64,000 nucleotides of DNA. Source: Desulfosudis oleivorans Hxd3. GTDB lineage: Bacteria; Desulfobacterota; Desulfobacteria; Desulfobacterales; Desulfosudaceae. Location of the stretch: NCBI RefSeq assembly GCF_000018405.1, contig NC_009943.1, positions 1,739,001-1,803,000 of the forward strand, given 5' to 3'. Below the pieces are notes generated by a model. It did no database searches. It worked only from the letters and a program-made list of their open reading frames with translations, and was not told the DNA's origin. Below are positions 1 to 64,000 of the stretch, one piece after another. The stretch's first letter is position 1; each line of letters opens with the position of its first letter. A program made the translations under genes and the position numbers.

Positions 1-624
1 GCCCTGGTTGGAGAGTATTTTGACGCCATGCTCAAAGAGCTGGGCGTGGATGTCCGGCTGAATTCCGAAGCAACCGTGGATACCGTGGGGGCCATCAAGC
101 CGGACGTGGTGATTTACGCGGCCGGGGCCGTTCCCGCGGATCCGCCAATAAAAGGAATTGATGGACCCAATGTGATGCACGCCTGGCAGGTGATGGCCGG
201 TGAACCGGTGGCCGGCAACAAGGTGGCCGTGATCGGCGGCGGCGGCACCGGGTGCGACGTGTGCATGCACCTGGCCCATGACGGCAAAGCCGTGACCCAG
301 CTTGAGATGCTCGACAAGATGGGGCATAATATCGGTCCCGGCACCAAGTGGGTGGTGATGAAGACCTTGGGCGAGCTGGGCATTCAGCAGACCAACCGGT
401 TCAAGGTTAAAGAGATCACCGGCAAGGGCGTGGTGGGCGAAGTGGAGGGCGAGGAGCAGCTCATTGAGGCAGACACCGTGGTGGTGGCCATCGGCTCCCG
501 GCCGAATACGGACCTGCTGGAGTCCCTGTCCGGTTACGAGGTGATTCCCATCGGTGACGCCCGCCAGCCCAGAAAGATCGTGTTTGCGGTGCATGAAGGG
601 TACGAAGCTGCGCGGAACGTGTAG
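1..624 (+). CDS. Enoate/2,4-dienoyl-CoA reductase-type flavoenzyme, C-terminal part
   Basis: The frame is open from the first base, so the start lies left of the window and only the last 207 residues are seen. They form the NAD(P)H/FAD-binding half of the NADH:flavin oxidoreductase family (2,4-dienoyl-CoA reductase, 2-enoate reductase, trimethylamine dehydrogenase). Visible are a dinucleotide-binding strand and loop, VAVIGGGGTGCDV, followed by DTVVVAIGSRPNTDLL and the closing IPIGDARQPRKI stretch that contacts the second nucleotide. The TIM barrel with FMN and the 4Fe-4S motif would lie upstream. The product is cytoplasmic and reduces enoyl or dienoyl thioesters or enoates. An enoyl-CoA hydratase-like gene follows after 36 bp, so an acyl-CoA substrate is likely. 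The exact substrate cannot be told from this half. Confidence 0.85.
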   Translation, partial: ALVGEYFDAMLKELGVDVRLNSEATVDTVGAIKPDVVIYAAGAVPADPPIKGIDGPNVMHAWQVMAGEPVAGNKVAVIGGGGTGCDVCMHLAHDGKAVTQLEMLDKMGHNIGPGTKWVVMKTLGELGIQQTNRFKVKEITGKGVVGEVEGEEQLIEADTVVVAIGSRPNTDLLESLSGYEVIPIGDARQPRKIVFAVHEGYEAARNV

Positions 625-660
625 GAAAATTCCGGAGTCCTGACCCTCGAGGGGGGTGTC

Positions 661-1434
661 ATGCGGGTGATAACGGAGAAGCAGGGGCCGGTGACGCTGA
701 TTGTCATCAACCGGCCCGAGGTGTGCAACGCGGTGAACCGGCCCACGGCCGATGCCCTTTCCGCCGCGTTTCAGGCATTTGAGGCGGATGGGGATGCCCG
801 GGTGGCGGTGCTGTCCGGCGCGGGGGGGAATTTTTGCGCCGGCGCCGATCTTAAGGCCGTTGCATCAGTGGGCCGGGATGTCAATCGGATCGAACCCGGG
901 GGCGACGGCCCCATGGGTCCGTCGCGCATGGTCTTTTCAAAACCGGTGATCGCGGCGGTGGCCGGTTATGCCGTGGCCGGTGGGCTTGAGCTGGCATTGA
1001 TGTGCGACCTGCGGGTGGCCGAAAAGAGCGCGGTGTTCGGCGTCTTCTGCCGGCGCTGGGGCGTACCGCTGATTGACGGCGGCACGGTGCGGCTGCCTCG
1101 GCTGATCGGCCTTTCCCGGGCTCTTGACATGATTCTCACCGGCCGGCCGGTGGGGGCCGCCGAAGCCCGCGAGATGGGGCTGGCCAACCGGGTGGTGGCC
1201 GACGGCAGCGCGGTTGCCGAGGCAACCAGGCTGGCGGAACAGATTGCCGCCTTTCCCCAGGCGTGCCTGCGCAGCGACCGGCGGTCTGCCTATGAACAAA
1301 TCAACTTGAGTTTTTCCGATGCCATGAAAAACGAGTTTGCCCACGGGCTGGCCACCATCAAAAGCGGTGAGACCGTGGCCGGGGCAGGGCGCTTTGCCAA
1401 AGGGGCCGGGCGCCATGGGACGTTCAACGCTTAA
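661..1434 (+). CDS. Enoyl-CoA hydratase/isomerase (crotonase) family protein
   Basis: A 257-residue protein, the normal length for a single-domain crotonase. The oxyanion-hole segments are present: FCAGADLKA near residues 58-66 and AGYAVAGGLELALMCDL near 101-117. The first catalytic glutamate of the family is there (E110, in GGLEL). The second is not: the usual FGQPE is FGVFC, which puts a cysteine (C130) at that place. A standard syn-hydration of enoyl-CoA is therefore uncertain, and isomerase, hydrolase or non-classical activity is possible. It acts on CoA thioesters in the cytoplasm. The gene sits 36 bp behind a dienoyl/enoate reductase-type gene and 14 bp ahead of a small membrane protein, apparently one transcript. 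The ATG at 661 follows GAGGGGGGTGTC. Confidence 0.88.
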   Translation: MRVITEKQGPVTLIVINRPEVCNAVNRPTADALSAAFQAFEADGDARVAVLSGAGGNFCAGADLKAVASVGRDVNRIEPGGDGPMGPSRMVFSKPVIAAVAGYAVAGGLELALMCDLRVAEKSAVFGVFCRRWGVPLIDGGTVRLPRLIGLSRALDMILTGRPVGAAEAREMGLANRVVADGSAVAEATRLAEQIAAFPQACLRSDRRSAYEQINLSFSDAMKNEFAHGLATIKSGETVAGAGRFAKGAGRHGTFNA

Positions 1435-1448
1435 CCGAGGAGGCAGTC

Positions 1449-1646
1449 ATGCAGGTAAACGAAGGAACCATCGACAGGATCGTTCGGGCCATACTGGGCA
1501 TTCTTATCATTGCGCTGTTTCTGACGGGCCGGCTGCCCGGATACTGGGCACTGCTGCTGATCTTCAGCGGCACCTTCCTGATGACCGCGGTGACGGGATA
1601 TTGCCCGCTTTACGCACCGCTGGGCATCAGTACGGTCAAAAAGTAG
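1449..1646 (+). CDS. Small DUF2892 (YgaP-like) membrane protein
   Basis: A 65-residue protein matching the DUF2892/YgaP transmembrane domain: an N-terminal NEGTIDRIVRAILG stretch, one hydrophobic hairpin (about residues 12-28 and 31-48) and a conserved GYCPLYAPLGI ending that carries the family cysteine. In other bacteria this domain occurs alone or fused to rhodanese sulfurtransferases and is linked to sulfur handling in the inner membrane; that role is family knowledge, and no rhodanese is adjacent here. The start follows AACCGAGGAGGCAGTC, a strong ribosome-binding site. It is the last plus-strand gene before a convergent minus-strand pair, with a hairpin between them. Confidence 0.85.
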   Translation: MQVNEGTIDRIVRAILGILIIALFLTGRLPGYWALLLIFSGTFLMTAVTGYCPLYAPLGISTVKK

Positions 1647-1658
1647 CACCAACTGATG

Positions 1659-1684
1659 GAGGGGCATGGTCCAACATGCCCCTC
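1659..1684. terminator. Bidirectional hairpin between convergent genes
   Basis: A perfect 10-bp inverted repeat, GAGGGGCATG and CATGCCCCTC, with a six-base loop. It lies just after the stop of the plus-strand DUF2892 gene and before the stop of the convergent thioesterase gene. No clear T-run follows on either strand, so it could act as a weak shared terminator or only as an mRNA 3' end structure. Confidence 0.55.
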
Positions 1685-1710
1685 ATGTGATTTCGACTAA
1701 TATCATCCGG

Positions 1711-2223
1711 TCATATTTCACACTGCCCGGCATTGGTCTGGCACGCCTTTTCCCGTGTCTTTTCCGCCAGCCGCACCTCGCGCCGCCGCAGGGCCTCACG
1801 GTTGCGCCGTTTCTCGTCGTCGGTTTCCAGGACCAGTGAGGGGAGAGGCTCTGTGACCGGTTTAAAATCGGGCCCCAGGGCCACAAAGGTCAGGTAGGCG
1901 GAAGCCGTGTGCGTGACCTTTCCGGTGAGAACATCTTCGCACTCCACCCGCACCCCCACCTCCATGGAGCTTTTGCCCACCAGGTTGAGGCCGGCCTTGA
2001 CCACCAGCAGGTTGCCGATAAAAACGGGATTGTGAAAATCAAGCCGGTCAATGGACGCGGTGACGCACACGGTCTGGGAATGGCGCACCGCCACAACGCC
2101 GGCGGCATTGTCGATCAATTTCATCACCACCCCGCCATGGACCAGGCCGGCGGGGTTGGCGTCGGCGGGCTCCATCACGCTGGCCATGGTGCAGTGGGTC
2201 TGGCGGACGGTTTTTCCGTTCAT
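1711..2223 (-). CDS. Acyl-CoA thioesterase, hotdog fold (YciA/BFIT type)
   Basis: A 170-residue single hotdog-domain protein. The stretch MEPADANPAGLVHGGVVMKL followed by IDNAAGVVA is the family core: the NPAG loop and the helix with the catalytic aspartate in LIDNAA. A second family stretch is SMEVGVRVECEDVLTGK followed by TASAYLTFVAL. It should hydrolyse acyl-CoA to free acid and CoA in the cytoplasm. The C-terminal 40 residues are charged and repetitive in E, R and K (EKRRNREALRRREVRLAEKTRE), typical of this subfamily. The ATG at 2223 is chosen because AAGGACACCCGC precedes it and the homologous region begins there; a longer frame exists upstream but overlaps the neighbour. The next gene upstream on the same strand is a kinase-like phosphotransferase. 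Confidence 0.87.
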   Translation of the reverse strand: MNGKTVRQTHCTMASVMEPADANPAGLVHGGVVMKLIDNAAGVVAVRHSQTVCVTASIDRLDFHNPVFIGNLLVVKAGLNLVGKSSMEVGVRVECEDVLTGKVTHTASAYLTFVALGPDFKPVTEPLPSLVLETDDEKRRNREALRRREVRLAEKTREKACQTNAGQCEI

Positions 2224-2257
2224 GCGGGTGTCCTTTGCTGTGTTGTTGCGCCCGGGT

Positions 2258-3322
2258 CTATTTTGAGTTCTGTATGACGCGCAGGGCGTCCCGCTCCAGG
2301 ATCTGGACCGCGGAGATGAGCAGGCCGAACACCTCGTTTTTCGTCTGGCCGTGGTAGAATCGGTAATAGATCTGCTGGGCGATGACGGCCAGGCGGAACA
2401 GGCCGAAGCAGTAGTAGTAATCAAACCCGCTCATGTCCCTGCCGGAAAGCTGCCGGTAATAGTCCACGATCTCTTTTCGGGTCAGTGCCCCGGGATGGTC
2501 GGTGGGCATCATCCGCCGCAGCTGGTCCTCTTCGGGATCATCGGCCTGGACCCAGTAGGCCATGGAGTTGCCCAGGTCCATGCGGGGGTCGCCGATGGTG
2601 GCCATTTCCCAATCCAGGACCCCGATGATTTTGCTGGGATCGTTTCTGTCCAGCACCACGTTGTCCAGTTTGAAGTCATTGTGTATCAGGGCCGGTGTTT
2701 TGTCGTCCGGCGGCATGTGGTCCGTCAGCCATGCCATGACCGTTTCAAAATCCGGCGCATCCGGGGTCCGGGCGTCCCGGTACCGGCCGCACCAGCCCGT
2801 GACCTGCCGCTGGACGTATCCTTGAGGCTTGCCGAAGTTTTCCAGGCCGATGGCCGTGTAGTCAAGGGCGTGCAGCTCGTGATGCACCTCCACCAGCCGA
2901 CGGCACAGGGTGTTGAACTGTTCAGGGGCCATGGTCAGCCCTTCGGGCAGCTCTTTTCGCAGGATGATACCGTCGATCCGTTCCATCACGTAAAAGGGGC
3001 ATCCCATGACCGACGGGTCCTCGGTATAGACCAGGGGTTCGGGGCAGTAGGGAAAGTGGGGCCGCAGGGCCTTTAGAATGGCATACTCCCGTCCCATGTC
3101 ATGGGCCGACTTTGCCTTTTTCCCGAACGGGGGCCGCCGCAGAATATAGTCCCGTCCGGCCATGCGGACCAGGTAGGTGAGGTTGGAAAAACCGCCCTGA
3201 AACTGCCGGACCTCCATCTCCCGGCCGGTTTCAAAGCCCTGATCCTTCAGAAAGTCCATCAGTTTCCGGGTGTCGATCTCTTCTCCTGTCCGAACCCGGG
3301 TGGGCGCGTCGCCAGTTGTCAT
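2258..3322 (-). CDS. Phosphotransferase family protein (APH/ACAD10-11 kinase-like)
   Basis: A 354-residue protein of the aminoglycoside phosphotransferase/choline kinase superfamily. The nucleotide-binding lobe has FQGGFSNLTYLVRMAGRDYILRR. The catalytic loop has LIHNDFKLDNVVLD (HND in place of the commoner HGD), and the metal-binding segment is GVLDWEMATIGDPRMDL. This subfamily resembles the kinase domain of human ACAD10/11, which phosphorylates 4-hydroxyacyl-CoA; bacterial members commonly sit beside acyl-CoA dehydrogenase or thioesterase genes, as here. A role in hydroxy-fatty-acid degradation is inferred. The start at 3322 follows AAGGATCAGTC; a longer frame adds 30 residues with no family similarity. 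It probably forms an operon with the thioesterase, 34 bp downstream. Confidence 0.85.
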   Translation of the reverse strand: MTTGDAPTRVRTGEEIDTRKLMDFLKDQGFETGREMEVRQFQGGFSNLTYLVRMAGRDYILRRPPFGKKAKSAHDMGREYAILKALRPHFPYCPEPLVYTEDPSVMGCPFYVMERIDGIILRKELPEGLTMAPEQFNTLCRRLVEVHHELHALDYTAIGLENFGKPQGYVQRQVTGWCGRYRDARTPDAPDFETVMAWLTDHMPPDDKTPALIHNDFKLDNVVLDRNDPSKIIGVLDWEMATIGDPRMDLGNSMAYWVQADDPEEDQLRRMMPTDHPGALTRKEIVDYYRQLSGRDMSGFDYYYCFGLFRLAVIAQQIYYRFYHGQTKNEVFGLLISAVQILERDALRVIQNSK

Positions 3323-3628
3323 GACTGATCCTTTTTGCCTGAATGGATGTTTTGTTGCCGGCCATGGCTGATGCCCGGCGGTTTTTTTGTTTTTACGCTT
3401 ATATAACTCCATCCCCCCGGTTTTGCAATCCTCTTAGCCCGGATATTTCACGCGTTGATTTGGCCGCAGATGCAAGGCGCAGGACGCGAATCGGCCAGGG
3501 GCCGGCGGTCTGTCCCCGCAGGTTGCAATGGCCTTGCTTTTTTTTCTGATTAAGGGCAAAAAGAAGGCTGTTTTGTGCATGGGCGAAAAGAGTGCGCATT
3601 ATTTCAACCGGAAAACAAGGAGACACCG
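3323..3628. other. Divergent intergenic region with one REP-like unit
   Basis: These 306 bp separate a minus-strand kinase-like gene from the plus-strand isomerase gene. They hold one unit of a dispersed repeat (3437-3465) and an imperfect GC hairpin followed by seven T (about 3356-3388, GCCGGCCA against TGCCCGGC) whose role is unclear because neither flanking gene ends here. I see no convincing small gene or RNA. Confidence 0.6.
3437..3465 (+). repeat. REP-like unit, copy 1 (GCCCGGATATTTCAC family)
   Basis: A unit starting GCCCGGATATTTCACG and ending GTTGATTTGGCC. Two further copies in reverse orientation lie at 24589-24616 and 24625-24652, with about 26 of 28 positions matching the first of these. 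A truncated trace lies near 25552. All copies are intergenic. Confidence 0.8.
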
Positions 3629-4129
3629 ATGAACGTCAGACTGGATACCAGCATGGGAGAGATCGAACTGGAGCTTTTTGAGGATAAGGCGCCGAAAACC
3701 ACGGCCAACTTTGTTTCATATGTCAGGTCAGGGCATTATGATGGAACCATTTTTCACCGGGTTATCGACGGATTCATGATTCAGGGCGGCGGTATGGATG
3801 TGGACATGAAGGAAAAGCCCACCGGCCCGCCCATTGAAAACGAGGCGGACAATGGATTGAAAAATGACGCCTATGCCGTGGCCATGGCCCGCACACCGGA
3901 TCCGAACAGTGCCACGGCCCAGTTTTTTATCAATGTGAAGAAAAATGATTTTCTCAACCACACCGCCAAAAATCCCCAGGGGTGGGGATACGCGGTCTTT
4001 GGCAAGGTGGTCAAGGGCCATGGTGTGGTCAACAAGATCAAGGGCGTGGCCACCGGCAGAAAGGGCATGCATGATGACGTGCCCCAGACCCCGGTGGTGA
4101 TCAACAAGGCCGAGGTGATTGAAGCGTAG
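3629..4129 (+). CDS. Cyclophilin-type peptidyl-prolyl cis-trans isomerase
   Basis: A 166-residue cytoplasmic cyclophilin, the length of E. coli PpiB. It catalyses cis-trans isomerisation of Xaa-Pro bonds. The catalytic segment FHRVIDGFMIQGG (the FHR arginine plus FMIQGG) and the MARTPDPNSATAQFFIN stretch are intact. There is no signal peptide. The ATG at 3629 follows ACAAGGAGACACCG; an upstream frame extension has no family similarity. The gene stands alone and is followed by a strong intrinsic terminator. Confidence 0.93.
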   Translation: MNVRLDTSMGEIELELFEDKAPKTTANFVSYVRSGHYDGTIFHRVIDGFMIQGGGMDVDMKEKPTGPPIENEADNGLKNDAYAVAMARTPDPNSATAQFFINVKKNDFLNHTAKNPQGWGYAVFGKVVKGHGVVNKIKGVATGRKGMHDDVPQTPVVINKAEVIEA

Positions 4130-4169
4130 CGCTGTTTATTCAATCCCCGACTGAAGGGGTGCTTGTCTG

Positions 4170-4210
4170 CCGGCACCAGGATAGTCTCGAATCCTGGTGC
4201 CGGTTTTTTT
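4170..4210 (+). terminator. Intrinsic terminator after the cyclophilin gene
   Basis: A perfect 13-bp stem (CCGGCACCAGGAT paired with ATCCTGGTGCCGG), an eight-base loop and then seven T. It lies 40 bp after the stop codon. Confidence 0.93.
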
Positions 4211-4382
4211 GATCCATAATGTTGGCCCACCTTTTCCCACGATTGTTCCTTTTTCCGATTTTTAAAATGAAACACACCTGTTCTGCCGTCCTTATTCGGG
4301 GCACTTTTCTACTCGTCAGTTCTACCGAAATTCCGGATTGCACAAGGCCGTTCCGAAAAAGAGAGGGATCATAAAATTTTTA

Positions 4383-4411
4383 TTGTTTTTTAAAACAAGC
4401 TGTTGTATATT
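4383..4411 (+). promoter_or_regulatory. Candidate sigma-70 promoter with overlapping inverted repeat
   Basis: TTGTTT (4383-4388), a 17-bp spacer and TATATT (4406-4411) resemble -35 and -10 boxes upstream of cooS. The -35 box is weak (three of six). TGTTTT and AAAACA (4384-4397) form a small inverted repeat over the -35, a possible operator. A similar string, TATTGTTTTAAAA, recurs near 4504, closer to the gene. Confidence 0.35.
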
Positions 4412-4485
4412 AATCAAACCATTTTGGGAGGAAACTCATTCGAATGCGGCGTTCAGAACCGATAACCCCACAATGTGGTATATTT

Positions 4486-4501
4486 TGGCACGCTTTTTGG
4501 A
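4486..4501 (+). promoter_or_regulatory. Candidate sigma-54-like promoter of cooS
   Basis: TGGCACGCTTTTTGGA matches the sigma-54 -24 element (TGGCACG) fully. It resembles the -12 element with correct spacing except that the usual GC is GG. It ends 45 bp before the cooS start. The changed -12 pair lowers confidence. Confidence 0.35.
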
Positions 4502-4546
4502 TGTATTGTTTTAAAAGTTAACAACTCATCCACGAAGGAGGAAGAT

Positions 4547-6517
4547 ATGGCGAAAATCGATACCAGTGAAATAAAAAAACTTGATACCCGAAGCGTAACC
4601 ATATGCGAAGCCACACGTCAGATGCTGGACAAGGCCCAGCGGGACGGCGTTGAGACCGCCTTTGACCGTGCCGCTTCCATGAAACCATGTCCCATCGGGG
4701 CGGATTCAGCCTGCTGCAAGCACTGCTCCATGGGTCCCTGCAGGCTCAATTCAAAGGACCCGTACGGGAAAGTGGGGGTGTGCGGTGCCGACATTGATAC
4801 AATCATGTCCCGTAATTTCGCGAGAATGGTGGCTTCGGGTGCGGCGGCCCACACAGATCATGGTATGTCAATGCTGGACCTGTTCCGGGAGGTGGTAAAC
4901 GGCCATATTAAGGAGTATGGCATCAAGGATGTCAAGAAACTGATGGAAGTGGCTCAGTCTGTGGGTATTGAAACCGATAGCAGGGAAGTTTCTGATATCG
5001 CAATGGATTTATATAATGAACTGGAAAAAACCTATACCCAGATAGAAGGAGAGATACCTTTTGCCAAACGGGTACCGCCTAAAACCCTTGAAACATGGCG
5101 AAAACAGGGTATTGTTCCCCGGGGCGCCATGCGGGAGATCATGGAACTGATGCACCGGACCCACATGGGGGTGGATCAGCAGTATGAGAACATCACCCGC
5201 CAGATCAGCCGCACCGCCCTGGCAGACGGGTGGGGTGGATCCCTGGTGGCTACCGAGATTTCAGACATTCTCTTTGGCACACCTTCGCCGGTTCAGGTGG
5301 AAGTGAACATGGGGGTGCTAAAAGAAAATATGGTCAACATCATTGTTCATGGCCATGAGCCCAACCTGTTTGAGTCCATGCTGGTGTCGGTCAACGCGCC
5401 GGTGCTGGTGGAGGCGGCCAAGGCAGCCGGCGCCGACGGTATCAATCTGGTGGGTATGTGCTGTTCCGGCGCCGAGATGCTGGTGCGACACGGCATTCCC
5501 CATGCCGGCAACTTCATGTCCACCGAAGCGGTGCTGGTGACCGGCGCCGTGGATGCCATGTGCGTGGATGTGCAGTGCATCAAGCAGGGGCTTGCCAAGG
5601 TGGCGGACTGCTATAATACGCCGCTGTTTACCACCAATACAAGGTGCCACATAGAGGGCGCGGTTCATATTGATTTTAATGAACATAAACCCCTTGACTG
5701 TACGGATGAAATCGTTATCAAGGCCATTTCGCGGTTTAAAAACAGGACCGCCGCCATTGAAATTCCACAGATCATCAACAAGGGAGTGCACGGATTTTCT
5801 TACGAATATATCAATTACATGCTGGGCGGAAGCTTCCGGTCCGGATTTACCCCCTTGAATGAAAACATAATTAATGGTAGAATACGAGGCGTAGCCGGGG
5901 TCGTGGGATGCACCAATCCAAGAGTCAGGCAGGACTGGGTCCATGTGGAGCTGGTCAAGGAGCTGATCAAAAATGACGTGCTGGTGCTTCAGACCGGATG
6001 TTCCCAGATTGCGCTGGCCAAGGCGGGCCTGACAACGCCTGAAGCAGCGGTCCTTGCCGGACCGGGGTTGCAGGAAGTGTGCGAGGCCGTAGGCATGCCG
6101 CCGGTGCTGGGCCTGGGCTCCTGCGTGGACAACAGCCGCATTTTGATTGCCGCGGCTGAAATGGTGAAAACCGGCGGCCTTGGAGAGTCCATTGCCGATC
6201 TTCCGGCGGCAGGCGCCGCGCCGGAGTGGATGAGCGAAAAAGCCATCTCCATCGGTCATTATTTTGTGGCATCCGGCGTCTATACAGTATTTGGTGTGAC
6301 GTTTCCCGTTGTAGACGGAACCCGGTTCCAGAAGCTGCTCTTTGAGGAACTTGAAGAAAAGGGAATGGGAAAATGGGGGTTTGCCGTTGACCCCTATGAA
6401 ATGGCGCGCATGATGATCGCCCATATTGACAAAAAGCGCCAGCAGCTTGGCATCGACAAAACCCGGGAACGGATCCTTGTGGACATGGCGGATCGCCGGG
6501 CAATTGAAACGGCCTAA
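4547..6517 (+). CDS. cooS: Anaerobic CO dehydrogenase catalytic subunit (Ni-Fe-S)
   Basis: A 656-residue CooS-type enzyme that oxidises CO to CO2, or the reverse, on a Ni-Fe-S C-cluster. The D-cluster cysteines C48 and C56 and the B-cluster C57, C60, C65 and C79 have the same spacing as in Rhodospirillum rubrum CooS. C-cluster ligands are visible as H270 (in VHGHEPN), C305/C306 (GMCCSGAE), C344 (VDVQCIK), C455 (VGCTNP), C485 (QTGCSQ) and C526 (GSCVDNS). No acetyl-CoA synthase, ferredoxin or hydrogenase gene adjoins it, so it is probably a stand-alone CO dehydrogenase feeding electrons to a ferredoxin encoded elsewhere. A CooC-type ATPase lies about 31 kb away in this window. The start follows GAAGGAGGAAGAT; an upstream frame extension has no family match. 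An intrinsic terminator follows. Confidence 0.95.
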   Translation: MAKIDTSEIKKLDTRSVTICEATRQMLDKAQRDGVETAFDRAASMKPCPIGADSACCKHCSMGPCRLNSKDPYGKVGVCGADIDTIMSRNFARMVASGAAAHTDHGMSMLDLFREVVNGHIKEYGIKDVKKLMEVAQSVGIETDSREVSDIAMDLYNELEKTYTQIEGEIPFAKRVPPKTLETWRKQGIVPRGAMREIMELMHRTHMGVDQQYENITRQISRTALADGWGGSLVATEISDILFGTPSPVQVEVNMGVLKENMVNIIVHGHEPNLFESMLVSVNAPVLVEAAKAAGADGINLVGMCCSGAEMLVRHGIPHAGNFMSTEAVLVTGAVDAMCVDVQCIKQGLAKVADCYNTPLFTTNTRCHIEGAVHIDFNEHKPLDCTDEIVIKAISRFKNRTAAIEIPQIINKGVHGFSYEYINYMLGGSFRSGFTPLNENIINGRIRGVAGVVGCTNPRVRQDWVHVELVKELIKNDVLVLQTGCSQIALAKAGLTTPEAAVLAGPGLQEVCEAVGMPPVLGLGSCVDNSRILIAAAEMVKTGGLGESIADLPAAGAAPEWMSEKAISIGHYFVASGVYTVFGVTFPVVDGTRFQKLLFEELEEKGMGKWGFAVDPYEMARMMIAHIDKKRQQLGIDKTRERILVDMADRRAIETA

Positions 6518-6589
6518 CGATGTGAGTCGCAGATTCCATGCTCCGGACTCCCCTCCTCCCCCTCCTAACCGGACGGGAATCTGTAACTC

Positions 6590-6621
6590 GGGGCGGGCTT
6601 TCGAGCCCGCCCCATTTTTTT
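6590..6621 (+). terminator. Intrinsic terminator after cooS
   Basis: A 10-bp perfect GC stem (GGGGCGGGCT with AGCCCGCCCC), a TTCG tetraloop and then A plus seven T. It lies 73 bp after the cooS stop. Confidence 0.94.
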
Positions 6622-6702
6622 ATACAAATCCCCGTGCCTCCGCAGTCGGTCTGTGTTAGAATCATTTTTTATTCAACCCATCGAATTTATTGAATGTAGA
6701 TA

Positions 6703-8595
6703 ATGTGCGGCATCAGCGGCATCATAACCCGATCACTGGCCGAAAACCAGGTGCTGGCCCGCCTGGAACGGATGGGACAACTGCAACGTCACCGGGGTCC
6801 GGATGACCGGCGGGAGCAGGTGTTTGATGGCCCCGAAGATCGGCGGATCGGCCTGGGGCTGGCGCGGCTTTCCATCCTTGATCTTGAAACCGGTATGCAG
6901 CCTATTGTCTGTCCCGAAGATGGCGCTGCCATCGTGTGCAACGGGCAGGTCTACAACTATTTGGAGCTGCGCCGGGAACTGGCCGGCCAGTCTTTTGTCT
7001 CCAAAGGGGATATTGAAACCGCCCTGCATACCTATCGAAAAAAGGGGCTCGATTTTGTAAACGATCTGAACGGCATGTACGGCGGGGCCATTTATGATCC
7101 GGTAAATCATCGGGTGGTGCTCTTTCGGGACCGGTTCGGCATCAAGCCCCTGTATTACACGACCCATAAAGGCACCTTCGTCTTTGCCTCGGAGATCAAA
7201 CCCCTGCTGGCCGGAAGCGGCCGGCCGGCAAGGCTTAACGAGGCCCGGCTGGCTACCTTTTTCACCTACCGCTATGTGCCGGGAGAGCAGACCCTTTTTG
7301 AGGGGGTGCTGCGCCTGCCGCCGGCAAGCTTTCTGATTTACGACCTGCGCACCGGCAAACATGAGATTCATCGGTACTGGAACTACCAGCCGGACCGGCC
7401 CGAGCCGGCCATGACCCCTGAAGCGGCCCAGGAAACCTTTTATGATCTTTTTTCCGACGCCGTGCGCATTCGGCTTCGTTCCGACGTGGAGGTGGGCGCC
7501 CTTGTCAGCGGGGGCATTGACTCGTCGGCCGTGGCTTCACAGGCAGTGGCCCTGCGCGGCCCGGCCCGTCTGTTTACCATCGCTTTTGAGGAACAGGCAT
7601 ATAATGAGCTGGCAGACGTAAACGCCTTTCTGGCGGCAAACAGCGGGCGGTTTGCCGGGTGTGACCATATCGTCCAGTCCTGCGACAGGCTTATGCTGGA
7701 GCGGCTCCCCGGCATTGTTGAGTCGCTTGAGGAGCCTGTTTCACTGGGAACCGTTCTGCCCACCGACCAGGTGTGTGAACTGGCCGGAAGCCACCTCAAG
7801 GTGGTGGTGACGGGGGAGGGGGCAGACGAGATATTTGCCGGGTACCGCAAGTTTCTTGTCGAGGCCGCGGCCCATGCCTATCCCACGCTTTTGCCGGCCG
7901 ACCAGAAAGAACTGGCAGCGACGTATCCTGAACTGTTGCCCTACCTGGCCGTTCGGCACGGGGATCCGGCAAAACGGTATATTCAGAGCGAACTGCTGTT
8001 TGACGCTCCGTTTCTTGAACAGCTGCTGGGCCGGGGCGGTCTGGATACGGCTTTCCCCGCGGATGCTCTGCCGACGGTCGATCCGGCCGGTCACCCGGTG
8101 AACACGGCCATTGCCTTTGAATGCCGGGCCCGGCTACCCGACTACGTGATCCTGCGGCTGGACAAACTCTCCATGCGCCATTCGCTTGAGACCCGTACCC
8201 CGTTTCTGGATTACCGGCTGGCCGAATTCGCGGCCCGGCTGCCTGTTCACCTGAAACTGGATACTTTCGCCGGCATGGAAAAGGTGGTGTGCCGCCAGGC
8301 CTTTGAACGGTTCGGTGTGCTGGACAGACAAACCGCCTTTCGCAAAAAGAAGCCCTTTACCATTCCCCTGGCCCCTTGGCTGTCCGAGCCGGACCGGCTT
8401 CCGGAGCCGATTCAGGAAGTGGTCCGTGGCGATATGGTAGCCCGTCAGGGGATTGTCGATCCCGCCATATTTAAAAGGCTTGTGGAAAATATCACCAGCG
8501 ACAACATCGGGCCTCACACCCTGGTGTCCGAGGCGGACCGGGTGTTTGCGGTGATTGTGTTTACATTGTGGTATGATCGGTTTATGGAAAAATAA
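6703..8595 (+). CDS. asnB: Asparagine synthetase, glutamine-hydrolysing
   Basis: A 630-residue class II glutamine amidotransferase fused to an asparagine synthetase domain. It starts MCGISGI, with C2 as the N-terminal nucleophile after Met removal. The glutaminase domain covers about residues 1-210. The synthetase domain has the PP-loop LVSGGIDSSAVASQ near 268, VVTGEGADEIFAGY near 369-382 and RLDKLSMRHSLETRTPFLDYRL near 485. It makes asparagine from aspartate, ATP and glutamine. Paralogues of this family also amidate cell-surface sugars or peptides, and the length and lone position allow either; the plain biosynthetic role is the default. No strong ribosome-binding site precedes the ATG, but the catalytic Cys fixes the start. 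Confidence 0.92.
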   Translation: MCGISGIITRSLAENQVLARLERMGQLQRHRGPDDRREQVFDGPEDRRIGLGLARLSILDLETGMQPIVCPEDGAAIVCNGQVYNYLELRRELAGQSFVSKGDIETALHTYRKKGLDFVNDLNGMYGGAIYDPVNHRVVLFRDRFGIKPLYYTTHKGTFVFASEIKPLLAGSGRPARLNEARLATFFTYRYVPGEQTLFEGVLRLPPASFLIYDLRTGKHEIHRYWNYQPDRPEPAMTPEAAQETFYDLFSDAVRIRLRSDVEVGALVSGGIDSSAVASQAVALRGPARLFTIAFEEQAYNELADVNAFLAANSGRFAGCDHIVQSCDRLMLERLPGIVESLEEPVSLGTVLPTDQVCELAGSHLKVVVTGEGADEIFAGYRKFLVEAAAHAYPTLLPADQKELAATYPELLPYLAVRHGDPAKRYIQSELLFDAPFLEQLLGRGGLDTAFPADALPTVDPAGHPVNTAIAFECRARLPDYVILRLDKLSMRHSLETRTPFLDYRLAEFAARLPVHLKLDTFAGMEKVVCRQAFERFGVLDRQTAFRKKKPFTIPLAPWLSEPDRLPEPIQEVVRGDMVARQGIVDPAIFKRLVENITSDNIGPHTLVSEADRVFAVIVFTLWYDRFMEK

Positions 8596-8606
8596 TGAAA
8601 GGGTCC

Positions 8607-8630
8607 AAGGATTCAAGGATTCAAGGGTTC
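8607..8630 (+). repeat. Three tandem octamers
   Basis: AAGGATTC, AAGGATTC and AAGGGTTC in tandem, 11 bp after the asnB stop. It is a short microsatellite next to a larger hexanucleotide tract. Confidence 0.8.
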
Positions 8631-8670
8631 GAGGGGGTAAAATATCCCGTGTGGGACGTATTAAAAAATC

Positions 8671-8838
8671 ATGCTCGTGCTCGTACTCTTGCCCTTGATC
8701 GAAATCCAACTGATACTGGTATGTGATTACGAGCACGGTCACGATTGCGAGCACGGTCACGGGCACGGGCACGGGCACGAGCACGAGCACGAGTAAGAGT
8801 AAGAGTAAGAGAAAGAGAAAGAGCAGGAGAAGGAAGAG
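8671..8838 (+). repeat. Hexanucleotide repeat tract with an antisense partner, leader of the ligase gene
   Basis: From 8731 to 8838 there are about 18 consecutive hexamers that drift gradually: GAGCAC, GGTCAC, GGGCAC (three times), GAGCAC, GAGTAA (three times), GAGAAA, then purine-rich units. The last units carry the AGGAGAAGGAAGAG that acts as ribosome-binding site of the gene at 8845. The segment 8671-8694 holds the complementary sense (ATGCTCGTGCTCGTACTC then TTGCCC), so the leader RNA could fold back on the hexamer tract. Confidence 0.85.
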
Positions 8839-8844
8839 AACACT

Positions 8845-9780
8845 ATGGTTCAGTACCCGCGGCAAAACCTTATCGAGGACTATGCCGAACAGCTTCTGGT
8901 CCGCATTGTTGAAAAGCTTGCGCCCGGTGCTGTACGCACTTACGGGTTTGAATACGAGTTTCTGGCAAAAGAGCCGCCCACGTCGGACTGCGTGAAAAAG
9001 ATGCACGGGTGTCTTGCCGAGATGGGGTTTGTTCATGATGGCAAGTACCTGAAGAACAACCACGGCATGCATGTCACCTTTGAGCCCGGCGGCCAGATCG
9101 AGTACCATAGCATGCCCCTTCTGCCCGGTGCCGATGAAGAATTTGATGCCACTTTAAAAGAGATTGACACCATCAATGATGCCATTCGGTGGGAGTGTGG
9201 TGTGGACTACACACCGGAGCCCTATATGCCGGGTCGGGGGGAAGGGCCGCTCTGCCTGACCAGCGAACGGTATGTCAATCTTCACAAAAGGCTGGCAAAA
9301 AGCGGCACCCGGGGCCACGAGATGATGAAGGGCACGGCCTCCATTCATCTGCACGCCTTGCTTTTAAGTATTGACGAGATGCCGACCCTGTTCGGCCTGA
9401 TGGACCGACTGGGCCGAAGCCCGGATTTTCGCATGGGACCGGAGCGCCGGGATATCTGGGACAACACCGATCCCACCCGGTGCGGCATGCCCTACCTGCG
9501 GCCCGGCGGGGATACATCCGCTGCCGACCTGGCCCGGGATATCGTGCGGGTGGGCATGGACGCGGTGGTGCTGGGCGCCGAGATTCCCTACTGGCAGACC
9601 CGGAACCCGGCCTTTGAATCGTTTTTGTACCACATGACAACCATTTTTACCGATGTGCGGCTCAACATGAGTGCCCCCACCCTGGAGTTGCGCACCCTGG
9701 ACGTCGTGCCCGGTGATCTGTTCAAGGGAAAGTGGCAAAGGTTTATCGACGAAGTGGAATCACAAGGAGGTTTGACATGA
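8845..9780 (+). CDS. Glutamate-cysteine ligase family protein (GCS2-like)
   Basis: A 311-residue protein resembling the carboxylate-amine ligase/glutamate-cysteine ligase family. It has an early substrate and metal loop (YGFEYEFLAKEPP), the NHGMHVTFEPGGQIEYHSMP segment with the typical EPGGQIE motif of plant/alphaproteobacterial GshA, a GTASIHLHA strand and a C-terminal MSAPTLELRTLDVVP. It would join glutamate to cysteine with ATP. At 311 residues it is shorter than the usual 430-450 of that family, so substrate choice is unsure. The stop overlaps the glutaredoxin start by four bases (ATGA), so the two are translated together, which supports a role in low-molecular-weight thiol synthesis. No second-step ligase (gshB) is in the window. 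Confidence 0.72.
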   Translation: MVQYPRQNLIEDYAEQLLVRIVEKLAPGAVRTYGFEYEFLAKEPPTSDCVKKMHGCLAEMGFVHDGKYLKNNHGMHVTFEPGGQIEYHSMPLLPGADEEFDATLKEIDTINDAIRWECGVDYTPEPYMPGRGEGPLCLTSERYVNLHKRLAKSGTRGHEMMKGTASIHLHALLLSIDEMPTLFGLMDRLGRSPDFRMGPERRDIWDNTDPTRCGMPYLRPGGDTSAADLARDIVRVGMDAVVLGAEIPYWQTRNPAFESFLYHMTTIFTDVRLNMSAPTLELRTLDVVPGDLFKGKWQRFIDEVESQGGLT

Positions 9781-10037
9781 TCAAGGCGATTGAAATTTAC
9801 ACAACAGGCACCTGTCCTTTCTGTATTCGGGCCAAGGCCCTGCTGGACAGGAAAAAGGTTTCCTATACCGAGTTCCGGGTGGACCATACCCCGGCCTATG
9901 TGGATGAAGCCGTGAAACGCAGCGGGGGACGCACCACCGTGCCCCAGATTTTTATCGGCGAGGTTCACGTGGGCGGGTGTGATGAGCTTTACGCCTTGGA
10001 AAAGGAGAAAAAACTCGACGCGCTGCTGGGACTATAA
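9777..10037 (+). CDS. grxC: Glutaredoxin (GrxC type)
   Basis: An 86-residue dithiol glutaredoxin. The CPFC active site is at residues 13-16 (TGTCPFCIRAK), the cis-proline loop is TTVPQIFIGE and the GGCDEL motif closes the glutathione site. It reduces disulfides or glutathione mixed disulfides in the cytoplasm. The start ATG at 9777 overlaps the stop of the glutamate-cysteine ligase-like gene and has AAGGAGGTTTGAC ahead of it. Coupling of the two genes suggests that the organism makes glutathione or a related gamma-glutamyl thiol. Confidence 0.93.
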   Translation: MIKAIEIYTTGTCPFCIRAKALLDRKKVSYTEFRVDHTPAYVDEAVKRSGGRTTVPQIFIGEVHVGGCDELYALEKEKKLDALLGL

Positions 10038-10073
10038 AAATTGATCGACTGATCTGAATCGAGGAAGCACATC

Positions 10074-12158
10074 ATGGGAAAATGCGTAAACCACCCGGAC
10101 CGGGATACCAACTATGCCTGCCTGAAGCACGGCACCTATATGTGCGAGGAGTGTCTCAAGTGCCGTGACCCTGAGCTCTATTGCAAGTTCCGGTCGTCAT
10201 GCCCGATCTGGTTTATGACAAAACACAGCGGCGGACTGGATGATGTTGGCGCTGAGGAGAAGAAGGAGTGTACCGTCACTTTTCACCCCGACAATCAGGT
10301 GGTCACCCTGGCGGCCGGCAGCACCCTGCTGGACGCGGCAAAGAGCGGAGATGTGCCATTAAACGCCTCCTGCAACGGCAAGGGCTCCTGCGGCAAGTGC
10401 AAGCTGGTGGTGGTTTCCGGTAAGGTGGACCATCCTTCAACGCCGCTGCTTACTGATGATGAAAAGAAAACCGGTTACGTGCTGGCCTGCCAGGCGAAAC
10501 TTTCCGGGGATGTGACGGTGCGCATTCCCGAGGAGACGCTGGAGAAGAAACTCCAGGTGGCCGGCATGGGCGCCGAGGTGACCGACCGGTTAAAGGGACT
10601 GGTTGCGGAGATTACCCTCATGCACGAGTCGGTGTCCCTGGAGCTTGCGCCGCCTACCATGGACGATGCGGTCAGCGACCTGGACCGGCTGAACCGGGGG
10701 CTCAAGCAGCAGGGGTATGATCTGGACCGGATGAACATGGGGCTCCGGGTCATGCGGGACATGGCCTCGGTCATGCGCAGCCAGAACTTCCATGTCACGG
10801 CCCATATCCTGAAGAAGCGCTGTTCCAATGAGGTGGTGGGTTTAAATGCCGGGAACTCGGCCGGTCCCGGCCTGGGCCTGGCCATTGACGTGGGCACCAC
10901 CTCCATCGTGGTCTACCTAGTGGATATGACCGATGGCACGGTGATTGCCGCCACCGCCGGGCATAACCGGCAGGCGGCCTGCGGCGATGACGTGATCAAC
11001 CGGATTGTGTGCTCGGAAAAGGACGGCGTTAAAAAGCTGCGCACCATGGCCCTTGCCACCATCAACGGCCTGTTGAATGAAGCACTGTTTGCCGCGGGCC
11101 GGGATCGCCGCGAGGTCACCAACATCGCCCTGGCCGGCAACACCGTCATGACCCACCTGCTGCTGGGCATCGAGCCGCGCAACATCCGGCGTGAACCTTA
11201 CGTTCCTACCGTTTCGGAGTTTCCCATACTCAAGGCCATCGAAGTGGGGATCAAGGCCGATCCGGACGCGGCGGTGTTTATCATGCCCGGCCCGGCCGGT
11301 TACGTGGGTGGTGATATTGTTTCAGGCCTGATCTACACCGGGTTTCACCGGGAAGAGGCCATGACCCTGTTCATCGACGTGGGGACCAACGGCGAGATCG
11401 TGCTGGGCAACAACCAGTGGCTGCTTACCGCTTCCTGCTCGGCCGGACCGGCTTTTGAAGGCGGCGGCGTGCGTTGGGGCATGCGGGCCGAGGAGGGAGC
11501 CATTGAAAAAGTGGCAATTGACGAAGATACCATGGTGTCTGAAATTTCAGTGGTGGGCGGCAAACCGGCCCGGGGTATCTGCGGGTCGGGCATGATCGAC
11601 CTGATTTCCGAGATGCTGATGACCGGTGTCATTCAGGCCAACGGCAAATTTGCCCTGGACGCGGACCATCCGCGCATGGCCGCCATCGGCGATGAAAAGG
11701 CCTTTGTTGTGGCCACGGCCGACCAGACATCCGTGGGCCAGGATATCGTGTTTACCGAGTCGGACATCGACACCATCATTCGCAGCAAGGGCGCGGTCTA
11801 TGCCGGCTTCACCGTGCTGCTGCGCCAGGCAGGCATTGATTTTTCCATGCTTGATCAGGTGATCATCACCGGCGGGTTCGGCCAGTTTTTAAACATTGAA
11901 AAGGCCATTACCATCGGTCTGCTGCCCGACATCGACCGGGCAAAATTCAAGTACATGGGCAACAGCTCTGCCGCCGGAGCTTACATGGCCCTGCTTTCGG
12001 AAAAACACCGCAAGGAGGCGGTTCATGTGTGCAACAGCATGACCTACGTGGATTTTTCCAGCAACAACGAGTTTATGAGCGAATTTACATCAGCGCTTTT
12101 TTTACCCCATACGAATCTGGAAGATTTTCCTTCGGTAAGACGCTCAAAAAGGCCTTGA
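10074..12158 (+). CDS. 2Fe-2S ASKHA-domain corrinoid activation protein (RACo-like)
   Basis: A 694-residue protein of the DUF4445/ASKHA family. Members such as RACo use ATP to drive reductive reactivation of Co(II) corrinoid proteins in the Wood-Ljungdahl and methyltransferase pathways. Residues 1-50 form a cysteine/histidine-rich head (C4, H7, C16, H19, C24, C27, C30, C37, C43) that looks like a zinc-binding B-box-type module and is not part of classical RACo. Residues 66-155 are a plant-type 2Fe-2S ferredoxin domain with C100, C106, C109 and C139. The ASKHA ATPase domain follows, with LAIDVGTTSIVVYLVD, TLFIDVGTNGEIVLG and a C-terminal ITGGFGQFLN. It lies 36 bp after the glutaredoxin and may share its transcript. 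The corrinoid partner is not in the window. Confidence 0.88.
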   Translation: MGKCVNHPDRDTNYACLKHGTYMCEECLKCRDPELYCKFRSSCPIWFMTKHSGGLDDVGAEEKKECTVTFHPDNQVVTLAAGSTLLDAAKSGDVPLNASCNGKGSCGKCKLVVVSGKVDHPSTPLLTDDEKKTGYVLACQAKLSGDVTVRIPEETLEKKLQVAGMGAEVTDRLKGLVAEITLMHESVSLELAPPTMDDAVSDLDRLNRGLKQQGYDLDRMNMGLRVMRDMASVMRSQNFHVTAHILKKRCSNEVVGLNAGNSAGPGLGLAIDVGTTSIVVYLVDMTDGTVIAATAGHNRQAACGDDVINRIVCSEKDGVKKLRTMALATINGLLNEALFAAGRDRREVTNIALAGNTVMTHLLLGIEPRNIRREPYVPTVSEFPILKAIEVGIKADPDAAVFIMPGPAGYVGGDIVSGLIYTGFHREEAMTLFIDVGTNGEIVLGNNQWLLTASCSAGPAFEGGGVRWGMRAEEGAIEKVAIDEDTMVSEISVVGGKPARGICGSGMIDLISEMLMTGVIQANGKFALDADHPRMAAIGDEKAFVVATADQTSVGQDIVFTESDIDTIIRSKGAVYAGFTVLLRQAGIDFSMLDQVIITGGFGQFLNIEKAITIGLLPDIDRAKFKYMGNSSAAGAYMALLSEKHRKEAVHVCNSMTYVDFSSNNEFMSEFTSALFLPHTNLEDFPSVRRSKRP

Positions 12159-12285
12159 TAATATCGACAGCTATTTTTCCTGGTGCCTTTGCACAGCCCG
12201 AGAAGCTGCAGGTGCCGCCCGCCGATTTTAATTCGGATGATGATAAACAAAAATATCCTTCCAATCTTTTCCCGGGTTTTGTGAG

Positions 12286-14100
12286 ATGCTCAGGCTGAAA
12301 TCCTGTATCCTGCTTTTGTCTGCGTCTGTTGCCGCATGGATTTTTTTCTATTTTAATTTTATCCCCTTTTTTCCGAACAGCAGCGGGATGCTGGGTAATG
12401 ATTACGGCCTGAAGCTGCCCCAGTTGCTGGACGGCTATTTCTGGTTTAAGACCAACGGTCTCTGGCCGGTTTACTGGTTTTCCCCGGCTTTCTGCGGCGG
12501 GGCCCCGGTGTTTGCCCATCCGGTCAATCATTTTTATTCCGTGCCCCAGTTCCTGACTTTTCTGATGGACCCGCTTGCTGCTGTTATCTGCACCTGGATG
12601 GTGTTCGGCGTACTGGGGTTTATAGGCTTTTTTGTTCTGATGCGCAGGGGCTTCAGCGTGTCGGTGTCTGTTGCGGTTTTCTGCGCCACGCTGTTTCTGT
12701 TTAATGGTTTTTTTGCCTCCAGGATGCGGATCGGTCATATCGATTACCATTCATTCATGCTGGTCCCCTGGTGCGCCGTTCTGCTGCTGATGCAGCGGCC
12801 TGCCGGAGCATGGGGGCGATGGATGCTTACCGGGGATACAATCGCGGCCGGACTGATCATTACCTATATGCTCTATTCAGGAGCGCAGTCGGTTCTGCCG
12901 GCGTTTGTGCTGACGGTTCTGGTTGTATGCCTGATCTGCCTTCTTCTCCGTCCCGATCGGTTCTCCACAAAGATTTTTATGCTGCAGTACCTGACGGCCT
13001 GTTTTCTTGCCCTTGCATTGTCCGCCGCCAAGCTCTCCGCAATTTTTCATTTTCTCAATCGTTTTCCCCGGACCCATTACGCATTGCCCCAGTTCGATGG
13101 TATCGTGGATACGCTTTCCGCCGTTTACCGGGCCCTTTTCACCGGATCGGCCCATATTTTTTTCACGAGCCGCATGATCCATCAGCCGTATCCCCTGGGG
13201 CCGCACGAGTTTGATTTCGGCCTGACCCCGGTACCGCTTGTCGTGGTGGCAGCCGCAGTGGTGTTTCGTTTGATGCAGGGACCTGTTAACGAACGCCGCT
13301 TCGCTTTTTCCCTGAAACGCGGGCTTCTTTTTTTTGTCGTCTGCCTGTTGATGGCAGTCCCCGTGTTTTTGAACACATATTATCCGGTGTGGGGTGAATG
13401 GTTGAAAACCGTTCCGATCATCAAGAACAGCACCCAGTGCGTCCGGTGGTTCTGCATGTATATCCCGGTCGTTATTCTCATGGCCGGCATTGCCATGGAA
13501 AAAACCCCGGTTTCTCTAAAAACACGCTCCGTGCTGGCTGCTGCGGGCGCGGCAGCGGTGATCCTCATGAACATGACGGCGGACCGGGCGTACTATCATT
13601 CACAGAGGTATTCGCCCGAGTCTATTGTTGACGCCTATCACGCAGTGAGAAGCGGGGAGGTGCGGCCAATGATCACCCATATCGGCGCGTGCGTCGACGA
13701 GAACGGAAGGGTGGACTGGCGGATCAACCGGAATGACACGATGACAGATCATCAGTCTCAGATGTTCTGTTACGACTCCATATTCGGATATTTTCTGGAG
13801 ACCTTTCCGTTTAGGGGAATAAGGCCGGGGCCGGTGCTGGCGGCTGAAAACGGATATCTGAACATCAAGAATCCGGCCTGCTTTGTTTTCCCGGAAGCCA
13901 ACGGATGCCGGCCGGGCGATCATTTTCGCGTGGATCAGATCGAAGATGCGTATGCCTTTACCCGATATCAGCCGTTTCCTTTCAAGGTCTCTTTTCTGCA
14001 GCGCGTGGCAAACGGGATCACCGGGGGCGCTGTGGCAGTGGTTTTCCTCGTGTTTGGGATGGTATGCTGGCAGCGTTTTCGATTGAGGAGCCGCACCTGA
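12286..14100 (+). CDS. Polytopic membrane protein, YfhO/GT-C glycosyltransferase-like
   Basis: A 604-residue protein with about ten to twelve hydrophobic segments from residue 5 on and a final one near 575-597. The first large loop carries GNDYGLKLPQLLDGYFWF and PVYWFSPAFCGGAPVFAHP, an arrangement of acidic residue, tryptophan-proline and glycine like that of YfhO-type and other GT-C membrane proteins that use lipid-linked sugars. Family assignment is by this resemblance only. A long soluble region (about 440-570) before the last helix would face the periplasm. Codon use is somewhat richer in A/T than its neighbours. There is no clear operon partner; the next gene is convergent. Transfer of a sugar to lipid or envelope polymer is an inference. 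Confidence 0.6.
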   Translation: MLRLKSCILLLSASVAAWIFFYFNFIPFFPNSSGMLGNDYGLKLPQLLDGYFWFKTNGLWPVYWFSPAFCGGAPVFAHPVNHFYSVPQFLTFLMDPLAAVICTWMVFGVLGFIGFFVLMRRGFSVSVSVAVFCATLFLFNGFFASRMRIGHIDYHSFMLVPWCAVLLLMQRPAGAWGRWMLTGDTIAAGLIITYMLYSGAQSVLPAFVLTVLVVCLICLLLRPDRFSTKIFMLQYLTACFLALALSAAKLSAIFHFLNRFPRTHYALPQFDGIVDTLSAVYRALFTGSAHIFFTSRMIHQPYPLGPHEFDFGLTPVPLVVVAAAVVFRLMQGPVNERRFAFSLKRGLLFFVVCLLMAVPVFLNTYYPVWGEWLKTVPIIKNSTQCVRWFCMYIPVVILMAGIAMEKTPVSLKTRSVLAAAGAAAVILMNMTADRAYYHSQRYSPESIVDAYHAVRSGEVRPMITHIGACVDENGRVDWRINRNDTMTDHQSQMFCYDSIFGYFLETFPFRGIRPGPVLAAENGYLNIKNPACFVFPEANGCRPGDHFRVDQIEDAYAFTRYQPFPFKVSFLQRVANGITGGAVAVVFLVFGMVCWQRFRLRSRT

Positions 14101-14112
14101 AACCAGACGGCT

Positions 14113-15006
14113 TTATACCGATGCCCGCAGGGCCGGCTCCAGCTCCGGGTAACGGAAGACAAAGCCGTTGGCCATGAGTTTTTCCGGCTCGGCCCGCTGG
14201 CTGTTTAGAATCAGCCCCCCCACTTCACCGGCCGCCAGTTTAAGCGCGAATTTGGGCACTTTTAAGAAAGCGGGCCGGTTCAGGACACGGCCGAGGGTTC
14301 TGGCAAAATCGGCGTTCTGAACCGGGTTGGGCGCGCAGAAGTTGACCGGTCCCTTTACCTTGTCATGGGTGGCCACAAACACCATGGCCGCAACCAGGTC
14401 GTCAATGTGAATCCAGGGAAACCATTGATTGCCGGAACCCAGGGGCCCTCCGGCAAACAGGCGGAAGGCCGGAACCATTTTGGACAGGGCTCCGCCGCCC
14501 GGCCCCATCACCACGCCGAACCGGGTGGCCACCACCCGGGCTCCTTTTTTTCCGGCTTCAAACGCCTCTTTTTCCCAGGCCACGCAGACCCTGGCCAGAA
14601 AGTCGGCGCCGGGTGTGCCCGGTTCCGTTAATATCTCATCCCCGCCGTCGCCGTAGTATCCCACGGCCGAGGTGTTGCACAGGGTAATGCCCGATGCGTC
14701 GGCAGGCAGGGCTTCCACGACGCGGCGGGTGGTCATGATGCGGCTGTCGTAGATCAGCTGCTTATAGGCCCTGGTCCAGCGCCGGAAGATATTGACCCCG
14801 GCCAGATTGATGATGACCTGTGCTGCCGTCACGGACTCCTGCCACGGTCCGGAGGAAGTGGTGTCGGCCTGGACATACGCAAACTTTTCATGGCGGAACA
14901 TGCCGGCCGACCGGTCCACGCCGGTGACCGTGTGGCCCATGTCCAGCAGTTGTGCCGTCATGTGGGTGCCGACAAAACCGGAACTGCCGGTGATGAGGAT
15001 GTGCAT
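14113..15006 (-). CDS. TIGR01777-type NAD(P)-dependent epimerase (SDR39U1/YfcH-like)
   Basis: A 297-residue extended short-chain dehydrogenase. The N-terminus MHILITGSSGFVGTHMTAQLL is the nucleotide-binding GxxGxxG fold. VIINLAGVNIFRRWT, ICNTSAVGYYGDGGDE-like (here TLCNTSAVGYYGDGGDE) and FPWIHIDDLVAAM are marks of the TIGR01777 family, and the last 45 residues fit the DUF1731 C-terminal domain. The reaction is unknown in this family; a nucleotide-sugar or small-molecule epimerase/reductase role is assumed. There is no transmembrane segment. The gene is convergent with the membrane protein on the plus strand, and a 125-bp structured repeat lies directly upstream of its start. Confidence 0.87.
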   Translation of the reverse strand: MHILITGSSGFVGTHMTAQLLDMGHTVTGVDRSAGMFRHEKFAYVQADTTSSGPWQESVTAAQVIINLAGVNIFRRWTRAYKQLIYDSRIMTTRRVVEALPADASGITLCNTSAVGYYGDGGDEILTEPGTPGADFLARVCVAWEKEAFEAGKKGARVVATRFGVVMGPGGGALSKMVPAFRLFAGGPLGSGNQWFPWIHIDDLVAAMVFVATHDKVKGPVNFCAPNPVQNADFARTLGRVLNRPAFLKVPKFALKLAAGEVGGLILNSQRAEPEKLMANGFVFRYPELEPALRASV

Positions 15007-15022
15007 GATTCCCTCCTTTTTT

Positions 15023-15147
15023 GACGACGCCGTAAAAAGCCCAATTTCTGCGTTGCGCTACGCCCCTCGTCACTGCGGCGTACGTTCAGTACGCCTCATT
15101 CCTCGGGGCTTGCGACGCCTTGAACTTGAACTTTTTACGGCGTCGTC
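15023..15147. repeat. 125-bp nested-hairpin repeat element (MITE-like)
   Basis: Terminal perfect 17-bp inverted repeats, GACGACGCCGTAAAAAG (15023-15039) and its complement (15131-15147), enclose further complementary arms and an inner hairpin GGCGTAC-GTTCA-GTACGCC (15077-15095). The whole can fold into one long cruciform. One arm of the same family recurs at 42785-42817. Confidence 0.88.
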
Positions 15148-15178
15148 CGGTTTCTACCTTTAATCCCAAAGACAGAGA

Positions 15179-15994
15179 CTATTGTAACGGTTTTTTGATA
15201 AATTGTTTATAAGAAACCGGATCATGGGAGCCGATCAGGGTGACGCGGTCTTTCGCTTCAGCCACCAAGGCTTTTAACCGTTCCACCTGTTTTGCGGCCT
15301 GTAACCGGTAGGTGTGGGCCACAGCCCGGAAAAAGGCGACGCCCAGGGGTGTTTTCCCTGTAACCTCATGTTTCACATAGAAGGCGTCCCCGCAGTGAAA
15401 TACCCAGCCCTTTTCGGTTTCGAGGGCCACGCCGCAATGGCCCCGGGTGTGGCCCGGCAGGGGTACCAGCACAATTTGAGAAGGAAGGCCGGAAATATTT
15501 CGAATGCACTCCATGCCGAACCATGGGTCCGGCGACAGCTCGTTTTCATCGTGCAGGACCCAGGCCGGACCATGCTCCACCTGGCACCGGCGGTACCGGT
15601 GTTTTTCTCCGCTGTTTTCCGGTGAAAACACGGCATCATATTCCGGTTTCAGGACATGTACCCGGGCATGGGAAAAGTCGGAAAGTCCGCCGGCATGGTC
15701 GCTGTCCAGGTGGGTGCAGATGACATGCGTCACCCTTTCCGGGGCAATGCCCAGTTGTTCGACCTGGTAGACGGCCGTGTCCTTAATGTCGGGCCGTGCG
15801 TTGAGCAGGCGATTGGCCGGGCCCAGGCGAAGGGGATCGGCCATGTCTCTGGTGCCGAAACCTGTGTCGATCAGGATGCAGGTTGTGCCGGTTTCCAGCA
15901 GCAGACAGATGGAGGGTACGGTGGCAAGATGGGGCGCAAACCATTTTGCCAGCTTCGGAAACATGGTGGCGCAGTTCATATAATGAATTTTCAT
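15179..15994 (-). CDS. MBL-fold metallohydrolase
   Basis: A 271-residue metallo-beta-lactamase-fold protein of the AttM/quorum-quenching-lactonase-like branch. The metal motif is THLDSDHAGGL (HxxxDH, with leucine-aspartate in place of the usual HxHxDH first positions: H-L-D-S-D-H). Later ligands are in PLPGHTRGHCGVAL, HCGDAFY and the final LIGSHDP. It should be a cytoplasmic hydrolase with a dinuclear metal centre; the substrate is unknown, with lactones or thioesters possible. The ATG at 15994 was chosen over an in-frame GTG two codons earlier because GAGGTGACC directly precedes it. A second, unrelated MBL gene lies 81 bp upstream on the same strand. Confidence 0.87.
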   Translation of the reverse strand: MKIHYMNCATMFPKLAKWFAPHLATVPSICLLLETGTTCILIDTGFGTRDMADPLRLGPANRLLNARPDIKDTAVYQVEQLGIAPERVTHVICTHLDSDHAGGLSDFSHARVHVLKPEYDAVFSPENSGEKHRYRRCQVEHGPAWVLHDENELSPDPWFGMECIRNISGLPSQIVLVPLPGHTRGHCGVALETEKGWVFHCGDAFYVKHEVTGKTPLGVAFFRAVAHTYRLQAAKQVERLKALVAEAKDRVTLIGSHDPVSYKQFIKKPLQ

Positions 15995-16075
15995 GGTCAC
16001 CTCTTTTTTGGCAGCGACTAAAAATTTAAATTCACCGCATAAAAAGCAGAGCTCCAGAGGAAGCCCCGTCTGTTT

Positions 16076-17041
16076 TCAGGCCGCAAAAAACCGGTTTCCC
16101 ACGGCCTCTATTTTTTCTTCCCTTGCCAGCTCCTCCAGCGTGAGAATGATCCAGCCGTCGGCGAGATTCCGCTTCTGGGCGTGCTCATCCCGGTAAAGCG
16201 CGCCGGCGATTTCATTGATGGTGGCCCCCCTGCCGCTGGTTTGCGCGATCACGGCCAGCACATCGGCGGTGCGCTGGGCCCGGTGGGCCAGAATCTGGCG
16301 AATGCGTTGCCGGGGTTCTCTGATGGGGCTGCCGTGGGCGCTTAAAATCAGGTCCAGTTTCGGCAGGGCCAGAATTCGTTCCAGTGTTTGCGTGTAGGCG
16401 GAGATGGACGACAGGGGCGGACCCAGCCAGGTGGTGATGGAGCGCAGAATGGTGTCGCCGGAAAAAAGAATGCCCCGATCTTCGCTGTACAGGGCGACAT
16501 GATCGTCCCAGTGACCCGGTGCCGGCAGTATTTGCCACGGCTCATCGTTGATTGTCAGTTGACTGTTTTCCTCAACAAAGGTGTCGGGCCGGTCGATAAA
16601 GGTGGTGCCCAGCAGCAGGGATTGAATAACGGCCAGGTAGGCGGTGAGGGTCATCTTTTTTCGAAGGCCGATGTCATACTTCCAGTAGGCCAGGGCCCGG
16701 CGCCGGTATCTTGCCGGGTCGAGATTGACGGCCATTTTTGGGGTGAGCATGGACTGGATGCCGAAGCGCTTTTTCAGGTAACCAAGGCCTGAAAAGTGGT
16801 CGGGGTGGGAGTGGCTGGGAAGGGCCCGGGTAACGGCGAACGGTGTGCCCCGGGCGGCCATCACGGCCTGAATCCGTTCCATCTCTTTTGCCAGGTGTTC
16901 CAGAATGGCCTTTCTGCCGTAGCCGGTGTCAAAGACCAAGCCGTCGGAACCGGCCAGCACGTAGAGGTTGACCGGCGGCATAAGGGCGCCCATGGCCCCT
17001 TGTTCAGTGATCATGAAAATGTTGGGAGCAACCTCTTGCAC
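16076..17041 (-). CDS. MBL-fold metallohydrolase with C-terminal winged-helix-like region (LACTB2-like)
   Basis: A 321-residue protein with the metal motif LPSHSHPDHFSGLGY (HSHPDH), further ligands in PAPGHWDDHVAL and FSGDTIL, and LILSAHGSPI. The C-terminal 75 residues (from about 245, RQRIRQILAHRAQRTADVLAVI and on) resemble the helical winged-helix tail of LACTB2-type hydrolases. Substrates in this group include thioesters, nucleic acids and lactones; nothing here decides. Its position between the sigma-54 activator and another MBL gene, next to a large acyl-CoA operon, makes an acyl-thioester hydrolase attractive but unproven. A short ATCGGT-type tract lies in the 41-bp gap upstream. Confidence 0.85.
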   Translation of the reverse strand: MQEVAPNIFMITEQGAMGALMPPVNLYVLAGSDGLVFDTGYGRKAILEHLAKEMERIQAVMAARGTPFAVTRALPSHSHPDHFSGLGYLKKRFGIQSMLTPKMAVNLDPARYRRRALAYWKYDIGLRKKMTLTAYLAVIQSLLLGTTFIDRPDTFVEENSQLTINDEPWQILPAPGHWDDHVALYSEDRGILFSGDTILRSITTWLGPPLSSISAYTQTLERILALPKLDLILSAHGSPIREPRQRIRQILAHRAQRTADVLAVIAQTSGRGATINEIAGALYRDEHAQKRNLADGWIILTLEELAREEKIEAVGNRFFAA

Positions 17042-17061
17042 TGCGTTTCCTTATTATCCAA

Positions 17062-17082
17062 ATCGGTATCGGTATCGAATCG
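17062..17082 (+). repeat. Short ATCGGT hexanucleotide tract
   Basis: ATCGGTATCGGTATCGAATCG, a short tract between the activator stop and the downstream MBL gene. It is the same family as the longer tracts at 19882 and 20239. Confidence 0.75.
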
Positions 17083-19863
17083 TTACCGGTTTCCCCGCAC
17101 ATTCAGCCGCTTCATTCTGTTATACAGGCTGGTGCGTTTCATGCCAAGGATTTTGGCGGCCCCGTCTGGCCCGGCGATTTTGCCCCCGGTTTTTTCAAGC
17201 ACGTGGTGAATATAGCGCCGCTGCAGTTCGTCAAGGGTGGGCAGGTCGGTAAACGGATCGGCCCCGGGCCGCGTATGGCCCGCGGGCAGGTCCAGTTCCA
17301 GGTGGTCTCCGGTGGAGAGCAGTACCCCGCGCTCAATCACGTTTTCCAGCTCCCGCACATTGCCCGGCCATGGATAGGCACAAAGCCGTTGTTGGACTTC
17401 CGGGCTCAGCACCATTGCAGGCCGGTTGTGGCGCAGGCTGTGGCGCCGCAGGAAACAGGCGGCCAGAAGAACGATGTCCTGTTTCCGTTCCCTCAGGGGC
17501 GGCACCGTGATGGGAATGACGTTAAGCCGGTAATAGAGGTCCTCCCGGAACCGGCCGGCAGCTACTTGCCCGGCCAGGTCCCGGTTGGTGGCGGCGATCA
17601 GCCGGAAGTCGGAGAAAAGGGGCTTGGTGCCGCCCAGGCGCTGAATGGTCTTTTCCTGGAGCGCCCGCAGCAGCTTGACCTGGATCGACTTGGGAATCTC
17701 ACCCACCTCGTCGATAAACAGGGTGCCCTGGTGGGCCAGTTCCAGCAGCCCCTTTTTTTGGCGGTCCGCGCCGGTGAAAGCCCCTTTTTCATGGCCGAAC
17801 AGCTCGCTTTCCACCAGGCCCTCGGGTATGGCGGTGGGGTCCACCACGATCAGGGGCATATCGCACCGGCGGCTCTGCTGGTGTATTCGCCGGGCCACCA
17901 GCTCCTTACCCACGCCGGTTTCACCCAGGATCAGTACGGTGCTGTCCGTTGGCGCCACCTGGTCCACCTGGGTCAGCACGGCCTTGATCCGGCTGCTTTC
18001 CCCCACGATCTCCACCGTTCCGGTGACGGTGGAGGGCACGGCCAGTGGCGGCCGGAGTTTTTCAAATCCCCGGGAAAGATCCCATGCGTGTTCGATATAG
18101 CTGCCCAGTGTGTGGACCAGCCGGTTTAACTGGGCCGGGTCGAGGAAGTTGAAACAGTCGGTTACATAGGCGTTGTCATGGTACAGCACGCCCCTGGGTT
18201 TACCCTCGATTTGAAAGGGAAGGCAGAGAATCGCCTTTTCCCGGTAGGGATCGTCGGACCTGTCGCCCCGACGTACCAGGATAGACCGGCCTTCCCGCCA
18301 TGCGTCAAACACCAGGGCCAGATTGGAGCGGAAGGCGTTGGAAAAGATCTCGGTTTCGGTCAGGTTGCAGGCGGCACGCAGGGCCGGTGTCTGTTTCGGC
18401 GTATCGGAAAACCAGAACAGGGCGCCCCGTTCCGCGCCGAAGTAACGGTTGGTGGCCTGCACCAGCCGGGTAAACAGCCGGTCCGGCGCCGGGCCGGGCA
18501 TGAGCTCGGAAATGATGTCGATAAACCGGAGCAGGAATTCCTCCTTTACCTCCGGCGTCGGTTCCCGGGCCGGCTCTTCGGCAAGCAGGTGGCGAAGGTC
18601 GTCCGGGAAAAAGGTCTCTCCGTAGCCGGCCAGTTCTTTCCAGGCTTTTCGGGCCTGGCGCCGGGCTTCGGCAGGGTCGTCCCGCTTCAGGTGAATGCGC
18701 ATCAGGGTAAACCGGGTTTTGGCCAGTTGTACCGGGGTGCCCGACTGCGCCAGGTATTCCGCGCTGGCGTTCAGGTCCTTTTCAACGGTTTCGGGCTCGG
18801 CACCGAGAAAAAGGCGCTGCTCGGCCATCAGCCGCAGCAGCACGCCCTTTAAATGAATGTTGGGTTCCCGCATGATGCGCATCACTTCCCGCTGCATCTC
18901 GGTTTCGGAAAAGATGGGCTTGCCCGCCTTGTAGAGTTCAAACCCCATCTCCAGAAAAATCGGCGTGGCATACTGCCGGACCAGGCCGGCGGTGGTCCCT
19001 TCGACAATGGCGTGGGTGATGTAGCGGTTGGCCTCCTCCAGCCGGCCCTCGGCAAAGTGGTAGTAGGCCATGCCGCCCCTGGCAAAATAGAGGGCCAGGT
19101 CGTTGCCGGTCTTTTCCCCTTCAGAAATGGCGCCGGACAGGTGAATGGCCGCCTCCTTGTTCTTCTTGAGTTCCAGCAGGACAATACCCAGCACGGCCCG
19201 GGTGGTGGCCGCAAGTGCCCGGTCTCCCCGTTCCAGGAGCATGCGGCGGTAGTAGTCCAGGGTGCCGATGGCCCGGTGAAACTGGCCCAGGTAGGCGGCA
19301 CAGTAGCCCAGCCACATGGGGGCCGACGGGTTGGGTACCAGGGGCCCCTGAGTGGTTTCAAACCGTTCCACCGCGGCTTCAAAGTAGGCGATGGCTTTGG
19401 TGAACATGCCTTGAAGGTGGTGGTAAAGGCCGACAAATTCGGCGGCGCCGGCCTGAATGTCCTCGTCCCCCAGGGCTTCCACCTCGGTTTTGCCCTGTTG
19501 AAAAAAAGGAATGGCCGCCGACCGCTGGTTGGAAAAATAGTAGTGCCGGCCCAGGTGCAGCTTGATCATGGCCTTTGAGCGAAGGTCGCCCAGGTGTTCG
19601 GCCGCTTTCAGGGCCGCCTGGAGAAAGGGGATGGTTTGGCCAAACCCTTTGCCCAGAATAAAGTTCAGGTTGGAAAGCTCCAGGGTGGCTGCCACCAGCA
19701 CATGGCTGGTTTCCGGCCGGTCCCCGGCGGCAAGCCGGGCCACCGCGTTGTGAAAATGGATCCGGGCCGCCTCCCGGTCAGCCGTTTCAAGGGCCGCCCG
19801 GGCCAGGTCCACCTCCAGGCGGGCCGCTTCTTCAGTATAGGCAGGCGGGGGTGCAGGATTCAT
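17083..19863 (-). CDS. Sigma-54-dependent activator with TPR and GAF sensor regions
   Basis: A 926-residue regulator. Residues 1 to about 430 are alpha-helical TPR-like repeats (for example HLGDLRSKAMIKLHLGRHYY). About 450-600 is a GAF-like sensor ending in CLPFQIEGKPRGVLYHDN. From about 625 comes the AAA+ domain with Walker A LGETGVGKE near 645, the sigma-54 contact loop GAFTGA near 690, Walker B TLFIDEVGEIP and the R-finger segment RFREDLYYRLNVIP. The C-terminus is a Fis-type helix-turn-helix (AAKILGMKRTSLYNRMKRL). There is no receiver domain, so it senses a ligand directly. The start at 19863 follows GGAAGGAGGAAG. It is divergent from the thiolase operon, whose upstream region has a sigma-54-like promoter and a palindromic site, so it is the likely regulator of that operon. 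Confidence 0.93.
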   Translation of the reverse strand: MNPAPPPAYTEEAARLEVDLARAALETADREAARIHFHNAVARLAAGDRPETSHVLVAATLELSNLNFILGKGFGQTIPFLQAALKAAEHLGDLRSKAMIKLHLGRHYYFSNQRSAAIPFFQQGKTEVEALGDEDIQAGAAEFVGLYHHLQGMFTKAIAYFEAAVERFETTQGPLVPNPSAPMWLGYCAAYLGQFHRAIGTLDYYRRMLLERGDRALAATTRAVLGIVLLELKKNKEAAIHLSGAISEGEKTGNDLALYFARGGMAYYHFAEGRLEEANRYITHAIVEGTTAGLVRQYATPIFLEMGFELYKAGKPIFSETEMQREVMRIMREPNIHLKGVLLRLMAEQRLFLGAEPETVEKDLNASAEYLAQSGTPVQLAKTRFTLMRIHLKRDDPAEARRQARKAWKELAGYGETFFPDDLRHLLAEEPAREPTPEVKEEFLLRFIDIISELMPGPAPDRLFTRLVQATNRYFGAERGALFWFSDTPKQTPALRAACNLTETEIFSNAFRSNLALVFDAWREGRSILVRRGDRSDDPYREKAILCLPFQIEGKPRGVLYHDNAYVTDCFNFLDPAQLNRLVHTLGSYIEHAWDLSRGFEKLRPPLAVPSTVTGTVEIVGESSRIKAVLTQVDQVAPTDSTVLILGETGVGKELVARRIHQQSRRCDMPLIVVDPTAIPEGLVESELFGHEKGAFTGADRQKKGLLELAHQGTLFIDEVGEIPKSIQVKLLRALQEKTIQRLGGTKPLFSDFRLIAATNRDLAGQVAAGRFREDLYYRLNVIPITVPPLRERKQDIVLLAACFLRRHSLRHNRPAMVLSPEVQQRLCAYPWPGNVRELENVIERGVLLSTGDHLELDLPAGHTRPGADPFTDLPTLDELQRRYIHHVLEKTGGKIAGPDGAAKILGMKRTSLYNRMKRLNVRGNR

Positions 19864-19881
19864 CTTCCTCCTTCCAATCAA

Positions 19882-19925
19882 AATCGGTATCGCTGTCGGT
19901 ATCGGTATCGGTATCGAAATCGAAA
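19882..19925 (+). repeat. ATCGGT hexanucleotide tract, copy A
   Basis: About seven units of ATCGGT and close variants (ATCGCT, GTCGGT, ATCGAA) right upstream of the activator's ribosome-binding site. The first ~35 bp, with the flanking CTTCCAATC, are repeated in the same orientation at 20232-20275. Confidence 0.85.
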
Positions 19926-19965
19926 TTTATGGACTTTGATCGTTTTGTTTGTTCTCTTTATCAGT

Positions 19966-20126
19966 GTACTTTTCTTGGCGCCAAGAAAAGTACCAAAAGA
20001 AGCGCGCCCCGCAGCTTGGCCTTCGGCTTCCCTCGCGCAAAGGCTTTTTCCGGGGCGGGCAGGAACTCGCCCGCTTCGCGGTGCTCAAACAACCTGCCCG
20101 CCTGCTTCCGGAAAAAGCCTTTGCGC
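19966..20126. repeat. Palindromic dispersed repeat element
   Basis: It begins with a perfect 28-nt palindrome (19966-19993, half-site GTACTTTTCTTGGC) and contains a perfect 19-bp inverted repeat, GCGCAAAGGCTTTTTCCGG (20035-20053), with its complement at 20108-20126, 54 bp apart. The TTTTCTTGGCGCCAAGAAAA core is familiar from intergenic repeats in many proteobacteria. Confidence 0.85.
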
Positions 20127-20238
20127 TCGGCTGCGCTGCAACGGGCGGAATCATCTACCGGCCACTGTCGGAGCAATGTTTTGTTTCAGTGTTATTTATC
20201 GATTTCCCCAAACTGTCCGGCATTGTTGTTCCTTTCCA

Positions 20239-20280
20239 ATCGGTATCGCTGTCGGTATCGGTATCGCTATCGCTGTCGAA
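20239..20280 (+). repeat. ATCGGT hexanucleotide tract, copy B
   Basis: Seven hexamers (ATCGGT, ATCGCT, GTCGGT, ATCGGT, ATCGCT and so on) in the same orientation and nearly the same order as copy A. The two copies bracket the palindromic element. Confidence 0.85.
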
Positions 20281-20335
20281 GTTAACAATTTTTCATGACC
20301 GGATTGTCACCCGGTTGTTTTAAAAAATCAACCTG

Positions 20336-20377
20336 AATGTTCATATATGGACATTCTTGTGACCTTATATGGACATT
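20336..20377 (+). promoter_or_regulatory. Palindromic operator/enhancer-like site plus half-site
   Basis: AATGTTCATATATGGACATT (20336-20355) is a 20-bp palindrome with one mismatched pair. TATATGGACATT (20344-20355) repeats exactly at 20366-20377, 22 bp or two helical turns later. The sites lie about 60-100 bp before the sigma-54-like promoter, a usual distance for an enhancer-bound activator. Confidence 0.6.
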
Positions 20378-20436
20378 GGCGGATTGGCTTATATGTTTAT
20401 GCATTAAAAAACAGGTGTTTATTTTTTATCGGGCAG

Positions 20437-20452
20437 CGGTATGCTTCTTGCA
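20437..20452 (+). promoter_or_regulatory. Sigma-54-like promoter of the thiolase operon
   Basis: CGGTATGCTTCTTGCA has GG at 20438-20439 and GC at 20450-20451 with exactly ten bases between. It matches about 12 of 16 positions of TGGCACGATTCTTGCA, with a perfect TTCTTGCA -12 half. It ends 64 bp before the first gene. Confidence 0.62.
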
Positions 20453-20516
20453 CAAAATTCACTGTTTTTGGCTTTAAAATTACCAACCATCTGTCATCTA
20501 CAAAAGGAGCTGAACA

Positions 20517-21770
20517 ATGCGCGATGTATATGTGATCGGCGTGGGCATGACCCCATTTGGCAAGCACATGGACAAGAACATGAAAACCCTGGCCGCCGAC
20601 GCCACCAACCGGGCACTGGAACATGCCGGTATTACCAAGGATAAGCTCCAGGTGGCTGTTGTCGGCAATGCCTACCAGGGGTTGGTCACCGGCCAGGAGT
20701 CGATCCGGGGTCAGGTGGTGCTGCGGGCCATGGGCATCGGCGGCATTCCCGTCACCAACGTGGAAAACGCCTGCTGTTCATCGGCCACCGCGCTTCAGGT
20801 GGCGTGGATGGACATTGCCCTGGGCCTTCATGACGTGGCCCTGGTTCTTGGTATGGAAAAAATGTACATGGATGACCGGGAAAAACGGCTCAAGCTCTTT
20901 TCCGCCTCTGCCGACGTGGAGGTCATCGAAATGCTGGTCCAGGCCATGAAGGCCGATGCCGAACGCAAGCGCAAGGAGGCCGAGGCCAGGGGAGAAACCA
21001 AGAAAGAAAAAGAGTCCAAGGGCGGTAGTGCCTTCATGGAAATATACGCCATGGGAGCCCGGCTGCACATGGACAAGTACGGCCTCACCCAGCGGCAGCT
21101 GGCCGTTGTCAGCTCCAAAAACCACAACCACAGTGTGAACAACCCTTATGCCCAGTACCGCAAGCCCTTTACCGTGGAAGAGGTGCTGGCGGCCCAGCCT
21201 ATTGCCTATCCTCTGACCCTTCCCATGTGCGCGCCGGTGGGCGACGGCGCGGCCGCGGCCATCCTGTGTTCTAAAAAGATGATCAAGAAACTGGGGGCCT
21301 CCAAGCCGGTCAAGATCCTGTCCACGGTGGTGGGCGGCGGCATGGACCGGGGCTTTGATGATCCCGACATCGGTGAGCGGGTGGCAAAGGTGGCCTATGA
21401 GGCCGCCGGTGTCGGTCCTGAAGATATCGACGTGGCCGAGTTCCACGATGCCACGGCCTTTGGCGAAGTGGTCAACACCGAGGCCCTGGGGTTCTGTCCC
21501 AGGGGCGAAGGCGGAATTTTTGCCGAGCAGGGTCACTCAACGCTGGGCGGCAAGCTGCCCATCAATCCCTCCGGCGGCCTGGAGTCCAAGGGCCACCCCG
21601 TGGGTGCCACCGGCGCCGGCCAGATCGCCGAGCTGGTGTGGCAGCTGCGGGGCGAGGCTGACGGCCGGCAGGTGGAAGGGGCCCGTATTGCTTTGGCCGA
21701 AAACGGCGGCGGCAACATCGGCATCGAAGAAGCGGCCATGGTGATCACCATTCTTCAGGCTGACTTCTGA
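20517..21770 (+). CDS. Thiolase-like acyltransferase (SCP-x/lipid-transfer type)
   Basis: A 417-residue thiolase-fold protein of the SCP-x type rather than the FadA type. The nucleophile is C86 or C87 in VENACCSSATALQ. The other catalytic parts are EFHDATAFGEV and the C-terminal NPSGGLESKGHPVGATG. A charged insertion near residues 140-168 (KADAERKRKEAEARGETKKE) is unusual. It should cleave or form 3-ketoacyl-CoA. It is the first gene of a five-gene plus-strand operon with a CoA ligase, ferredoxin-nitroreductase, SDR and a second thiolase. AAAAGGAGCTGAACA precedes the ATG. A sigma-54-like promoter upstream suggests control by the divergent activator. Confidence 0.87.
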   Translation: MRDVYVIGVGMTPFGKHMDKNMKTLAADATNRALEHAGITKDKLQVAVVGNAYQGLVTGQESIRGQVVLRAMGIGGIPVTNVENACCSSATALQVAWMDIALGLHDVALVLGMEKMYMDDREKRLKLFSASADVEVIEMLVQAMKADAERKRKEAEARGETKKEKESKGGSAFMEIYAMGARLHMDKYGLTQRQLAVVSSKNHNHSVNNPYAQYRKPFTVEEVLAAQPIAYPLTLPMCAPVGDGAAAAILCSKKMIKKLGASKPVKILSTVVGGGMDRGFDDPDIGERVAKVAYEAAGVGPEDIDVAEFHDATAFGEVVNTEALGFCPRGEGGIFAEQGHSTLGGKLPINPSGGLESKGHPVGATGAGQIAELVWQLRGEADGRQVEGARIALAENGGGNIGIEEAAMVITILQADF

Positions 21771-21903
21771 TCCACTGCGTCCGTCAGGCCGTGACCATGG
21801 GAAGGTGTTCAGGTGTCAATTTCGTTCTGATGTGCTCAAGTCCAGGCGGCAGGGCCTTTCCGGGTTCTGTGGGCTGCCTGTTTAATGAAACAAGGAGGGA
21901 AAC

Positions 21904-23514
21904 ATGTCGGATGTAAACAAATCAGGAAACATCGAAGATCTGTCCATCTTCAAGGCCGTCAACCTGAAGATCGACGATCCGGAAAAGGTGGCCCTGCGGT
22001 TTGTCAATGAGGACGGCACCGAAGAGCCTGTCTCCTATCAAAATCTGTTCGAGCAGACCAACCGCACGGCCCATGCCCTGCTCAAGGCGGGCATCGGCAA
22101 GGGCGACACCTTTACCATGCTTATGAAAAACCATCCGGAGTTTATCTACGCCCTGTTCGCCGCTGTTTCCATCGGCGCCGTGGCCGTGCCCATTGATCCC
22201 CGGTCCAGGGGGCGGAAGCTGGCCTTTCAGATCAAAAACACCAAATCCAAAGGCATTCTCGTGGCCGACCAGTTTATGGAAAGCCTGGAGGAGATCAAGG
22301 CCGATATTTCAGATGTGCCGGTGGTGGGGGTTTTGTACAAGGCCCATCACAAGGTTCCGGAAAACAGCGCCTACCCGGTTTTAAACGAGCTTCTGGAAAC
22401 CGGCAACACCGACATTCCTGACAAGGCACTGCCTTTTGACGCAGGTGCGTCGGCTCAGATCATTCACACATCCGGCACCACCGGCGACCCCAAGGGCGTG
22501 GTGCTCAAGGCAGACCGCTTCCTTATTTATTCCTTCATGGCCGATTTCCTGTGGCAGTATCAGTCCGACGACATTCCCTACACCGGGCTCTCCCTGACCC
22601 ACGGCAACGCCCAGTCCGTGACCCTGATGCCGTCCCTGGCCAAGAAGCTGCCCGCCGTGATCAGCGAGCGGTTTACCAAGAGCAACATCTGGGACATCTG
22701 TCGCAAGTACGGCTGCACCACTTTTTCCCTGCTGGGCGGCATGATGGCTGGCATTTACAACGAACCGCCCCGGCCCGATGACGCGGACAACCCGGTACGC
22801 AAGGTGATCAGCGCGGGCACGCCCCGGGCCATTTGGGAAGACTTTGAAAAACGGTTCGGCGTCAAAATTCACGAATGGTACGCGGCGGTGGAAGGGGGCC
22901 TGGCCCATAACCCGCCGGGCTCCGGTCCCGTCGGTTCATTCGGCAAGCCGCCCCAGGGACTGGTGGAGATGAAGGTTGTGGACGAAAACGACAACGATGT
23001 GCCGCCGGGCGCTCGGGGTGAGCTGATCAGCAGAATGGTCAACGGCCCCACCGAGGTGAACTACTACGGCAAGGCCGACGCATCAAAAGAGAAAACCCGT
23101 GGCGGATGGCTGCGCAGCGGCGACATCTGTCACCAGGACGAAGATGGCTTTTTCTATTTTGATTTCCGCAAGGGCGGCGGGCTCCGCCGCCAGGGCGATT
23201 TTGTCCAGCCCGACCTGATCGAAAAGATCATCGGCGAGCACGAGTCGGTGTCCGAGGTCTGCGTGTACGGCGTGCCCGCCGCGTCGGGTGCCCCGGGCGA
23301 GAGCGACATCGTGGCGGCCATGGCGCCCTTTGCGGGAAGAACCGTGGACGTGGAGGGGGTCAAGCAGACCTGCCTGGCGGAACTGGAGCGCAACTCCGTG
23401 CCCACCTATTTTCAGATCGTCGACGAGATTCCCAAAACCATTTCCGAAAAGATGTTGTCCCGGGTGCTGGAAGAGCAGTTTGACCCCAATGCCCCCAACG
23501 TGATTCGGGTCTGA
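21904..23514 (+). CDS. AMP-forming acyl-CoA synthetase
   Basis: A 536-residue class I adenylate-forming enzyme. The P-loop IIHTSGTTGDPKGVVLK lies near residues 189-205. The adenylation motif is HEWYAAVEGGLAHN (in place of the usual YGxTE), the hinge region is GGWLRSGDICHQDEDGFFYF and the final catalytic lysine is in IPKTISEKMLSRV. It activates a carboxylic acid to acyl-AMP and then acyl-CoA; sequence resembles CaiC/crotonobetaine and fatty acid ligases, and the chain length is not deducible. It is the second gene of the thiolase operon and supplies the CoA ester that the others process. The ATG follows CAAGGAGGGAAAC. Confidence 0.9.
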   Translation: MSDVNKSGNIEDLSIFKAVNLKIDDPEKVALRFVNEDGTEEPVSYQNLFEQTNRTAHALLKAGIGKGDTFTMLMKNHPEFIYALFAAVSIGAVAVPIDPRSRGRKLAFQIKNTKSKGILVADQFMESLEEIKADISDVPVVGVLYKAHHKVPENSAYPVLNELLETGNTDIPDKALPFDAGASAQIIHTSGTTGDPKGVVLKADRFLIYSFMADFLWQYQSDDIPYTGLSLTHGNAQSVTLMPSLAKKLPAVISERFTKSNIWDICRKYGCTTFSLLGGMMAGIYNEPPRPDDADNPVRKVISAGTPRAIWEDFEKRFGVKIHEWYAAVEGGLAHNPPGSGPVGSFGKPPQGLVEMKVVDENDNDVPPGARGELISRMVNGPTEVNYYGKADASKEKTRGGWLRSGDICHQDEDGFFYFDFRKGGGLRRQGDFVQPDLIEKIIGEHESVSEVCVYGVPAASGAPGESDIVAAMAPFAGRTVDVEGVKQTCLAELERNSVPTYFQIVDEIPKTISEKMLSRVLEEQFDPNAPNVIRV

Positions 23515-23578
23515 CACGGCTGACCCCCTGATCGAAAAAGGACAACCAGTGCCCCGCAGGGCGAAAAAGGAGAGCATC

Positions 23579-24583
23579 ATGTTTGAGTCATTAAAACAGG
23601 CCTATCTGCCGGATATGAATTTTCCCGTCCGGACCATTGATGCCGAAAAATGCAGCAAGTGCGGCCGGTGTTTCGAAACCTGCCCCACCTACGGATACCG
23701 TTGGGAAAAAGGCCAGGTGCCCGAGCCCGTGGGCTACGGCGGATTCTCCCAGGCCTGCATCAACTGCGGCAACTGCATTGCCGTCTGCCCAACCGGCGCT
23801 ATCACCATGACCGGCAGCTTTGTGATTCCCTCGGGCCGGTATAAGGTGCTGCTGGAGGGGAAAATGGCGGCCCCCCATCCCCTGGGCGCCGAAGAACAGC
23901 CCTATGAGACCATTGAACCGGAACTCACCGAGGTGGAAAAGGCCATTTATACCCGCCGCTCCAACCGGCTCTTCAAGGACAAGCCCGTGCCCCGGGAACT
24001 GCTGGCCCGCATTCTGGAGGCGGGACGGTTTGCCCCGTCGGCGGGCAACTGCCAGCCCTACCGGTTTATCGTGATCACCAACCAGAAGATCATCAAGGAG
24101 TTCGAGCGCCGGGCCATGGGCTCTCTGCGGCTGCTCAAGAACCTCTACATGGCAAAGGACGGCAAACGGTCCACGATCAAGAAGATCGTGTTCAGTGTCA
24201 TCAGCTGGTTTTCGATCAACAAGATGGATCCCCGGCCCATCACGGCCATGGAAAAAGCGGACCACACGGACGGTGCCATCTACTTCGACGCGCCGGCGGT
24301 GATCCTGATTCTCAAGGACAAGCGGGGGATCAGTAATCCGGACCTGGATACCGGCATCTGCGCCCAGAACATGGTGCTGGCGGCCCATTCCCTGGGCCTG
24401 GGCACCTGCTATGTGTCGCTTCCCATGGAGCCGCTTTCCATGCCCCTGATGGCGGGGTTTCGCAAAAAGCTGGGGATTGGAAAACCTTATGTCGCGGTGA
24501 CCAGTATTGCCGTGGGCTATGCCAGGGGAAAGATCGACGGCCCGGTGAAGCGCGACACGCCCAGGGTGGACTGGAAGCTTTAA
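23579..24583 (+). CDS. Ferredoxin-nitroreductase fusion protein
   Basis: A 334-residue protein. The N-terminal part holds two 4Fe-4S motifs: C25, C28, C31 and C35 in CSKCGRCFETCP, and CINCGNCIAVCPTG about residues 61-74. A nitroreductase-fold FMN domain follows from about residue 120 (YTRRSNRLFKDKPVPRELL, then AGRFAPSAGNCQPYRFIV). It would pass electrons between a ferredoxin-type partner and FMN to reduce an organic substrate. Being third in a CoA ligase/thiolase operon, it may reduce an enoyl or unsaturated acyl intermediate in place of an acyl-CoA dehydrogenase working in reverse; that is inference. The start follows AAAAAGGAGAGCATC; a short upstream extension in frame lacks similarity. Confidence 0.88.
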   Translation: MFESLKQAYLPDMNFPVRTIDAEKCSKCGRCFETCPTYGYRWEKGQVPEPVGYGGFSQACINCGNCIAVCPTGAITMTGSFVIPSGRYKVLLEGKMAAPHPLGAEEQPYETIEPELTEVEKAIYTRRSNRLFKDKPVPRELLARILEAGRFAPSAGNCQPYRFIVITNQKIIKEFERRAMGSLRLLKNLYMAKDGKRSTIKKIVFSVISWFSINKMDPRPITAMEKADHTDGAIYFDAPAVILILKDKRGISNPDLDTGICAQNMVLAAHSLGLGTCYVSLPMEPLSMPLMAGFRKKLGIGKPYVAVTSIAVGYARGKIDGPVKRDTPRVDWKL

Positions 24584-24588
24584 ACGCA

Positions 24589-24652
24589 GCCAAATCAACT
24601 CGTGAAATATTCGGGCGAGACGTGGCCAGATCAACTCGTGAAATATCCGGGC
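24589..24652 (-). repeat. REP-like units, copies 2 and 3
   Basis: Two tandem units on the minus strand (24589-24616 and 24625-24652) carry GCCCGRATATTTCACGAGTT, the family of the unit at 3437. They sit between the nitroreductase and SDR genes of the operon. A partial trace (TGAAATATCCGGGTTGAG, 25552-25569) lies after the SDR. Confidence 0.82.
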
Positions 24653-24723
24653 GAAACGGCCGGACCGTTGACATCAACACCAAACCACCTGGCCGAAAAA
24701 ACGGCACGGCGTGAGGGTGAAAA

Positions 24724-25539
24724 ATGGGAATGATCAATTTAAAGGGTAAAACGGTTTTTATCACCGGCGGCGCTTCCGGTATCGGCAAGGCGCTTTCCCG
24801 CTGTTTTGCAAAGGAGGGCGCCAACCTGATTCTCATGTCCCGCGAGGGGACAAAAGAAGATCTCATTCTAAAGGAGTGGGCCGAATCGTTGCGGAAAACC
24901 TGTTCCGTCGAGGTATGGACCGTCAGCTCTGAACTGTCTCGCCCTGAGGGGCCGGAAGACCTTTACAACCAGGTCAAGGCCTGCTCGCCGCGCGTCGATG
25001 TGCTGGTGAACAATGCCGCTGCCATGGCATTCGGTCTGTTTCATGAACTCTCCCTGGCCGATCAGGATCAGCTTGTTGCTGTCAACGCGCGGGCCTATAT
25101 GGCGCTGATGCGACTGTTTATTCCCGAGATGGTGCAGCGTGGATCAGGGCATGTGCTGAATGTCTGCTCTGTGTCGGCTTTTGTACCCACCCCCCGTCAC
25201 GCGGTTTACGGCGCCACCAAGGCCTTTGTTCAGGCCTTAAGCGAGGCAGTAAATGAAGAGCTGAAAGGCACCGGCGTTACTGTTTCTACCCTGAACCCCG
25301 GCTACACCGACACCCCGCTGCTGCAAGGCGGCGGCTTTCCCAAAAAACTGAGGTTCTACAGCTTTGCCGGCAAGGCCAGCCCGGCGGTCATCGCCGAAAA
25401 GGGGGTGAAGGCCTTTATCAAAGGAAAGCGGGTCTATGTGCCGGAGCCCCATCTGCGGGCGCTTTTCCTGTTTTTTAACCGGTTTACGCCCAAGCGCTTT
25501 ATCAACGCCATTTCAGAGTGGATGGTAAAAGGCACCTGA
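24724..25539 (+). CDS. Short-chain dehydrogenase/reductase
   Basis: A 271-residue classical SDR. The cofactor loop TGGASGIGKAL is near residues 15-25, NNAA is at about 97 and the catalytic YGATK is near 160 (HAVYGATKAFVQAL), with the serine in VCSVSAF. A hydrophobic C-terminal stretch around ALFLFFNRFTP suggests membrane association, as in SDRs that act on lipids (DltE/KDSR-like group). It probably interconverts 3-hydroxyacyl and 3-ketoacyl groups for the flanking thiolases; the substrate is inferred from position. It lies 140 bp after the nitroreductase, with two repeat units in the gap. GTGAGGGTGAAAA precedes the ATG. Confidence 0.88.
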   Translation: MGMINLKGKTVFITGGASGIGKALSRCFAKEGANLILMSREGTKEDLILKEWAESLRKTCSVEVWTVSSELSRPEGPEDLYNQVKACSPRVDVLVNNAAAMAFGLFHELSLADQDQLVAVNARAYMALMRLFIPEMVQRGSGHVLNVCSVSAFVPTPRHAVYGATKAFVQALSEAVNEELKGTGVTVSTLNPGYTDTPLLQGGGFPKKLRFYSFAGKASPAVIAEKGVKAFIKGKRVYVPEPHLRALFLFFNRFTPKRFINAISEWMVKGT

Positions 25540-25687
25540 CCCGGTTCTTTATGAAATATCCGGGTTGAGCGGCGTCGGCTGCTCCTTTAATTTGCGTTAC
25601 CGGTAACCCCGATATTTCTGGTATGGTGATTTGACGGTTTTTTTGCGGTGAATTTTTAAACAATCCCTGAAACAAGGATACGAAAAT

Positions 25688-27208
25688 ATGGCTTTTTTGC
25701 ATGTTCCCGTGATTGTCGGGGCCGGCCAGGTGACCCGCCGACAGGTGACTCCCGTTGAAACCGGATCCCCGGTGGAATTAATGGCGCAATCGGTGCGGGT
25801 CGCGGCGGAAGACGCCGGCCTCACGGACCAGGCCGTGGAAAAGACCGATCTGCTGGTGACCACTTCGCTTTTCTCCGACGACGGCATTGTCAATGTGGCA
25901 GGATGCGTGGCCGACCGGCTCGGGCTGGCCGATGCCCGGTGCAGGGTTTCCGGGTTCGGCGGCACCGTGCCCCATTCCATGCTGCATCATGCCATGGAAC
26001 AGATCGCCCAGGGCAGGGCCGAACTGGCCGTTCTCACCGGGGCCGAGGCCCAGCACACACGGCAGCAGGCGGTGAAAAACAACCGTTTTTTCGGCTGGGG
26101 CCTGTCGTCGAACCGCGACTGTTTGCCGCCGCTGTCTCCGGTGGGCCCGGCGGACGGGGCCTGCGAAACCGAGCACATTCACGGGCTTTCCATTCCCGCC
26201 TATGTCTATCCCATGTTTGAAAACGCCCTTCGAGAGCGGTATGGCCGCACCATTGCCGATCACGCGAATGCCATGGCCGACCTGATGCACCGTTTTTCCG
26301 AAGTTGCGGCGGACAATCCCCATGCCTGGTTTCAGGCGCCCTTCTCAACAAAAGAGATTGTCACAGCGTCGGGTGACAACCGTTACATCGCCTTTCCCTA
26401 CACCAAGCGGATGAACGCCATGCTTTTCGTGGACCAGGCCGCCGCCCTGATCGTTACTTCCGAGGCGCATGCCGACCGCATGGGCATTGACAAGTCAAAA
26501 CGGGTTTACCTGCACGGCTATACCGAGGCCCACGACCACTGGCATGTGCTGGAGCGCGAAGCCTACGGCGTTTCCCCTGCCATCGACATCGTGGGTAGGG
26601 CCGCCCTGGCCCAGGCAAAAACAACCATCGATCAAATCGATTTTTTTGATCTTTACAGCTGCTTTCCCGTGGCGGTTCAGGCCACCCGGGACATGCTCGG
26701 CATTGCCCAAAACGATCCCCGGCCCCTGACCGTGACCGGGGGCCTGCCATACTTCGGCGGGCCGGGCAACAACTATGTGCTGCATTCCATGGTCCAGATG
26801 GCCGATGTGCTGCGCCGCCATCCCGGCAAAATCGGCCTTGTGACCGGCAACTCTTTTTATATGACCAAGCACTCGGCAGCGGTCTGCTCCACCCACCCCG
26901 CGGCGGACAACAGCGCGGTTACCGCTGATGTTCACCAGTGCCAGCAGGAAGTGGACCGGGGGCCCAAAAATCAGATCGATTCCACCCCGTCCGGCCGGGC
27001 CACGGTGGAAACCTATACCGTGGTGTATGACCGGCACAACGGGCCCACCAAAGGAATTGTCATCGGAAAAACAGAAGAGGGAAAACGGTTTGCCGCCTAC
27101 ACCCCGCCCGATCCCCACCTGTTTGCCGCCATGACGGCCGAGGGTTTCTGCGGTGTTTCGGGCAGGGTGGTGTCAACGGACAAGGTCAACATCTTCACGC
27201 CGGAGTGA
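25688..27208 (+). CDS. Acetyl-CoA acetyltransferase-like thiolase with C-terminal OB-like domain
   Basis: A 506-residue thiolase-superfamily protein, longer than typical thiolases by a C-terminal domain of about 90 residues (TVVYDRHNGPTKGIVIGKTE and on) like the OB-fold or DUF35-type tails of unusual thiolases. The core has FDLYSCFPVAVQATRDML and TVTGGLPYFGGPGNNYVLHSM, typical of this subfamily. The usual nucleophilic cysteine loop is replaced by CRVSGFGGTVPHSMLHHAM, so catalytic cysteine use is unclear and the protein may work as a partner of the first thiolase. It closes the operon. The ATG follows ACAAGGATACGAAAAT. Confidence 0.82.
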   Translation: MAFLHVPVIVGAGQVTRRQVTPVETGSPVELMAQSVRVAAEDAGLTDQAVEKTDLLVTTSLFSDDGIVNVAGCVADRLGLADARCRVSGFGGTVPHSMLHHAMEQIAQGRAELAVLTGAEAQHTRQQAVKNNRFFGWGLSSNRDCLPPLSPVGPADGACETEHIHGLSIPAYVYPMFENALRERYGRTIADHANAMADLMHRFSEVAADNPHAWFQAPFSTKEIVTASGDNRYIAFPYTKRMNAMLFVDQAAALIVTSEAHADRMGIDKSKRVYLHGYTEAHDHWHVLEREAYGVSPAIDIVGRAALAQAKTTIDQIDFFDLYSCFPVAVQATRDMLGIAQNDPRPLTVTGGLPYFGGPGNNYVLHSMVQMADVLRRHPGKIGLVTGNSFYMTKHSAAVCSTHPAADNSAVTADVHQCQQEVDRGPKNQIDSTPSGRATVETYTVVYDRHNGPTKGIVIGKTEEGKRFAAYTPPDPHLFAAMTAEGFCGVSGRVVSTDKVNIFTPE

Positions 27209-27237
27209 CGAAGAGAGACAATTGCAGCCGTCGAGTT

Positions 27238-27552
27238 TTATGAGGTCGGCTGAAACGATAGCTCCTCCGGAGAATCATGTTGCGGCCTCGTCCAGTCCGG
27301 GAGAGCGGAGTGTGTTGCTTCAGCATAAAGTGTTTCCGGGGCGATATCCACTTCTTCATTACCCCATGTAAGCACCCCGAGTTCTTTATTTATATTGAAG
27401 TTTTTGAAAAATTCCAAATCCTTAAATTTTTCAAAAACTCCCCCTTGATTTAAGTACCTGGAAAAGTCAACAATTCCTGTGACACCATCTTCAAACGTCA
27501 CTTCAATTTTATATTCGCCTTTGTAAACGGCGGAGATCACATCTTTCAGCAT
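27238..27552 (-). CDS. DUF2442 domain protein
   Basis: A 104-residue protein matching the DUF2442 pattern: EYKIEVTFEDGVTGIVDFSRYL, then a GVFEKFKDLEFFKNF segment and a closing LTWGNEEVDIAPETLY. It has no catalytic motif known to me. It is paired, 13 bp downstream, with a DUF4160 gene. This pairing is common on accessory regions and has been suspected to be a toxin-antitoxin-like or regulatory module; neither role is shown. Base composition is poorer in G/C than its neighbours, which fits acquisition. A GAGAGGTAAATATC sequence precedes the ATG. The last ~20 residues (DWTRPQHDSPEELSFQPTS) are low in family similarity. Confidence 0.85.
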   Translation of the reverse strand: MLKDVISAVYKGEYKIEVTFEDGVTGIVDFSRYLNQGGVFEKFKDLEFFKNFNINKELGVLTWGNEEVDIAPETLYAEATHSALPDWTRPQHDSPEELSFQPTS

Positions 27553-27565
27553 GATATTTACCTCT

Positions 27566-27826
27566 CTATTGTAAAGGCTTAATTTTTCTTGGAGCCTGGT
27601 TGCTTTTCGCTAATTCCCAGTTTTGCAGCAACTCGGTCTTATGCTGAGAAGCCCATTCAATTACAAGACCCAACGCACGGGGCGAAAGATTGCCTTCAAG
27701 TATACGCAGGGTCTCAATTTCGATGACCACTTTTTCGTCGCCATACCGAGCATGGAAATGCGGTGGATTGTGGTCACCGAAAAACATGGCTACTATTATA
27801 CCATAAAATCGGCTTATTTCAGGCAT
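27566..27826 (-). CDS. DUF4160 domain protein
   Basis: An 86-residue protein with the full DUF4160 signature: MPEISRFYGIIVAMFFGDHN then PPHFHARYGDEKVVIEIE. The DHxPPHFHA motif is suggestive of a metal or nucleotide contact, but no activity is known to me. The ATG at 27826 was chosen because TTGGAGTTGACT precedes it and the family starts at MPEIS; a TTG four codons upstream is possible. It is translated just before the DUF2442 gene (13-bp gap), so the two likely act together. Confidence 0.87.
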   Translation of the reverse strand: MPEISRFYGIIVAMFFGDHNPPHFHARYGDEKVVIEIETLRILEGNLSPRALGLVIEWASQHKTELLQNWELAKSNQAPRKIKPLQ

Positions 27827-27980
27827 AGTCAACTCCAACTAAAACCAGCTTAGTTTTGATACGACCAATGGCAGCAGCCAGAGGGAGCCAGGGCTTTCAC
27901 CGACTTTCTTACAGATGGTTAATGCTCAATCTCCCGGGTTGTTCAGCAAAGACTGCCTTGGCTGTCGTTTCGGACTCACT

Positions 27981-28307
27981 TGTTATGCGCTTTATTTCAC
28001 TTTGGGCCAACGATTGTATCCAACTGCTGGATCATTGGACCGGTACTGACGGATAAATTCAACTTCTTTTGCCGATAATTCTTCATCTGTAGCAGTTTTT
28101 GACTCCCATAGAATCTGCTTTCTCACAGTGTAGTCTTTTCGCACTGATTCTGGAAGATTTTGAAAGTCCTCATTTATAATGGCCATGTCAGGACTGCCGA
28201 AGTATCGATGGCTCCCGATGGTATCTTTGCCAATGTAAATCTTCCCTGTTGGATATGTTATCATGTATATTTGTTTCACATTGGCACTCTTTTAGAAGCG
28301 CATAACA
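27981..28307. repeat. 12-bp inverted repeats bounding the GIY-YIG gene
   Basis: TGTTATGCGCTT at 27981-27992 and its exact complement AAGCGCATAACA at 28296-28307. The first overlaps the gene's stop by one base; the second lies 16 bp upstream of its start. Read in the gene's direction, GTTATGC opens the unit and GCATAAC closes it, as in integron gene cassettes, but no full attC fold is evident. Confidence 0.75.
27992..28279 (-). CDS. Small GIY-YIG domain protein
   Basis: A 95-residue protein whose N-terminal half is a GIY-YIG nuclease core: IYMITYPTGKIYIGKDTIGS, giving the IYMI and IYIGK strands and the arginine-bearing helix (HRYFGS). The C-terminal half (ESVRKDYTVRKQILWESKTATDEELSAKEVEFI) is helical and holds the expected glutamate. 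It is the size of minimal GIY-YIG proteins found in phages and integron cassettes. It could be a nicking enzyme or an inactive binder. It sits alone in an A/T-richer islet between 12-bp inverted repeats. No good Shine-Dalgarno is visible (AGAGTGCCAATGTGAA... lies upstream). Confidence 0.8.
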   Translation of the reverse strand: MKQIYMITYPTGKIYIGKDTIGSHRYFGSPDMAIINEDFQNLPESVRKDYTVRKQILWESKTATDEELSAKEVEFIRQYRSNDPAVGYNRWPKVK

Positions 28308-28511
28308 TAGATTCTGTTTTGTGACGAAAACGGCCTGCGAGACCTTTGCTTCCCCATTTTCTTCGACCCTAATTTTATTCCGGAAAAATGTCAAATAAAA
28401 GCATGATGCCGGCTGCGCGCCGGGCCGCATGATCAACATGCGGCGCCGTCATGGACAAAGGCAGAAAAGTTGTTTTTGCGGGGGGCAGGGGACGGGCTTT
28501 GGGAGCGGGAA

Positions 28512-28544
28512 CGGCGCGGGCAGGCTGTCGCTTTGCCCGCGCCG
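28512..28544 (-). terminator. Hairpin after the radical SAM gene
   Basis: An 11-bp perfect stem (CGGCGCGGGCA with TGCCCGCGCCG) and an 11-base loop, 28 bp past the radical SAM stop. There is only a short T pair after it, so it may be a weak or factor-assisted terminator. Confidence 0.5.
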
Positions 28545-28571
28545 TACGGTAAAGAAAAACGGTTGGCAGGA

Positions 28572-30329
28572 TTATCTTAACATTTTCCCCATATATGACG
28601 CGGCTGCCTTGATGATGCCACCGTTCAATATGCCGGTGACCACCAGGTTTACCGGGACCAGCGGGATTTCCCACTGGATCGTCTGGCGCCTGGCTTCCAC
28701 CCATTGCCGCATGCGTTTTCGCCAGCTCTCCTTTTTTGCTTTTTCAGCCGTCATTCTAAAGGAGGCGGTGATGGTGTAGGGCTGCCGGATATTATTGAAG
28801 ACCAGACTGGACCGCAGTTTTTCAAACAGTATCATCACCTGCAGGGCCTTGCTTTGCAGGCGTGCCGACAGGGACAGTTTGCCGAAAAATGCCTCATACT
28901 GTTCGCGTACCTCACCGGCCAGTTGCCGGGCATGTTCATCGGGCGCGTGCCTGTACAGAACATTCAATAACGGGTACATGAATTTGGCCCGGGCGACCTT
29001 TTCCTCGTGCCGCAGTTTCATAAAACCCGTTTTATAACCGCGCGTGGCCATCACGCCGCGCATGGCGGTATCAATGATTCTCAGCAACGAAGGGCCGTTG
29101 AGCTGATAATCCCGAATAAACGCGTTTTTCAGATACGTGGCCGACTCCTCGCCGGAAAAATGGGGATGGGTGAACCATATCTGATGCTGGCCATGCCACT
29201 CCTCGTAAGGGATATCCTGCCGCAACCGGCCCTGTTTTTCATAATCCTTATACAGTGCTGTGCCCGGCAGCGGTCCCAGTTGCATGAACTGGACAAGGTC
29301 GGCATCCAGGCCGGTGATGAAATTGATATCCTCATGAATGGTCTCTTTGTCGTGGTGCTCAAGGAAAAGAATTCCCGAGGCAAGCACGGAAATGCCGTGA
29401 TCCCGAAGCTCTTTTATCAAGGCTTTAAAGTCAATCCCTTTGTTTTTCTCATACACCTCTTTTTGTGATTCCGCGCCCATCCATATAAAATTGACCCCCA
29501 GCCGGAGAAGAAAATCGATCCCCATCCGGGTAACCGTTTCAGCGGATGAAAAAATGTTGAATGTATAATTTTTGCCGTTTTTTTCCAGTTCGCAAATAAG
29601 CTCCCGGGCACGGTCTTCTGACTTGAGAAAATTTTCATCCATGACAAAAAAATCGGTAATGCCCAGCTCTTTTTCCATTCGCGCGCAGACGTCATATATC
29701 TCCCGGCCGGTTTTAAAAAAAGGCGTGTAAACCTTCTGGAAATAGTGCGTCGTGCAGCAGAACCGGCATCCATTGGAACACCCGACGCCCGTCATGATAA
29801 CCCCTGAATCCCGGGGCAGGGGAACGCCCACTATGTGTTTGTTAAACGATGAATAGATCATCGGGTGAACCACAGGCGCGTTGACATCCTCATGAAAGAG
29901 CTGCCGCAGAAATTTTACCCCGTCCCCCCGGCACACATGGTCACAGGGAATCAGCTTCTCAATGTTGCCGATGCTGGTGCCGTGGCCCCCCAGAATAATC
30001 TTTGTTTTCGGGGAGACGTGCCGGATGATCTCCGCCATTTTCTTGGCCTTGGCAAAGTTGGGAACAATAAAGGAGATGCCGATATAGTCGTATCCTTTTT
30101 TAACCTCATCCCGGAATCGTTTTTGGGACGGAAAATCAAGGACCATGGTCGGTATCCGGACATTCTCGGCCATCAGGTGGAGCCCCCCGCTCTGGTGGTT
30201 TATGCGAAGGGAAAAAACCCCCTGTTCCCGTGTAACCTGGTTATGGAACAACTCCATGATGTTTTCTTTACGGCCATATGCGTCATCAACGCCATAGGGG
30301 CCGAAAACAGATGTCAGCAGCAGTTTCAT
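28572..30329 (-). CDS. B12-binding-type radical SAM protein
   Basis: A 585-residue protein with the layout of cobalamin-dependent radical SAM enzymes. Residues 1 to about 150 form a Rossmann-like domain (YDYIGISFIVPNFAKAKKMA, IILGGHGTS) without the DxHxxG motif that supplies a lower histidine ligand. The radical SAM core follows with GVGCSNGCRFCCTTHYF (CxxxCxxC) near residue 180, FFVMDENFL and the GAESQ strand. Cobalamin, if bound, would be base-off and His-off. Members modify lipids, hopanoids, peptides or cofactors; the target is unknown. It stands alone on the minus strand. AAGGATAGACTG precedes the ATG. The ~130 C-terminal residues are basic and helical with a hydrophobic stretch (LVPVNLVVTGILNGGI), perhaps a membrane anchor. 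Confidence 0.87.
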   Translation of the reverse strand: MKLLLTSVFGPYGVDDAYGRKENIMELFHNQVTREQGVFSLRINHQSGGLHLMAENVRIPTMVLDFPSQKRFRDEVKKGYDYIGISFIVPNFAKAKKMAEIIRHVSPKTKIILGGHGTSIGNIEKLIPCDHVCRGDGVKFLRQLFHEDVNAPVVHPMIYSSFNKHIVGVPLPRDSGVIMTGVGCSNGCRFCCTTHYFQKVYTPFFKTGREIYDVCARMEKELGITDFFVMDENFLKSEDRARELICELEKNGKNYTFNIFSSAETVTRMGIDFLLRLGVNFIWMGAESQKEVYEKNKGIDFKALIKELRDHGISVLASGILFLEHHDKETIHEDINFITGLDADLVQFMQLGPLPGTALYKDYEKQGRLRQDIPYEEWHGQHQIWFTHPHFSGEESATYLKNAFIRDYQLNGPSLLRIIDTAMRGVMATRGYKTGFMKLRHEEKVARAKFMYPLLNVLYRHAPDEHARQLAGEVREQYEAFFGKLSLSARLQSKALQVMILFEKLRSSLVFNNIRQPYTITASFRMTAEKAKKESWRKRMRQWVEARRQTIQWEIPLVPVNLVVTGILNGGIIKAAASYMGKMLR

Positions 30330-30689
30330 CAGTCTATCCTTCTTTATTCATTTTCAATGTTGTTTCAATACCGCAAAGAGGCGGTTGAGTGCTCGGGCCG
30401 GAGATTTGACGAACCATCCGGGATGATCGGTGAACTCAGAACAGTTAAAGCATAGCAGTTCCCGGTTGCGCCCAAAAGCGATCTTTCGGGTGTTGCAAAA
30501 GTTTTACAATCAGGGAGTTGGTGGTGGGTTTTAAAAACAGGAAGGATGGGTAAGGAAGCTGGTTTGCAGCAGGGACCACGGTCAAAGTGCGGGGCCTGTG
30601 CCTTCCGGTAAAGAGAATCGGTCGACAGTGGGTGCCAGGGGCCAAGGCCGCCGCAGGTGGGCTTGCCTGTGTTCAGCCTGAAAGCCGGG
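30330..30689. other. 360-bp intergenic region, nothing recognised
   Basis: It lies between the start of the radical SAM gene and the stop of the NifX-like gene, both on the minus strand. I looked for a cobalamin riboswitch and found no B12 box. No convincing small gene, RNA or repeat was seen. Confidence 0.5.
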
Positions 30690-31049
30690 CTACCACTGGC
30701 CTTCGGCATTGGCCTTGTCGGCAAAGGTGACCCGGCCTTCCTTAAAGGCGGTGACGGCCTCGCGCACCGTGCCGGCCACGTCATTGGCCACCTTGACACC
30801 GGCGGCGTCCAGCACCTTGAAGGCATTGGGCCCACAGTAGCCGGTGAGAAGTGCCTGGGCCCCCCTGTCGTGGATGGTGGTGGCGGTCTGAATACCGGCC
30901 CCCTTGAAGGCGTTGACGTTGTCCGCGTTGTCGATCACCTCGAATTCAAATGTGCCCGAATCTACAACCAGGATATAGGCAGCCCGGCCAAAGCGCGGGT
31001 CCACGGCCGCTTCCAGATCGGTCCCCCTGGATGTGACGGCAACTTTCAT
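30690..31049 (-). CDS. Dinitrogenase iron-molybdenum cofactor family protein (NifX/NifB-like)
   Basis: A 119-residue single-domain protein beginning MKVAVTSRGTDLEAAVDPRFGRAAYILVVD, the standard start of the NifX/NafY/NifB C-terminal family (PF02579), with the closing GPNAFKVLDAAGVKVAN. Nif members bind Fe-Mo cofactor precursors. In anaerobes without nitrogenase nearby, as here, similar proteins accompany Mrp-type ATPases and metal-cluster genes, so it may bind an Fe-S or Mo cluster. It lies 16 bp downstream of a DUF3786 gene on the same strand. GAAAGGAGTCACC precedes the ATG at 31049; a longer frame has no similarity. Confidence 0.9.
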   Translation of the reverse strand: MKVAVTSRGTDLEAAVDPRFGRAAYILVVDSGTFEFEVIDNADNVNAFKGAGIQTATTIHDRGAQALLTGYCGPNAFKVLDAAGVKVANDVAGTVREAVTAFKEGRVTFADKANAEGQW

Positions 31050-31065
31050 GGTGACTCCTTTCTGT

Positions 31066-31674
31066 TTACAACCCGGCCACCAGATCAATGATGGCCCTGG
31101 ATGTGTATTCGCCCACGTCGGCCAGGGCGTCGATGGGCAGGAAATTCGCGGCATTGGCCGAGTAGAGGCAGGTCACGGCCGCGGGAAACTCTTCATCGGC
31201 CTCGTAGATCAGGTAACAGAGAAAAATTTTGGGCACCGGGTTGACCACAAAGGAAAAATCTCCGCCCAGGCCGGCCGGTGCGTTTCCGCCGTTTAGCAGG
31301 GTTTTGATGGTTGTCAGCCGAGCCTTGATTGCCCCGGCATGGGGCACCAGCACCTGTTCGGTGTGGGTGGCAAAGGCCCCGGCATAGGGCATGGTGTTTT
31401 CAAACTCCTTGAACGCCTTGAAGACAGTGACGTCGGCGGGCTCATCCGCGGCATGAAGCGCGTAAAGGGAGAGAATAATGCCCCGGGCATCATGGAGCAT
31501 CTCTTTTCCCAGGAACACCCCTTCCGGCGAAAGGGTGCATATTTTTCCAAAAGCCGGGAAAATAAACCGGTCTCCGTCCTGTTTTGCCGGCAGTATGCGG
31601 ACCAGGTTATCCGGCAGGTTTTCGTAGAGAACCGCAAGGTTCTGTTGTATCAGGGGCGTATAGTTGGTATCCAC
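31066..31674 (-). CDS. DUF3786 protein
   Basis: A 202-residue protein of the DUF3786 family, which occurs in anaerobes that use corrinoid pathways. The recognisable segments are SFVVNPVPKIFLCYLIYEAD and CLYSANAANFLPIDALADVG plus the early FGKICTLSPEG. The function is unknown; a putative metal or cofactor-binding role is family speculation. It is the first gene of a pair with the NifX-like protein. The 275-bp region upstream holds two small hairpins (CACCT/AGGTG and a TCCG/CGGA) but no riboswitch I can name. No strong Shine-Dalgarno is seen. Confidence 0.85.
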   Translation of the reverse strand: MDTNYTPLIQQNLAVLYENLPDNLVRILPAKQDGDRFIFPAFGKICTLSPEGVFLGKEMLHDARGIILSLYALHAADEPADVTVFKAFKEFENTMPYAGAFATHTEQVLVPHAGAIKARLTTIKTLLNGGNAPAGLGGDFSFVVNPVPKIFLCYLIYEADEEFPAAVTCLYSANAANFLPIDALADVGEYTSRAIIDLVAGL

Positions 31675-31949
31675 ATAAGGCCTTTTAAAAAAGGATATTG
31701 TTTTTGATAACTCCCGGCGCTTTTCCCTCTGTTTCTTTGTGCTGCTGTGATCCTGTGGTTTTATATGGCTGTATAAGGCAGGCTCCGTATATTTTGCGGA
31801 TACACACCTCAGGAAGGTGGTTGCTCAAACCCTAGTTTTTATTAATACACCATAAGACCCAATTATTTTCAAACATAAAACAGAAGGGCCGCGATTCGGA
31901 TTTTCGAACCACACCGTCCGGGAAAGATCTTTGTCATGCTGCAGGGCTA

Positions 31950-32663
31950 CTACCCCCGGGCCAGCCAGTGGGCCGCCTTCTTCACAAATACCGTCTGATC
32001 GGCTTCCGTGCTGATGCGGTGGTCACCGCCTTCAAATATTACCAGTTTTTTAGGGTCGGCGCACAGGTCGCATATTTGCCGGGCCTGTGCCATCGGCACA
32101 ACGGCATCCTGTTCTCCATGAAACAGCAGCACGTTTGAAAGGCCGGCAACGGCTTCGGCCAGGTTGAACCGCAGCGCCCGGTCATAGAAAGAGGGGGGCA
32201 GGGAGCGGGCCGTGGGGTTGTCAGACAGCTGCACCGCGGCAGCCACGGGTTCGCTTTCCAGGGGCGCGGCCACGGTAACAATGCGGATGCCGGGCCACTG
32301 CCGGGCCGATGCCAGCACCACGGCCCCGCCCATGCTGCTCCCGAAAAGGCCGGCAAGGCCAAGGGTCTGGGAATGGCCGGCCACTGCCTGCAACGCGTCT
32401 TCCAAGTCCCGGCACCGGGCCTCAAGAGAGGTGACGGTGGCAAAATCGCCGTGGCTTTTCCCGCATCCCCGGTGATCAAAACGGAAAAAGGCCAGTCCCT
32501 TTTCACAGCAGGCCGCGGCCAGGGCCTGCTGCTTGGGGGACTCCTTGTCCGCGAACAGCCCGTGGCATCCCACCACAAAAGGGGCGGGCAGGCGGTGGGG
32601 CAGGTGGAGTACGCCCTGCAGGGTCAGTCCGTCAGATATGAAGGCAAGGGGTTCAGAGGTCAT
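31950..32663 (-). CDS. Alpha/beta hydrolase
   Basis: A 237-residue soluble alpha/beta-fold hydrolase. The nucleophile elbow is GLFGSSMGGAV near residues 107-117, the oxyanion loop is VVGCHGLFADKESPKQQA, the acid is in FHGEQDAVVP and the histidine in FEGGDHRISTEADQ. FRFDHRGCGKSHGD is the usual strand-turn. Esterase, thioesterase or peptidase activity fits; the substrate is unknown. It lies on the minus strand with an insertion element upstream, so its original upstream context is the ASKHA operon end. Confidence 0.88.
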   Translation of the reverse strand: MTSEPLAFISDGLTLQGVLHLPHRLPAPFVVGCHGLFADKESPKQQALAAACCEKGLAFFRFDHRGCGKSHGDFATVTSLEARCRDLEDALQAVAGHSQTLGLAGLFGSSMGGAVVLASARQWPGIRIVTVAAPLESEPVAAAVQLSDNPTARSLPPSFYDRALRFNLAEAVAGLSNVLLFHGEQDAVVPMAQARQICDLCADPKKLVIFEGGDHRISTEADQTVFVKKAAHWLARG

Positions 32664-32859
32664 AGGTGAAAATGGCTCCGTTTCGATTTTTCGCAGTTTA
32701 TTATTTGGTGGACAGCGATTTTTAAAGACAACTTGATTGATGCGATATTTTTTATGAGGAGTAGAATCAATCTTATCTGGATTACCCGGTCAAGCCGCCT
32801 ATGAGAAAGTGAGTCAACAAAAAACACTTCTCCCTTAACAAAAATCGTTTTTTGCTCAC

Positions 32860-33151
32860 GGTCTCCGCCTTGCCTTTAAACCATCGTCTTTTCGCCGAGG
32901 TAACGTAACGCGGTTTTTCCGGTCTTGCTTTATCCAGTATTCCTTATCCGCCTATCTGAACTCTCTATCTCTGCTTGCAGAGAATGGGTTACGATAAATT
33001 CCAGGAATAGAGGGGAGGCTAATCGGGTAAACAAAGCATCATCCGCTTAAGCAGATGTCTTACGGCTTGACTTGAGCTCTTTCCCCTCACCTGCACAGAC
33101 CATCATCCAGTATGATGAAACCATCGGCTCAAGAGAGGTCTACAGGCCTGG
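32860..33151 (-). ncRNA. Candidate guide (bridge/seek) RNA region of the IS
   Basis: About 290 bp without a gene between the transposase stop and the presumed element end. In IS110-family elements the longer non-coding end specifies a structured guide RNA; in the IS1111 group this is the 3' side, as here. Local complementary runs are visible, for example the CTCTATCTCTGCTTGCAGAG area near 32964-32984, but I have not folded it. Confidence 0.4.
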
Positions 33152-34147
33152 TTATTTCACGGTCACGTTATCTGTTTGGCGACTCCTTTTATAAGGCTGA
33201 TATTTTTCCCCGCTTTTAAAAACCCCCAAGCTTAACGTCGCTAACCTGCGACAGGCTTTGTGTCGGGCGTCATATTCGGGTTCGCCCCCAGCTACCAAAT
33301 ATTCATAATAATCATTAATCGGATTATTCCCGCCAATGGCCGCACTTACACCGGTCTTATACACATCTTTTAATTGACGACAATATCGAGGCGTGCGTTT
33401 ACCATAACTCTTTTTCCCGCTTATCTTCTCATGCTTGATCAGACCCGCGTAGCTACAGTAGTGCCCCTTGTCCGCAAACCGGAATGGCGATACTACACGT
33501 GCTACAACCTTGACGGCATTAATATCCCCAATCCCCGGTAAACTCTTCTGGTGCCTTATCGCCGGGTATTTTTTGGCCAGACGCAAAAACTCTTTTTCAT
33601 AAGCGGACTTTTCTTCCTCATAAAGCCCAATCTGCCGGTTTAAACAGCCCAACACAAAAGCATTTTCACCAACAACTTCCTGATTGCCGCAGGCTTTGAG
33701 CAACGAGTACCGCTGATTTTTCAATCGCACCCCCGCTTTAACCAAATCTTCATAACCGCTGACGAGACGGCGAAGAAGTAAAAAATTATCGTTGGTATGA
33801 AAAATCTCCTTCAGGAGGCCGGCCCTCAATAATTGCACCAACTTTGACGCATCAATTTTGTCGTTTTTAGGACCATCGTTTAACAACTTATTTCTGTGAG
33901 GATCACACACTACGATCTTATCCACCTTCTCCTTCAGTTCCGTGTACAACCATTGAGAAGTCGTCGTCTCCTCCAAGGTCAGAACCTTGGTCCCCTTTAA
34001 CCGGTCTAAATAAAGCTTCAATTCCTCAATGTCCGATGGTACGTCGATCACAGTTATTTTGTTTGATTTTTTCGTCATTCGCGCAATGGCCATATTGCTG
34101 GCTGCCCAGTCTATTGCAATGTAATGGTTGTAAATGGTATCGTCCAT
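33152..34147 (-). CDS. IS110-family transposase (DEDD recombinase)
   Basis: A 331-residue transposase. The N-terminal RuvC-like domain has YIAIDWAASNMAIA (first Asp), LTLEETTTSQWLYTEL (Glu), VVCDPHRNKLL (Asp) and KNDKIDASKLVQLL (last Asp). The C-terminal Transposase_20 domain has SLPGIGDINAVKVVARVVS and the serine-bearing HEKISGKKSYGKRTPRYCRQL. Both catalytic domains look whole, so the copy may be active. GAAAGGAGACC precedes two adjacent ATGs (34150 and 34147); the second has the better spacing and is used here. Base composition is richer in A/T than the flanks. Confidence 0.93.
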   Translation of the reverse strand: MDDTIYNHYIAIDWAASNMAIARMTKKSNKITVIDVPSDIEELKLYLDRLKGTKVLTLEETTTSQWLYTELKEKVDKIVVCDPHRNKLLNDGPKNDKIDASKLVQLLRAGLLKEIFHTNDNFLLLRRLVSGYEDLVKAGVRLKNQRYSLLKACGNQEVVGENAFVLGCLNRQIGLYEEEKSAYEKEFLRLAKKYPAIRHQKSLPGIGDINAVKVVARVVSPFRFADKGHYCSYAGLIKHEKISGKKSYGKRTPRYCRQLKDVYKTGVSAAIGGNNPINDYYEYLVAGGEPEYDARHKACRRLATLSLGVFKSGEKYQPYKRSRQTDNVTVK

Positions 34148-34193
34148 CATGGTCTCCTTTCTTGTTAGTGTTTGTCTGTGGAAAGCATTATCA

Positions 34194-35807
34194 CTAACAT
34201 ATTGAGGCTGCCGCCTCAAAGGAGACCATCTTTCTCATTTTATCGGGTAATGACGAAGCGAAAGCAGGAACAGTCACCGACGGGAAAAGGGTTGTGTCGG
34301 TGTGGGGCAGAAACTTGGCCGCGCTGAACCGGTTCATGAACTCCTGGTTCACGTTGAGTTCCAGGTAGGTGATCCGGTTCCGGATGGCGGCGATCTCGGT
34401 GACCGGGTGGCGCGAGGAGAGGAGCAGGGCCGCGCCTTCAAGAGAGCTGTTGCCCAGCACCCTGAACCGTTCGATGGGCAGGTCGGGCAGCATGCCGATG
34501 GTGATGGCCGACCGGGGGTTGATCAAAGAGCCGAATGTGCCGGCCACGCAAAAGGTGTCGATGTCGGACAGGGCAAGCCCCACTGATGCGGTCAGGGTTT
34601 CCAGAATGGTGTACATGGCGGCCTTGGACCGGATGATGTTGTCAATGTCCGGCTGGGAAAACACAAGCGCCTGACCCGTGGCTGACTGGCCGGCCGGCAC
34701 CACCACATAGGCCATGATCCCGTCGTCGGTTTCGATTCTGCCCGGCGCCTTTTCCGGCACCAGTTTTCCTCGAATATCCAGGATGCCGCCTGCAAAAAGA
34801 TGGGCCACCAGGTCGATGAGGGCCGATCCGCAGATCGCCTTTGGCGCCGAGTGTTCAATGGTATCAAATGTTATATCGCCGGTGGCGGCATTAATGGCGA
34901 TGGTGTCGATTACGCCGGGCCCGGCCTTGGCCCCGATTTTTGCCACACCGCCCTCCAGGGCCGGGCCGGCGGCGCCGGCGCAGGCAATGAGCCATTCGCG
35001 GTTGCCCAGCACCACCTCGGCATTGGTACCCACGTCCACCAGCAGGGAGGTGGCGTCGGACCGGTGCAGTTTTCCAAACAGGATGCCGGATATCAGGTCT
35101 CCGCCGAAGTAGCTTCCCACGCTGGGAAAGAAAAAGACCCGTGCCCTGGGGTTGGCGTCAATGCCCAGTTCAGCGGCCTTGACGATGCCGGGCGTGTTGA
35201 CTGCCGGAATATAGGGCTCCCGGATGATCCAGCGCGGCGGCAGCTTTAAGAAAAGGTGGGTCATGGTGGTGTTACCGGACACGGCCAGCAGGTAGATATC
35301 TGTCGTACCGATCCCGGCCTGGTGGCACAACTCGCCGATGGCGCGGTTCAACCCGTCAATGATCAGGTCGCGGAGGTGGTCCAGCCCGCCGGGCCTGTCC
35401 GCGTAATGAATGCGGGTGAGAATGTCGTCGCCGATCGCGGTCTGGGGGTTTTCAAAAGAGGTTTCGGCCAGGACAGCCCCGGTTTCCAGGTTGATCAGCC
35501 GGGTCACCACCCGGGTGGTGCCCAGGTCCACGGCCAGGCCGGCGCAGGGCGGTTGTCCTTTCGGGTCGGTCACGTCAACCAGGTAAAACACGTTTCCGTC
35601 TGAAAAGAGAATACACCGGGCCTGGTAGCCCCACTGCCGCAGGCGGTCCGGCAGGTCCCGCAGCAGGCCGATTTCAGCAATGATGGTGTCGGTTTCCAGG
35701 CGGTTTCGCAACGCGGCCAGCAGTCGGTCGGCATCCGCGGTATTGTCCCGCAGGGAGGGCGGAACCAGAAAAATCTGTTCAACCCATGTCTGGTTTGCGT
35801 CGTTCAT
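34194..35807 (-). CDS. ASKHA-domain protein, corrinoid activation type, without ferredoxin domain
   Basis: A 537-residue homologue of the ATPase part of the protein at 10074, lacking the 2Fe-2S and cysteine-rich head. Motifs: CAGLAVDLGTTRVVTRL near residues 87-103, SLLVDVGTNAEVVLG, and CVAGTFGSLINPRSAITIGM. It should hydrolyse ATP during reductive activation of a corrinoid or metalloprotein but needs an outside electron donor. It is the last gene of an operon after cooC, a PrmA-like methyltransferase and an MBL protein. The final ten residues (VSFEAAASIC) are read from the end of the adjoining IS element, so the original C-terminus and stop appear to have been replaced. The core domain is intact. 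Confidence 0.87.
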   Translation of the reverse strand: MNDANQTWVEQIFLVPPSLRDNTADADRLLAALRNRLETDTIIAEIGLLRDLPDRLRQWGYQARCILFSDGNVFYLVDVTDPKGQPPCAGLAVDLGTTRVVTRLINLETGAVLAETSFENPQTAIGDDILTRIHYADRPGGLDHLRDLIIDGLNRAIGELCHQAGIGTTDIYLLAVSGNTTMTHLFLKLPPRWIIREPYIPAVNTPGIVKAAELGIDANPRARVFFFPSVGSYFGGDLISGILFGKLHRSDATSLLVDVGTNAEVVLGNREWLIACAGAAGPALEGGVAKIGAKAGPGVIDTIAINAATGDITFDTIEHSAPKAICGSALIDLVAHLFAGGILDIRGKLVPEKAPGRIETDDGIMAYVVVPAGQSATGQALVFSQPDIDNIIRSKAAMYTILETLTASVGLALSDIDTFCVAGTFGSLINPRSAITIGMLPDLPIERFRVLGNSSLEGAALLLSSRHPVTEIAAIRNRITYLELNVNQEFMNRFSAAKFLPHTDTTLFPSVTVPAFASSLPDKMRKMVSFEAAASIC

Positions 35808-35834
35808 GATCAGTGGTGGTCGGCCGGAGCCGGG

Positions 35835-36674
35835 TCAGATGGTAAAGGTCATGTCGCAGCTCACCGCGACACAATCCAGGGGTTTGCCTGATTTTTTGAT
35901 GATCTGATGACAGTCTTTGACAATGGCGTCCATTTGGTTGTCGGTGCGGTCCTGGTTCAGGTGAAAAAGGCCCAGCTGTTTGACGTCGGCGGCCAGGGCC
36001 AGGTCGATGACATCGGTATACACGGAGTGGCCCCAGTCGATCTGGGTGCCATACTCTTCGGGGATATATTCGGCGTCGTGGATCAGCAGGTCGGCGCCTT
36101 CGGAAAATTTCTGATAGGCCTCCTGGGAAAGTCCGCCGTCGTGAATAAAGCCCAGCTCATTGTCCGTGAGAAAAACAAAGGTTTTTCCTTCTTCGGTGAA
36201 TTTGTAGCCCGATCCGCTTCCCGGATGGCTGAGTTTGATGGGCGTGATGGACACCGAACCGATTTCAAATCCGTTGGGGCAGCCCTTTTCAAAACTGATG
36301 TCCGCCTTCAGATCTGCGTAGCGAATGGGAAAGTGGGGCGGGGTCATGACCCGGGAGATCATTTTTTCCGCATAGTCTCCGGGAAAGGGACACCGGTAGG
36401 CGGTGATGCGGGTCTGGTGCATGTACAGGGGTTTAAAAAAAGGAAGCCCCATGAGGTGATCCCAGTGGGCGTGGGTAAAGATCAGGTGGTACTCAAACCG
36501 CTTTTCCGTTACCAGGCTTTTCCCCAGCCGCCTGATGCCGGTGCCGGCGTCGATGATGATAATATCGTCGCTCTTGGTGCGGATCTCAATGCAGGTGGTG
36601 TCTCCTCCGTACTTCACATACTCTTTTCCGGAAACCGGAATGGAACCGCGCGATCCCCAGGATTTTACGATCAT
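35835..36674 (-). CDS. MBL-fold hydrolase (RNase Z/PhnP-like)
   Basis: A 279-residue metallo-beta-lactamase-fold protein starting MIVKSWGSRGSIPVSGKEY, with the metal motif IFTHAHWDHLMGLPFF (HxHxDH). Later ligands are in IKLSHPGSGSGYKF, FLTDNEL, LIHDAEY and DWGHSVY. The SRGSIPVSG start and HWDH motif place it with cyclic phosphodiesterase/PhnP-like enzymes rather than lactamases. It lies between a PrmA-like methyltransferase and an ASKHA gene in a cooC operon. Its role there is not established; hydrolysis of a nucleotide or cofactor precursor is a guess. Confidence 0.87.
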   Translation of the reverse strand: MIVKSWGSRGSIPVSGKEYVKYGGDTTCIEIRTKSDDIIIIDAGTGIRRLGKSLVTEKRFEYHLIFTHAHWDHLMGLPFFKPLYMHQTRITAYRCPFPGDYAEKMISRVMTPPHFPIRYADLKADISFEKGCPNGFEIGSVSITPIKLSHPGSGSGYKFTEEGKTFVFLTDNELGFIHDGGLSQEAYQKFSEGADLLIHDAEYIPEEYGTQIDWGHSVYTDVIDLALAADVKQLGLFHLNQDRTDNQMDAIVKDCHQIIKKSGKPLDCVAVSCDMTFTI

Positions 36675-36743
36675 AGCGCATGCCCTCGTTGTGTGGCGCC
36701 GGAAAAAACGCCTGTTTCCCGGACAGCAGATGGCGTGTTCGGG

Positions 36744-37601
36744 TCAGCCTGAAATTACCTTACCCAGCAATGTATACCAAATTCCATCACTATTCCACTG
36801 TTTTGTTATGGAAACCGGCATTTTTTCAAGCTGGTCCAGAACCATGCGGGCCGGGGTTCGGAGCAGGCCGGACAGAATAAAGCGGCGGCACCGCAAAAAA
36901 CCGGGCCCGGCAAGAATGTGTTTCATGATGTCGTAGTGGATATTGGCCATCAGCAGATCCGCCGGTGCGCCGGCAAAGTCTGTCGCGTCGCCCTTGACAA
37001 TGAGCACCCGGTCCTGGACCCTGTTCAGTCGCGTGTTCCGCAGGGCCGTCTGGGCGGCCAGAAAATTGATGTCCACCCCGACGATGGCCTCGGCCCCCAG
37101 CATGGCCGCGGCCACGGAAAGAATGCCCGTGCCGGTGCCCAGGTCAATCACCGTTTTCGGCCGAAGGTCCTGACCGGACCATGCCAGGTCAAGGGCTTCC
37201 AGGCAGTCGCTGGTGGTGGCATGGCATCCGCTGCCGAACACAACGCCGGGGTCCAGTACAAGGGTTCGGCCGGCCGGGTCCGGCGTTGCGCCGCTCCATG
37301 CCGGGTGGATGGAAAACCCGCCGGCCAGAATGGGAAAGTGGTCCACGGGCTGCCATTCGTCATAGGCCATATCAAAATGGTCCACCAGCGTCAGCTCCGG
37401 CCGGCTTTGTACAAAAGCCTCCACCTCCGGCGTGGTATCGGTCGAAAAAAAGAGAAAGGAGGTGCCGTCCTCTTCCCAGTTGCCGATAAACCGGTTATCA
37501 AACCCGGCGTCACGGGTATCGGCACGGCCCAGAACATAGTAGATGTGGAGCCGGTCGAGCCGGTCGCGGGGAGATGCGGTCGGTCTGGCATCAATGCCCA
37601 A
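36744..37601 (-). CDS. PrmA-like (ribosomal protein L11 methyltransferase-type) methyltransferase
   Basis: A 285-residue SAM-dependent methyltransferase. The family segment VLDPGVVFGSGCHATTSDCLEAL corresponds to the DPGLAFGTGTHPTT motif of PrmA. The SAM loop is KTVIDLGTGTGILSVAAAMLGA, and NIHYDIM stands where PrmA has NILxxP. Departures from PrmA and the company of cooC and ASKHA genes make another protein or cofactor substrate plausible. The start is a TTG at 37601, three bases after the cooC stop, with no ATG available; it is therefore translationally coupled to cooC. Confidence 0.8.
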   Translation of the reverse strand: MGIDARPTASPRDRLDRLHIYYVLGRADTRDAGFDNRFIGNWEEDGTSFLFFSTDTTPEVEAFVQSRPELTLVDHFDMAYDEWQPVDHFPILAGGFSIHPAWSGATPDPAGRTLVLDPGVVFGSGCHATTSDCLEALDLAWSGQDLRPKTVIDLGTGTGILSVAAAMLGAEAIVGVDINFLAAQTALRNTRLNRVQDRVLIVKGDATDFAGAPADLLMANIHYDIMKHILAGPGFLRCRRFILSGLLRTPARMVLDQLEKMPVSITKQWNSDGIWYTLLGKVISG

Positions 37602-37604
37602 GGG

Positions 37605-38363
37605 TCAGTCCGCTTCGGTCATGAGGCTGTCGAAAACGGCGTAGGCCTTTTGAATGGCCGGGTTGGTTTCCGGCAACTCAATGGTGGGCCGGCCGTTTAG
37701 GTCAAACTCATAGACCTGGTCGTCGGCGGGCAGGACCCCGGCCAGGGGAAGCCCGCTCTTTTCAATGATCTCCAGTACCTCTTTTGCCGGCTCCTGCCGG
37801 GCCTGGTTGATGATCAATACGCTTTTGCCCACGCCGATATTGAGGTTTTTTGCCAGGTCGTGAATCCGGATGGCCGCCTGAAGCCCCCGGCGGGAAGCGT
37901 CGGTGACGATCAGCAGCACGTCCACATCCTTGGTGGTGAGCCGGCTGATGTGTTCCATGCCGGCCTCGTTGTCTATTACGATATAGGGGTAGTTGTCCGT
38001 GAGCTTCTCAAGAAAATTGGTGAGCAGGGTGTTGGCCGCGCAGTAACACCCGGTACCTTCGGGCTGGCCCATGACCAGCAGGTCAAACCCGTCGGCCTCG
38101 GCAATGGCCTCTTCCATTTTCATGGAGATGAAAATATCCTTTGTCATGCCGGGCGGCACATGGCCTTTTTTCATCTCTTCCCGCGCGTTGCCCAGGGTGT
38201 CGGGCACGTCCAGGCCCAGCACCTCGTTGAGATTGGCGTTTGAATCCGCGTCCACGGCCAGTATGGGGATTTTTCCCCTGGCCATCAGATACTTGATCAG
38301 CATGCCGGCAACCGTTGTCTTTCCGGTGCCGCCTTTTCCTGCCAGTGCGATTGAAAATGCCAT
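37605..38363 (-). CDS. cooC: CooC-type nickel/cluster-insertion ATPase
   Basis: A 252-residue MinD/SIMIBI-class ATPase. The deviant Walker A is LAGKGGTGKTTVAGML at about residues 7-22, switch I VDADSNANL is near 38-46 and VIDNEAGMEH is Walker B/switch II. MGQPEGTGCYCAAN carries the CxC motif (C112 and C114) that binds nickel in CooC dimers. It inserts nickel into CO dehydrogenase, or in related paralogues assists acetyl-CoA synthase or corrinoid protein maturation. It leads a minus-strand operon with a PrmA-like methyltransferase, MBL hydrolase and ASKHA protein. AAAGGATTTGTTTCATC precedes the ATG. Confidence 0.9.
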   Translation of the reverse strand: MAFSIALAGKGGTGKTTVAGMLIKYLMARGKIPILAVDADSNANLNEVLGLDVPDTLGNAREEMKKGHVPPGMTKDIFISMKMEEAIAEADGFDLLVMGQPEGTGCYCAANTLLTNFLEKLTDNYPYIVIDNEAGMEHISRLTTKDVDVLLIVTDASRRGLQAAIRIHDLAKNLNIGVGKSVLIINQARQEPAKEVLEIIEKSGLPLAGVLPADDQVYEFDLNGRPTIELPETNPAIQKAYAVFDSLMTEAD

Positions 38364-38592
38364 GATGAAACAAATCCTTTCTTATAAATAATATATTCTT
38401 TACTTACTATAATCACGCGGCTTCCGCAAGGGCGGAACCGTGTGGCATGAACCGTTTTCGGGGTGTCATGCGCAGAAATCATATCTGAAAATACTGATTT
38501 AACCTCACAATATGGTTTTGCATTCAGCCGTTTTGTGGTATGTATACCTGTTTTTAAAATCCAGACCATAATCATTTACGTATGGAGGCTTC

Positions 38593-39165
38593 GTGAAGGC
38601 ACCTTATTTTTTTCTGGCAATTGTCGTGTCTCTGCTGGTGGTGTTCCCGGGATATGCCAGAGCGGTTCAACCCGGGCCCGCCTATATTTCAGACACCATC
38701 AAGATCACCATGAGAACCGGCCAGGGCATGGACAACAAGATTGTTTCCCTGCTTACCGTGGGGCAGGCCATTGAAGTGCTGGAGCCCGGCGACGAGTGGT
38801 CCCTCATTCGGGCCGCCAACGGCAAGGAGGGATGGATCCTTTCCAGCTTTATTTCCACCACCCCGCCCAACAGCATGGTTCTTAAGCAGGTGGAAACCCG
38901 CATGGCGGCGCTTTCCGAGCAGTGCGCGGGGCTGGAGGCGGAAAACGCGCGGCTGGCATCAGAAAACGCATCGCTGCAGGAGCGCCTGGCAGCCGGATCA
39001 GATGAAACCAGGGCGCAGATCGAGAACCTGACCCGTGAGAACCGACTGCTGCGTGACAGCCTGGGCCACCGGTTTATCAAGTGGTTTCTGGCCGGGGCCG
39101 GCGTCCTGTTGGCGGGCTTTTTCATTGGCTACCAGTCCAGGCGGGAGCGGAGTCGTCTTTATTAG
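38593..39165 (+). CDS. Exported SH3-domain/coiled-coil membrane protein (TIGR04211-like)
   Basis: A 190-residue protein with a signal peptide (MKAPYFFLAIVVSLLVVFPGYARA, cut near residue 24) and a bacterial SH3 domain (about 28-92, ITMRTGQGMDNKIVSLL and GKEGWILSSFIS). A coiled coil follows (about 100-155, many Glu/Ala/Leu heptads), then a C-terminal membrane helix (about 162-180) and a basic tail. This is the order of YgiM/TIGR04211 proteins, which are envelope proteins of unclear role. The start is GTG with GTATGGAGGCTTC ahead. The gene is divergent from cooC; a near-palindromic hairpin (38414-38444) lies between them. Confidence 0.87.
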   Translation: MKAPYFFLAIVVSLLVVFPGYARAVQPGPAYISDTIKITMRTGQGMDNKIVSLLTVGQAIEVLEPGDEWSLIRAANGKEGWILSSFISTTPPNSMVLKQVETRMAALSEQCAGLEAENARLASENASLQERLAAGSDETRAQIENLTRENRLLRDSLGHRFIKWFLAGAGVLLAGFFIGYQSRRERSRLY

Positions 39166-39195
39166 ACCGTTGACACGGGCAATACAGGAAGCAGC

Positions 39196-40821
39196 ATGGA
39201 ACATCAAACCGATTTTCTGGTAATCGGCAGCGGCATCGCCGGCCTGAAGTTCGCCTTAAAGGCGGCCGAAGCCGGCAGTGTCACCATTGTCACCAAAAAG
39301 GCGGTGGCGGACAGCAACACCAACCGTGCCCAGGGCGGCATTGCCGCTGTTACCGACGGCATCGATTCGTTTGACGCCCATATTCAGGACACCCTCTCTT
39401 CCGGGGATGGGCTCTGCAAGCGGGAGGTGGTGGAACATGTGGTGAAAAACGGGCCGGCCGCTATTCAGGAGCTGGTGGACCTGGGCATCAATTTCACCAT
39501 GGCCGATAACGGCCAACATCTCGATCTGGGAAGGGAAGGGGGTCACTCCCACAACCGGATCGTCCATGCCCACGACCTGACCGGCAGGGAGATTGAGCAG
39601 GCCTTGGTGGCCCTGGTGCGCGAGCATCCCAACATTACCGTGTTAGAAGACCATATCGCCGTCGACCTGATTACCCATGCCACCCGGGTCAGATGGGGCC
39701 CGGTGGTCAAAACACAGAGCACTTACTGCTGCGGCGCCTACGTGTTGGACAGGGTCAATGATTACGTTAAGACCTTTCATGCCCGTATCACGTTGCTGGC
39801 CACCGGCGGCGCCGGAAAGGTCTATGCGTATACCAGCAACCCGGACATTGCCACCGGCGACGGCATTGCCATGGCCTACCGGGCCGGCTGCACCGTGGCC
39901 AACCTTGAGTTCATGCAGTTTCACCCCACCTGCCTGTATCACCCGGCGGCCAAGAACTATCTTATTTCAGAAGCGGTGCGCGGAGAAGGCGGCGTTCTGG
40001 TGGATTCCGCGGGCCATGCGTTCATGGAAAAGTATGATCCGGCCAGAGACCTGGCCTGCCGGGACGTGGTGGCCCGGGCCATTGACACGGAGATGAAACA
40101 GAGCGGCGATGACTGCGTGTTTCTGGACATCTCGCACAAGAACGCCGATTTTATTCGGACCCGGTTTCCCAATCTTTACGCCAACTGCCTGAAGTTCGGC
40201 ATCGACATGACCAAAGAGCCGGTGCCGGTGGTGCCGGCGGCCCACTACATGTGCGGCGGCGTGGTCACCGACATGGCGGGGAAAACCGATATCGACCGGC
40301 TTTACGCGGTTGGAGAGACCGCCTGCACCGGACTGCACGGCGCCAACCGGCTGGCCAGCAACTCCCTGCTGGAAGCGGTGGTGTTTGCCGACAGCGCGGC
40401 AAAAGACGCCATCAATCGGCTGGCGGCTTTCCCCGCCACAAAAGAGGGAGAACTGCCCCTGTGGGACGAGGCCGGCACCACCGACAGCACCGAGGTCATC
40501 ACCGTGTCGCACAACTGGGACGAGATTCGCCTGTTCATGTGGAACTACGTGGGCATTGTGCGTTCCGACAAGCGGCTCAAGCGGGCCAGAAACCGTATCG
40601 ACCTGATCCAGGCGGAGATTCGGGAGTATTACTGGGATTTCCGCGTGACCTCCAACCTGATTGAGCTTCGTAATATCGCCACCGTGGGGGAGCTGATCAT
40701 CCAGTGCGCCATGCTTCGCAAGGAGAGCCGGGGCCTGCACTACAACCTTGATTACGACTTCAAGGACGATGCCCGCTGGAACATGGATACCGTGATCAAG
40801 CGTCCCTATTCAGACCAGTAG
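39196..40821 (+). CDS. nadB: L-aspartate oxidase
   Basis: A 541-residue flavoprotein that oxidises L-aspartate to iminoaspartate, the first step of NAD synthesis, using fumarate as acceptor in anaerobes. FAD binding: TDFLVIGSGIAGLKFALKAAE at residues 5-25. Active-site segments: TNRAQGGIAAV, AHYMCGGVVTDMAGKTDIDR and TGLHGANRLASNSLLEAVVF. The length is that of E. coli NadB, and the SDH/FRD-like fold is separated from succinate dehydrogenase by these motifs. nadA and nadC are not adjacent. AATACAGGAAGCAGC precedes the ATG. The gene is convergent with the methyltransferase gene. Confidence 0.95.
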   Translation: MEHQTDFLVIGSGIAGLKFALKAAEAGSVTIVTKKAVADSNTNRAQGGIAAVTDGIDSFDAHIQDTLSSGDGLCKREVVEHVVKNGPAAIQELVDLGINFTMADNGQHLDLGREGGHSHNRIVHAHDLTGREIEQALVALVREHPNITVLEDHIAVDLITHATRVRWGPVVKTQSTYCCGAYVLDRVNDYVKTFHARITLLATGGAGKVYAYTSNPDIATGDGIAMAYRAGCTVANLEFMQFHPTCLYHPAAKNYLISEAVRGEGGVLVDSAGHAFMEKYDPARDLACRDVVARAIDTEMKQSGDDCVFLDISHKNADFIRTRFPNLYANCLKFGIDMTKEPVPVVPAAHYMCGGVVTDMAGKTDIDRLYAVGETACTGLHGANRLASNSLLEAVVFADSAAKDAINRLAAFPATKEGELPLWDEAGTTDSTEVITVSHNWDEIRLFMWNYVGIVRSDKRLKRARNRIDLIQAEIREYYWDFRVTSNLIELRNIATVGELIIQCAMLRKESRGLHYNLDYDFKDDARWNMDTVIKRPYSDQ

Positions 40822-40824
40822 TCT

Positions 40825-41556
40825 CTATTTTTTATACCCCACATAGAGGGTGGCGATGCCGAAGGTCAGGGGATGCCAGGCAATATCGGCAAATCCGGCC
40901 TGTTCCATCATCGTTGCAAACTCAGGCGAGGGGGGGAATCCCATTACCGAGGCGGGCAGGTACTGGTAGGCCCCCATGTTTTTCGACACCACCCAGCCGA
41001 TCAGCGGCAGAATGCGCTTGAAATAGAAAAGATAGAGGCTTTTTAAAAACCCCTTTTGCGGCGTGGTGAGTTCCAGGACGGCCAGCACGCCGCCCTTTCT
41101 CAGGTGGCGGTAAAAGCCCTTCAGCGCGGCCGGCTTGTCCGCAATGTTGCGAATGCCAAAGGCAATGGTGATAGCGTCAAAGCTGTCGTCCCGAAACGGC
41201 AGAAAAAAGGCGTCCGCCGCCACCAGGTGAATCTGGTCCTTAAAAGGGGCCACTTTGTTTTTGCCCGCCGCCAGCATGGCGCAGGAAAAATCCGCCCCCC
41301 ACACCGACAATTCGCCGGAACCTTGCCGCACCGCCTCAATGGCCACGTCGCCGGTGCCGCAGGCCACATCCAGCAGGGTCCGGACCCATGCACCGGGCCG
41401 CATCACCGCGGAGATCATTCGTTTTCGCCAGTACACGTCCCGCCGCAGGCTTAAGAAACGGTTGAGAAAGTCGTACCGGGGGGCAATGGCGTCAAACATG
41501 GTTTGAATGGCCGATGCGTGTTGTGCCTCATTTTGAACAGGGCCGGTCTTTTTCAT
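40825..41556 (-). CDS. menG: Demethylmenaquinone methyltransferase
   Basis: A 243-residue UbiE/MenG-type SAM methyltransferase. Motifs: FDAIAPRYDFLNRFLSLRRD near the N-terminus, the SAM loop LLDVACGTGDVAIEAV, and DSFDAITIAFGIRNIADKPA, the UbiE signature. In an anaerobe it makes menaquinone from demethylmenaquinone for the respiratory chain. The start is uncertain among GTG 41565, ATG 41562 and ATG 41556; the last has GGTGA at five bases and is used. It is convergent with nadB, three bases apart. Confidence 0.92.
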   Translation of the reverse strand: MKKTGPVQNEAQHASAIQTMFDAIAPRYDFLNRFLSLRRDVYWRKRMISAVMRPGAWVRTLLDVACGTGDVAIEAVRQGSGELSVWGADFSCAMLAAGKNKVAPFKDQIHLVAADAFFLPFRDDSFDAITIAFGIRNIADKPAALKGFYRHLRKGGVLAVLELTTPQKGFLKSLYLFYFKRILPLIGWVVSKNMGAYQYLPASVMGFPPSPEFATMMEQAGFADIAWHPLTFGIATLYVGYKK

Positions 41557-41683
41557 TGACATCACCGATACAGGTATTACTTTATAGCGTTAAATTACAC
41601 AGTGCTGCTTATCACAATAGCCCGGGCGGTACAAGCACCACAACGGCATCGGTCCTGAAAGGGAGAAAGATCGCACAAAGGTT

Positions 41684-42781
41684 ATGGCTGTTAAAAGAGA
41701 TTATTACGAGATCCTGGGTGTGGCGCGCGATGTTTCTGCAACAGAACTGAAAAAGCAGTATCGCAAAATCGCCTTAAAATGTCATCCCGATAAAAACCCC
41801 GGCAACAAGGAAGCGGAAGATCAGTTCAAAGAGGCCTCTGAGGCTTATGCCGTGCTCTGCGATCCGGAAAAACGCCAGATTTACGATCAGTACGGCCATG
41901 CCGGCCTGGAAGGGCTGGGAAACGGCCGGGGCGCCGGGTTTGATGACATCTTTTCCAGCTTCGGCGACATTTTTGAGGATTTTTTCGGCTTTGGCTCAGG
42001 CCGGCGGTCCCGCCGGGGGCCCCGAAAAGGGGAGGACCTGCGCTATGACCTGACCATCGATTTTCTGGAGGCCGCCTTTGGCAAACAGACCGAAATCGAA
42101 CTCGAAAAGCTGGAGCCCTGCTCGGCCTGTGAGGGTACCGGATGCGCGGAAGGCACCCAGCCGGAAACCTGCCGCCACTGCGGCGGCACCGGCCAGGCCA
42201 CCCGGTCCCAGGGTTTTTTCGTTGTCAAAACCACCTGCCCGGCATGCCGGGGCACCGGCCGAATGATCGCCTCGCCCTGTGCCAGGTGCCGGGGCAATGG
42301 CAGGGAGATGGTGAGAAAGACGGTTTCCCTGAAGATTCCGGCCGGCGTGGACACCGGCTCCCGGCTGCGGCTGTCCGGAGAAGGGGAGGCCGGTGATCCG
42401 GGGGGCCGGCCCGGCGACCTGTACGTGTTTATCAATGTCAGGCCCCACGAGTTTTTTCAGCGCAACAACAACGACGTGGTGTGCATCATGGAGATCTCCT
42501 TTGTTCAGGCGTCCCTGGGTGCCACTATTTCCGTGCCCACCCTGACCGGCGAAAGAGAACTTGAAATTCCCAAGGGCACCCAGTATGGTGATATCTTCCG
42601 GTTCAAGGGCGAGGGCATTGCCTCGCTTCGCAGCGGGAACCGGGGGGACCAGATCATCCAGGTAGAGATAAAAACCCCCACCCGGCTGAACAAGAAACAG
42701 GAGGAGCTGCTGACCGAATTTTCACGGCTGGAGTCGGACAAGATCGGCAACAAGCTGAAAAATCTTTTCAAGCGCAGGTAA
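41684..42781 (+). CDS. dnaJ: Chaperone protein DnaJ
   Basis: A 365-residue type I J-protein. The J domain occupies residues 1-70 with HPD at 34-36. A G/F region follows ([20 protein letters not shown]). There are four zinc-binding repeats: [27 protein letters not shown] and CARCRGNGR. The substrate-binding C-domain has [17 protein letters not shown]. It stimulates the DnaK ATPase and delivers unfolded proteins. Neither dnaK nor grpE is in the window, so this may be a second DnaJ. ACAAAGGTT precedes the ATG. Confidence 0.95.
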
Positions 42782-42784
42782 CCG

Positions 42785-42817
42785 GCGCAACGCAGAAATT
42801 GGACTTTTTACGAAGCC
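42785..42817 (-). repeat. Single arm of the 125-bp repeat family
   Basis: GCGCAACGCAGAAATTGGAC and TTTTTACGAAGCCG match the complement of one arm of the element at 15023-15147, with two or three differences. It lies four bases past the dnaJ stop and carries no partner arm. Confidence 0.75.
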
Positions 42818-42834
42818 GTTTTCAAGGAGAATAT

Positions 42835-43224
42835 ATGTTTGAACTGACAGTCACCACCCACTTTGCCGCGGCCCACCAGTTGAAAATGGTGGCCCATAAA
42901 TGCGAAAACCTTCACGGCCACAACTGGAAGGTGGAGGTGTGCGTGGCCGGCAGCGAGTTGGACCATGCCGGCCTGCTCATTGACTTTGGCGAACTCAAGC
43001 GCCATGTGGCCACTGTGATTGACGGACTGGACCACCGCTTTTTAAACGAGCTTGAGTACTTTAAAAACGGTAATCCCTCTTCGGAACACATTGCCGTTTA
43101 TATCGCCGATCAACTGACCGGCATGCTTAAAGAGACGCGGGCAAAAATCTCCCGGGTCAAGGTGTGGGAGTCGGAGAATTCCTGCGCCACCTATATTCCC
43201 GATGCCCAGGGACAGCCGCTGTGA
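42835..43224 (+). CDS. queD: 6-carboxy-5,6,7,8-tetrahydropterin synthase (QueD)
   Basis: A 129-residue protein of the 6-pyruvoyl-tetrahydropterin synthase family. The zinc ligands H14, H27 and H29 and the catalytic C23 form the QueD-type CENLHGH. GLDHRFLN and the glutamate in VKVWESENSCATY complete the active site. It converts dihydroneopterin triphosphate to carboxytetrahydropterin for queuosine/7-deazaguanine synthesis. The stop overlaps the GTG start of the next gene. AAGGAGAATAT precedes the ATG; a longer frame lacks similarity. The queE and queC genes are not in the window. Confidence 0.92.
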   Translation: MFELTVTTHFAAAHQLKMVAHKCENLHGHNWKVEVCVAGSELDHAGLLIDFGELKRHVATVIDGLDHRFLNELEYFKNGNPSSEHIAVYIADQLTGMLKETRAKISRVKVWESENSCATYIPDAQGQPL

Positions 43225-44144
43225 TTGTCAGCCGATCCGGAGCCATCGCCCCCGGCCTGCACGTGGTGGGGCCCGCCGAGGTGCCGGTGTTCCTGCTGGA
43301 CGGGGACCGGCCGGCCCTGGTGGATGCCGGTTTTGCCTGCCTGGCCGACACCTATGTCAATGATATTCAAAAGATCCTGAATGGCCGCCAGCCGGCCTAC
43401 GCCCTGATCACCCACTCCCATTTCGATCACCTGGGCGCCGTCTCCTGGCTCAAAAAGGCCTTTCCGCAAATGGCAATCTGCGGCAGCCCGGGCATCGACC
43501 GCGTTATGGCGCGTTCCGGCGCCGTTGACGTGATGCGTATGCTCAGCGACGCGGCCCGGCAGACCATTGCCGCCGAAGGGGTGGACATGGACCATGCCCC
43601 GGTGTTTGAGCCCTTTGCCCTGGACCGGCCCCTTGCCGGGGGGGACCGCATCTCTCTTTCGGACGGCATGGATGTGGTGGTGTATGAAACACCGGGCCAC
43701 ACACGGGACTGCCTGAGTTATTACATTCCAGCCACCCGCACCCTGCTTGCCTCCGAGGCCGCGGGCATTCCCGATGCCACGGGATATGTGTTTATCGATT
43801 TTCTGGTGGACTACGATATCTACATGGATTCCCTGCAAAAGCTTTCTTGCCTGGACGTGGATGTGTTGTGTTTCGGCCACGGATACGTGTATACTGGCGA
43901 CGATGCCGCCGCCTATTTCCCCAACGCCATGGCCTGCGCCGAGGCATTCTACGAGCGCACAAAACAGTGCCTGAAAGAAGAGGGCGGGGACATCGAATCG
44001 GTCAAGCAGCGGCTAAAGGCCTTTGAGTATGACGGCAAGCCCGAGCCCAAGCAGCCGGAACCGGCCTACCTGCTCAACCTGGCGGCCCGGATCCTGGCGG
44101 TGCAGCGGCGGGAGGCAGCCCTGGAAGAAGGGGGAAAATCGTGA
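43221..44144 (+). CDS. MBL-fold metallohydrolase
   Basis: A 307-residue metallo-beta-lactamase-fold protein. The metal motif is LITHSHFDHLGAVSWL, with further ligands in YETPGHTRDCLSYY, LLASEAAG and LCFGHGYV. The C-terminal ~80 residues are helical and include an EEGGDIESVKQRLKAFEYDG stretch. The GTG start at 43221 overlaps the queD stop (GTGA), and its own stop overlaps the pyrD start in the same manner. Such coupling suggests shared expression, though no functional link between a pterin enzyme, a hydrolase and pyrimidine synthesis is known to me. The substrate is unknown. Confidence 0.86.
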   Translation: MIVSRSGAIAPGLHVVGPAEVPVFLLDGDRPALVDAGFACLADTYVNDIQKILNGRQPAYALITHSHFDHLGAVSWLKKAFPQMAICGSPGIDRVMARSGAVDVMRMLSDAARQTIAAEGVDMDHAPVFEPFALDRPLAGGDRISLSDGMDVVVYETPGHTRDCLSYYIPATRTLLASEAAGIPDATGYVFIDFLVDYDIYMDSLQKLSCLDVDVLCFGHGYVYTGDDAAAYFPNAMACAEAFYERTKQCLKEEGGDIESVKQRLKAFEYDGKPEPKQPEPAYLLNLAARILAVQRREAALEEGGKS

Positions 44145-45052
44145 GCGACCTGCGCGTGAGTCTCGGCTCCCTGTCGCTGGCCAACCCGGTGATGACCGCG
44201 TCCGGCACCTTTGGCTACGGCCGGGAGTTCTCGGACCTGCTGGATCTGAACCGGCTGGGCGGCATCGTGGTAAAAGGCCTTTCCCTAAAACCGTCCCCCG
44301 GTAATCCGCCGCCCCGGATCGTGGAGACCGCCTGCGGCATGCTCAATGCCATCGGCCTGGAAAACCTGGGCATTGACGCCTTTATCACGGAAAAGCTTCC
44401 CTTTATACAGACCTTGAAGTGCCCCTGTTTTGTCAACATCTACGGCCAGACCGTGGAGGACTACGCGGGACTTGCCGAGCGACTGGATGGCCTGAACGCC
44501 ATTGCCGGTCTTGAAGTCAATATCTCCTGCCCCAATGTCAAGGCCGGGGGTATGGCCTTTGGTGTGGACCCGGCCAGTGCCGCCGAAGTGGTGCGCGCAG
44601 TGCGGGCGAAAACCGGCAAACACCTGATGGTCAAGCTCTCCCCCAACGTCTCCGACATTACCGCCATCGCGCAGAGCGTTGAAAATGCCGGCGCGGATTC
44701 CATCTCCCTGATCAACACCCTGGCCGGCATGGCTGTTGACATTCACACCCGCCGGCCCAAACTGGCCAACATCTTCGGCGGGCTTTCCGGCCCGGCCATC
44801 AAGCCCGTGGCCCTGAAAATGGTGTGGGAAACGGCCCGCAGGGTCAAGGTGCCGGTGGTGGGCATGGGCGGCATCATGACCGCCGAAGACGCCCTGGAGT
44901 TTCTTATCGCCGGGGCCACCGCCGTTCAGGTGGGCACTGCCAATTTTCTCAACCCCGGGGTGACCATGGAAATCCTTGACGGCATCGATGCTTTTCTGGA
45001 CGCCAACCATATTCCGGCGGTGACCGACATCATCGGTACGCTGCAGACATGA
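44141..45052 (+). CDS. pyrD: Dihydroorotate dehydrogenase, class 1B-type catalytic subunit
   Basis: A 303-residue FMN enzyme that oxidises dihydroorotate to orotate in pyrimidine synthesis. Motifs: NPVMTASGTFGYGREF, GLEVNISCPNVKAGG (with the catalytic cysteine of class 1 enzymes in NISCPN), and LSGPAIKPVALKMVW. The cysteine and length point to class 1B, which works with the Fe-S/FAD subunit PyrK; pyrK is not next to it here. The start is GTG at 44141, overlapping the previous stop. Repeat sequence begins 43 bp after the stop. Confidence 0.95.
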   Translation: MSDLRVSLGSLSLANPVMTASGTFGYGREFSDLLDLNRLGGIVVKGLSLKPSPGNPPPRIVETACGMLNAIGLENLGIDAFITEKLPFIQTLKCPCFVNIYGQTVEDYAGLAERLDGLNAIAGLEVNISCPNVKAGGMAFGVDPASAAEVVRAVRAKTGKHLMVKLSPNVSDITAIAQSVENAGADSISLINTLAGMAVDIHTRRPKLANIFGGLSGPAIKPVALKMVWETARRVKVPVVGMGGIMTAEDALEFLIAGATAVQVGTANFLNPGVTMEILDGIDAFLDANHIPAVTDIIGTLQT

Positions 45053-45094
45053 TGGCTGCACCAACCGCCTCACAAATCAATTTTGAAGGAATAT

Positions 45095-46440
45095 GAGTCA
45101 AGAGCAGACTTGACCCCTTTATTTTATTTAAAGGAACGCTTATGAAGACCAATGATTCTATTCTGTTCAGTCCTGCGAAGATTGGTGGCATAACAATTAA
45201 GAACCGGTTTGTCCGTTCCGCAACATATGAGGGCGTCGCCAATGAAGACGGCACTGCAACCGAGGCTTATCTAAAAATCTATGAATTGCTGGCGCGGGGC
45301 CATACCGGGCTGATCATAACAGGCATGATATACACCGACATAAGCGGAAGAAGCTATCCCAAGCAAGCTGGCCTTCACAGTGATAAAACAATTGACCGTC
45401 TTTCGGAAGTGACTGAAGCGGTACACCAGCATGGATCAGCAATATTTGCTCAACTGGTCCATGGCGGGCGTCAGACCGAGGTGGGGGGGATACGCCCCAA
45501 GGCACCTTCTGCCACCAGGCCGGATTTAATATATCAGGTGTATCCCCGTGCCATGCATCACCAGGAAATTGTCGAAGCCGTAAAGGGGTTCGGGGAGGCG
45601 GCAAAAAGAGCCCGGAAAGCAGGGTTTGACGGTATTCAGATTCATGGTGCCCATGGTTATCTTGTAAGCCAATTCCTGTCCCCCTTTTTTAATCGGCGAA
45701 ATGATGAATGGGGCGGCAGCCCGGAAAAAAGATTTCTTTTCCTGAAAAGGGTCTATGAGACGATACGGGAAGCTGTCGGGGCAGACTATCCGGTTATCGT
45801 GAAAATCAATGTGGACGACCATACGCCAAAGCCAGGTTTGTCCATCGAAGAAGTCGCCGGGCATATCAAGCGGCTGGTGGAAATGGGCATTGACGCAGTT
45901 GAGATCTCCTGCGGAACACTTTCCTTTTCCATGTTCAAACAGATCCGCGGCAATGTACCGGTCAGGGCATTTGCAAAAACAAAGCCGTTACCGATACAAC
46001 CGGTTGCCAGGCTTGTGCTGAAAAATGCCTTTCCGGAAAAGCGATTCGCCTTTGAAGAAGCCTATAATCTTTGGGCCTGCCGTTACCTTAAAGCCTCCAT
46101 GGGGAATGTCCCGCTCATTCTTGTCGGCGGGATGCGCAATTTTCAGGGAATGGGAAAAATAGTGGCGGAAGGTGAAGCGGATTTTATATCCATGTGCCGT
46201 CCATTTATCGCGCAGCCCATGCTCGTAAAGCAATGGGAGGAAGGTAATGAAAAGCCGCCTGTGTGCGTCAACTGCAATAACTGCCTGGGCGGCCTGGCAT
46301 TGCAGGAGCCGTTACGTTGCAACCGGAACCGTGTATTTTAAAACAGAAGGGGCCGAAGCCCTTACTTTTTCCGGGCAATGATACGGGCTGTAAAGGGGTC
46401 TAATAAAGGGGTCTAAAGGGGTCAAGTCTGCTCTTGGCTC
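45095..46440. repeat. 26-bp inverted repeats flanking the old-yellow-enzyme gene
   Basis: 45095-45120 begins GAGTCAAGAGCAGACTTGAC and ends CCCTTT. 46415-46440 is its complement with one mismatch. Outside each arm lies a copy of TTTGAAG(G)AATATGA in direct orientation (45082-45096 and 46448-46461). Within the right arm, AAAGGGGTC occurs three times in tandem (46393-46423). Confidence 0.88.
45142..46341 (+). CDS. Old-yellow-enzyme family NADH:flavin oxidoreductase
   Basis: A 399-residue FMN TIM-barrel protein. Motifs: RFVRSATYEGVANEDG, AQLVHGGRQ, GFDGIQIHGAHGYLVSQFLSP and NRRNDEWGGSPEKR. At the end it has C375, C378, C381 and C393 (CVNCNNCLGG then CNRN), the 4Fe-4S motif of the dienoyl-CoA/enoate reductase branch, but the chain stops six residues later without the FAD/NAD domain that normally follows. 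It could reduce alkenes or demethylate with electrons from a separate reductase. The gene is richer in A/T than pyrD before it and lies inside 26-bp inverted repeats, so acquisition is likely. TTAAAGGAACGCTT precedes the ATG. Confidence 0.9.
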   Translation: MKTNDSILFSPAKIGGITIKNRFVRSATYEGVANEDGTATEAYLKIYELLARGHTGLIITGMIYTDISGRSYPKQAGLHSDKTIDRLSEVTEAVHQHGSAIFAQLVHGGRQTEVGGIRPKAPSATRPDLIYQVYPRAMHHQEIVEAVKGFGEAAKRARKAGFDGIQIHGAHGYLVSQFLSPFFNRRNDEWGGSPEKRFLFLKRVYETIREAVGADYPVIVKINVDDHTPKPGLSIEEVAGHIKRLVEMGIDAVEISCGTLSFSMFKQIRGNVPVRAFAKTKPLPIQPVARLVLKNAFPEKRFAFEEAYNLWACRYLKASMGNVPLILVGGMRNFQGMGKIVAEGEADFISMCRPFIAQPMLVKQWEEGNEKPPVCVNCNNCLGGLALQEPLRCNRNRVF

Positions 46441-46538
46441 TTTTGGCTTTGAAGAATATGATAAGCAGATTGGGACGTCCTGGCTTCAACCGCACTGGGG
46501 TGCGGCGCTCCCGGAAAGAGCCAAAGGCTTCTCTAATA

Positions 46539-48680
46539 TTATTTTTCGACCCTTACGGGAAGGCCGGAAAAAGCGGCAGTCCCGCTTAAATCAATTCGTT
46601 TGTTATCCGTGATATCGTTTATGCTGACACCGGGGTTCTTCGCGGCGACGCGCAAAGCCACGCCCGGCCTGTCATGACCCCAACCATGGGGCATGCTGAC
46701 AACGCCCGGCATGACGCGATCGGTGACTTCAGCCTCGATGTTGATGCTGTCGATATTGGATGTTACCCGAACCGTATCACCGGATTTGATGGATCGGTTT
46801 TCCGCGTCTTTTGTATTGATCATAAGTGTGCAGCGGTTTGTACGATTTTTCATGGCAGGGTAGTTGTGAAACCAGGAGTTGTTGGACATCAGGTTGCGCC
46901 GGCTGATCAACAACAGGTCCGGTCCGTCTGCCGATGTTTTTACTGAAACCTGTTCCAGATGATCTTCGATGGTTTTCAATTCGTCTGTCAGGCGTTTCGG
47001 TGCCAGGTCGATTCTTTTGTTTTTTGTAAACAACCGATCCGGAAGGCGTGGCACCAAAGGCCCCAGGTCAATGCCATGCACGGCGCGTTTGACTTTTGAC
47101 AGCGTCAAGCCTGACCCCAGAAAGTTTAACCCCGAACCATGCGGGCCGAAGCGCAACATGAGCCCGAGCAGCCTTTCCGGTTTTGCCAGTTTGAGTGCAA
47201 AACGCAAAAAGGGGTTGGAAACGAATCGCGCGCTCAGCTCGGAAAGAATTTCCCAATTGTGTCGTGTGCCCGGCTGCGGCTGGAACACCGGTTGTGAATA
47301 AGCGGCATAATTACGGGCTCCCGCGAGGTTGATCATGGTCATGAAGTTATGGTGTTCCAGGATGCAGGTCGGCGGCAGAATGATATGGGCATGTCGGGAG
47401 GACTCATGGATGTACCAGTCTATGGCGACCATGAAGTCCAGGTGCGCTAACGCCCTGTCCATCATGCGGCCGTTGGGCGCGCCAAGAACCGGATTGCCTG
47501 CAACGGTAAGCAGTGCCCTGACCCGGCCGTCGCCTTCGGTAAGAATTTCTTCGGCCAAAACCGATGCCGGAAATTCCCCGGCAAAGTCCGGCAATTTGCT
47601 GACCCGCGAATGATGCCGGCCCACATAACCCTTTTCATTCGCCCGGGCCGTAAAGTCAACCAGGTCAAGAGCGGGTGTGGGGAACATAAAACCGCCGGGC
47701 TGATCCATCTTGCCGGTAATGATATTAAACGCCAGTATCAGCCAGGTGGAAAGGGTGCCGTATGCCTGTACGCTGGTTCCCATTCGACCGTAGCAAACCG
47801 CTTTGTCGGCGCGGCAGAAATCTCTTGCCAGTTGGCGGATGTCCTCGGCACTGATACCGGTCATGCCGGCGGCTTTTTCCGGTGTAAAATTTTGGACAGC
47901 GGTTTTAAACGCCTCGATCCCGTCTGAAAAATCGCCCAGCCTGCCCGGTCTGTCCAAACCTTCTTCAAAAACGGTGTTGACCAATGCCGCCAGGAAATAG
48001 ACATCCGTACCCGGACGGATGAACAGGTGTTGATCCGCCAGGGAGGCCGTTCTGGTTAACACCGGATCCACCACCACCACCTTACCCTGTCGCTTCTGAA
48101 TACCCTTGATTCGCCGGGAAGCGCCGGAGGCTGTCATGATGCTGCCACCGGATACAGCCGGGTTGGCGCCGATAATCAGGAAAAAATCGGTCCGGTCGAT
48201 ATCCGGTACCGGGAACATAAGCTGATGTCCGAACATCAGGTAACAGCACATCATCAGGGGTAACTGATCAAGGGAGCTGGAAGAGTATCGATTTTTTGTT
48301 TTCAGGGTTTTTATAAGCATACCGATATAAAGCATGTTGCCATGATAATGAACATTGGGATTACCCATGAAAGTGGCCAGGGCATTGTCGCCGTGATGGC
48401 CGCGGATTTTTTTTATCTGCTGTTCGATTTCATCAAAGGCCTGGTTCCAGCTGATTTGCCGCCATTCGTTTCCGGTTCGCTTGACCGGGTACTTCAGGCG
48501 ATCGGGGTCATTGTAGAGATCTTTAAGGGCGAGGGCTTTGGGGCAGATAAAACCGTTGGAATAGGTATTCTGACGGTCACCACGAATAGACTGGATCTCT
48601 TTGTCGCAGGTAATGATTTCCAGCCCGCATTCTGCTTCGCAGAGCGGACATGTTATGAAACGTGTTACTGTATCAGGCAT
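46539..48680 (-). CDS. Molybdopterin-dependent oxidoreductase with N-terminal 4Fe-4S site
   Basis: A 713-residue member of the DMSO reductase superfamily. The N-terminal 4Fe-4S ligands are C11, C14, C18 and C46. It then has the ISWNQAFDEIEQQI segment, MDQPGGFMFPTP and a C-terminal dinucleotide-binding domain (INTKDAENRSIKSGDTVRV, MPHGWGH). There is no twin-arginine signal, so it is cytoplasmic. The size and domain order are those of cytoplasmic formate dehydrogenase/acetylene hydratase/assimilatory-type enzymes; the substrate cannot be told. No electron-transfer subunit is adjacent. It lies between 16-bp direct repeats and next to the repeat-bounded old-yellow-enzyme gene. GTGAGGAACG precedes the ATG. 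Confidence 0.9.
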   Translation of the reverse strand: MPDTVTRFITCPLCEAECGLEIITCDKEIQSIRGDRQNTYSNGFICPKALALKDLYNDPDRLKYPVKRTGNEWRQISWNQAFDEIEQQIKKIRGHHGDNALATFMGNPNVHYHGNMLYIGMLIKTLKTKNRYSSSSLDQLPLMMCCYLMFGHQLMFPVPDIDRTDFFLIIGANPAVSGGSIMTASGASRRIKGIQKRQGKVVVVDPVLTRTASLADQHLFIRPGTDVYFLAALVNTVFEEGLDRPGRLGDFSDGIEAFKTAVQNFTPEKAAGMTGISAEDIRQLARDFCRADKAVCYGRMGTSVQAYGTLSTWLILAFNIITGKMDQPGGFMFPTPALDLVDFTARANEKGYVGRHHSRVSKLPDFAGEFPASVLAEEILTEGDGRVRALLTVAGNPVLGAPNGRMMDRALAHLDFMVAIDWYIHESSRHAHIILPPTCILEHHNFMTMINLAGARNYAAYSQPVFQPQPGTRHNWEILSELSARFVSNPFLRFALKLAKPERLLGLMLRFGPHGSGLNFLGSGLTLSKVKRAVHGIDLGPLVPRLPDRLFTKNKRIDLAPKRLTDELKTIEDHLEQVSVKTSADGPDLLLISRRNLMSNNSWFHNYPAMKNRTNRCTLMINTKDAENRSIKSGDTVRVTSNIDSINIEAEVTDRVMPGVVSMPHGWGHDRPGVALRVAAKNPGVSINDITDNKRIDLSGTAAFSGLPVRVEK

Positions 48681-48697
48681 CGTTCCTCACGGTTTAA

Positions 48698-48725
48698 TTT
48701 ATATAATAATATAGAGTAATTGCAA
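48698..48725 (-). promoter_or_regulatory. Candidate sigma-70 promoter of the molybdopterin oxidoreductase
   Basis: On the minus strand TTGCAA (48725-48720), a 16-bp spacer and TATAAA (48703-48698) stand in an A/T-rich stretch 18 bp before the start codon. That distance is short for a normal leader. Confidence 0.35.
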
Positions 48726-48764
48726 CCAAGTCAATGGGGTGCGGCGCTCCTCTTGTGCTCACCG

Positions 48765-49214
48765 TTACCCATCCGGCGTCTGTAAACCTTTGATAATCAT
48801 ATAGGTGGCCGTCCCTTTGGCGATCAGGTGGCCGGCTTCATTACGGACATCGACATCGCCCAGTGCCGTCTGCCGTCCCTGGTGAACAATACAGGCTTCG
48901 GCGGTCAGGGCACCGTCCGTGAATGTACTGAGGTAATTGATTTTCATTTCTACAGTGACAAACTTGTCTTCCGGCGCCACAACCCCCAGCAGGGCCATGG
49001 CCACGGCCGAGTCTGCCAGGGAAAAAATGGCCCCGCCATGGGCGATGCCATAGGGATGGGTCAGTTTTTTATCAAACGGCAGATGGAGCTTGGCCCAGCC
49101 TTTTTTGATTTTCAAAAGTTCGATGCCCAGCAACGACCAATAGGGTGAACGGGTGGCCATGGTTTGCCGGATGGCGGCTTCAAATCCAGGCTCAAGATCA
49201 GAATGCGTGTTCAT
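48765..49214 (-). CDS. PaaI-type hotdog thioesterase
   Basis: A 149-residue hotdog-fold thioesterase. The family core is THPYGIAHGGAIFSLADSAV (the HGG and catalytic Asp helix), followed by VTVEMKINYLSTFTDG and ALGDVDVRNEAGHLIAKG. It should hydrolyse aryl- or acyl-CoA. The ATG at 49214 follows AGAGAGGGCCTCTC and begins the family-like region; a longer frame adds 16 residues. It is divergent from the acyl-CoA synthetase gene, and the two may balance CoA ester formation and breakdown. Confidence 0.88.
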   Translation of the reverse strand: MNTHSDLEPGFEAAIRQTMATRSPYWSLLGIELLKIKKGWAKLHLPFDKKLTHPYGIAHGGAIFSLADSAVAMALLGVVAPEDKFVTVEMKINYLSTFTDGALTAEACIVHQGRQTALGDVDVRNEAGHLIAKGTATYMIIKGLQTPDG

Positions 49215-49635
49215 GAGAGGCCCTCTCTGCGTTGTGATGGCGGCTTTTCTTTTCTCCCGCAATCAGCCCGGCTGCCGTGAGGCCGCGAAAGTCAAGCCGG
49301 GACGGTGCCAGGGCATTGTCTGCCCTGGCGGTCATTGCCTGGCGGGGGTTGTTGCCTTCACCGTTGAAAATATCGGATATCCAGGCAAAATGGACATTAT
49401 CTTTTACTATCAGATATGTTCAGAACAGAAAAGACCTTCCTTTGGAAATAGAGGGAAAACAATCAGGGTGGCGGATGCAATCAGAAAACGAGGGGCATAG
49501 AAAATGATTTCATGTTTTATAATGGGATTAAAAGTCGGGTTTGAATTTTCGTTTGGCATGGTTTATATCCATGGTTCAGAAATGATCCTTTTCATCATAA
49601 AGGCGAGTTCTTATCCATCATAAGGAGGAGAACAC
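49215..49635. other. 421-bp divergent region without a recognised gene
   Basis: It separates the thioesterase (minus) and CoA synthetase (plus) genes. An open frame of 76 codons (49277-49507) has no recognisable similarity or good start. An A/T-rich stretch (49500-49620) before the synthetase probably holds its promoter. Confidence 0.5.
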
Positions 49636-51543
49636 ATGACGAATCCGTACGAAGACGCTTTTCAGCGCTCCATTACTGACCCGGAGGGGTTTTGGGGAGA
49701 AATTGCCCAGGATGTCCACTGGTATAAAAGGTGGGACCAGGTGCTGGACAGTTCCAATAAACCGCTTTACCGCTGGTTTGTGGGCGGAAAATTGAATACC
49801 TGTTACAATGCTCTGGATTATCATGTGGATGACCGGGGCAGGGGCGATCGAATCGCGCTGATTTACGACAGCCCGGTGACCCATACCATTCAAAAATATA
49901 CATACGCCGAACTCCGTGACACCGTGGCACGGTTTGCCGGTGTCCTGGCCGGTCGGGGGGTGGGCAAGGGTGACCGGGTGGTGATCTATATGCCCATGAT
50001 TCCCGAGGCGGCCATAGCCATGCTGGCCTGCGCCCGCATCGGTGCCATCCACTCGGTGGTGTTCGGCGGGTTTGCCGCCAAAGAGCTGGCGACCCGGATC
50101 AATGACTCTCAACCAAAGGTCGTTGTTTCCGCGTCGTGCGGGATCGAAGGCCAGCGAATTATCGCTTACAAACCGCTGCTGGACGAAGCCATCCAGATCG
50201 CATCCGCCAAACCGGAGCATTGTATTATTTTTCAGAGACCTCAGCAGGAAGCCGCGCTGGTCCACGGTCGGGATATTGAATGGAGCGCGGCCATGGCAGT
50301 TGCGTCAGCGGTGGATTGTGTCCCGGTGGCGGCCACCGATCCTTTGTATATTCTTTATACCTCCGGTACAACCGGTCAGCCCAAGGGGGTGGTCCGGGAC
50401 AACGGCGGCCATGTGGTGGCCCTTAAGTGGACCATGAAAGCCATCTACGACGTTGATGAAGATGATGTCTGGTGGGCAGCCTCTGATGTTGGCTGGGTTG
50501 TCGGCCATTCTTATATCGTGTACGCCCCGCTTTTCAAGGGCTGCACCACGATATTGTTCGAGGGCAAGCCTGTCGGCACACCGGACGCCGGTGTCTTCTG
50601 GCGGATTATCTCCGAGCACAAGGTCAAGTGCATGTTTACCGCACCTACGGCCTATCGGGCCATCCGCCGGGAGGACCCTGACGCCAGGCTGATAAAAGAC
50701 TACGACCTGTCGCATTTCAAGGCCCTTTTCCTGGCCGGTGAACGGTCTGACCCGGCCACCATTCAATGGTCGGAAAAGCACCTGGGCACGCCGGTCATCG
50801 ACCACTGGTGGCAGACGGAAACCGGCTGGGCCATTGCGGCCAATTGCATGGGGCTTCATCGGTTTCCGGTCAAATATGGCTCTCCCACCAAGGCCGTGCC
50901 GGGCTGGGATGTCCGGGTTCTGGATGATGAAAACAGGGATCTGCCCGCGGGTACGATCGGTGCCCTTTCGGTAAAACTGCCGCTGCCGCCCGGCACCCTG
51001 CCCACCCTGTGGCAGAACGACCAACGGTATATAGAAGCCTACCTCACGGAATATCCGGGATATTACAAAACAGCGGATGCCGGCATGATCGACGAAGACG
51101 GTTATATTTATGTCATGAGCCGTACGGATGATATTATCAACGTGGCCGGTCACCGGTTATCCACCGGGGCCATGGAGGAAGTGCTGGCTGGCCTTCCAGA
51201 CGTGGCCGAATGCGCTGTTCTGGGTGTGGAAGATGCCTTGAAAGGGCAGGTACCGGTTGGGTTTCTGGTTTTAAATGCTGCAACGGTCCGTGAGCCGAAC
51301 GAAATTATTCAGGATGCTGTTCAGCAGGTACGCAAGCAGATCGGTCCGGTGGCCGCGTTTAAGATGGCCGCCATAGTTAAACGCCTGCCCAAGACCCGTT
51401 CCGGAAAGATCCTTCGCGGCACCATTCAGAAGATTGCCGATAACCGGGAATTTTCCATTCCGGCCACCATTGACGACCCTCAGATTATTGACGAGATCAA
51501 GGCATCTCTGGAGGCCCTGGGCCTGGCCGGGAAAAAGAAGTAG
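49636..51543 (+). CDS. prpE: Propionyl-/acetyl-CoA synthetase (PrpE-like)
   Basis: A 635-residue AMP-forming short-chain acyl-CoA synthetase. It has YILYTSGTTGQPKGVVRDNG (P-loop), the substrate-pocket segment WWAASDVGWVVGHSYIVYAPL, IDHWWQTETGWAIAANCMG, and the C-terminal lysine motif in RLPKTRSGKILRGT (acetylation-regulated Lys in PKTRSGK). The VVGHSYIVYAPL pocket and N-terminus (YEDAFQRSITDPEGFW) are closer to PrpE than to Acs; substrate choice between propionate and acetate remains inferred. ATAAGGAGGAGAACAC precedes the ATG. It is monocistronic and convergent with the diguanylate cyclase. Confidence 0.9.
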   Translation: MTNPYEDAFQRSITDPEGFWGEIAQDVHWYKRWDQVLDSSNKPLYRWFVGGKLNTCYNALDYHVDDRGRGDRIALIYDSPVTHTIQKYTYAELRDTVARFAGVLAGRGVGKGDRVVIYMPMIPEAAIAMLACARIGAIHSVVFGGFAAKELATRINDSQPKVVVSASCGIEGQRIIAYKPLLDEAIQIASAKPEHCIIFQRPQQEAALVHGRDIEWSAAMAVASAVDCVPVAATDPLYILYTSGTTGQPKGVVRDNGGHVVALKWTMKAIYDVDEDDVWWAASDVGWVVGHSYIVYAPLFKGCTTILFEGKPVGTPDAGVFWRIISEHKVKCMFTAPTAYRAIRREDPDARLIKDYDLSHFKALFLAGERSDPATIQWSEKHLGTPVIDHWWQTETGWAIAANCMGLHRFPVKYGSPTKAVPGWDVRVLDDENRDLPAGTIGALSVKLPLPPGTLPTLWQNDQRYIEAYLTEYPGYYKTADAGMIDEDGYIYVMSRTDDIINVAGHRLSTGAMEEVLAGLPDVAECAVLGVEDALKGQVPVGFLVLNAATVREPNEIIQDAVQQVRKQIGPVAAFKMAAIVKRLPKTRSGKILRGTIQKIADNREFSIPATIDDPQIIDEIKASLEALGLAGKKK

Positions 51544-51775
51544 AATCAGCCGGTGCGGTACCGATAGCCACGCCGAAACGCCCAACAATTTTTATGAAGA
51601 TGCGTTTGAAAAATGAAGAAAATTTCATTACCCTGATGCCGTTTTGCAAGATCAAAAAGGATCGGCTGGATCGTCAGCTGGGTTGGATCGTGGATCGGGG
51701 CCGGACCAAAGCAACAACATGAAACTAAAAAGATAAAAAGCCTGAAAACCGTGTTAAATACGGGGAGCACCGGCA

Positions 51776-52849
51776 TTAATCGGTCCCCGGCTCTTTGAAA
51801 ACGGCCCGGTCCTTGCCGTTTTCCTTGGCTTCATAAAGCGCGGCATCCGCCCTTGCAAGCAGCGCATCCGGGGATTCGCCCGGCTGGTAGGCGGCAATAC
51901 CGATTGATGTGGTGATTCTCAAATCCGGGGAAATATCCGGCAGGCAAATATTCCGTGTGGCGGCCAGCAGCCGTTGGACACCACTTGCCCTGCTGTCCAG
52001 GCACTGGAAGTTGGAAAACACCACCATAAACTCCTCCCCACCATACCGTCCCACATAATCCGTGGCCCGTGTATTGTCTTTCAAGGCCCGGGCAAAGGAC
52101 TGGAGCACCGCATCGCCGGCCTGATGACCGTAAGTGTCATTCATCTGCTTAAAATCGTCCAGGTCAAGCATGCACAGCGAAAACGGGGTACCCGCCCGGT
52201 CTGAAAAGGCTTTTTCCCTGCCCAGCACCTCGAAAATCTCTCTTCTGCTCAACACCCCGGTCAGGGCGTCATGAGTGGCAAGACGGGTGATGTGCCGCCG
52301 GAGCTTGGAGATGTAGTTGGCCATATAGGAAACCCAGACCAGGGCCATCATCAATATGACCCACCGCATGACCTCCAGCTGGGGATCAACCGCCCCGGGA
52401 TCCGAAGAATGCAGCAACGCCATGGCCCCGGCATAAAGCCCGCCGGTTATGCCCGTAAGTACCAGCAAATCCTTCAGCCGGAGCCGGAAGGTGCCGAACA
52501 TGAATGCCAGGATATAAAGAACCGAGGCGGTCCCGCGTATCCGGTCGACCATGTAGTAGGCAATAAGTGTGATAAACATAATGCCGCATAAAATCTGGAA
52601 CAGTGTGAGGCTGGGGTCACGGAACCGTTCATTAATGCCTTTATACATCATCGTCAGTATGATGAGGTAGATACCCGACACCCCCGTCGTGATGATCAAA
52701 ATAACGCTGAGTTCCAGATCCCGGGCATATCCTAAATGAACACCCAGGTAACATCCCGCACCGATGAACAGATAACTGGCAACAGCCATCAACGTCCGGC
52801 GTATTCGCAATGCCTGCCTGGTATCACCTTTTTGGAAAACGCTGATCAT
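51776..52849 (-). CDS. Membrane-anchored diguanylate cyclase (GGDEF)
   Basis: A 357-residue protein with six hydrophobic segments in residues 1-185 and a C-terminal GGDEF domain (about 190-350). The active site is RYGGEEFMVVF, the metal and nucleotide site is CMLDLDDFKQMNDTYGHQAGD, and RATD five residues before GGEEF is a complete inhibitory I-site. It makes cyclic di-GMP and is probably product-inhibited. The membrane part has no recognised sensor name; a MASE-like module is possible. No EAL domain. It is convergent with the CoA synthetase gene. Confidence 0.93.
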   Translation of the reverse strand: MISVFQKGDTRQALRIRRTLMAVASYLFIGAGCYLGVHLGYARDLELSVILIITTGVSGIYLIILTMMYKGINERFRDPSLTLFQILCGIMFITLIAYYMVDRIRGTASVLYILAFMFGTFRLRLKDLLVLTGITGGLYAGAMALLHSSDPGAVDPQLEVMRWVILMMALVWVSYMANYISKLRRHITRLATHDALTGVLSRREIFEVLGREKAFSDRAGTPFSLCMLDLDDFKQMNDTYGHQAGDAVLQSFARALKDNTRATDYVGRYGGEEFMVVFSNFQCLDSRASGVQRLLAATRNICLPDISPDLRITTSIGIAAYQPGESPDALLARADAALYEAKENGKDRAVFKEPGTD

Positions 52850-53142
52850 AATTTTATTCCCGGACTTTGATAAAAAATTAAAAAATCTGCCTGCGTGAAA
52901 ACCGGTACCTGTAAAATTACTGTATTTTAAAAACGCAAAACAATCCAGCAGAAGTCAAAAAAGGGCGCTCGGCAACGACCGTCCGCCTTCGTCCGGTACC
53001 GGCCGGGCCCTGGCCCCCGGGGGAATTCAGGGCCGCTCTGTTTTTTCTGTTAACGCGGTGCCTGTTTTTTTGTCACGGACGGGTTTCGGTTTTGATCCCT
53101 TCATCGATTGCGATTTGGATAGGGCTGTGGGTATGAGACGGT
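52850..53142. other. 293-bp intergenic region, nothing recognised
   Basis: It lies between two minus-strand genes. It has a GC-rich, partly palindromic stretch (CCGGGCCCTGGCCCCCGGG, 53006-53024) that could act as a hairpin, but there is no gene or clear terminator. Confidence 0.4.
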
Positions 53143-54168
53143 TTATTGGCAGATGGTTTGATCCTCCGCCAGTGCCGGGTCTTCCAGGATGCGAATCGAC
53201 TTCAGGTCAAACCTCTTTTTCAGGCGGGCAAGGTTGGCGTTTTTCTGGCCCCGCAGAGCAGAAGCCTGGCGGGGATGAATTGCCAGTGTCAGGTCGGCGC
53301 CGGGAGAGATCTGCCGGTCGGCGATAAGAGACGAAACCCGGTCAAACAGGATTTCCGAGCGCACCAGGTGGCCAAAGGCCGGGTGATAGGGGCCGGCCAG
53401 CAGGGTGGCACTGTCGGCCAGTTCTTCGGAAGGCTGAAGCCCCATGCGGATCACGGTGATCCCCTGACTTTCCAGTGTCAGGCACATGGTCGTGGCAACG
53501 GCCACGGCCGCATCAAGGGTCTGGGGCATATATTCTCCCTGCCGGTAGTGCCGGGCCAGGGGGCTTCCCGTGATCACCAGGGTGGGGTAAATTCTGGCAA
53601 AATCAGGTTTAAGGACCGCCACCTTTTTGGCGGTTTCAATGGAAACCCGGCCGTCGTCACCGGGAAGCCCGGTCATGAGCTGTGCCCCGGTTTCGTATCC
53701 GGCCTGCTTTAAAAGCAGAAGGGCGGCTGTGGACTGTTCGGCGGTGTGGCCCCGCCTTGCCTTTTCAAGCACCCGGTCATCCATGGACTGCACCCCCACC
53801 TCGACCGTGGTCACCGGATAGTCTTTCAGCAGGTCAAGGTTTTTTTGGGTGATGGTGTCGGGCCGGGTGGAAAAACGGATAGCCTGGACCAGGCCCTGAT
53901 CGACAAAAGCAGAAGCCGCATGGAGCATCTGCGTAAGGGATTCTCTTTCAAGACCGAGAAAGTTGCCCCCGTAAAACGCGATCTGCGCATGGCCCCGGTT
54001 GTCGCCCCTGTATTGCAGATAACGGTGTACATGGTCGTGCAGATCGTCGGCGGTCAGCGATGCTTTTTGTCCGGTGATGGCGTCCTGGTCGCAGAACACG
54101 CACCGGTGGGGGCATCCTGCGTGGGGGAGAAAAACCGGAACAATAAAGGGCCGCTGCCCTGTGGTCAT
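53143..54168 (-). CDS. Elp3-like radical SAM protein
   Basis: A 341-residue radical SAM protein. The cluster motif is CPHRCVFCDQ at about residues 19-28 (CxxxCxxC, with an aromatic-Cys-Asp ending). IAFYGGNFLGL, STRPDTITQKNLDLL and TVEVGVQSMDDRVLEKARRGHT are the typical Elp3/YhcC/HemN-like core. There is no acetyltransferase domain, so it is a bacterial short form of unknown substrate. Its start overlaps the rnc stop by four bases, so it is translationally coupled. Genes of this type often follow rnc in Desulfobacterota; that is recollection, not checked. Confidence 0.87.
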   Translation of the reverse strand: MTTGQRPFIVPVFLPHAGCPHRCVFCDQDAITGQKASLTADDLHDHVHRYLQYRGDNRGHAQIAFYGGNFLGLERESLTQMLHAASAFVDQGLVQAIRFSTRPDTITQKNLDLLKDYPVTTVEVGVQSMDDRVLEKARRGHTAEQSTAALLLLKQAGYETGAQLMTGLPGDDGRVSIETAKKVAVLKPDFARIYPTLVITGSPLARHYRQGEYMPQTLDAAVAVATTMCLTLESQGITVIRMGLQPSEELADSATLLAGPYHPAFGHLVRSEILFDRVSSLIADRQISPGADLTLAIHPRQASALRGQKNANLARLKKRFDLKSIRILEDPALAEDQTICQ

Positions 54169-54860
54169 GGGAGGGGTTCCCCTTTGATCAGGGCCAGGGC
54201 CTTGTGGGCCGCATCCTGCTGGGCCGTTTTTTTGTTTTTCCCGGATCCTTCGGCCTGAATGTCGCCGGCGGAAACCCGGCAGTGGAAGGTCTTGTCGTGG
54301 TCCGGCCCGGTTTCGTCAATGATTTCATAAGTCGGGGCCTTGCCGTCAGTGGCCTGGGTCAGCTCCTGAAGCAGGCTCTTGTAGTTCCGGTTCATGTCCA
54401 GGGCCGCCAGGGCCTCGATATCGTTTTCAAACTTGTGCCGCACCACGGCCATCACCGCGTCAAAACCGCCGTCCAGATAAATGGCGCCCAGCAGTGCCTC
54501 AACCGCGTTGGCCAGAATGGAGTCCTTGTTCCGGCCATTGGTCTGCTCTTCTCCTTTGCCCAGCAGAACATATTCCCCCAGGTTCATGGAACGGCCGATA
54601 TCCGCCAGCCAGCCGGCATTGACCAGACCGGCCCGTGTCTGGGAGAGGTCCCCCTCGGAGAGCTCGGGAAACCGGGCCATCAGCAGGTGGCCGATGCACA
54701 GGGAGAGGGCAGCGTCTCCGAGAAATTCAAGGCGCTCGTTGTCCTCCATGGCGGGGTCGGCCTGTTCATTCACATAGGAGCTGTGCCGAAGGGCCTTTGC
54801 CAGCAGGCCGGTGTCGGTGAACCGGTACACCAGGTGTTGTTCGAGCAGTGTGGTGTTCAT
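54165..54860 (-). CDS. rnc: Ribonuclease III
   Basis: A 231-residue enzyme that cuts double-stranded RNA, for example rRNA precursors. The catalytic domain has DNERLEFLGDAALSL (signature with E and D), SILANAVEALLGAIYLDGG (second acidic pair) and, after about residue 155, a double-stranded RNA-binding domain (NYKSLLQELTQ, GSGKNKKTAQQDAAHKAL). Length is standard. It lies 15 bp after a PHP-domain gene and overlaps the radical SAM gene downstream. Confidence 0.96.
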   Translation of the reverse strand: MNTTLLEQHLVYRFTDTGLLAKALRHSSYVNEQADPAMEDNERLEFLGDAALSLCIGHLLMARFPELSEGDLSQTRAGLVNAGWLADIGRSMNLGEYVLLGKGEEQTNGRNKDSILANAVEALLGAIYLDGGFDAVMAVVRHKFENDIEALAALDMNRNYKSLLQELTQATDGKAPTYEIIDETGPDHDKTFHCRVSAGDIQAEGSGKNKKTAQQDAAHKALALIKGEPLP

Positions 54861-54875
54861 ACGCGAAGTAAGGAC

Positions 54876-55760
54876 TTATAGTTGATGCCGGGTAACGGCG
54901 ATCAGTTTTTCATAGAGTTCATAATCGACGTAAAAATTTCCCGTGGCCTTGCCAAGGGCGACTTCACTGTTCAGGTCCCCGTGAAAATCGGTGCCCCCGG
55001 TGATCAGCAGATTGTAGCGCCGGGCAAGGTCTTTGTAAAACGCGGTCTGTTTTTTCGTGTGCTGGGGATAGAGGGCCTCAATTCCCTGCATGCCCATGTC
55101 CACAAGCGTACTCACCAGCGATTCCAATGCTTTGTCATCCGGTGTGTCAACAAGAAAGGGATGGGCCAGAACCGCCACCCCGCCGGCCTGACGAATAAGG
55201 GCGATGGCCCTGTCACAGGGAATTCGCTCTTTATCCACGTAGGCGGGCTTATTCTTTCCCAGGTAGCGGTCAAAGGCCTCACGAATGGATCGGACCACGC
55301 CCCGGGCTTTCATGGCCTGGGCGATATGGGCCCGGCCCACCTGGCCGCCGCCGGCAAAGGCGGCTGTTTCGGCCATTGAAATATCCATGCCCAGCCGGTT
55401 GAGCTGTTCAAGAATCTTTGGGGTGCGCTGGTTTCTGGCTGTCTGGAGCCTTTCCAGGCCATGGTTCAGGGCTGTGTCATGAATATCGATATCATAACCC
55501 AGAACGTGAAGGCTTCCGGAAAGGGAGCATGACGCGGGGTAGGCGGCGCTGATCTCCACGCCGGTTAAAAACTTCAGGGAAGCGGGCAGGGCGGCTTCAA
55601 GCACCGGCCTGCACCCCGCCACCGTGTCATGGTCGGTGATGGAAAGGGCTGCCAGGCCGGCCTGCTCCGATTTTTTTACAATTTCAAGAGGCGTCAGTGT
55701 GCCGTCCGACGCTGTGGAATGAACATGGAGGTCGATTCGCCGTGTTTCTCTACAGGCCAA
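54876..55760 (-). CDS. PHP-domain phosphoesterase (RNase AM/YciV-like)
   Basis: A 294-residue protein with the four PHP metal motifs: DLHVHSTASDG near the N-terminus (HxH), SITDHDTVAG, VAVLAHPF, and the final TGGTDFHGD. The family includes 3',5'-nucleotide phosphatases and the 5'-3' exonuclease RNase AM, which trims rRNA; the neighbouring rnc gene makes an RNA role plausible. The start is TTG at 55760, inside the last codons of the DksA gene (11-bp overlap), preceded by GGAGAAGGTTC. An ATG is not available near the family start (RRIDLHVHS). Confidence 0.87.
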   Translation of the reverse strand: MACRETRRIDLHVHSTASDGTLTPLEIVKKSEQAGLAALSITDHDTVAGCRPVLEAALPASLKFLTGVEISAAYPASCSLSGSLHVLGYDIDIHDTALNHGLERLQTARNQRTPKILEQLNRLGMDISMAETAAFAGGGQVGRAHIAQAMKARGVVRSIREAFDRYLGKNKPAYVDKERIPCDRAIALIRQAGGVAVLAHPFLVDTPDDKALESLVSTLVDMGMQGIEALYPQHTKKQTAFYKDLARRYNLLITGGTDFHGDLNSEVALGKATGNFYVDYELYEKLIAVTRHQL

Positions 55761-56112
55761 GAACCTTCTCCATCTCCTCCTCTTTGGTCTTGCACTTGAT
55801 GCACTGGGTGGTGACCGGCCGTGCCTTCAGCCGTTCCACGCCGATCTCTTCCTCGCAGGATTCACAGACGCCAAAGGTCCCGTTTTCGATTCGTTCCAGG
55901 GCCTTTTTGATTTTTTTGATCAGCTTGTGCTCCCTGTCCCGTATCCGCAGCGTGAAGTTGCGCTCGGATTCGTGCGATGCCCGGTCCGTTGGGTCCGGAA
56001 AGGTCTCTTCGTCACTGGTCATGTCGGATACCGTACCATCGGCCTGCTCCAGCAGCTCGTTCAACCGTTTGGTAAGAAGTTCCTTGAAGTAGTCGACATC
56101 TTTTTTCTTCAT
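55750..56112 (-). CDS. dksA: DksA/TraR-type zinc-finger regulator
   Basis: A 120-residue protein. The N-terminal 70 residues are a helical coiled coil (ELLTKRLNELLEQADGTV and DREHKLIKKIKKALERIENG), with the acidic tip segment DPTDRASHESE. The C-terminal zinc finger is CESCEEEIGVERLKARPVTT then QCIKC (C-x2-C-x17-C-x2-C). It binds the RNA polymerase secondary channel and modulates stringent-response promoters with ppGpp. The ATG at 56112 was chosen because the longer frame has no similarity. It heads the minus-strand operon with PHP, rnc and radical SAM genes. Confidence 0.92.
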   Translation of the reverse strand: MKKKDVDYFKELLTKRLNELLEQADGTVSDMTSDEETFPDPTDRASHESERNFTLRIRDREHKLIKKIKKALERIENGTFGVCESCEEEIGVERLKARPVTTQCIKCKTKEEEMEKVLGL

Positions 56113-56312
56113 GCTCTGCACCCCTGCACAAAATGGATTTGGATACAAAATGGGTTTTTATACCAGACCCGTTTTTCAATGTAAAGTCTTTTGAAGATCT
56201 CTTTTGAAAGGCGAACACCGGTGGCGCCGGGCAATGCGGTGCATCTTCTGTTTTCTTTAGGAAAATCGCTGTTTATGCAGTAAAATACCATGTAAAAAAA
56301 GGTCGAAGAATA

Positions 56313-56963
56313 ATGAATGTGTTGAAAAAAGAGCATATTGCCAAACAAACCACCTGTGCCCGGTGCGGTATCTGCTGTGAAAAAGGGGGACCGGCCTTTC
56401 ATGGGTGTGACCGGCCGATTCTGGAAAGCGGACGCATCGTCCTGGCCGATCTTTACACCCTTCGCAAGGGGGAGCCTGTTTTTGACAATGTGGCCAACCG
56501 GCCAGACACCGCGCCAACGGACATTCTCAAGATCAGAAGCGCAAACGGGATGTCGGCCTGCCTTTTTTATCAGCGGGCGGACCGGTCCTGCGGCGTGTAT
56601 GCGGACCGGCCCCTGGAGTGCCGTGTGCTGGAGTGCTGGAACCCGGACGGCATGGCCGCTATTTACCAGGAAGATCGGCTTGCAAGAAAAGACCTGATTT
56701 CCGGTCTTTCGGACCTGTGGGAGATGGTGCTGGCCCACGAAGAGGTGTGCGCCTATGCGCGGCTTTCCCAATCGGTAAAAGAAAAAAACTGGGAAGCGGT
56801 GGCTTACTGCATTCGGTACGATTTCCAGGTGCGGCGCCTGATGGTGGAAAAGGGGAACATGGATGACCGCCTTTTTGATTTTCTGTTCGGCATGCCCCTT
56901 ACCGTCACCCTGCAGCGTTATGGCCTTTCACCGCAGCAGATAAGGAATATGGTCGAAGGGTAA
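56313..56963 (+). CDS. YkgJ family cysteine-cluster protein
   Basis: A 216-residue protein of the YkgJ/Fli-like zinc- or iron-cluster family. Its cysteines are in TTCARCGICCEKGGPAFHGCDRP, ACLFYQRADRSCGVYADRP and LECRVLECW. The order CxxCxxCC, then CxF, then CxxY and C, is the family mark and probably binds a metal or Fe-S cluster. Function is unknown. It is divergent from dksA and preceded by a poor Shine-Dalgarno (GGTCGAAGAATA). Confidence 0.85.
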   Translation: MNVLKKEHIAKQTTCARCGICCEKGGPAFHGCDRPILESGRIVLADLYTLRKGEPVFDNVANRPDTAPTDILKIRSANGMSACLFYQRADRSCGVYADRPLECRVLECWNPDGMAAIYQEDRLARKDLISGLSDLWEMVLAHEEVCAYARLSQSVKEKNWEAVAYCIRYDFQVRRLMVEKGNMDDRLFDFLFGMPLTVTLQRYGLSPQQIRNMVEG

Positions 56964-57091
56964 AATATTTTTTAATTGCAATGATTTATCAGTAGTGAGG
57001 CGGCTTTTATGCTTTCGGGGAGTCCGGGTGGGGACAAGGGTGTCGAAGAAGATCAAGAGTAAGTGCAGGATTAAGATTCAAGGTGAGGGAT

Positions 57092-57931
57092 ATGGGAATT
57101 AAAACCTTTTCCGGAAAACGGGCTTATGTTTTTGGTGGGTCGTCCGGCATCGGCCTGGCTGCTGCCCGGCAGCTGGCCGGCATGGGGGCTGACCTTGCGC
57201 TTTTTGCCAGGGACGGCAACAGACTGGAAACGGCCGGACAGGAGGTGCGGCATGCCGCAACCGGCCCGTCACTGCAGGTCCATGTTTTTCCCGTGGATGT
57301 GTCGGACCGGGACCGGGTTTTTGAAGCCGTGGCAAATGCGGTGGATGTCCTGGGGCCGCCGGATATGCTGATCAACTGCGCCGGCCGGGCCATTCCCCGC
57401 TGCTTTGCCGACATCGGCGAGGACCAGCTTTCCCAGACCCTGGCCATCAACCTGTGCGGCACCTGGCACACCATAGCCGCGGCCCTTCCTTATATGAGGG
57501 GGCGGGGCGGCCATATCGTCAATGTCTCTTCCATCGCCGGTTTTCTGGGCGTGTACGGATATGCGGATTATGCGGCATCCAAGTTTGCCGTCATGGGGCT
57601 CTCCGAGGTGCTGCGCAGCGAGTTTAAGCCTCTGGGCATCGGCGTGTCCGTGCTCTGCCCCCCGGATACCGACACCCCGGCCCTGGCCGCTGAAGCCGCC
57701 ACAAAGCCGGAAGAGACAAAGGCCATTTCCGCGGGTGCCAGAGTGCTTTCCGCCGATGCCGTGGCAAAGGCCATGATTCGGGGAATGAAAAAAAACCGGG
57801 CCATGATTGTGCCGGGTTTTGACGGCCGGCTGATCTGGCTGGCCAAACGGCTGTTTCCGGGCCTGGTCTCTTTTTTCATGGACCGGACCATTCGCCGGAC
57901 CCGGTGCGGGAAGATATCTACCGCCTCTTAA
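57092..57931 (+). CDS. Short-chain dehydrogenase (3-ketosphinganine/ketoacyl reductase-like)
   Basis: A 279-residue SDR. The cofactor loop is FGGSSGIGLAAARQL, LINCAGRA is the NNAG equivalent, and the catalytic site has NVSSIAGFLGVYGYADYAASKFA (Ser, YxxxK). The C-terminal region has a hydrophobic LIWLAKRLFPGLVSFFM tail like that of 3-ketodihydrosphingosine reductases and other membrane-lipid reductases. Sphingolipid synthesis is possible but no other gene for it is near. The ATG at 57092 follows AAGGTGAGGGAT; a GTG three codons earlier lies inside that site. Its stop overlaps the convergent DUF3999 gene by four bases. Confidence 0.87.
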   Translation: MGIKTFSGKRAYVFGGSSGIGLAAARQLAGMGADLALFARDGNRLETAGQEVRHAATGPSLQVHVFPVDVSDRDRVFEAVANAVDVLGPPDMLINCAGRAIPRCFADIGEDQLSQTLAINLCGTWHTIAAALPYMRGRGGHIVNVSSIAGFLGVYGYADYAASKFAVMGLSEVLRSEFKPLGIGVSVLCPPDTDTPALAAEAATKPEETKAISAGARVLSADAVAKAMIRGMKKNRAMIVPGFDGRLIWLAKRLFPGLVSFFMDRTIRRTRCGKISTAS

Positions 57932-59307
57932 TCCGCTGCTTTCAGCCCTCGCACCAGTTGCCATGCCATGGCCGCCACCACCAGCACGCCGCCCACCAGC
58001 AGACACCAGAGCAGAATGCGGCGCAGGGGGAGCGGCTCGGGGGGTGTCACCAGCTTTTGCGGGCCACCCAGCTCCACCATGGGGCCTGGAAACACCCATC
58101 GTTCCAGACCGGTCCCATCCGCCCGGTCGATGCCGTCAAACATGGCCGCTACGTTGATTTCCGGCGGCCTGGCCACGGCGCTGCCAAAGGCCAGGGTAAA
58201 GGGGCCGCTGCCCCGGGCGATAAAGAAAAGCGTATGGGAACGAAACCCCGCCGTCAGGCGAGGAGCGTTTACGCCCATGGTGCTTTTACTGTCTTTCACG
58301 GTCAGTCGCCAGTAGCGGTCCATGGTGACGGGAACGGATTTCGGGGCACTGACCACCTCGATGCCGTCGGCGTCGATGCGGTAAAAAAGACCCGTGAGCC
58401 GCCTGGTCCAGGCTGCCCCGGGGGCGTTGCGGGACTCTAAAACCGCATCGGCCATGCTGTTGGTCTGGGCAAAGATCAGGTTGACCCGGTCCACGGGATA
58501 GCTGCCTTCCGTGTCATATTCAAACACCCCCGGTTCAACGGGCGGCTTAACGATATTCAATTCCAGAAAGGGCCGCGCGTTTGAGGGGCCGGAGACGGGC
58601 GGGCGGCCATAAATACCGGTGACGGGAATGGTCGGCCCGGTGTCGGTCTGCCGGATTCGCAGGTACCGCCCGGTGTAGCGGCTTAAAGGAATTTCGTCGT
58701 TGCGCAGGCGATGGCCGGCGTATCGAATATCGGTAACAGCGGCCCGGGAATGGATGGTAGACCAGTGGGCCAGGTCGTTGCCGGCCTCCACGGTCAGCGT
58801 TGCGATGCGGTTCCCATTCTCCGGTGGCCATTCAAGGCGCAGGGCCGCCAGCCGTTCTTTTTCTCCACTCAGGTCGATAAGAAACTCGCGGATTGGTTGC
58901 GTGGTATCGGTTTTGTCGGCCCGTGAATCCAGACGCACCACAGCCCCGTCCGGGCCGGTGCGGACATAGACGCTGTATCCTGTCGCGGCATCGGTGTCCT
59001 GAACTTCGGGAAGCGGGAAAAAGGGCAGGGGGTGCCAGGCCGGCGGACCGGCATCGGCCTTGACATGGCGAGTCGTGTGCGGCACCGGTTCACCGGCGGC
59101 ATTAAAAACCCTCAGGTCGCCCAGGTCTTTTCGAAAAACATGCGTGTAAACCTGTTCAGGCAGGGTCAGGGCCACGATGGCCGAGCCTTTTGGCACCTCC
59201 ACGTTCATACCGTAGGCAAAATCGTTTTCCGTCAGGCCCGTCGTTATCGGAGACGGACGACATCCCAGCATCAGGACCAGGATCAGCATAAACAACCATT
59301 TTTTCAT
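57928..59307 (-). CDS. DUF3999 family membrane-anchored protein
   Basis: A 459-residue exported protein. The N-terminus MKKWLFMLILVLMLGCRPSP is a signal peptide with a lipobox-like LMLGC, so it is probably a lipoprotein. The large middle part is beta-rich (YTHVFRKDLGDLRVFNAAGE typical of DUF3999), and a C-terminal membrane helix (ILLWCLLVGGVLVVAAMAW) spans about residues 430-448. Function is unknown; such proteins are usually paired with the DUF2339 membrane protein, as here, where the genes overlap by four bases. The pair may form an envelope complex. Confidence 0.87.
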   Translation of the reverse strand: MKKWLFMLILVLMLGCRPSPITTGLTENDFAYGMNVEVPKGSAIVALTLPEQVYTHVFRKDLGDLRVFNAAGEPVPHTTRHVKADAGPPAWHPLPFFPLPEVQDTDAATGYSVYVRTGPDGAVVRLDSRADKTDTTQPIREFLIDLSGEKERLAALRLEWPPENGNRIATLTVEAGNDLAHWSTIHSRAAVTDIRYAGHRLRNDEIPLSRYTGRYLRIRQTDTGPTIPVTGIYGRPPVSGPSNARPFLELNIVKPPVEPGVFEYDTEGSYPVDRVNLIFAQTNSMADAVLESRNAPGAAWTRRLTGLFYRIDADGIEVVSAPKSVPVTMDRYWRLTVKDSKSTMGVNAPRLTAGFRSHTLFFIARGSGPFTLAFGSAVARPPEINVAAMFDGIDRADGTGLERWVFPGPMVELGGPQKLVTPPEPLPLRRILLWCLLVGGVLVVAAMAWQLVRGLKAAD

Positions 59308-62153
59308 GAAGTCTCTCCTTTGTCAGCAGCCGGCGGCAGCGGGGTAAAGAATCCGATAATCAGCATCAGGGCTCCCACTGCCAGAAACGAGACGATTCGG
59401 GAAACCGTGCCGGTGCCGGACAGATCAACGACAAACAGCTTGACCAGCACCACGGTCAGGAGACCCGCGCCGGTAAACCAGATGGCCCGTTGCTTGAGAC
59501 GGTGGGCCGTCACCATGGTGCCCAGGGCCAGGGCGCCCCACAGAACGGACAGGGATGCCTGGAAAACAGCGGAATCGCCCAGGGCCTCCATGTGGTAGGG
59601 AACATGGCCCCAGTGGTGAACCGTTCGGGCCACAATGGCGGTGAGCCACACAAAAACGCCGGCTGCCGGTGCCCCCCACAGCATGGCCGCGTCCAGCTTT
59701 CCGGCAGGCGGGGTGGGATGTTGCCGTTGCGACCGGCACCAGTAGAGAATGGTGACCAGCACAAATGCCTGGACCACGTCCAGGGGGTTTAGCAGCGGCA
59801 GGTAAGGCAACGATTCAAAGCCACCGTTAAAAGAGGAGGCCATGAAGGTCCATCCCATCAGCCCCAGCATGATCAGGAAGGGAAGCCACCCATTGTAGGC
59901 AACCTCCGGTCGAATGCCGGTTTTCCGGAAAAGTCCTTTTAATAGCCAGGCGCCGGCGGCCGGTACCATGCCCCAGGCGATAAACTGTTGAATCCCGGCA
60001 AACCCCAGCCGTCGTCGCATCAGGGTTTCGTATGCAGTGGCGGTCAACCTTCCGGTGTGTGTCGGGGAACCGAGCGTCAGCCGGTCGATTCCCCAAGCGG
60101 CTTCACGGCTCAGCAGAAAAATGATCAGCAGCCCGCCTGTCACATGCCAGGGCACCAGCAGTTTTTTGGGCCATTTGTTTTCCAGTTTCCAGAGCAATAA
60201 AAAATGTACCGCCAGAGCCAGCGGCCAGATCACCAGCCACCAATCCTGGAAGGGATGCATTCTGCTGTAATCATTGGTGTAGTGGGCTGTTACGATATAA
60301 AGAAACACCATAAACGGAAGCAGGCCCGCTGCCGGCCACCGTACCCCTTTCCAGTCCAGCCGGTGGCACAGCCAGCCCATGGCCCCGCAGCTTGCCACAA
60401 CAAAGGCCGCCAGGCATTCCAACTGATACCGGTCCGGCCAGTGGCGGTCGATCTCGACTACGCCGGCGCCGAACCACCAGACAAGCCCCCAGGCCATGAT
60501 GAGGGCCGAGGGAAACTGTTCCAGCACACGCAACACCGACCGGTATCGTTCCATGAAAAATGCCGAGACCAGGGCCGCCACAGCGATCATCATCCCGCCC
60601 AGAAAACGGCTGTTGAGAATCATCATGCCGCCGCCGTACCGTCCGTCCGCAAGAAAAAGGAACCCGGCGCCGAACTGAAGCAGCAGGCCGAACAGCCGCG
60701 CGGTCAGGCGGCGCTGCCGGACCCCCACCCAGACCAGGCCGGCCCCTTCCAGGCTCCATGCCACAGCCGTCCACAGTCCGGACAGGGCCAGGGGAATGGC
60801 CAGGCTGGAAAACACCACGCCCAGGGCCAGAAATGTCTCTACCAGGGGGCCCATCTCTTTTGTGCGGCGACGCCACAGCGAAGTTGCCAGGGAGATATAG
60901 ACTATGCCCATGACAAGGGCGCTGAAGGCAAGACCGTATTCAAACCGCTCCACCAGCGGCACCTGAAGGCCGAACACCACAACGGGCAGGCCGAACACAA
61001 GAGTGCCGTCCACATACCCTTTCAGCTTTGGCGGCAGTTTGAAGGCAAAAAGCACGGAGATGGTCAGGTAGAACGCAAAGGAGAGCACCAGAAAGGGTTC
61101 GGTGGTGGCGAAGTGGGAGGACCGGTAATATTGAACCCCCCAGGCGGATCCGATGCCGAAAGTGAAAAAGAACCCCAGCAGGTTGAGCCAGCGCCACGCC
61201 TTAAACCACGCGATTCCGAAGATTCCGGCATTGAGCAGGGCGTAGTAGGAAAAGAGCAAGACATGATTTCCCGATCCCGTGGAAAGCAGCACCGGCGCCA
61301 GAAACCCGCCGGCGGCGCCCAGCACGGCCATGGAGGCGGCGTTCTGCAATATGGCCAGCATGCCGGAGAAAGCGACCAGGGCCACCATGACGCCAAAGGT
61401 GAGGGGCAGAGGAACCATGTGAAAGAGGCGGGCCGACGCAAACAAGGTCAGGTACATGATGCCCAGGCCCCCGCCCTGAAGGGCCATGGCATAGCCGAAC
61501 CGTTTGCTTCGCAGTCGCCAGCCAAGGGCCAGCAGCCCGATGCCGGCGGCAAAGGCGGCGGCCAGTCGGACCTCCAGAGGGACCATGTTCCGGGCCGCGG
61601 CATACTTGATCAGAAAGGCAAACCCGAACAGCAGGATCACCACACCGACGCGCACCATGAGGTTACCGCCGGAGAACAGGGACCGGATAAACACTTCAAA
61701 ACTGGTCTGGTCATGGACGGCAGGGGGTGGTGAAGGGGGTTGTTGTGTTTTAAGTGGCGGTTTTTCGTCTGGTGCCGGGGAATCTGAAACCGCCTGCACG
61801 TCGCTTTCGGATGTCGGGGTGTCCGAAACGGATTCAAGGTAGAGATCTTCTTCCGGGGCCGGTCGTCGGACAGGGAAGGAAGGGGTTTTTATTTCCGGCG
61901 ACACGGAAAACGTTTCCGCCGCCGCCTTCTCCGGTTCCGGCTGCTGAGGGGCCGAGGCCGCCTGCGTCCGGTCGGCCGTCTGTCGGGCTTCAAGGTCGGA
62001 CATTCGCCGCACGAGCGTACTCACCTGGTTTTTCAGGGATATGACAGCGGCCGCCAGCACCCCTGTCAGCCCGCCTGCCAGAAAAGCCCCGTCGCCCCGC
62101 AGCCAGAAGGCGCCTGCCAGCGCACCGATTACACCCAGAAAGACGTAAAGCAT
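59304..62153 (-). CDS. DUF2339 giant polytopic membrane protein
   Basis: A 949-residue protein. After an initial membrane helix (LYVFLGVIGALAGAFWL) there is a short coiled-coil (TLVRRMSDLEARQTAD) and a proline/glutamate-rich linker (residues 60-160). About two dozen hydrophobic segments follow from residue 170 on (GGNLMVRVGVVILLFGFAFL, the DUF2339 start). It belongs to the inner membrane; function is unknown. The start at 62153 follows AAAAAAAGGACTGCC; a longer frame has no family similarity. Translational coupling with the DUF3999 lipoprotein (4-bp overlap) suggests a two-part complex. Confidence 0.9.
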   Translation of the reverse strand: MLYVFLGVIGALAGAFWLRGDGAFLAGGLTGVLAAAVISLKNQVSTLVRRMSDLEARQTADRTQAASAPQQPEPEKAAAETFSVSPEIKTPSFPVRRPAPEEDLYLESVSDTPTSESDVQAVSDSPAPDEKPPLKTQQPPSPPPAVHDQTSFEVFIRSLFSGGNLMVRVGVVILLFGFAFLIKYAAARNMVPLEVRLAAAFAAGIGLLALGWRLRSKRFGYAMALQGGGLGIMYLTLFASARLFHMVPLPLTFGVMVALVAFSGMLAILQNAASMAVLGAAGGFLAPVLLSTGSGNHVLLFSYYALLNAGIFGIAWFKAWRWLNLLGFFFTFGIGSAWGVQYYRSSHFATTEPFLVLSFAFYLTISVLFAFKLPPKLKGYVDGTLVFGLPVVVFGLQVPLVERFEYGLAFSALVMGIVYISLATSLWRRRTKEMGPLVETFLALGVVFSSLAIPLALSGLWTAVAWSLEGAGLVWVGVRQRRLTARLFGLLLQFGAGFLFLADGRYGGGMMILNSRFLGGMMIAVAALVSAFFMERYRSVLRVLEQFPSALIMAWGLVWWFGAGVVEIDRHWPDRYQLECLAAFVVASCGAMGWLCHRLDWKGVRWPAAGLLPFMVFLYIVTAHYTNDYSRMHPFQDWWLVIWPLALAVHFLLLWKLENKWPKKLLVPWHVTGGLLIIFLLSREAAWGIDRLTLGSPTHTGRLTATAYETLMRRRLGFAGIQQFIAWGMVPAAGAWLLKGLFRKTGIRPEVAYNGWLPFLIMLGLMGWTFMASSFNGGFESLPYLPLLNPLDVVQAFVLVTILYWCRSQRQHPTPPAGKLDAAMLWGAPAAGVFVWLTAIVARTVHHWGHVPYHMEALGDSAVFQASLSVLWGALALGTMVTAHRLKQRAIWFTGAGLLTVVLVKLFVVDLSGTGTVSRIVSFLAVGALMLIIGFFTPLPPAADKGETS

Positions 62154-62381
62154 GGCAGTCCTTTTTTTGTTTGAAATGTTTGAAGGAGTAAAATAAAGGA
62201 TAAGAATATATTTTGTGGATGCTATTGATAACAGCATTTAAAACAGGTGTCAATTGTCTTTCCTGCTGGCAATGCGGCGTCCATGGGTATATAATCGGCT
62301 TCCGCGGGCCTTCCGGTATTTCTTGTGCCGATTAAAAAGTGCCGGCATACGATAGAAACAGCTTATTTTCAGGGAGTAATC

Positions 62382-63218
62382 ATGTCTGTTATTACCATTT
62401 CACGAGGCTCTTACAGCCGGGGCAAAGAGGTCGCCGAGAAGGTGGCCGAAAAACTGGGGTATGCGTGCATCTCCAGGGATATCCTGCTGGAGGCGTCCGA
62501 GGCGTTCAATATTCCGGAGATCAAGCTGGTCCGGGCCATTCACGACGCCCCGTCGGTCCTGGAACGCTTCACCCACGGCCAGGAACGGTACATCAGTTAT
62601 ATTCGAAAGGTGCTGCTGCATCACGTTCAGAAGGACAACGTAGTCTACCACGGACTGGCCGGCCACTTTTTTCTGTTAAATATTCCCCATGTTTTAAAGG
62701 TCCGGATTATCGCGGATATGGAGGACCGGGTGGCGGAAGAAATGGCCAGGGAAAAAATTCCGGAAGACAAGGCCCGCTACCTTTTAAAGAAGGATGATGA
62801 CGAGCGTCGCAAGTGGGGGCTTCAGCTTTACGGCATTGACACCTGGGACAGCCAGCTTTACGACATGGTGCTGCACATCAAGACCCTGACCGCGGACGAT
62901 GCCGTGGACCTCATTGTTCAGACCGCCGGCAAGCCGGTGCTTCAGACCACGGCCCGGTCCCAGGCCCTTGTGGACGACCTGGCCCTGGCCGCCACGGTGC
63001 AGGCTGAACTGGTGAAGGTGGCGCCCCGGCTGGAGGTGACGGCCGACAACGGGGTGGTGCGCGTCGGTGACATGGACGGGACCCTTTCCGTGAAACAGGG
63101 CGTGGCTGATGAGATTCGCCGGATCGCAGGCCAGGTGGACGGTGTAAAAGAGGTCCTGCTGCTTGCGCCTGAAAAACCGGAAGGATACGGTTCGGTCAAC
63201 CCCTTTCATAAGTTATAA
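62382..63218 (+). CDS. Cytidylate kinase-like protein with C-terminal BON-like domain
   Basis: A 278-residue protein. The first ~200 residues match the cytidylate kinase-like family (PF13189): MSVITISRGSYSRGKEVAEK has the altered P-loop (SRGSYSRGK) of this group, CISRDILLEASE follows and KVRIIADMEDRVAEEM is the NMP-binding part. Residues ~215-275 (AATVQAELVKVAPRLEV, then VRVGDMDGTLSVKQGVADEI) look like a BON domain, which binds membranes or phospholipids. The real substrate of this family is not established. It is preceded by CAGGGAGTAATC and is divergent from the DUF2339 gene; a cytochrome-like gene follows after 42 bp. Confidence 0.85.
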   Translation: MSVITISRGSYSRGKEVAEKVAEKLGYACISRDILLEASEAFNIPEIKLVRAIHDAPSVLERFTHGQERYISYIRKVLLHHVQKDNVVYHGLAGHFFLLNIPHVLKVRIIADMEDRVAEEMAREKIPEDKARYLLKKDDDERRKWGLQLYGIDTWDSQLYDMVLHIKTLTADDAVDLIVQTAGKPVLQTTARSQALVDDLALAATVQAELVKVAPRLEVTADNGVVRVGDMDGTLSVKQGVADEIRRIAGQVDGVKEVLLLAPEKPEGYGSVNPFHKL

Positions 63219-63260
63219 CCCCCGGCCCGGCCCGGCTGGAACCGCCAAAGGGAATGCTCT

Positions 63261-64000
63261 ATGAGATTCAGATGGCTTTACGTGTTGCCGGTTTTTCCGC
63301 TTTTTTTGCTGTGTCACTGCGCGTCGCCCGGCGGGGTGCTCTGGGACAGCCACAATACCAAAGGTGCCGATGCCCGGATGCAGGCCCTTGTGGTTCGGGT
63401 CAACGCCTGCATGGCCAGGGGAAGAACGCCCTTAAAAACCCTTCTGGTGACCTCCCCCTATGACATGGCCCTGTTTCCTCCGGACATCGCCTCTCCCACG
63501 GTGACGTGGCGGGACGGTGATGCCCAAAGCCGGTTCTGGCTGATAAGCGTCGTCTTTGATAACGGTCGCAAGCCGGTTTACGCGTTTGTGCGGGAACCCG
63601 AGTGGACCCCGGACAGAACGACATGGGAAACGATTAAGGCCAACTCTGTTTCGGCCCCGGTGATACTCTCTGTTTTCGGCCTTGCGGATGAAAACGCCGA
63701 TGTCGTGGCATCGGTGGGCCGGGTATCTTTTTCCACATCCACCGACCCTGTGGGCGACGCTGTTTTTTTTCGCCAGATTCCGCTGCCCTTTGCCCTGGCC
63801 AGCCAGAGTTTTGAAAAGACCCGGTGGCGCATGGGCCATATTGATTCTTATGATCCGCCGGCCACGGTGATGCAGGGGGTGCCGGTGTGCGCCAGCTGCC
63901 ATGCCTTTTCAAGCGACGGCAAGTACATGAGCATGGAGTACAACTACGGTAACGACGGCGGGGCCCAGTTTATCGTTAAAACGGCTTCAGAGATTGTCGT
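63261..64000 (+). CDS. Exported multi-domain c-type cytochrome-like protein, 5' part
   Basis: The frame is open to the window end; 246 residues are seen. The N-terminus MRFRWLYVLPVFPLFLLCHC is a signal peptide, possibly lipoprotein (C18 or C20, box not canonical). At residues 210-214 there is a CASCH heme c site (VPVCASCHAFSSDGKYMSMEYN), the context seen in PD40/WD40-like beta-propeller proteins that follow a single heme (HAFSSDGKYM). It would be periplasmic. The upstream ~190 residues have no recognised domain. It lies 42 bp after the cytidylate-kinase-like gene and may share its transcript. Confidence 0.8.
   Translation, partial: MRFRWLYVLPVFPLFLLCHCASPGGVLWDSHNTKGADARMQALVVRVNACMARGRTPLKTLLVTSPYDMALFPPDIASPTVTWRDGDAQSRFWLISVVFDNGRKPVYAFVREPEWTPDRTTWETIKANSVSAPVILSVFGLADENADVVASVGRVSFSTSTDPVGDAVFFRQIPLPFALASQSFEKTRWRMGHIDSYDPPATVMQGVPVCASCHAFSSDGKYMSMEYNYGNDGGAQFIVKTASEIV

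Follow-up and report, generated by a model that had tools for sequence, protein, structure and literature searches.

The window, a 64,000-nucleotide stretch of Desulfosudis oleivorans Hxd3 DNA (NC_009943.1, positions 1,739,001 to 1,803,000), contains an old-yellow-enzyme (OYE) gene between pyrD and a molybdopterin oxidoreductase gene. Its product belongs to the NADH:flavin oxidoreductase family (PF00724, E = 1e-67), and, among solved structures, its nearest sequence relatives are NADPH dehydrogenases, 3gr7 for example. The gene is bracketed by two inverted arms with short direct repeats outside them; the features, in window positions, are as follows.

45082-45096, forward strand: left outer repeat, TTTGAAGGAATATGA, a putative dimer-loop remnant
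45095-45120, reverse strand: left 26-bp arm, a TIRYT-family terminal repeat with its GGGG end towards the OYE gene
45142-46341, forward strand: OYE gene, intact, encoding a 399-aa flavin oxidoreductase (PF00724)
46348-46363, forward strand: terminator-like hairpin 3' of the OYE gene, by consensus match only
46391-46417, forward strand: TAAAGGGGTC and TAATAAAGGGGTC, two partial iterations of the repeat end 5' of the full right arm
46415-46440, forward strand: right 26-bp arm, a TIRYT-family terminal repeat with its GGGG end towards the OYE gene
46448-46461, forward strand: right outer repeat, TTTGAAGAATATGA, a putative dimer-loop remnant

Comparison of 45095-45120 with 46415-46440 confirmed the 26-bp arms of the preliminary description as reverse complements with a single mismatch. 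Their 19-mer core occurs twice in the window (0.01 expected from shuffled sequence), and the pair, which is divergent, measures 1336 bp overall. The outer repeats likewise lie in direct orientation as had been described, the left one overlapping its arm by two bases; the right one begins seven bases past its arm. They are unequal in length (15 and 14 bases) and placed asymmetrically relative to the arms, rather than being equal copies directly outside both ends as in a target duplication. An alignment at least equal to that of the outer-repeat pair was obtained in 0.4% of 20,000 random comparisons of 30 × 40 bases sampled from the window, and the outer direct repeat is probably real, though the evidence is not overwhelming. 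Apart from the left copy, which is one base longer, the right outer 14-mer has one exact occurrence and four with one mismatch in the genome. Beside the right arm, a frame ending in repeat-coded residues is open as judged by eye and may be a remnant of a transposase 3' end.

Both arms represent the terminal repeat that goes with a TIRYT-type family of Y1 (HUH) transposases with a DnaA-like tail. When up to three mismatches are allowed, the 19-mer has five copies in the source genome, a single contig of 3.94 Mb: two at the OYE gene and three around a single transposase gene at 2266264-2267331, 0.48 Mb from the OYE block. The preliminary description had proposed to look for further copies genome-wide, and all five cores lie at these two places, with no random single copies; at this threshold neither lone cores nor whole dimers were found elsewhere in the genome. 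The resident gene, one of four Y1_Tnp matches in the genome, has an open frame of 322 aa with a Y1_Tnp domain (1e-14) and a Bac_DnaA_C domain (C-terminal helix-turn-helix; 9.9e-11), both above cut-off, and scores 74.3 bits against the NCBIfam model REP_Tyr_transpos, under its cut-off of 80. The kinship with REP-type transposases that had been suggested at the outset is thus supported at the level of the Y1/HUH family, and an intact transposase with matching ends is present in the same genome. This gene lies between terminal inverted repeats whose GGGG ends point outward, as in a TIRtron, whereas those at the OYE gene point inward. All three copies at the resident element carry the variant TCC and both copies at the OYE gene carry TCT, so the OYE arms were probably not derived from the present copy of the resident element. 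No description of the OYE-arm repeat was found in the open-access library searched, by element type and by repeat letters. Two more Y1 transposase genes of this genome (L012 893-1998 and L013 886-1982) have inverted repeats of 32 and 30 bases that are of a different type, around GGGGACGTCC and GGGGACGCCC.

Across the order, the exact 18-mer occurs in 39 of the 291 genomes searched, at 113 sites in total. The 74 loci around these sites, together with the resident locus and the window, yielded 136 sites at up to three mismatches. Among neighbours no more than 200 bp apart, 18 pairs were convergent, 16 tandem and none divergent; from 200 to 2000 bp the numbers were 9, 8 and 4, and from 2 to 6 kb there were 2 tandem and 3 divergent pairs. 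Within 2 kb, opposite-strand neighbours were therefore convergent 27 times and divergent 4 times, the OYE pair being one of the 4; the other three are gaps separating two adjacent dimers (L164, L167) or, in L111, a half dimer from a whole one. The convergent pairs measured 62-64 bp (12 pairs), 81-161 bp (6), 645 and 682 bp (2) and 1033-1040 bp (7), with a transposase match inside all seven of the longest and a transposase piece inside both of intermediate length. Shared cargo was sought in the inward-facing intervals of L111, L134, L138, L164 and L167, and their open reading frames appeared unrelated by eye.

Of the 18 convergent pairs of up to 200 bp, 12 are complete 62-64-bp dimers, all from genomes of the order other than the source genome. 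These short dimers are near-perfect palindromes with a short central loop; that of L119 folds to 25 pairs with a 13-base loop. If the flanks of the OYE gene are joined at their common TTTGAAG(G)AATATGA, 65 bases result, which fold into a single hairpin (23 pairs, 19-base loop; z = -8.6) and align with dimers elsewhere over positions 1-65 at up to 86% identity. Given this dimer length, alignment and fold, the outer direct repeat is best read as a loop common to two half dimers rather than as a target duplication. Its unequal length, its overlap with one arm and its gap to the other are what two broken copies would be expected to show and would be unusual in a target duplication. The exact joined loop was absent as a whole from the 291 genomes, in which the best full-length match was the one at 86%. 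A search for degenerate remains of the outer arms that are missing detected none (right, p = 0.10; left, p = 0.80), and we do not claim that any persist.

Truncated dimers occur elsewhere (L106, L111, L124), as do dimers close together in the same orientation, two whole ones in L164 and in L167 and a half beside a whole one in L111. The two in L164 (2555-2704 and 4229-4378) are near-identical 150-bp dimers, both between ggaat and atgaa, and flank a 429-aa open reading frame that is methyltransferase-like by eye. Tandem iteration of the repeat ends with a few flanking bases was seen at L010 2280-2340, at L109, L114, L120, L137 and L138 and at 46391-46417 of the window; it may reflect end processing. 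For a simulation of neighbour distances, the sites were merged into 85 elements in 39 genomes. Seven neighbour pairs lay within 3 kb, the OYE pair included, against 0.23 expected, and none of 5000 simulations reached seven; the count is based on positions transcribed by hand, our own merging rule, uniform placement and draft contigs. Three of the seven pairs come from complicated loci, two with transposase pieces (G170, G015) and one a same-strand pair 1034 bp apart (G171); the L167 pair was left out because of a mismatch in its second dimer. With truncated dimers elsewhere and copies clustering within 3 kb, two close copies at the OYE gene are not surprising.

The OYE gene itself had been described as differing in base usage from pyrD before it. 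Its GC3 of 0.53 is indeed the second lowest among 43 window genes that we picked (mean 0.70), but the four genes 3' of it (46539-52849) are likewise under the mean, at 0.61-0.67, and the shift therefore extends beyond the block. Class-wide, an OYE match at E ≤ 1e-110 was obtained in 7 of 389 genomes: the source genome, a group of five with 54-64% identity and a single one with 47%. The repeat, sought at up to four mismatches in the fetched flanks of OYE relatives, was found at none of the 5 loci at 54-64% identity and none of the 11 at about 39-46%, several of these flanks being cut by contig ends (L068, L069, L072 and L208 extend less than 1 kb on one side). As none of these 16 loci is bracketed, OYE was rejected as a conserved cargo. 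None of 23 other window genes was found in the fetched stretches of the five closer relatives, and a contig scan for named close OYE relatives gave six loci at 28-38% identity, none of them useful.

About 8 kb (45053-53142), with the OYE, molybdopterin oxidoreductase, thioesterase, acyl-CoA synthetase and GGDEF genes, separates pyrD from a radical-SAM gene at 53143-54168. In one genome of the same family (G001), pyrD is directly followed by a convergent homolog of the latter, at the end of a short contig; in G002, pyrD is followed by other genes. The stretch from 45 to 53 kb therefore varies between genera, with OYE as one part of it. That the whole stretch is a single foreign island was considered and rejected: within the same family, a different genus has a 70% relative of the molybdopterin gene, at another place. 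This gene (46539-48680) is bracketed by GGGGTGCGGCGCTCC, a direct repeat of 15 bases at 46497-46511 and 48736-48750.

We consider it likely that the repeats on either side of the OYE gene are truncated hairpin dimers, two REPIN-like miniature elements of the TIRYT-type Y1 transposase family. Judging from the family, a Y1 transposase working on single-stranded hairpins would have spread two dimers, and each copy would have retained only its gene-facing half, the terminal repeat and part of the loop; long palindromes are presumably prone to arm loss. Both copies would thus once have been whole dimers of one subfamily that lost their outer halves, and the result would be an inside-out inverted repeat with loop sequence as the short direct repeat outside it. 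Passages of the REPIN paper (PMC3116915) argue that single REPs are remnants of dimers. Support comes from the same core at an intact Y1 transposase together with the inward orientation at the OYE gene, from the complete dimers of other genomes with the matching length, alignment and fold of the joined OYE flanks, and from the truncated and paired dimers elsewhere with their excess of close neighbours. Against it stand the source genome, with neither a whole dimer nor a lone copy elsewhere, the joined loop with its best match of 86%, the outer arms missing without a detectable remnant, the atypical GC3 of the OYE gene and the gene-facing flanks, which fit one insertion better than two.

The flanks of complete dimers are self-complementary across the insertion point more than expected (permutation p = 0.0008, 18 dimers), and those facing the OYE gene are complementary over 4 bases, or 6 counting the iterated end. 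Complementary runs of at least 4 bases occurred in 3 of the 18 true pairs; among the mixed pairs, which are not independent, 9 of 306 had them. This hints, with a preference of about six-fold, that the two arms are the sides of a single insertion. Such a history is in our judgment unlikely: a circle or tandem array with the OYE gene and a single dimer would have been opened in the dimer loop and inserted between pyrD and the molybdopterin gene, leaving 14 loop bases at each end. It would account for the near-identity of the joined flanks to one dimer length (65 against 62-64 bases), and the low GC3 and the lack of conserved neighbours around OYE would also suit it; however, no OYE circle or tandem array was seen, OYE is single copy in its genome at E ≤ 1e-80, and two dimers at AT-rich sites of like preference would give the same look. 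We regard as quite doubtful a process in which dimers of a domesticated-type HUH transposase allow a gene next to them to form a circle and return to the chromosome via the dimer loop. Inside-out repeats with a short loop duplication may then be the scar of a gene circle opened in a dimer, and a further trace could lie in the overabundance of family copies at distances of 1-3 kb.

That the arms have been retained as transcript signals, as terminators or mRNA end hairpins for pyrD and OYE, strikes us as very unlikely. The left arm forms a hairpin with a 6-bp stem, both arms fold as single-stranded DNA (left, z = -4.6; right, z = -2.2), and the interval 44900-46700 has 7 terminator-like hits where shuffled sequence gives 2.2; the left arm, on either strand, accounts for two of the 7. 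The right arm is not among these hits, though, and the hairpin at 46348-46363 already serves as a terminator-like candidate 3' of OYE; there is no Rfam match, and the OYE relatives have no repeats in their fetched flanks. Least probable of the readings, and highly improbable, is the one closest to the preliminary description, in which the block was read as an insertion that had duplicated its target. OYE would here be the cargo of a transposon-like unit that the resident Y1 transposase moves in trans, and the target duplication would span about 14 bases. An intact transposase with similar ends in the same genome, inverted arms around one gene with a direct repeat outside them, and the GC3 of OYE all invite it. 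Counting against it are the ends, which are inside out relative to the resident element and of the other variant, the unequal and asymmetric direct repeats, which fit a dimer loop, and the OYE relatives, unbracketed in the flanks fetched; moreover, Y1/HUH transposases are not known to make a target duplication.

Under the truncated-dimer reading, the OYE gene is probably not carried by the element, and is best read as a loner gene in a lineage-specific stretch 3' of pyrD, beside repeat debris and without a new mobile unit. The bracket is best explained as real repeats of a known transposase-family kind, unusual in being arranged inside out. It shows that inverted repeats on both sides of a gene do not by themselves make a mobile unit; what decides is how they are oriented relative to the autonomous element. 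Small hints on how TIRYT-type repeats spread come from the clustering of copies and from the self-complementarity at the points where dimers are inserted.

In a composite transposon, two related copies of an element lie on either side of a gene. The OYE locus is alike in its two related copies flanking a gene and differs in that both are truncated on the outside and show no sign of joint movement with the gene. The 62-64-bp dimers resemble REPINs as characterised in parts of Bertels and Rainey (2011; PMC3116915), with two inverted repeats and a short spacer forming one hairpin, but the family of the OYE arms lacks the GTAG motif and is present in few copies in each genome. As they stand, the OYE arms differ further in being 1.3 kb apart and inside out, and do not form a convergent, short-spaced pair with one hairpin, whereas the OYE flanks, if joined at the outer repeat, would form one of 65 bases. 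Closest are the TIRtrons, the elements of the TIRYT transposases (Di Nocera et al. 2013, PMC3733652), which are placed mostly in subclass 2.1 of TnpA-Y1 in portions of Quentin et al. (2018; PMC6006769). The OYE block differs from what these sources describe in that the OYE gene stands alone between its arms, with no transposase gene, and in that the repeats point inward. The resident transposase shares the Y1 domain, the DnaA-like tail and inverted repeats starting with GGGG. In the repeat, GGGGTCAA is a partial match to the motif GGGGWSAS, fitting 7 of its 8 letters. According to sections of the TIRtron paper (PMC3733652), TIRYT repeats also occur as singles, dimers and groups.
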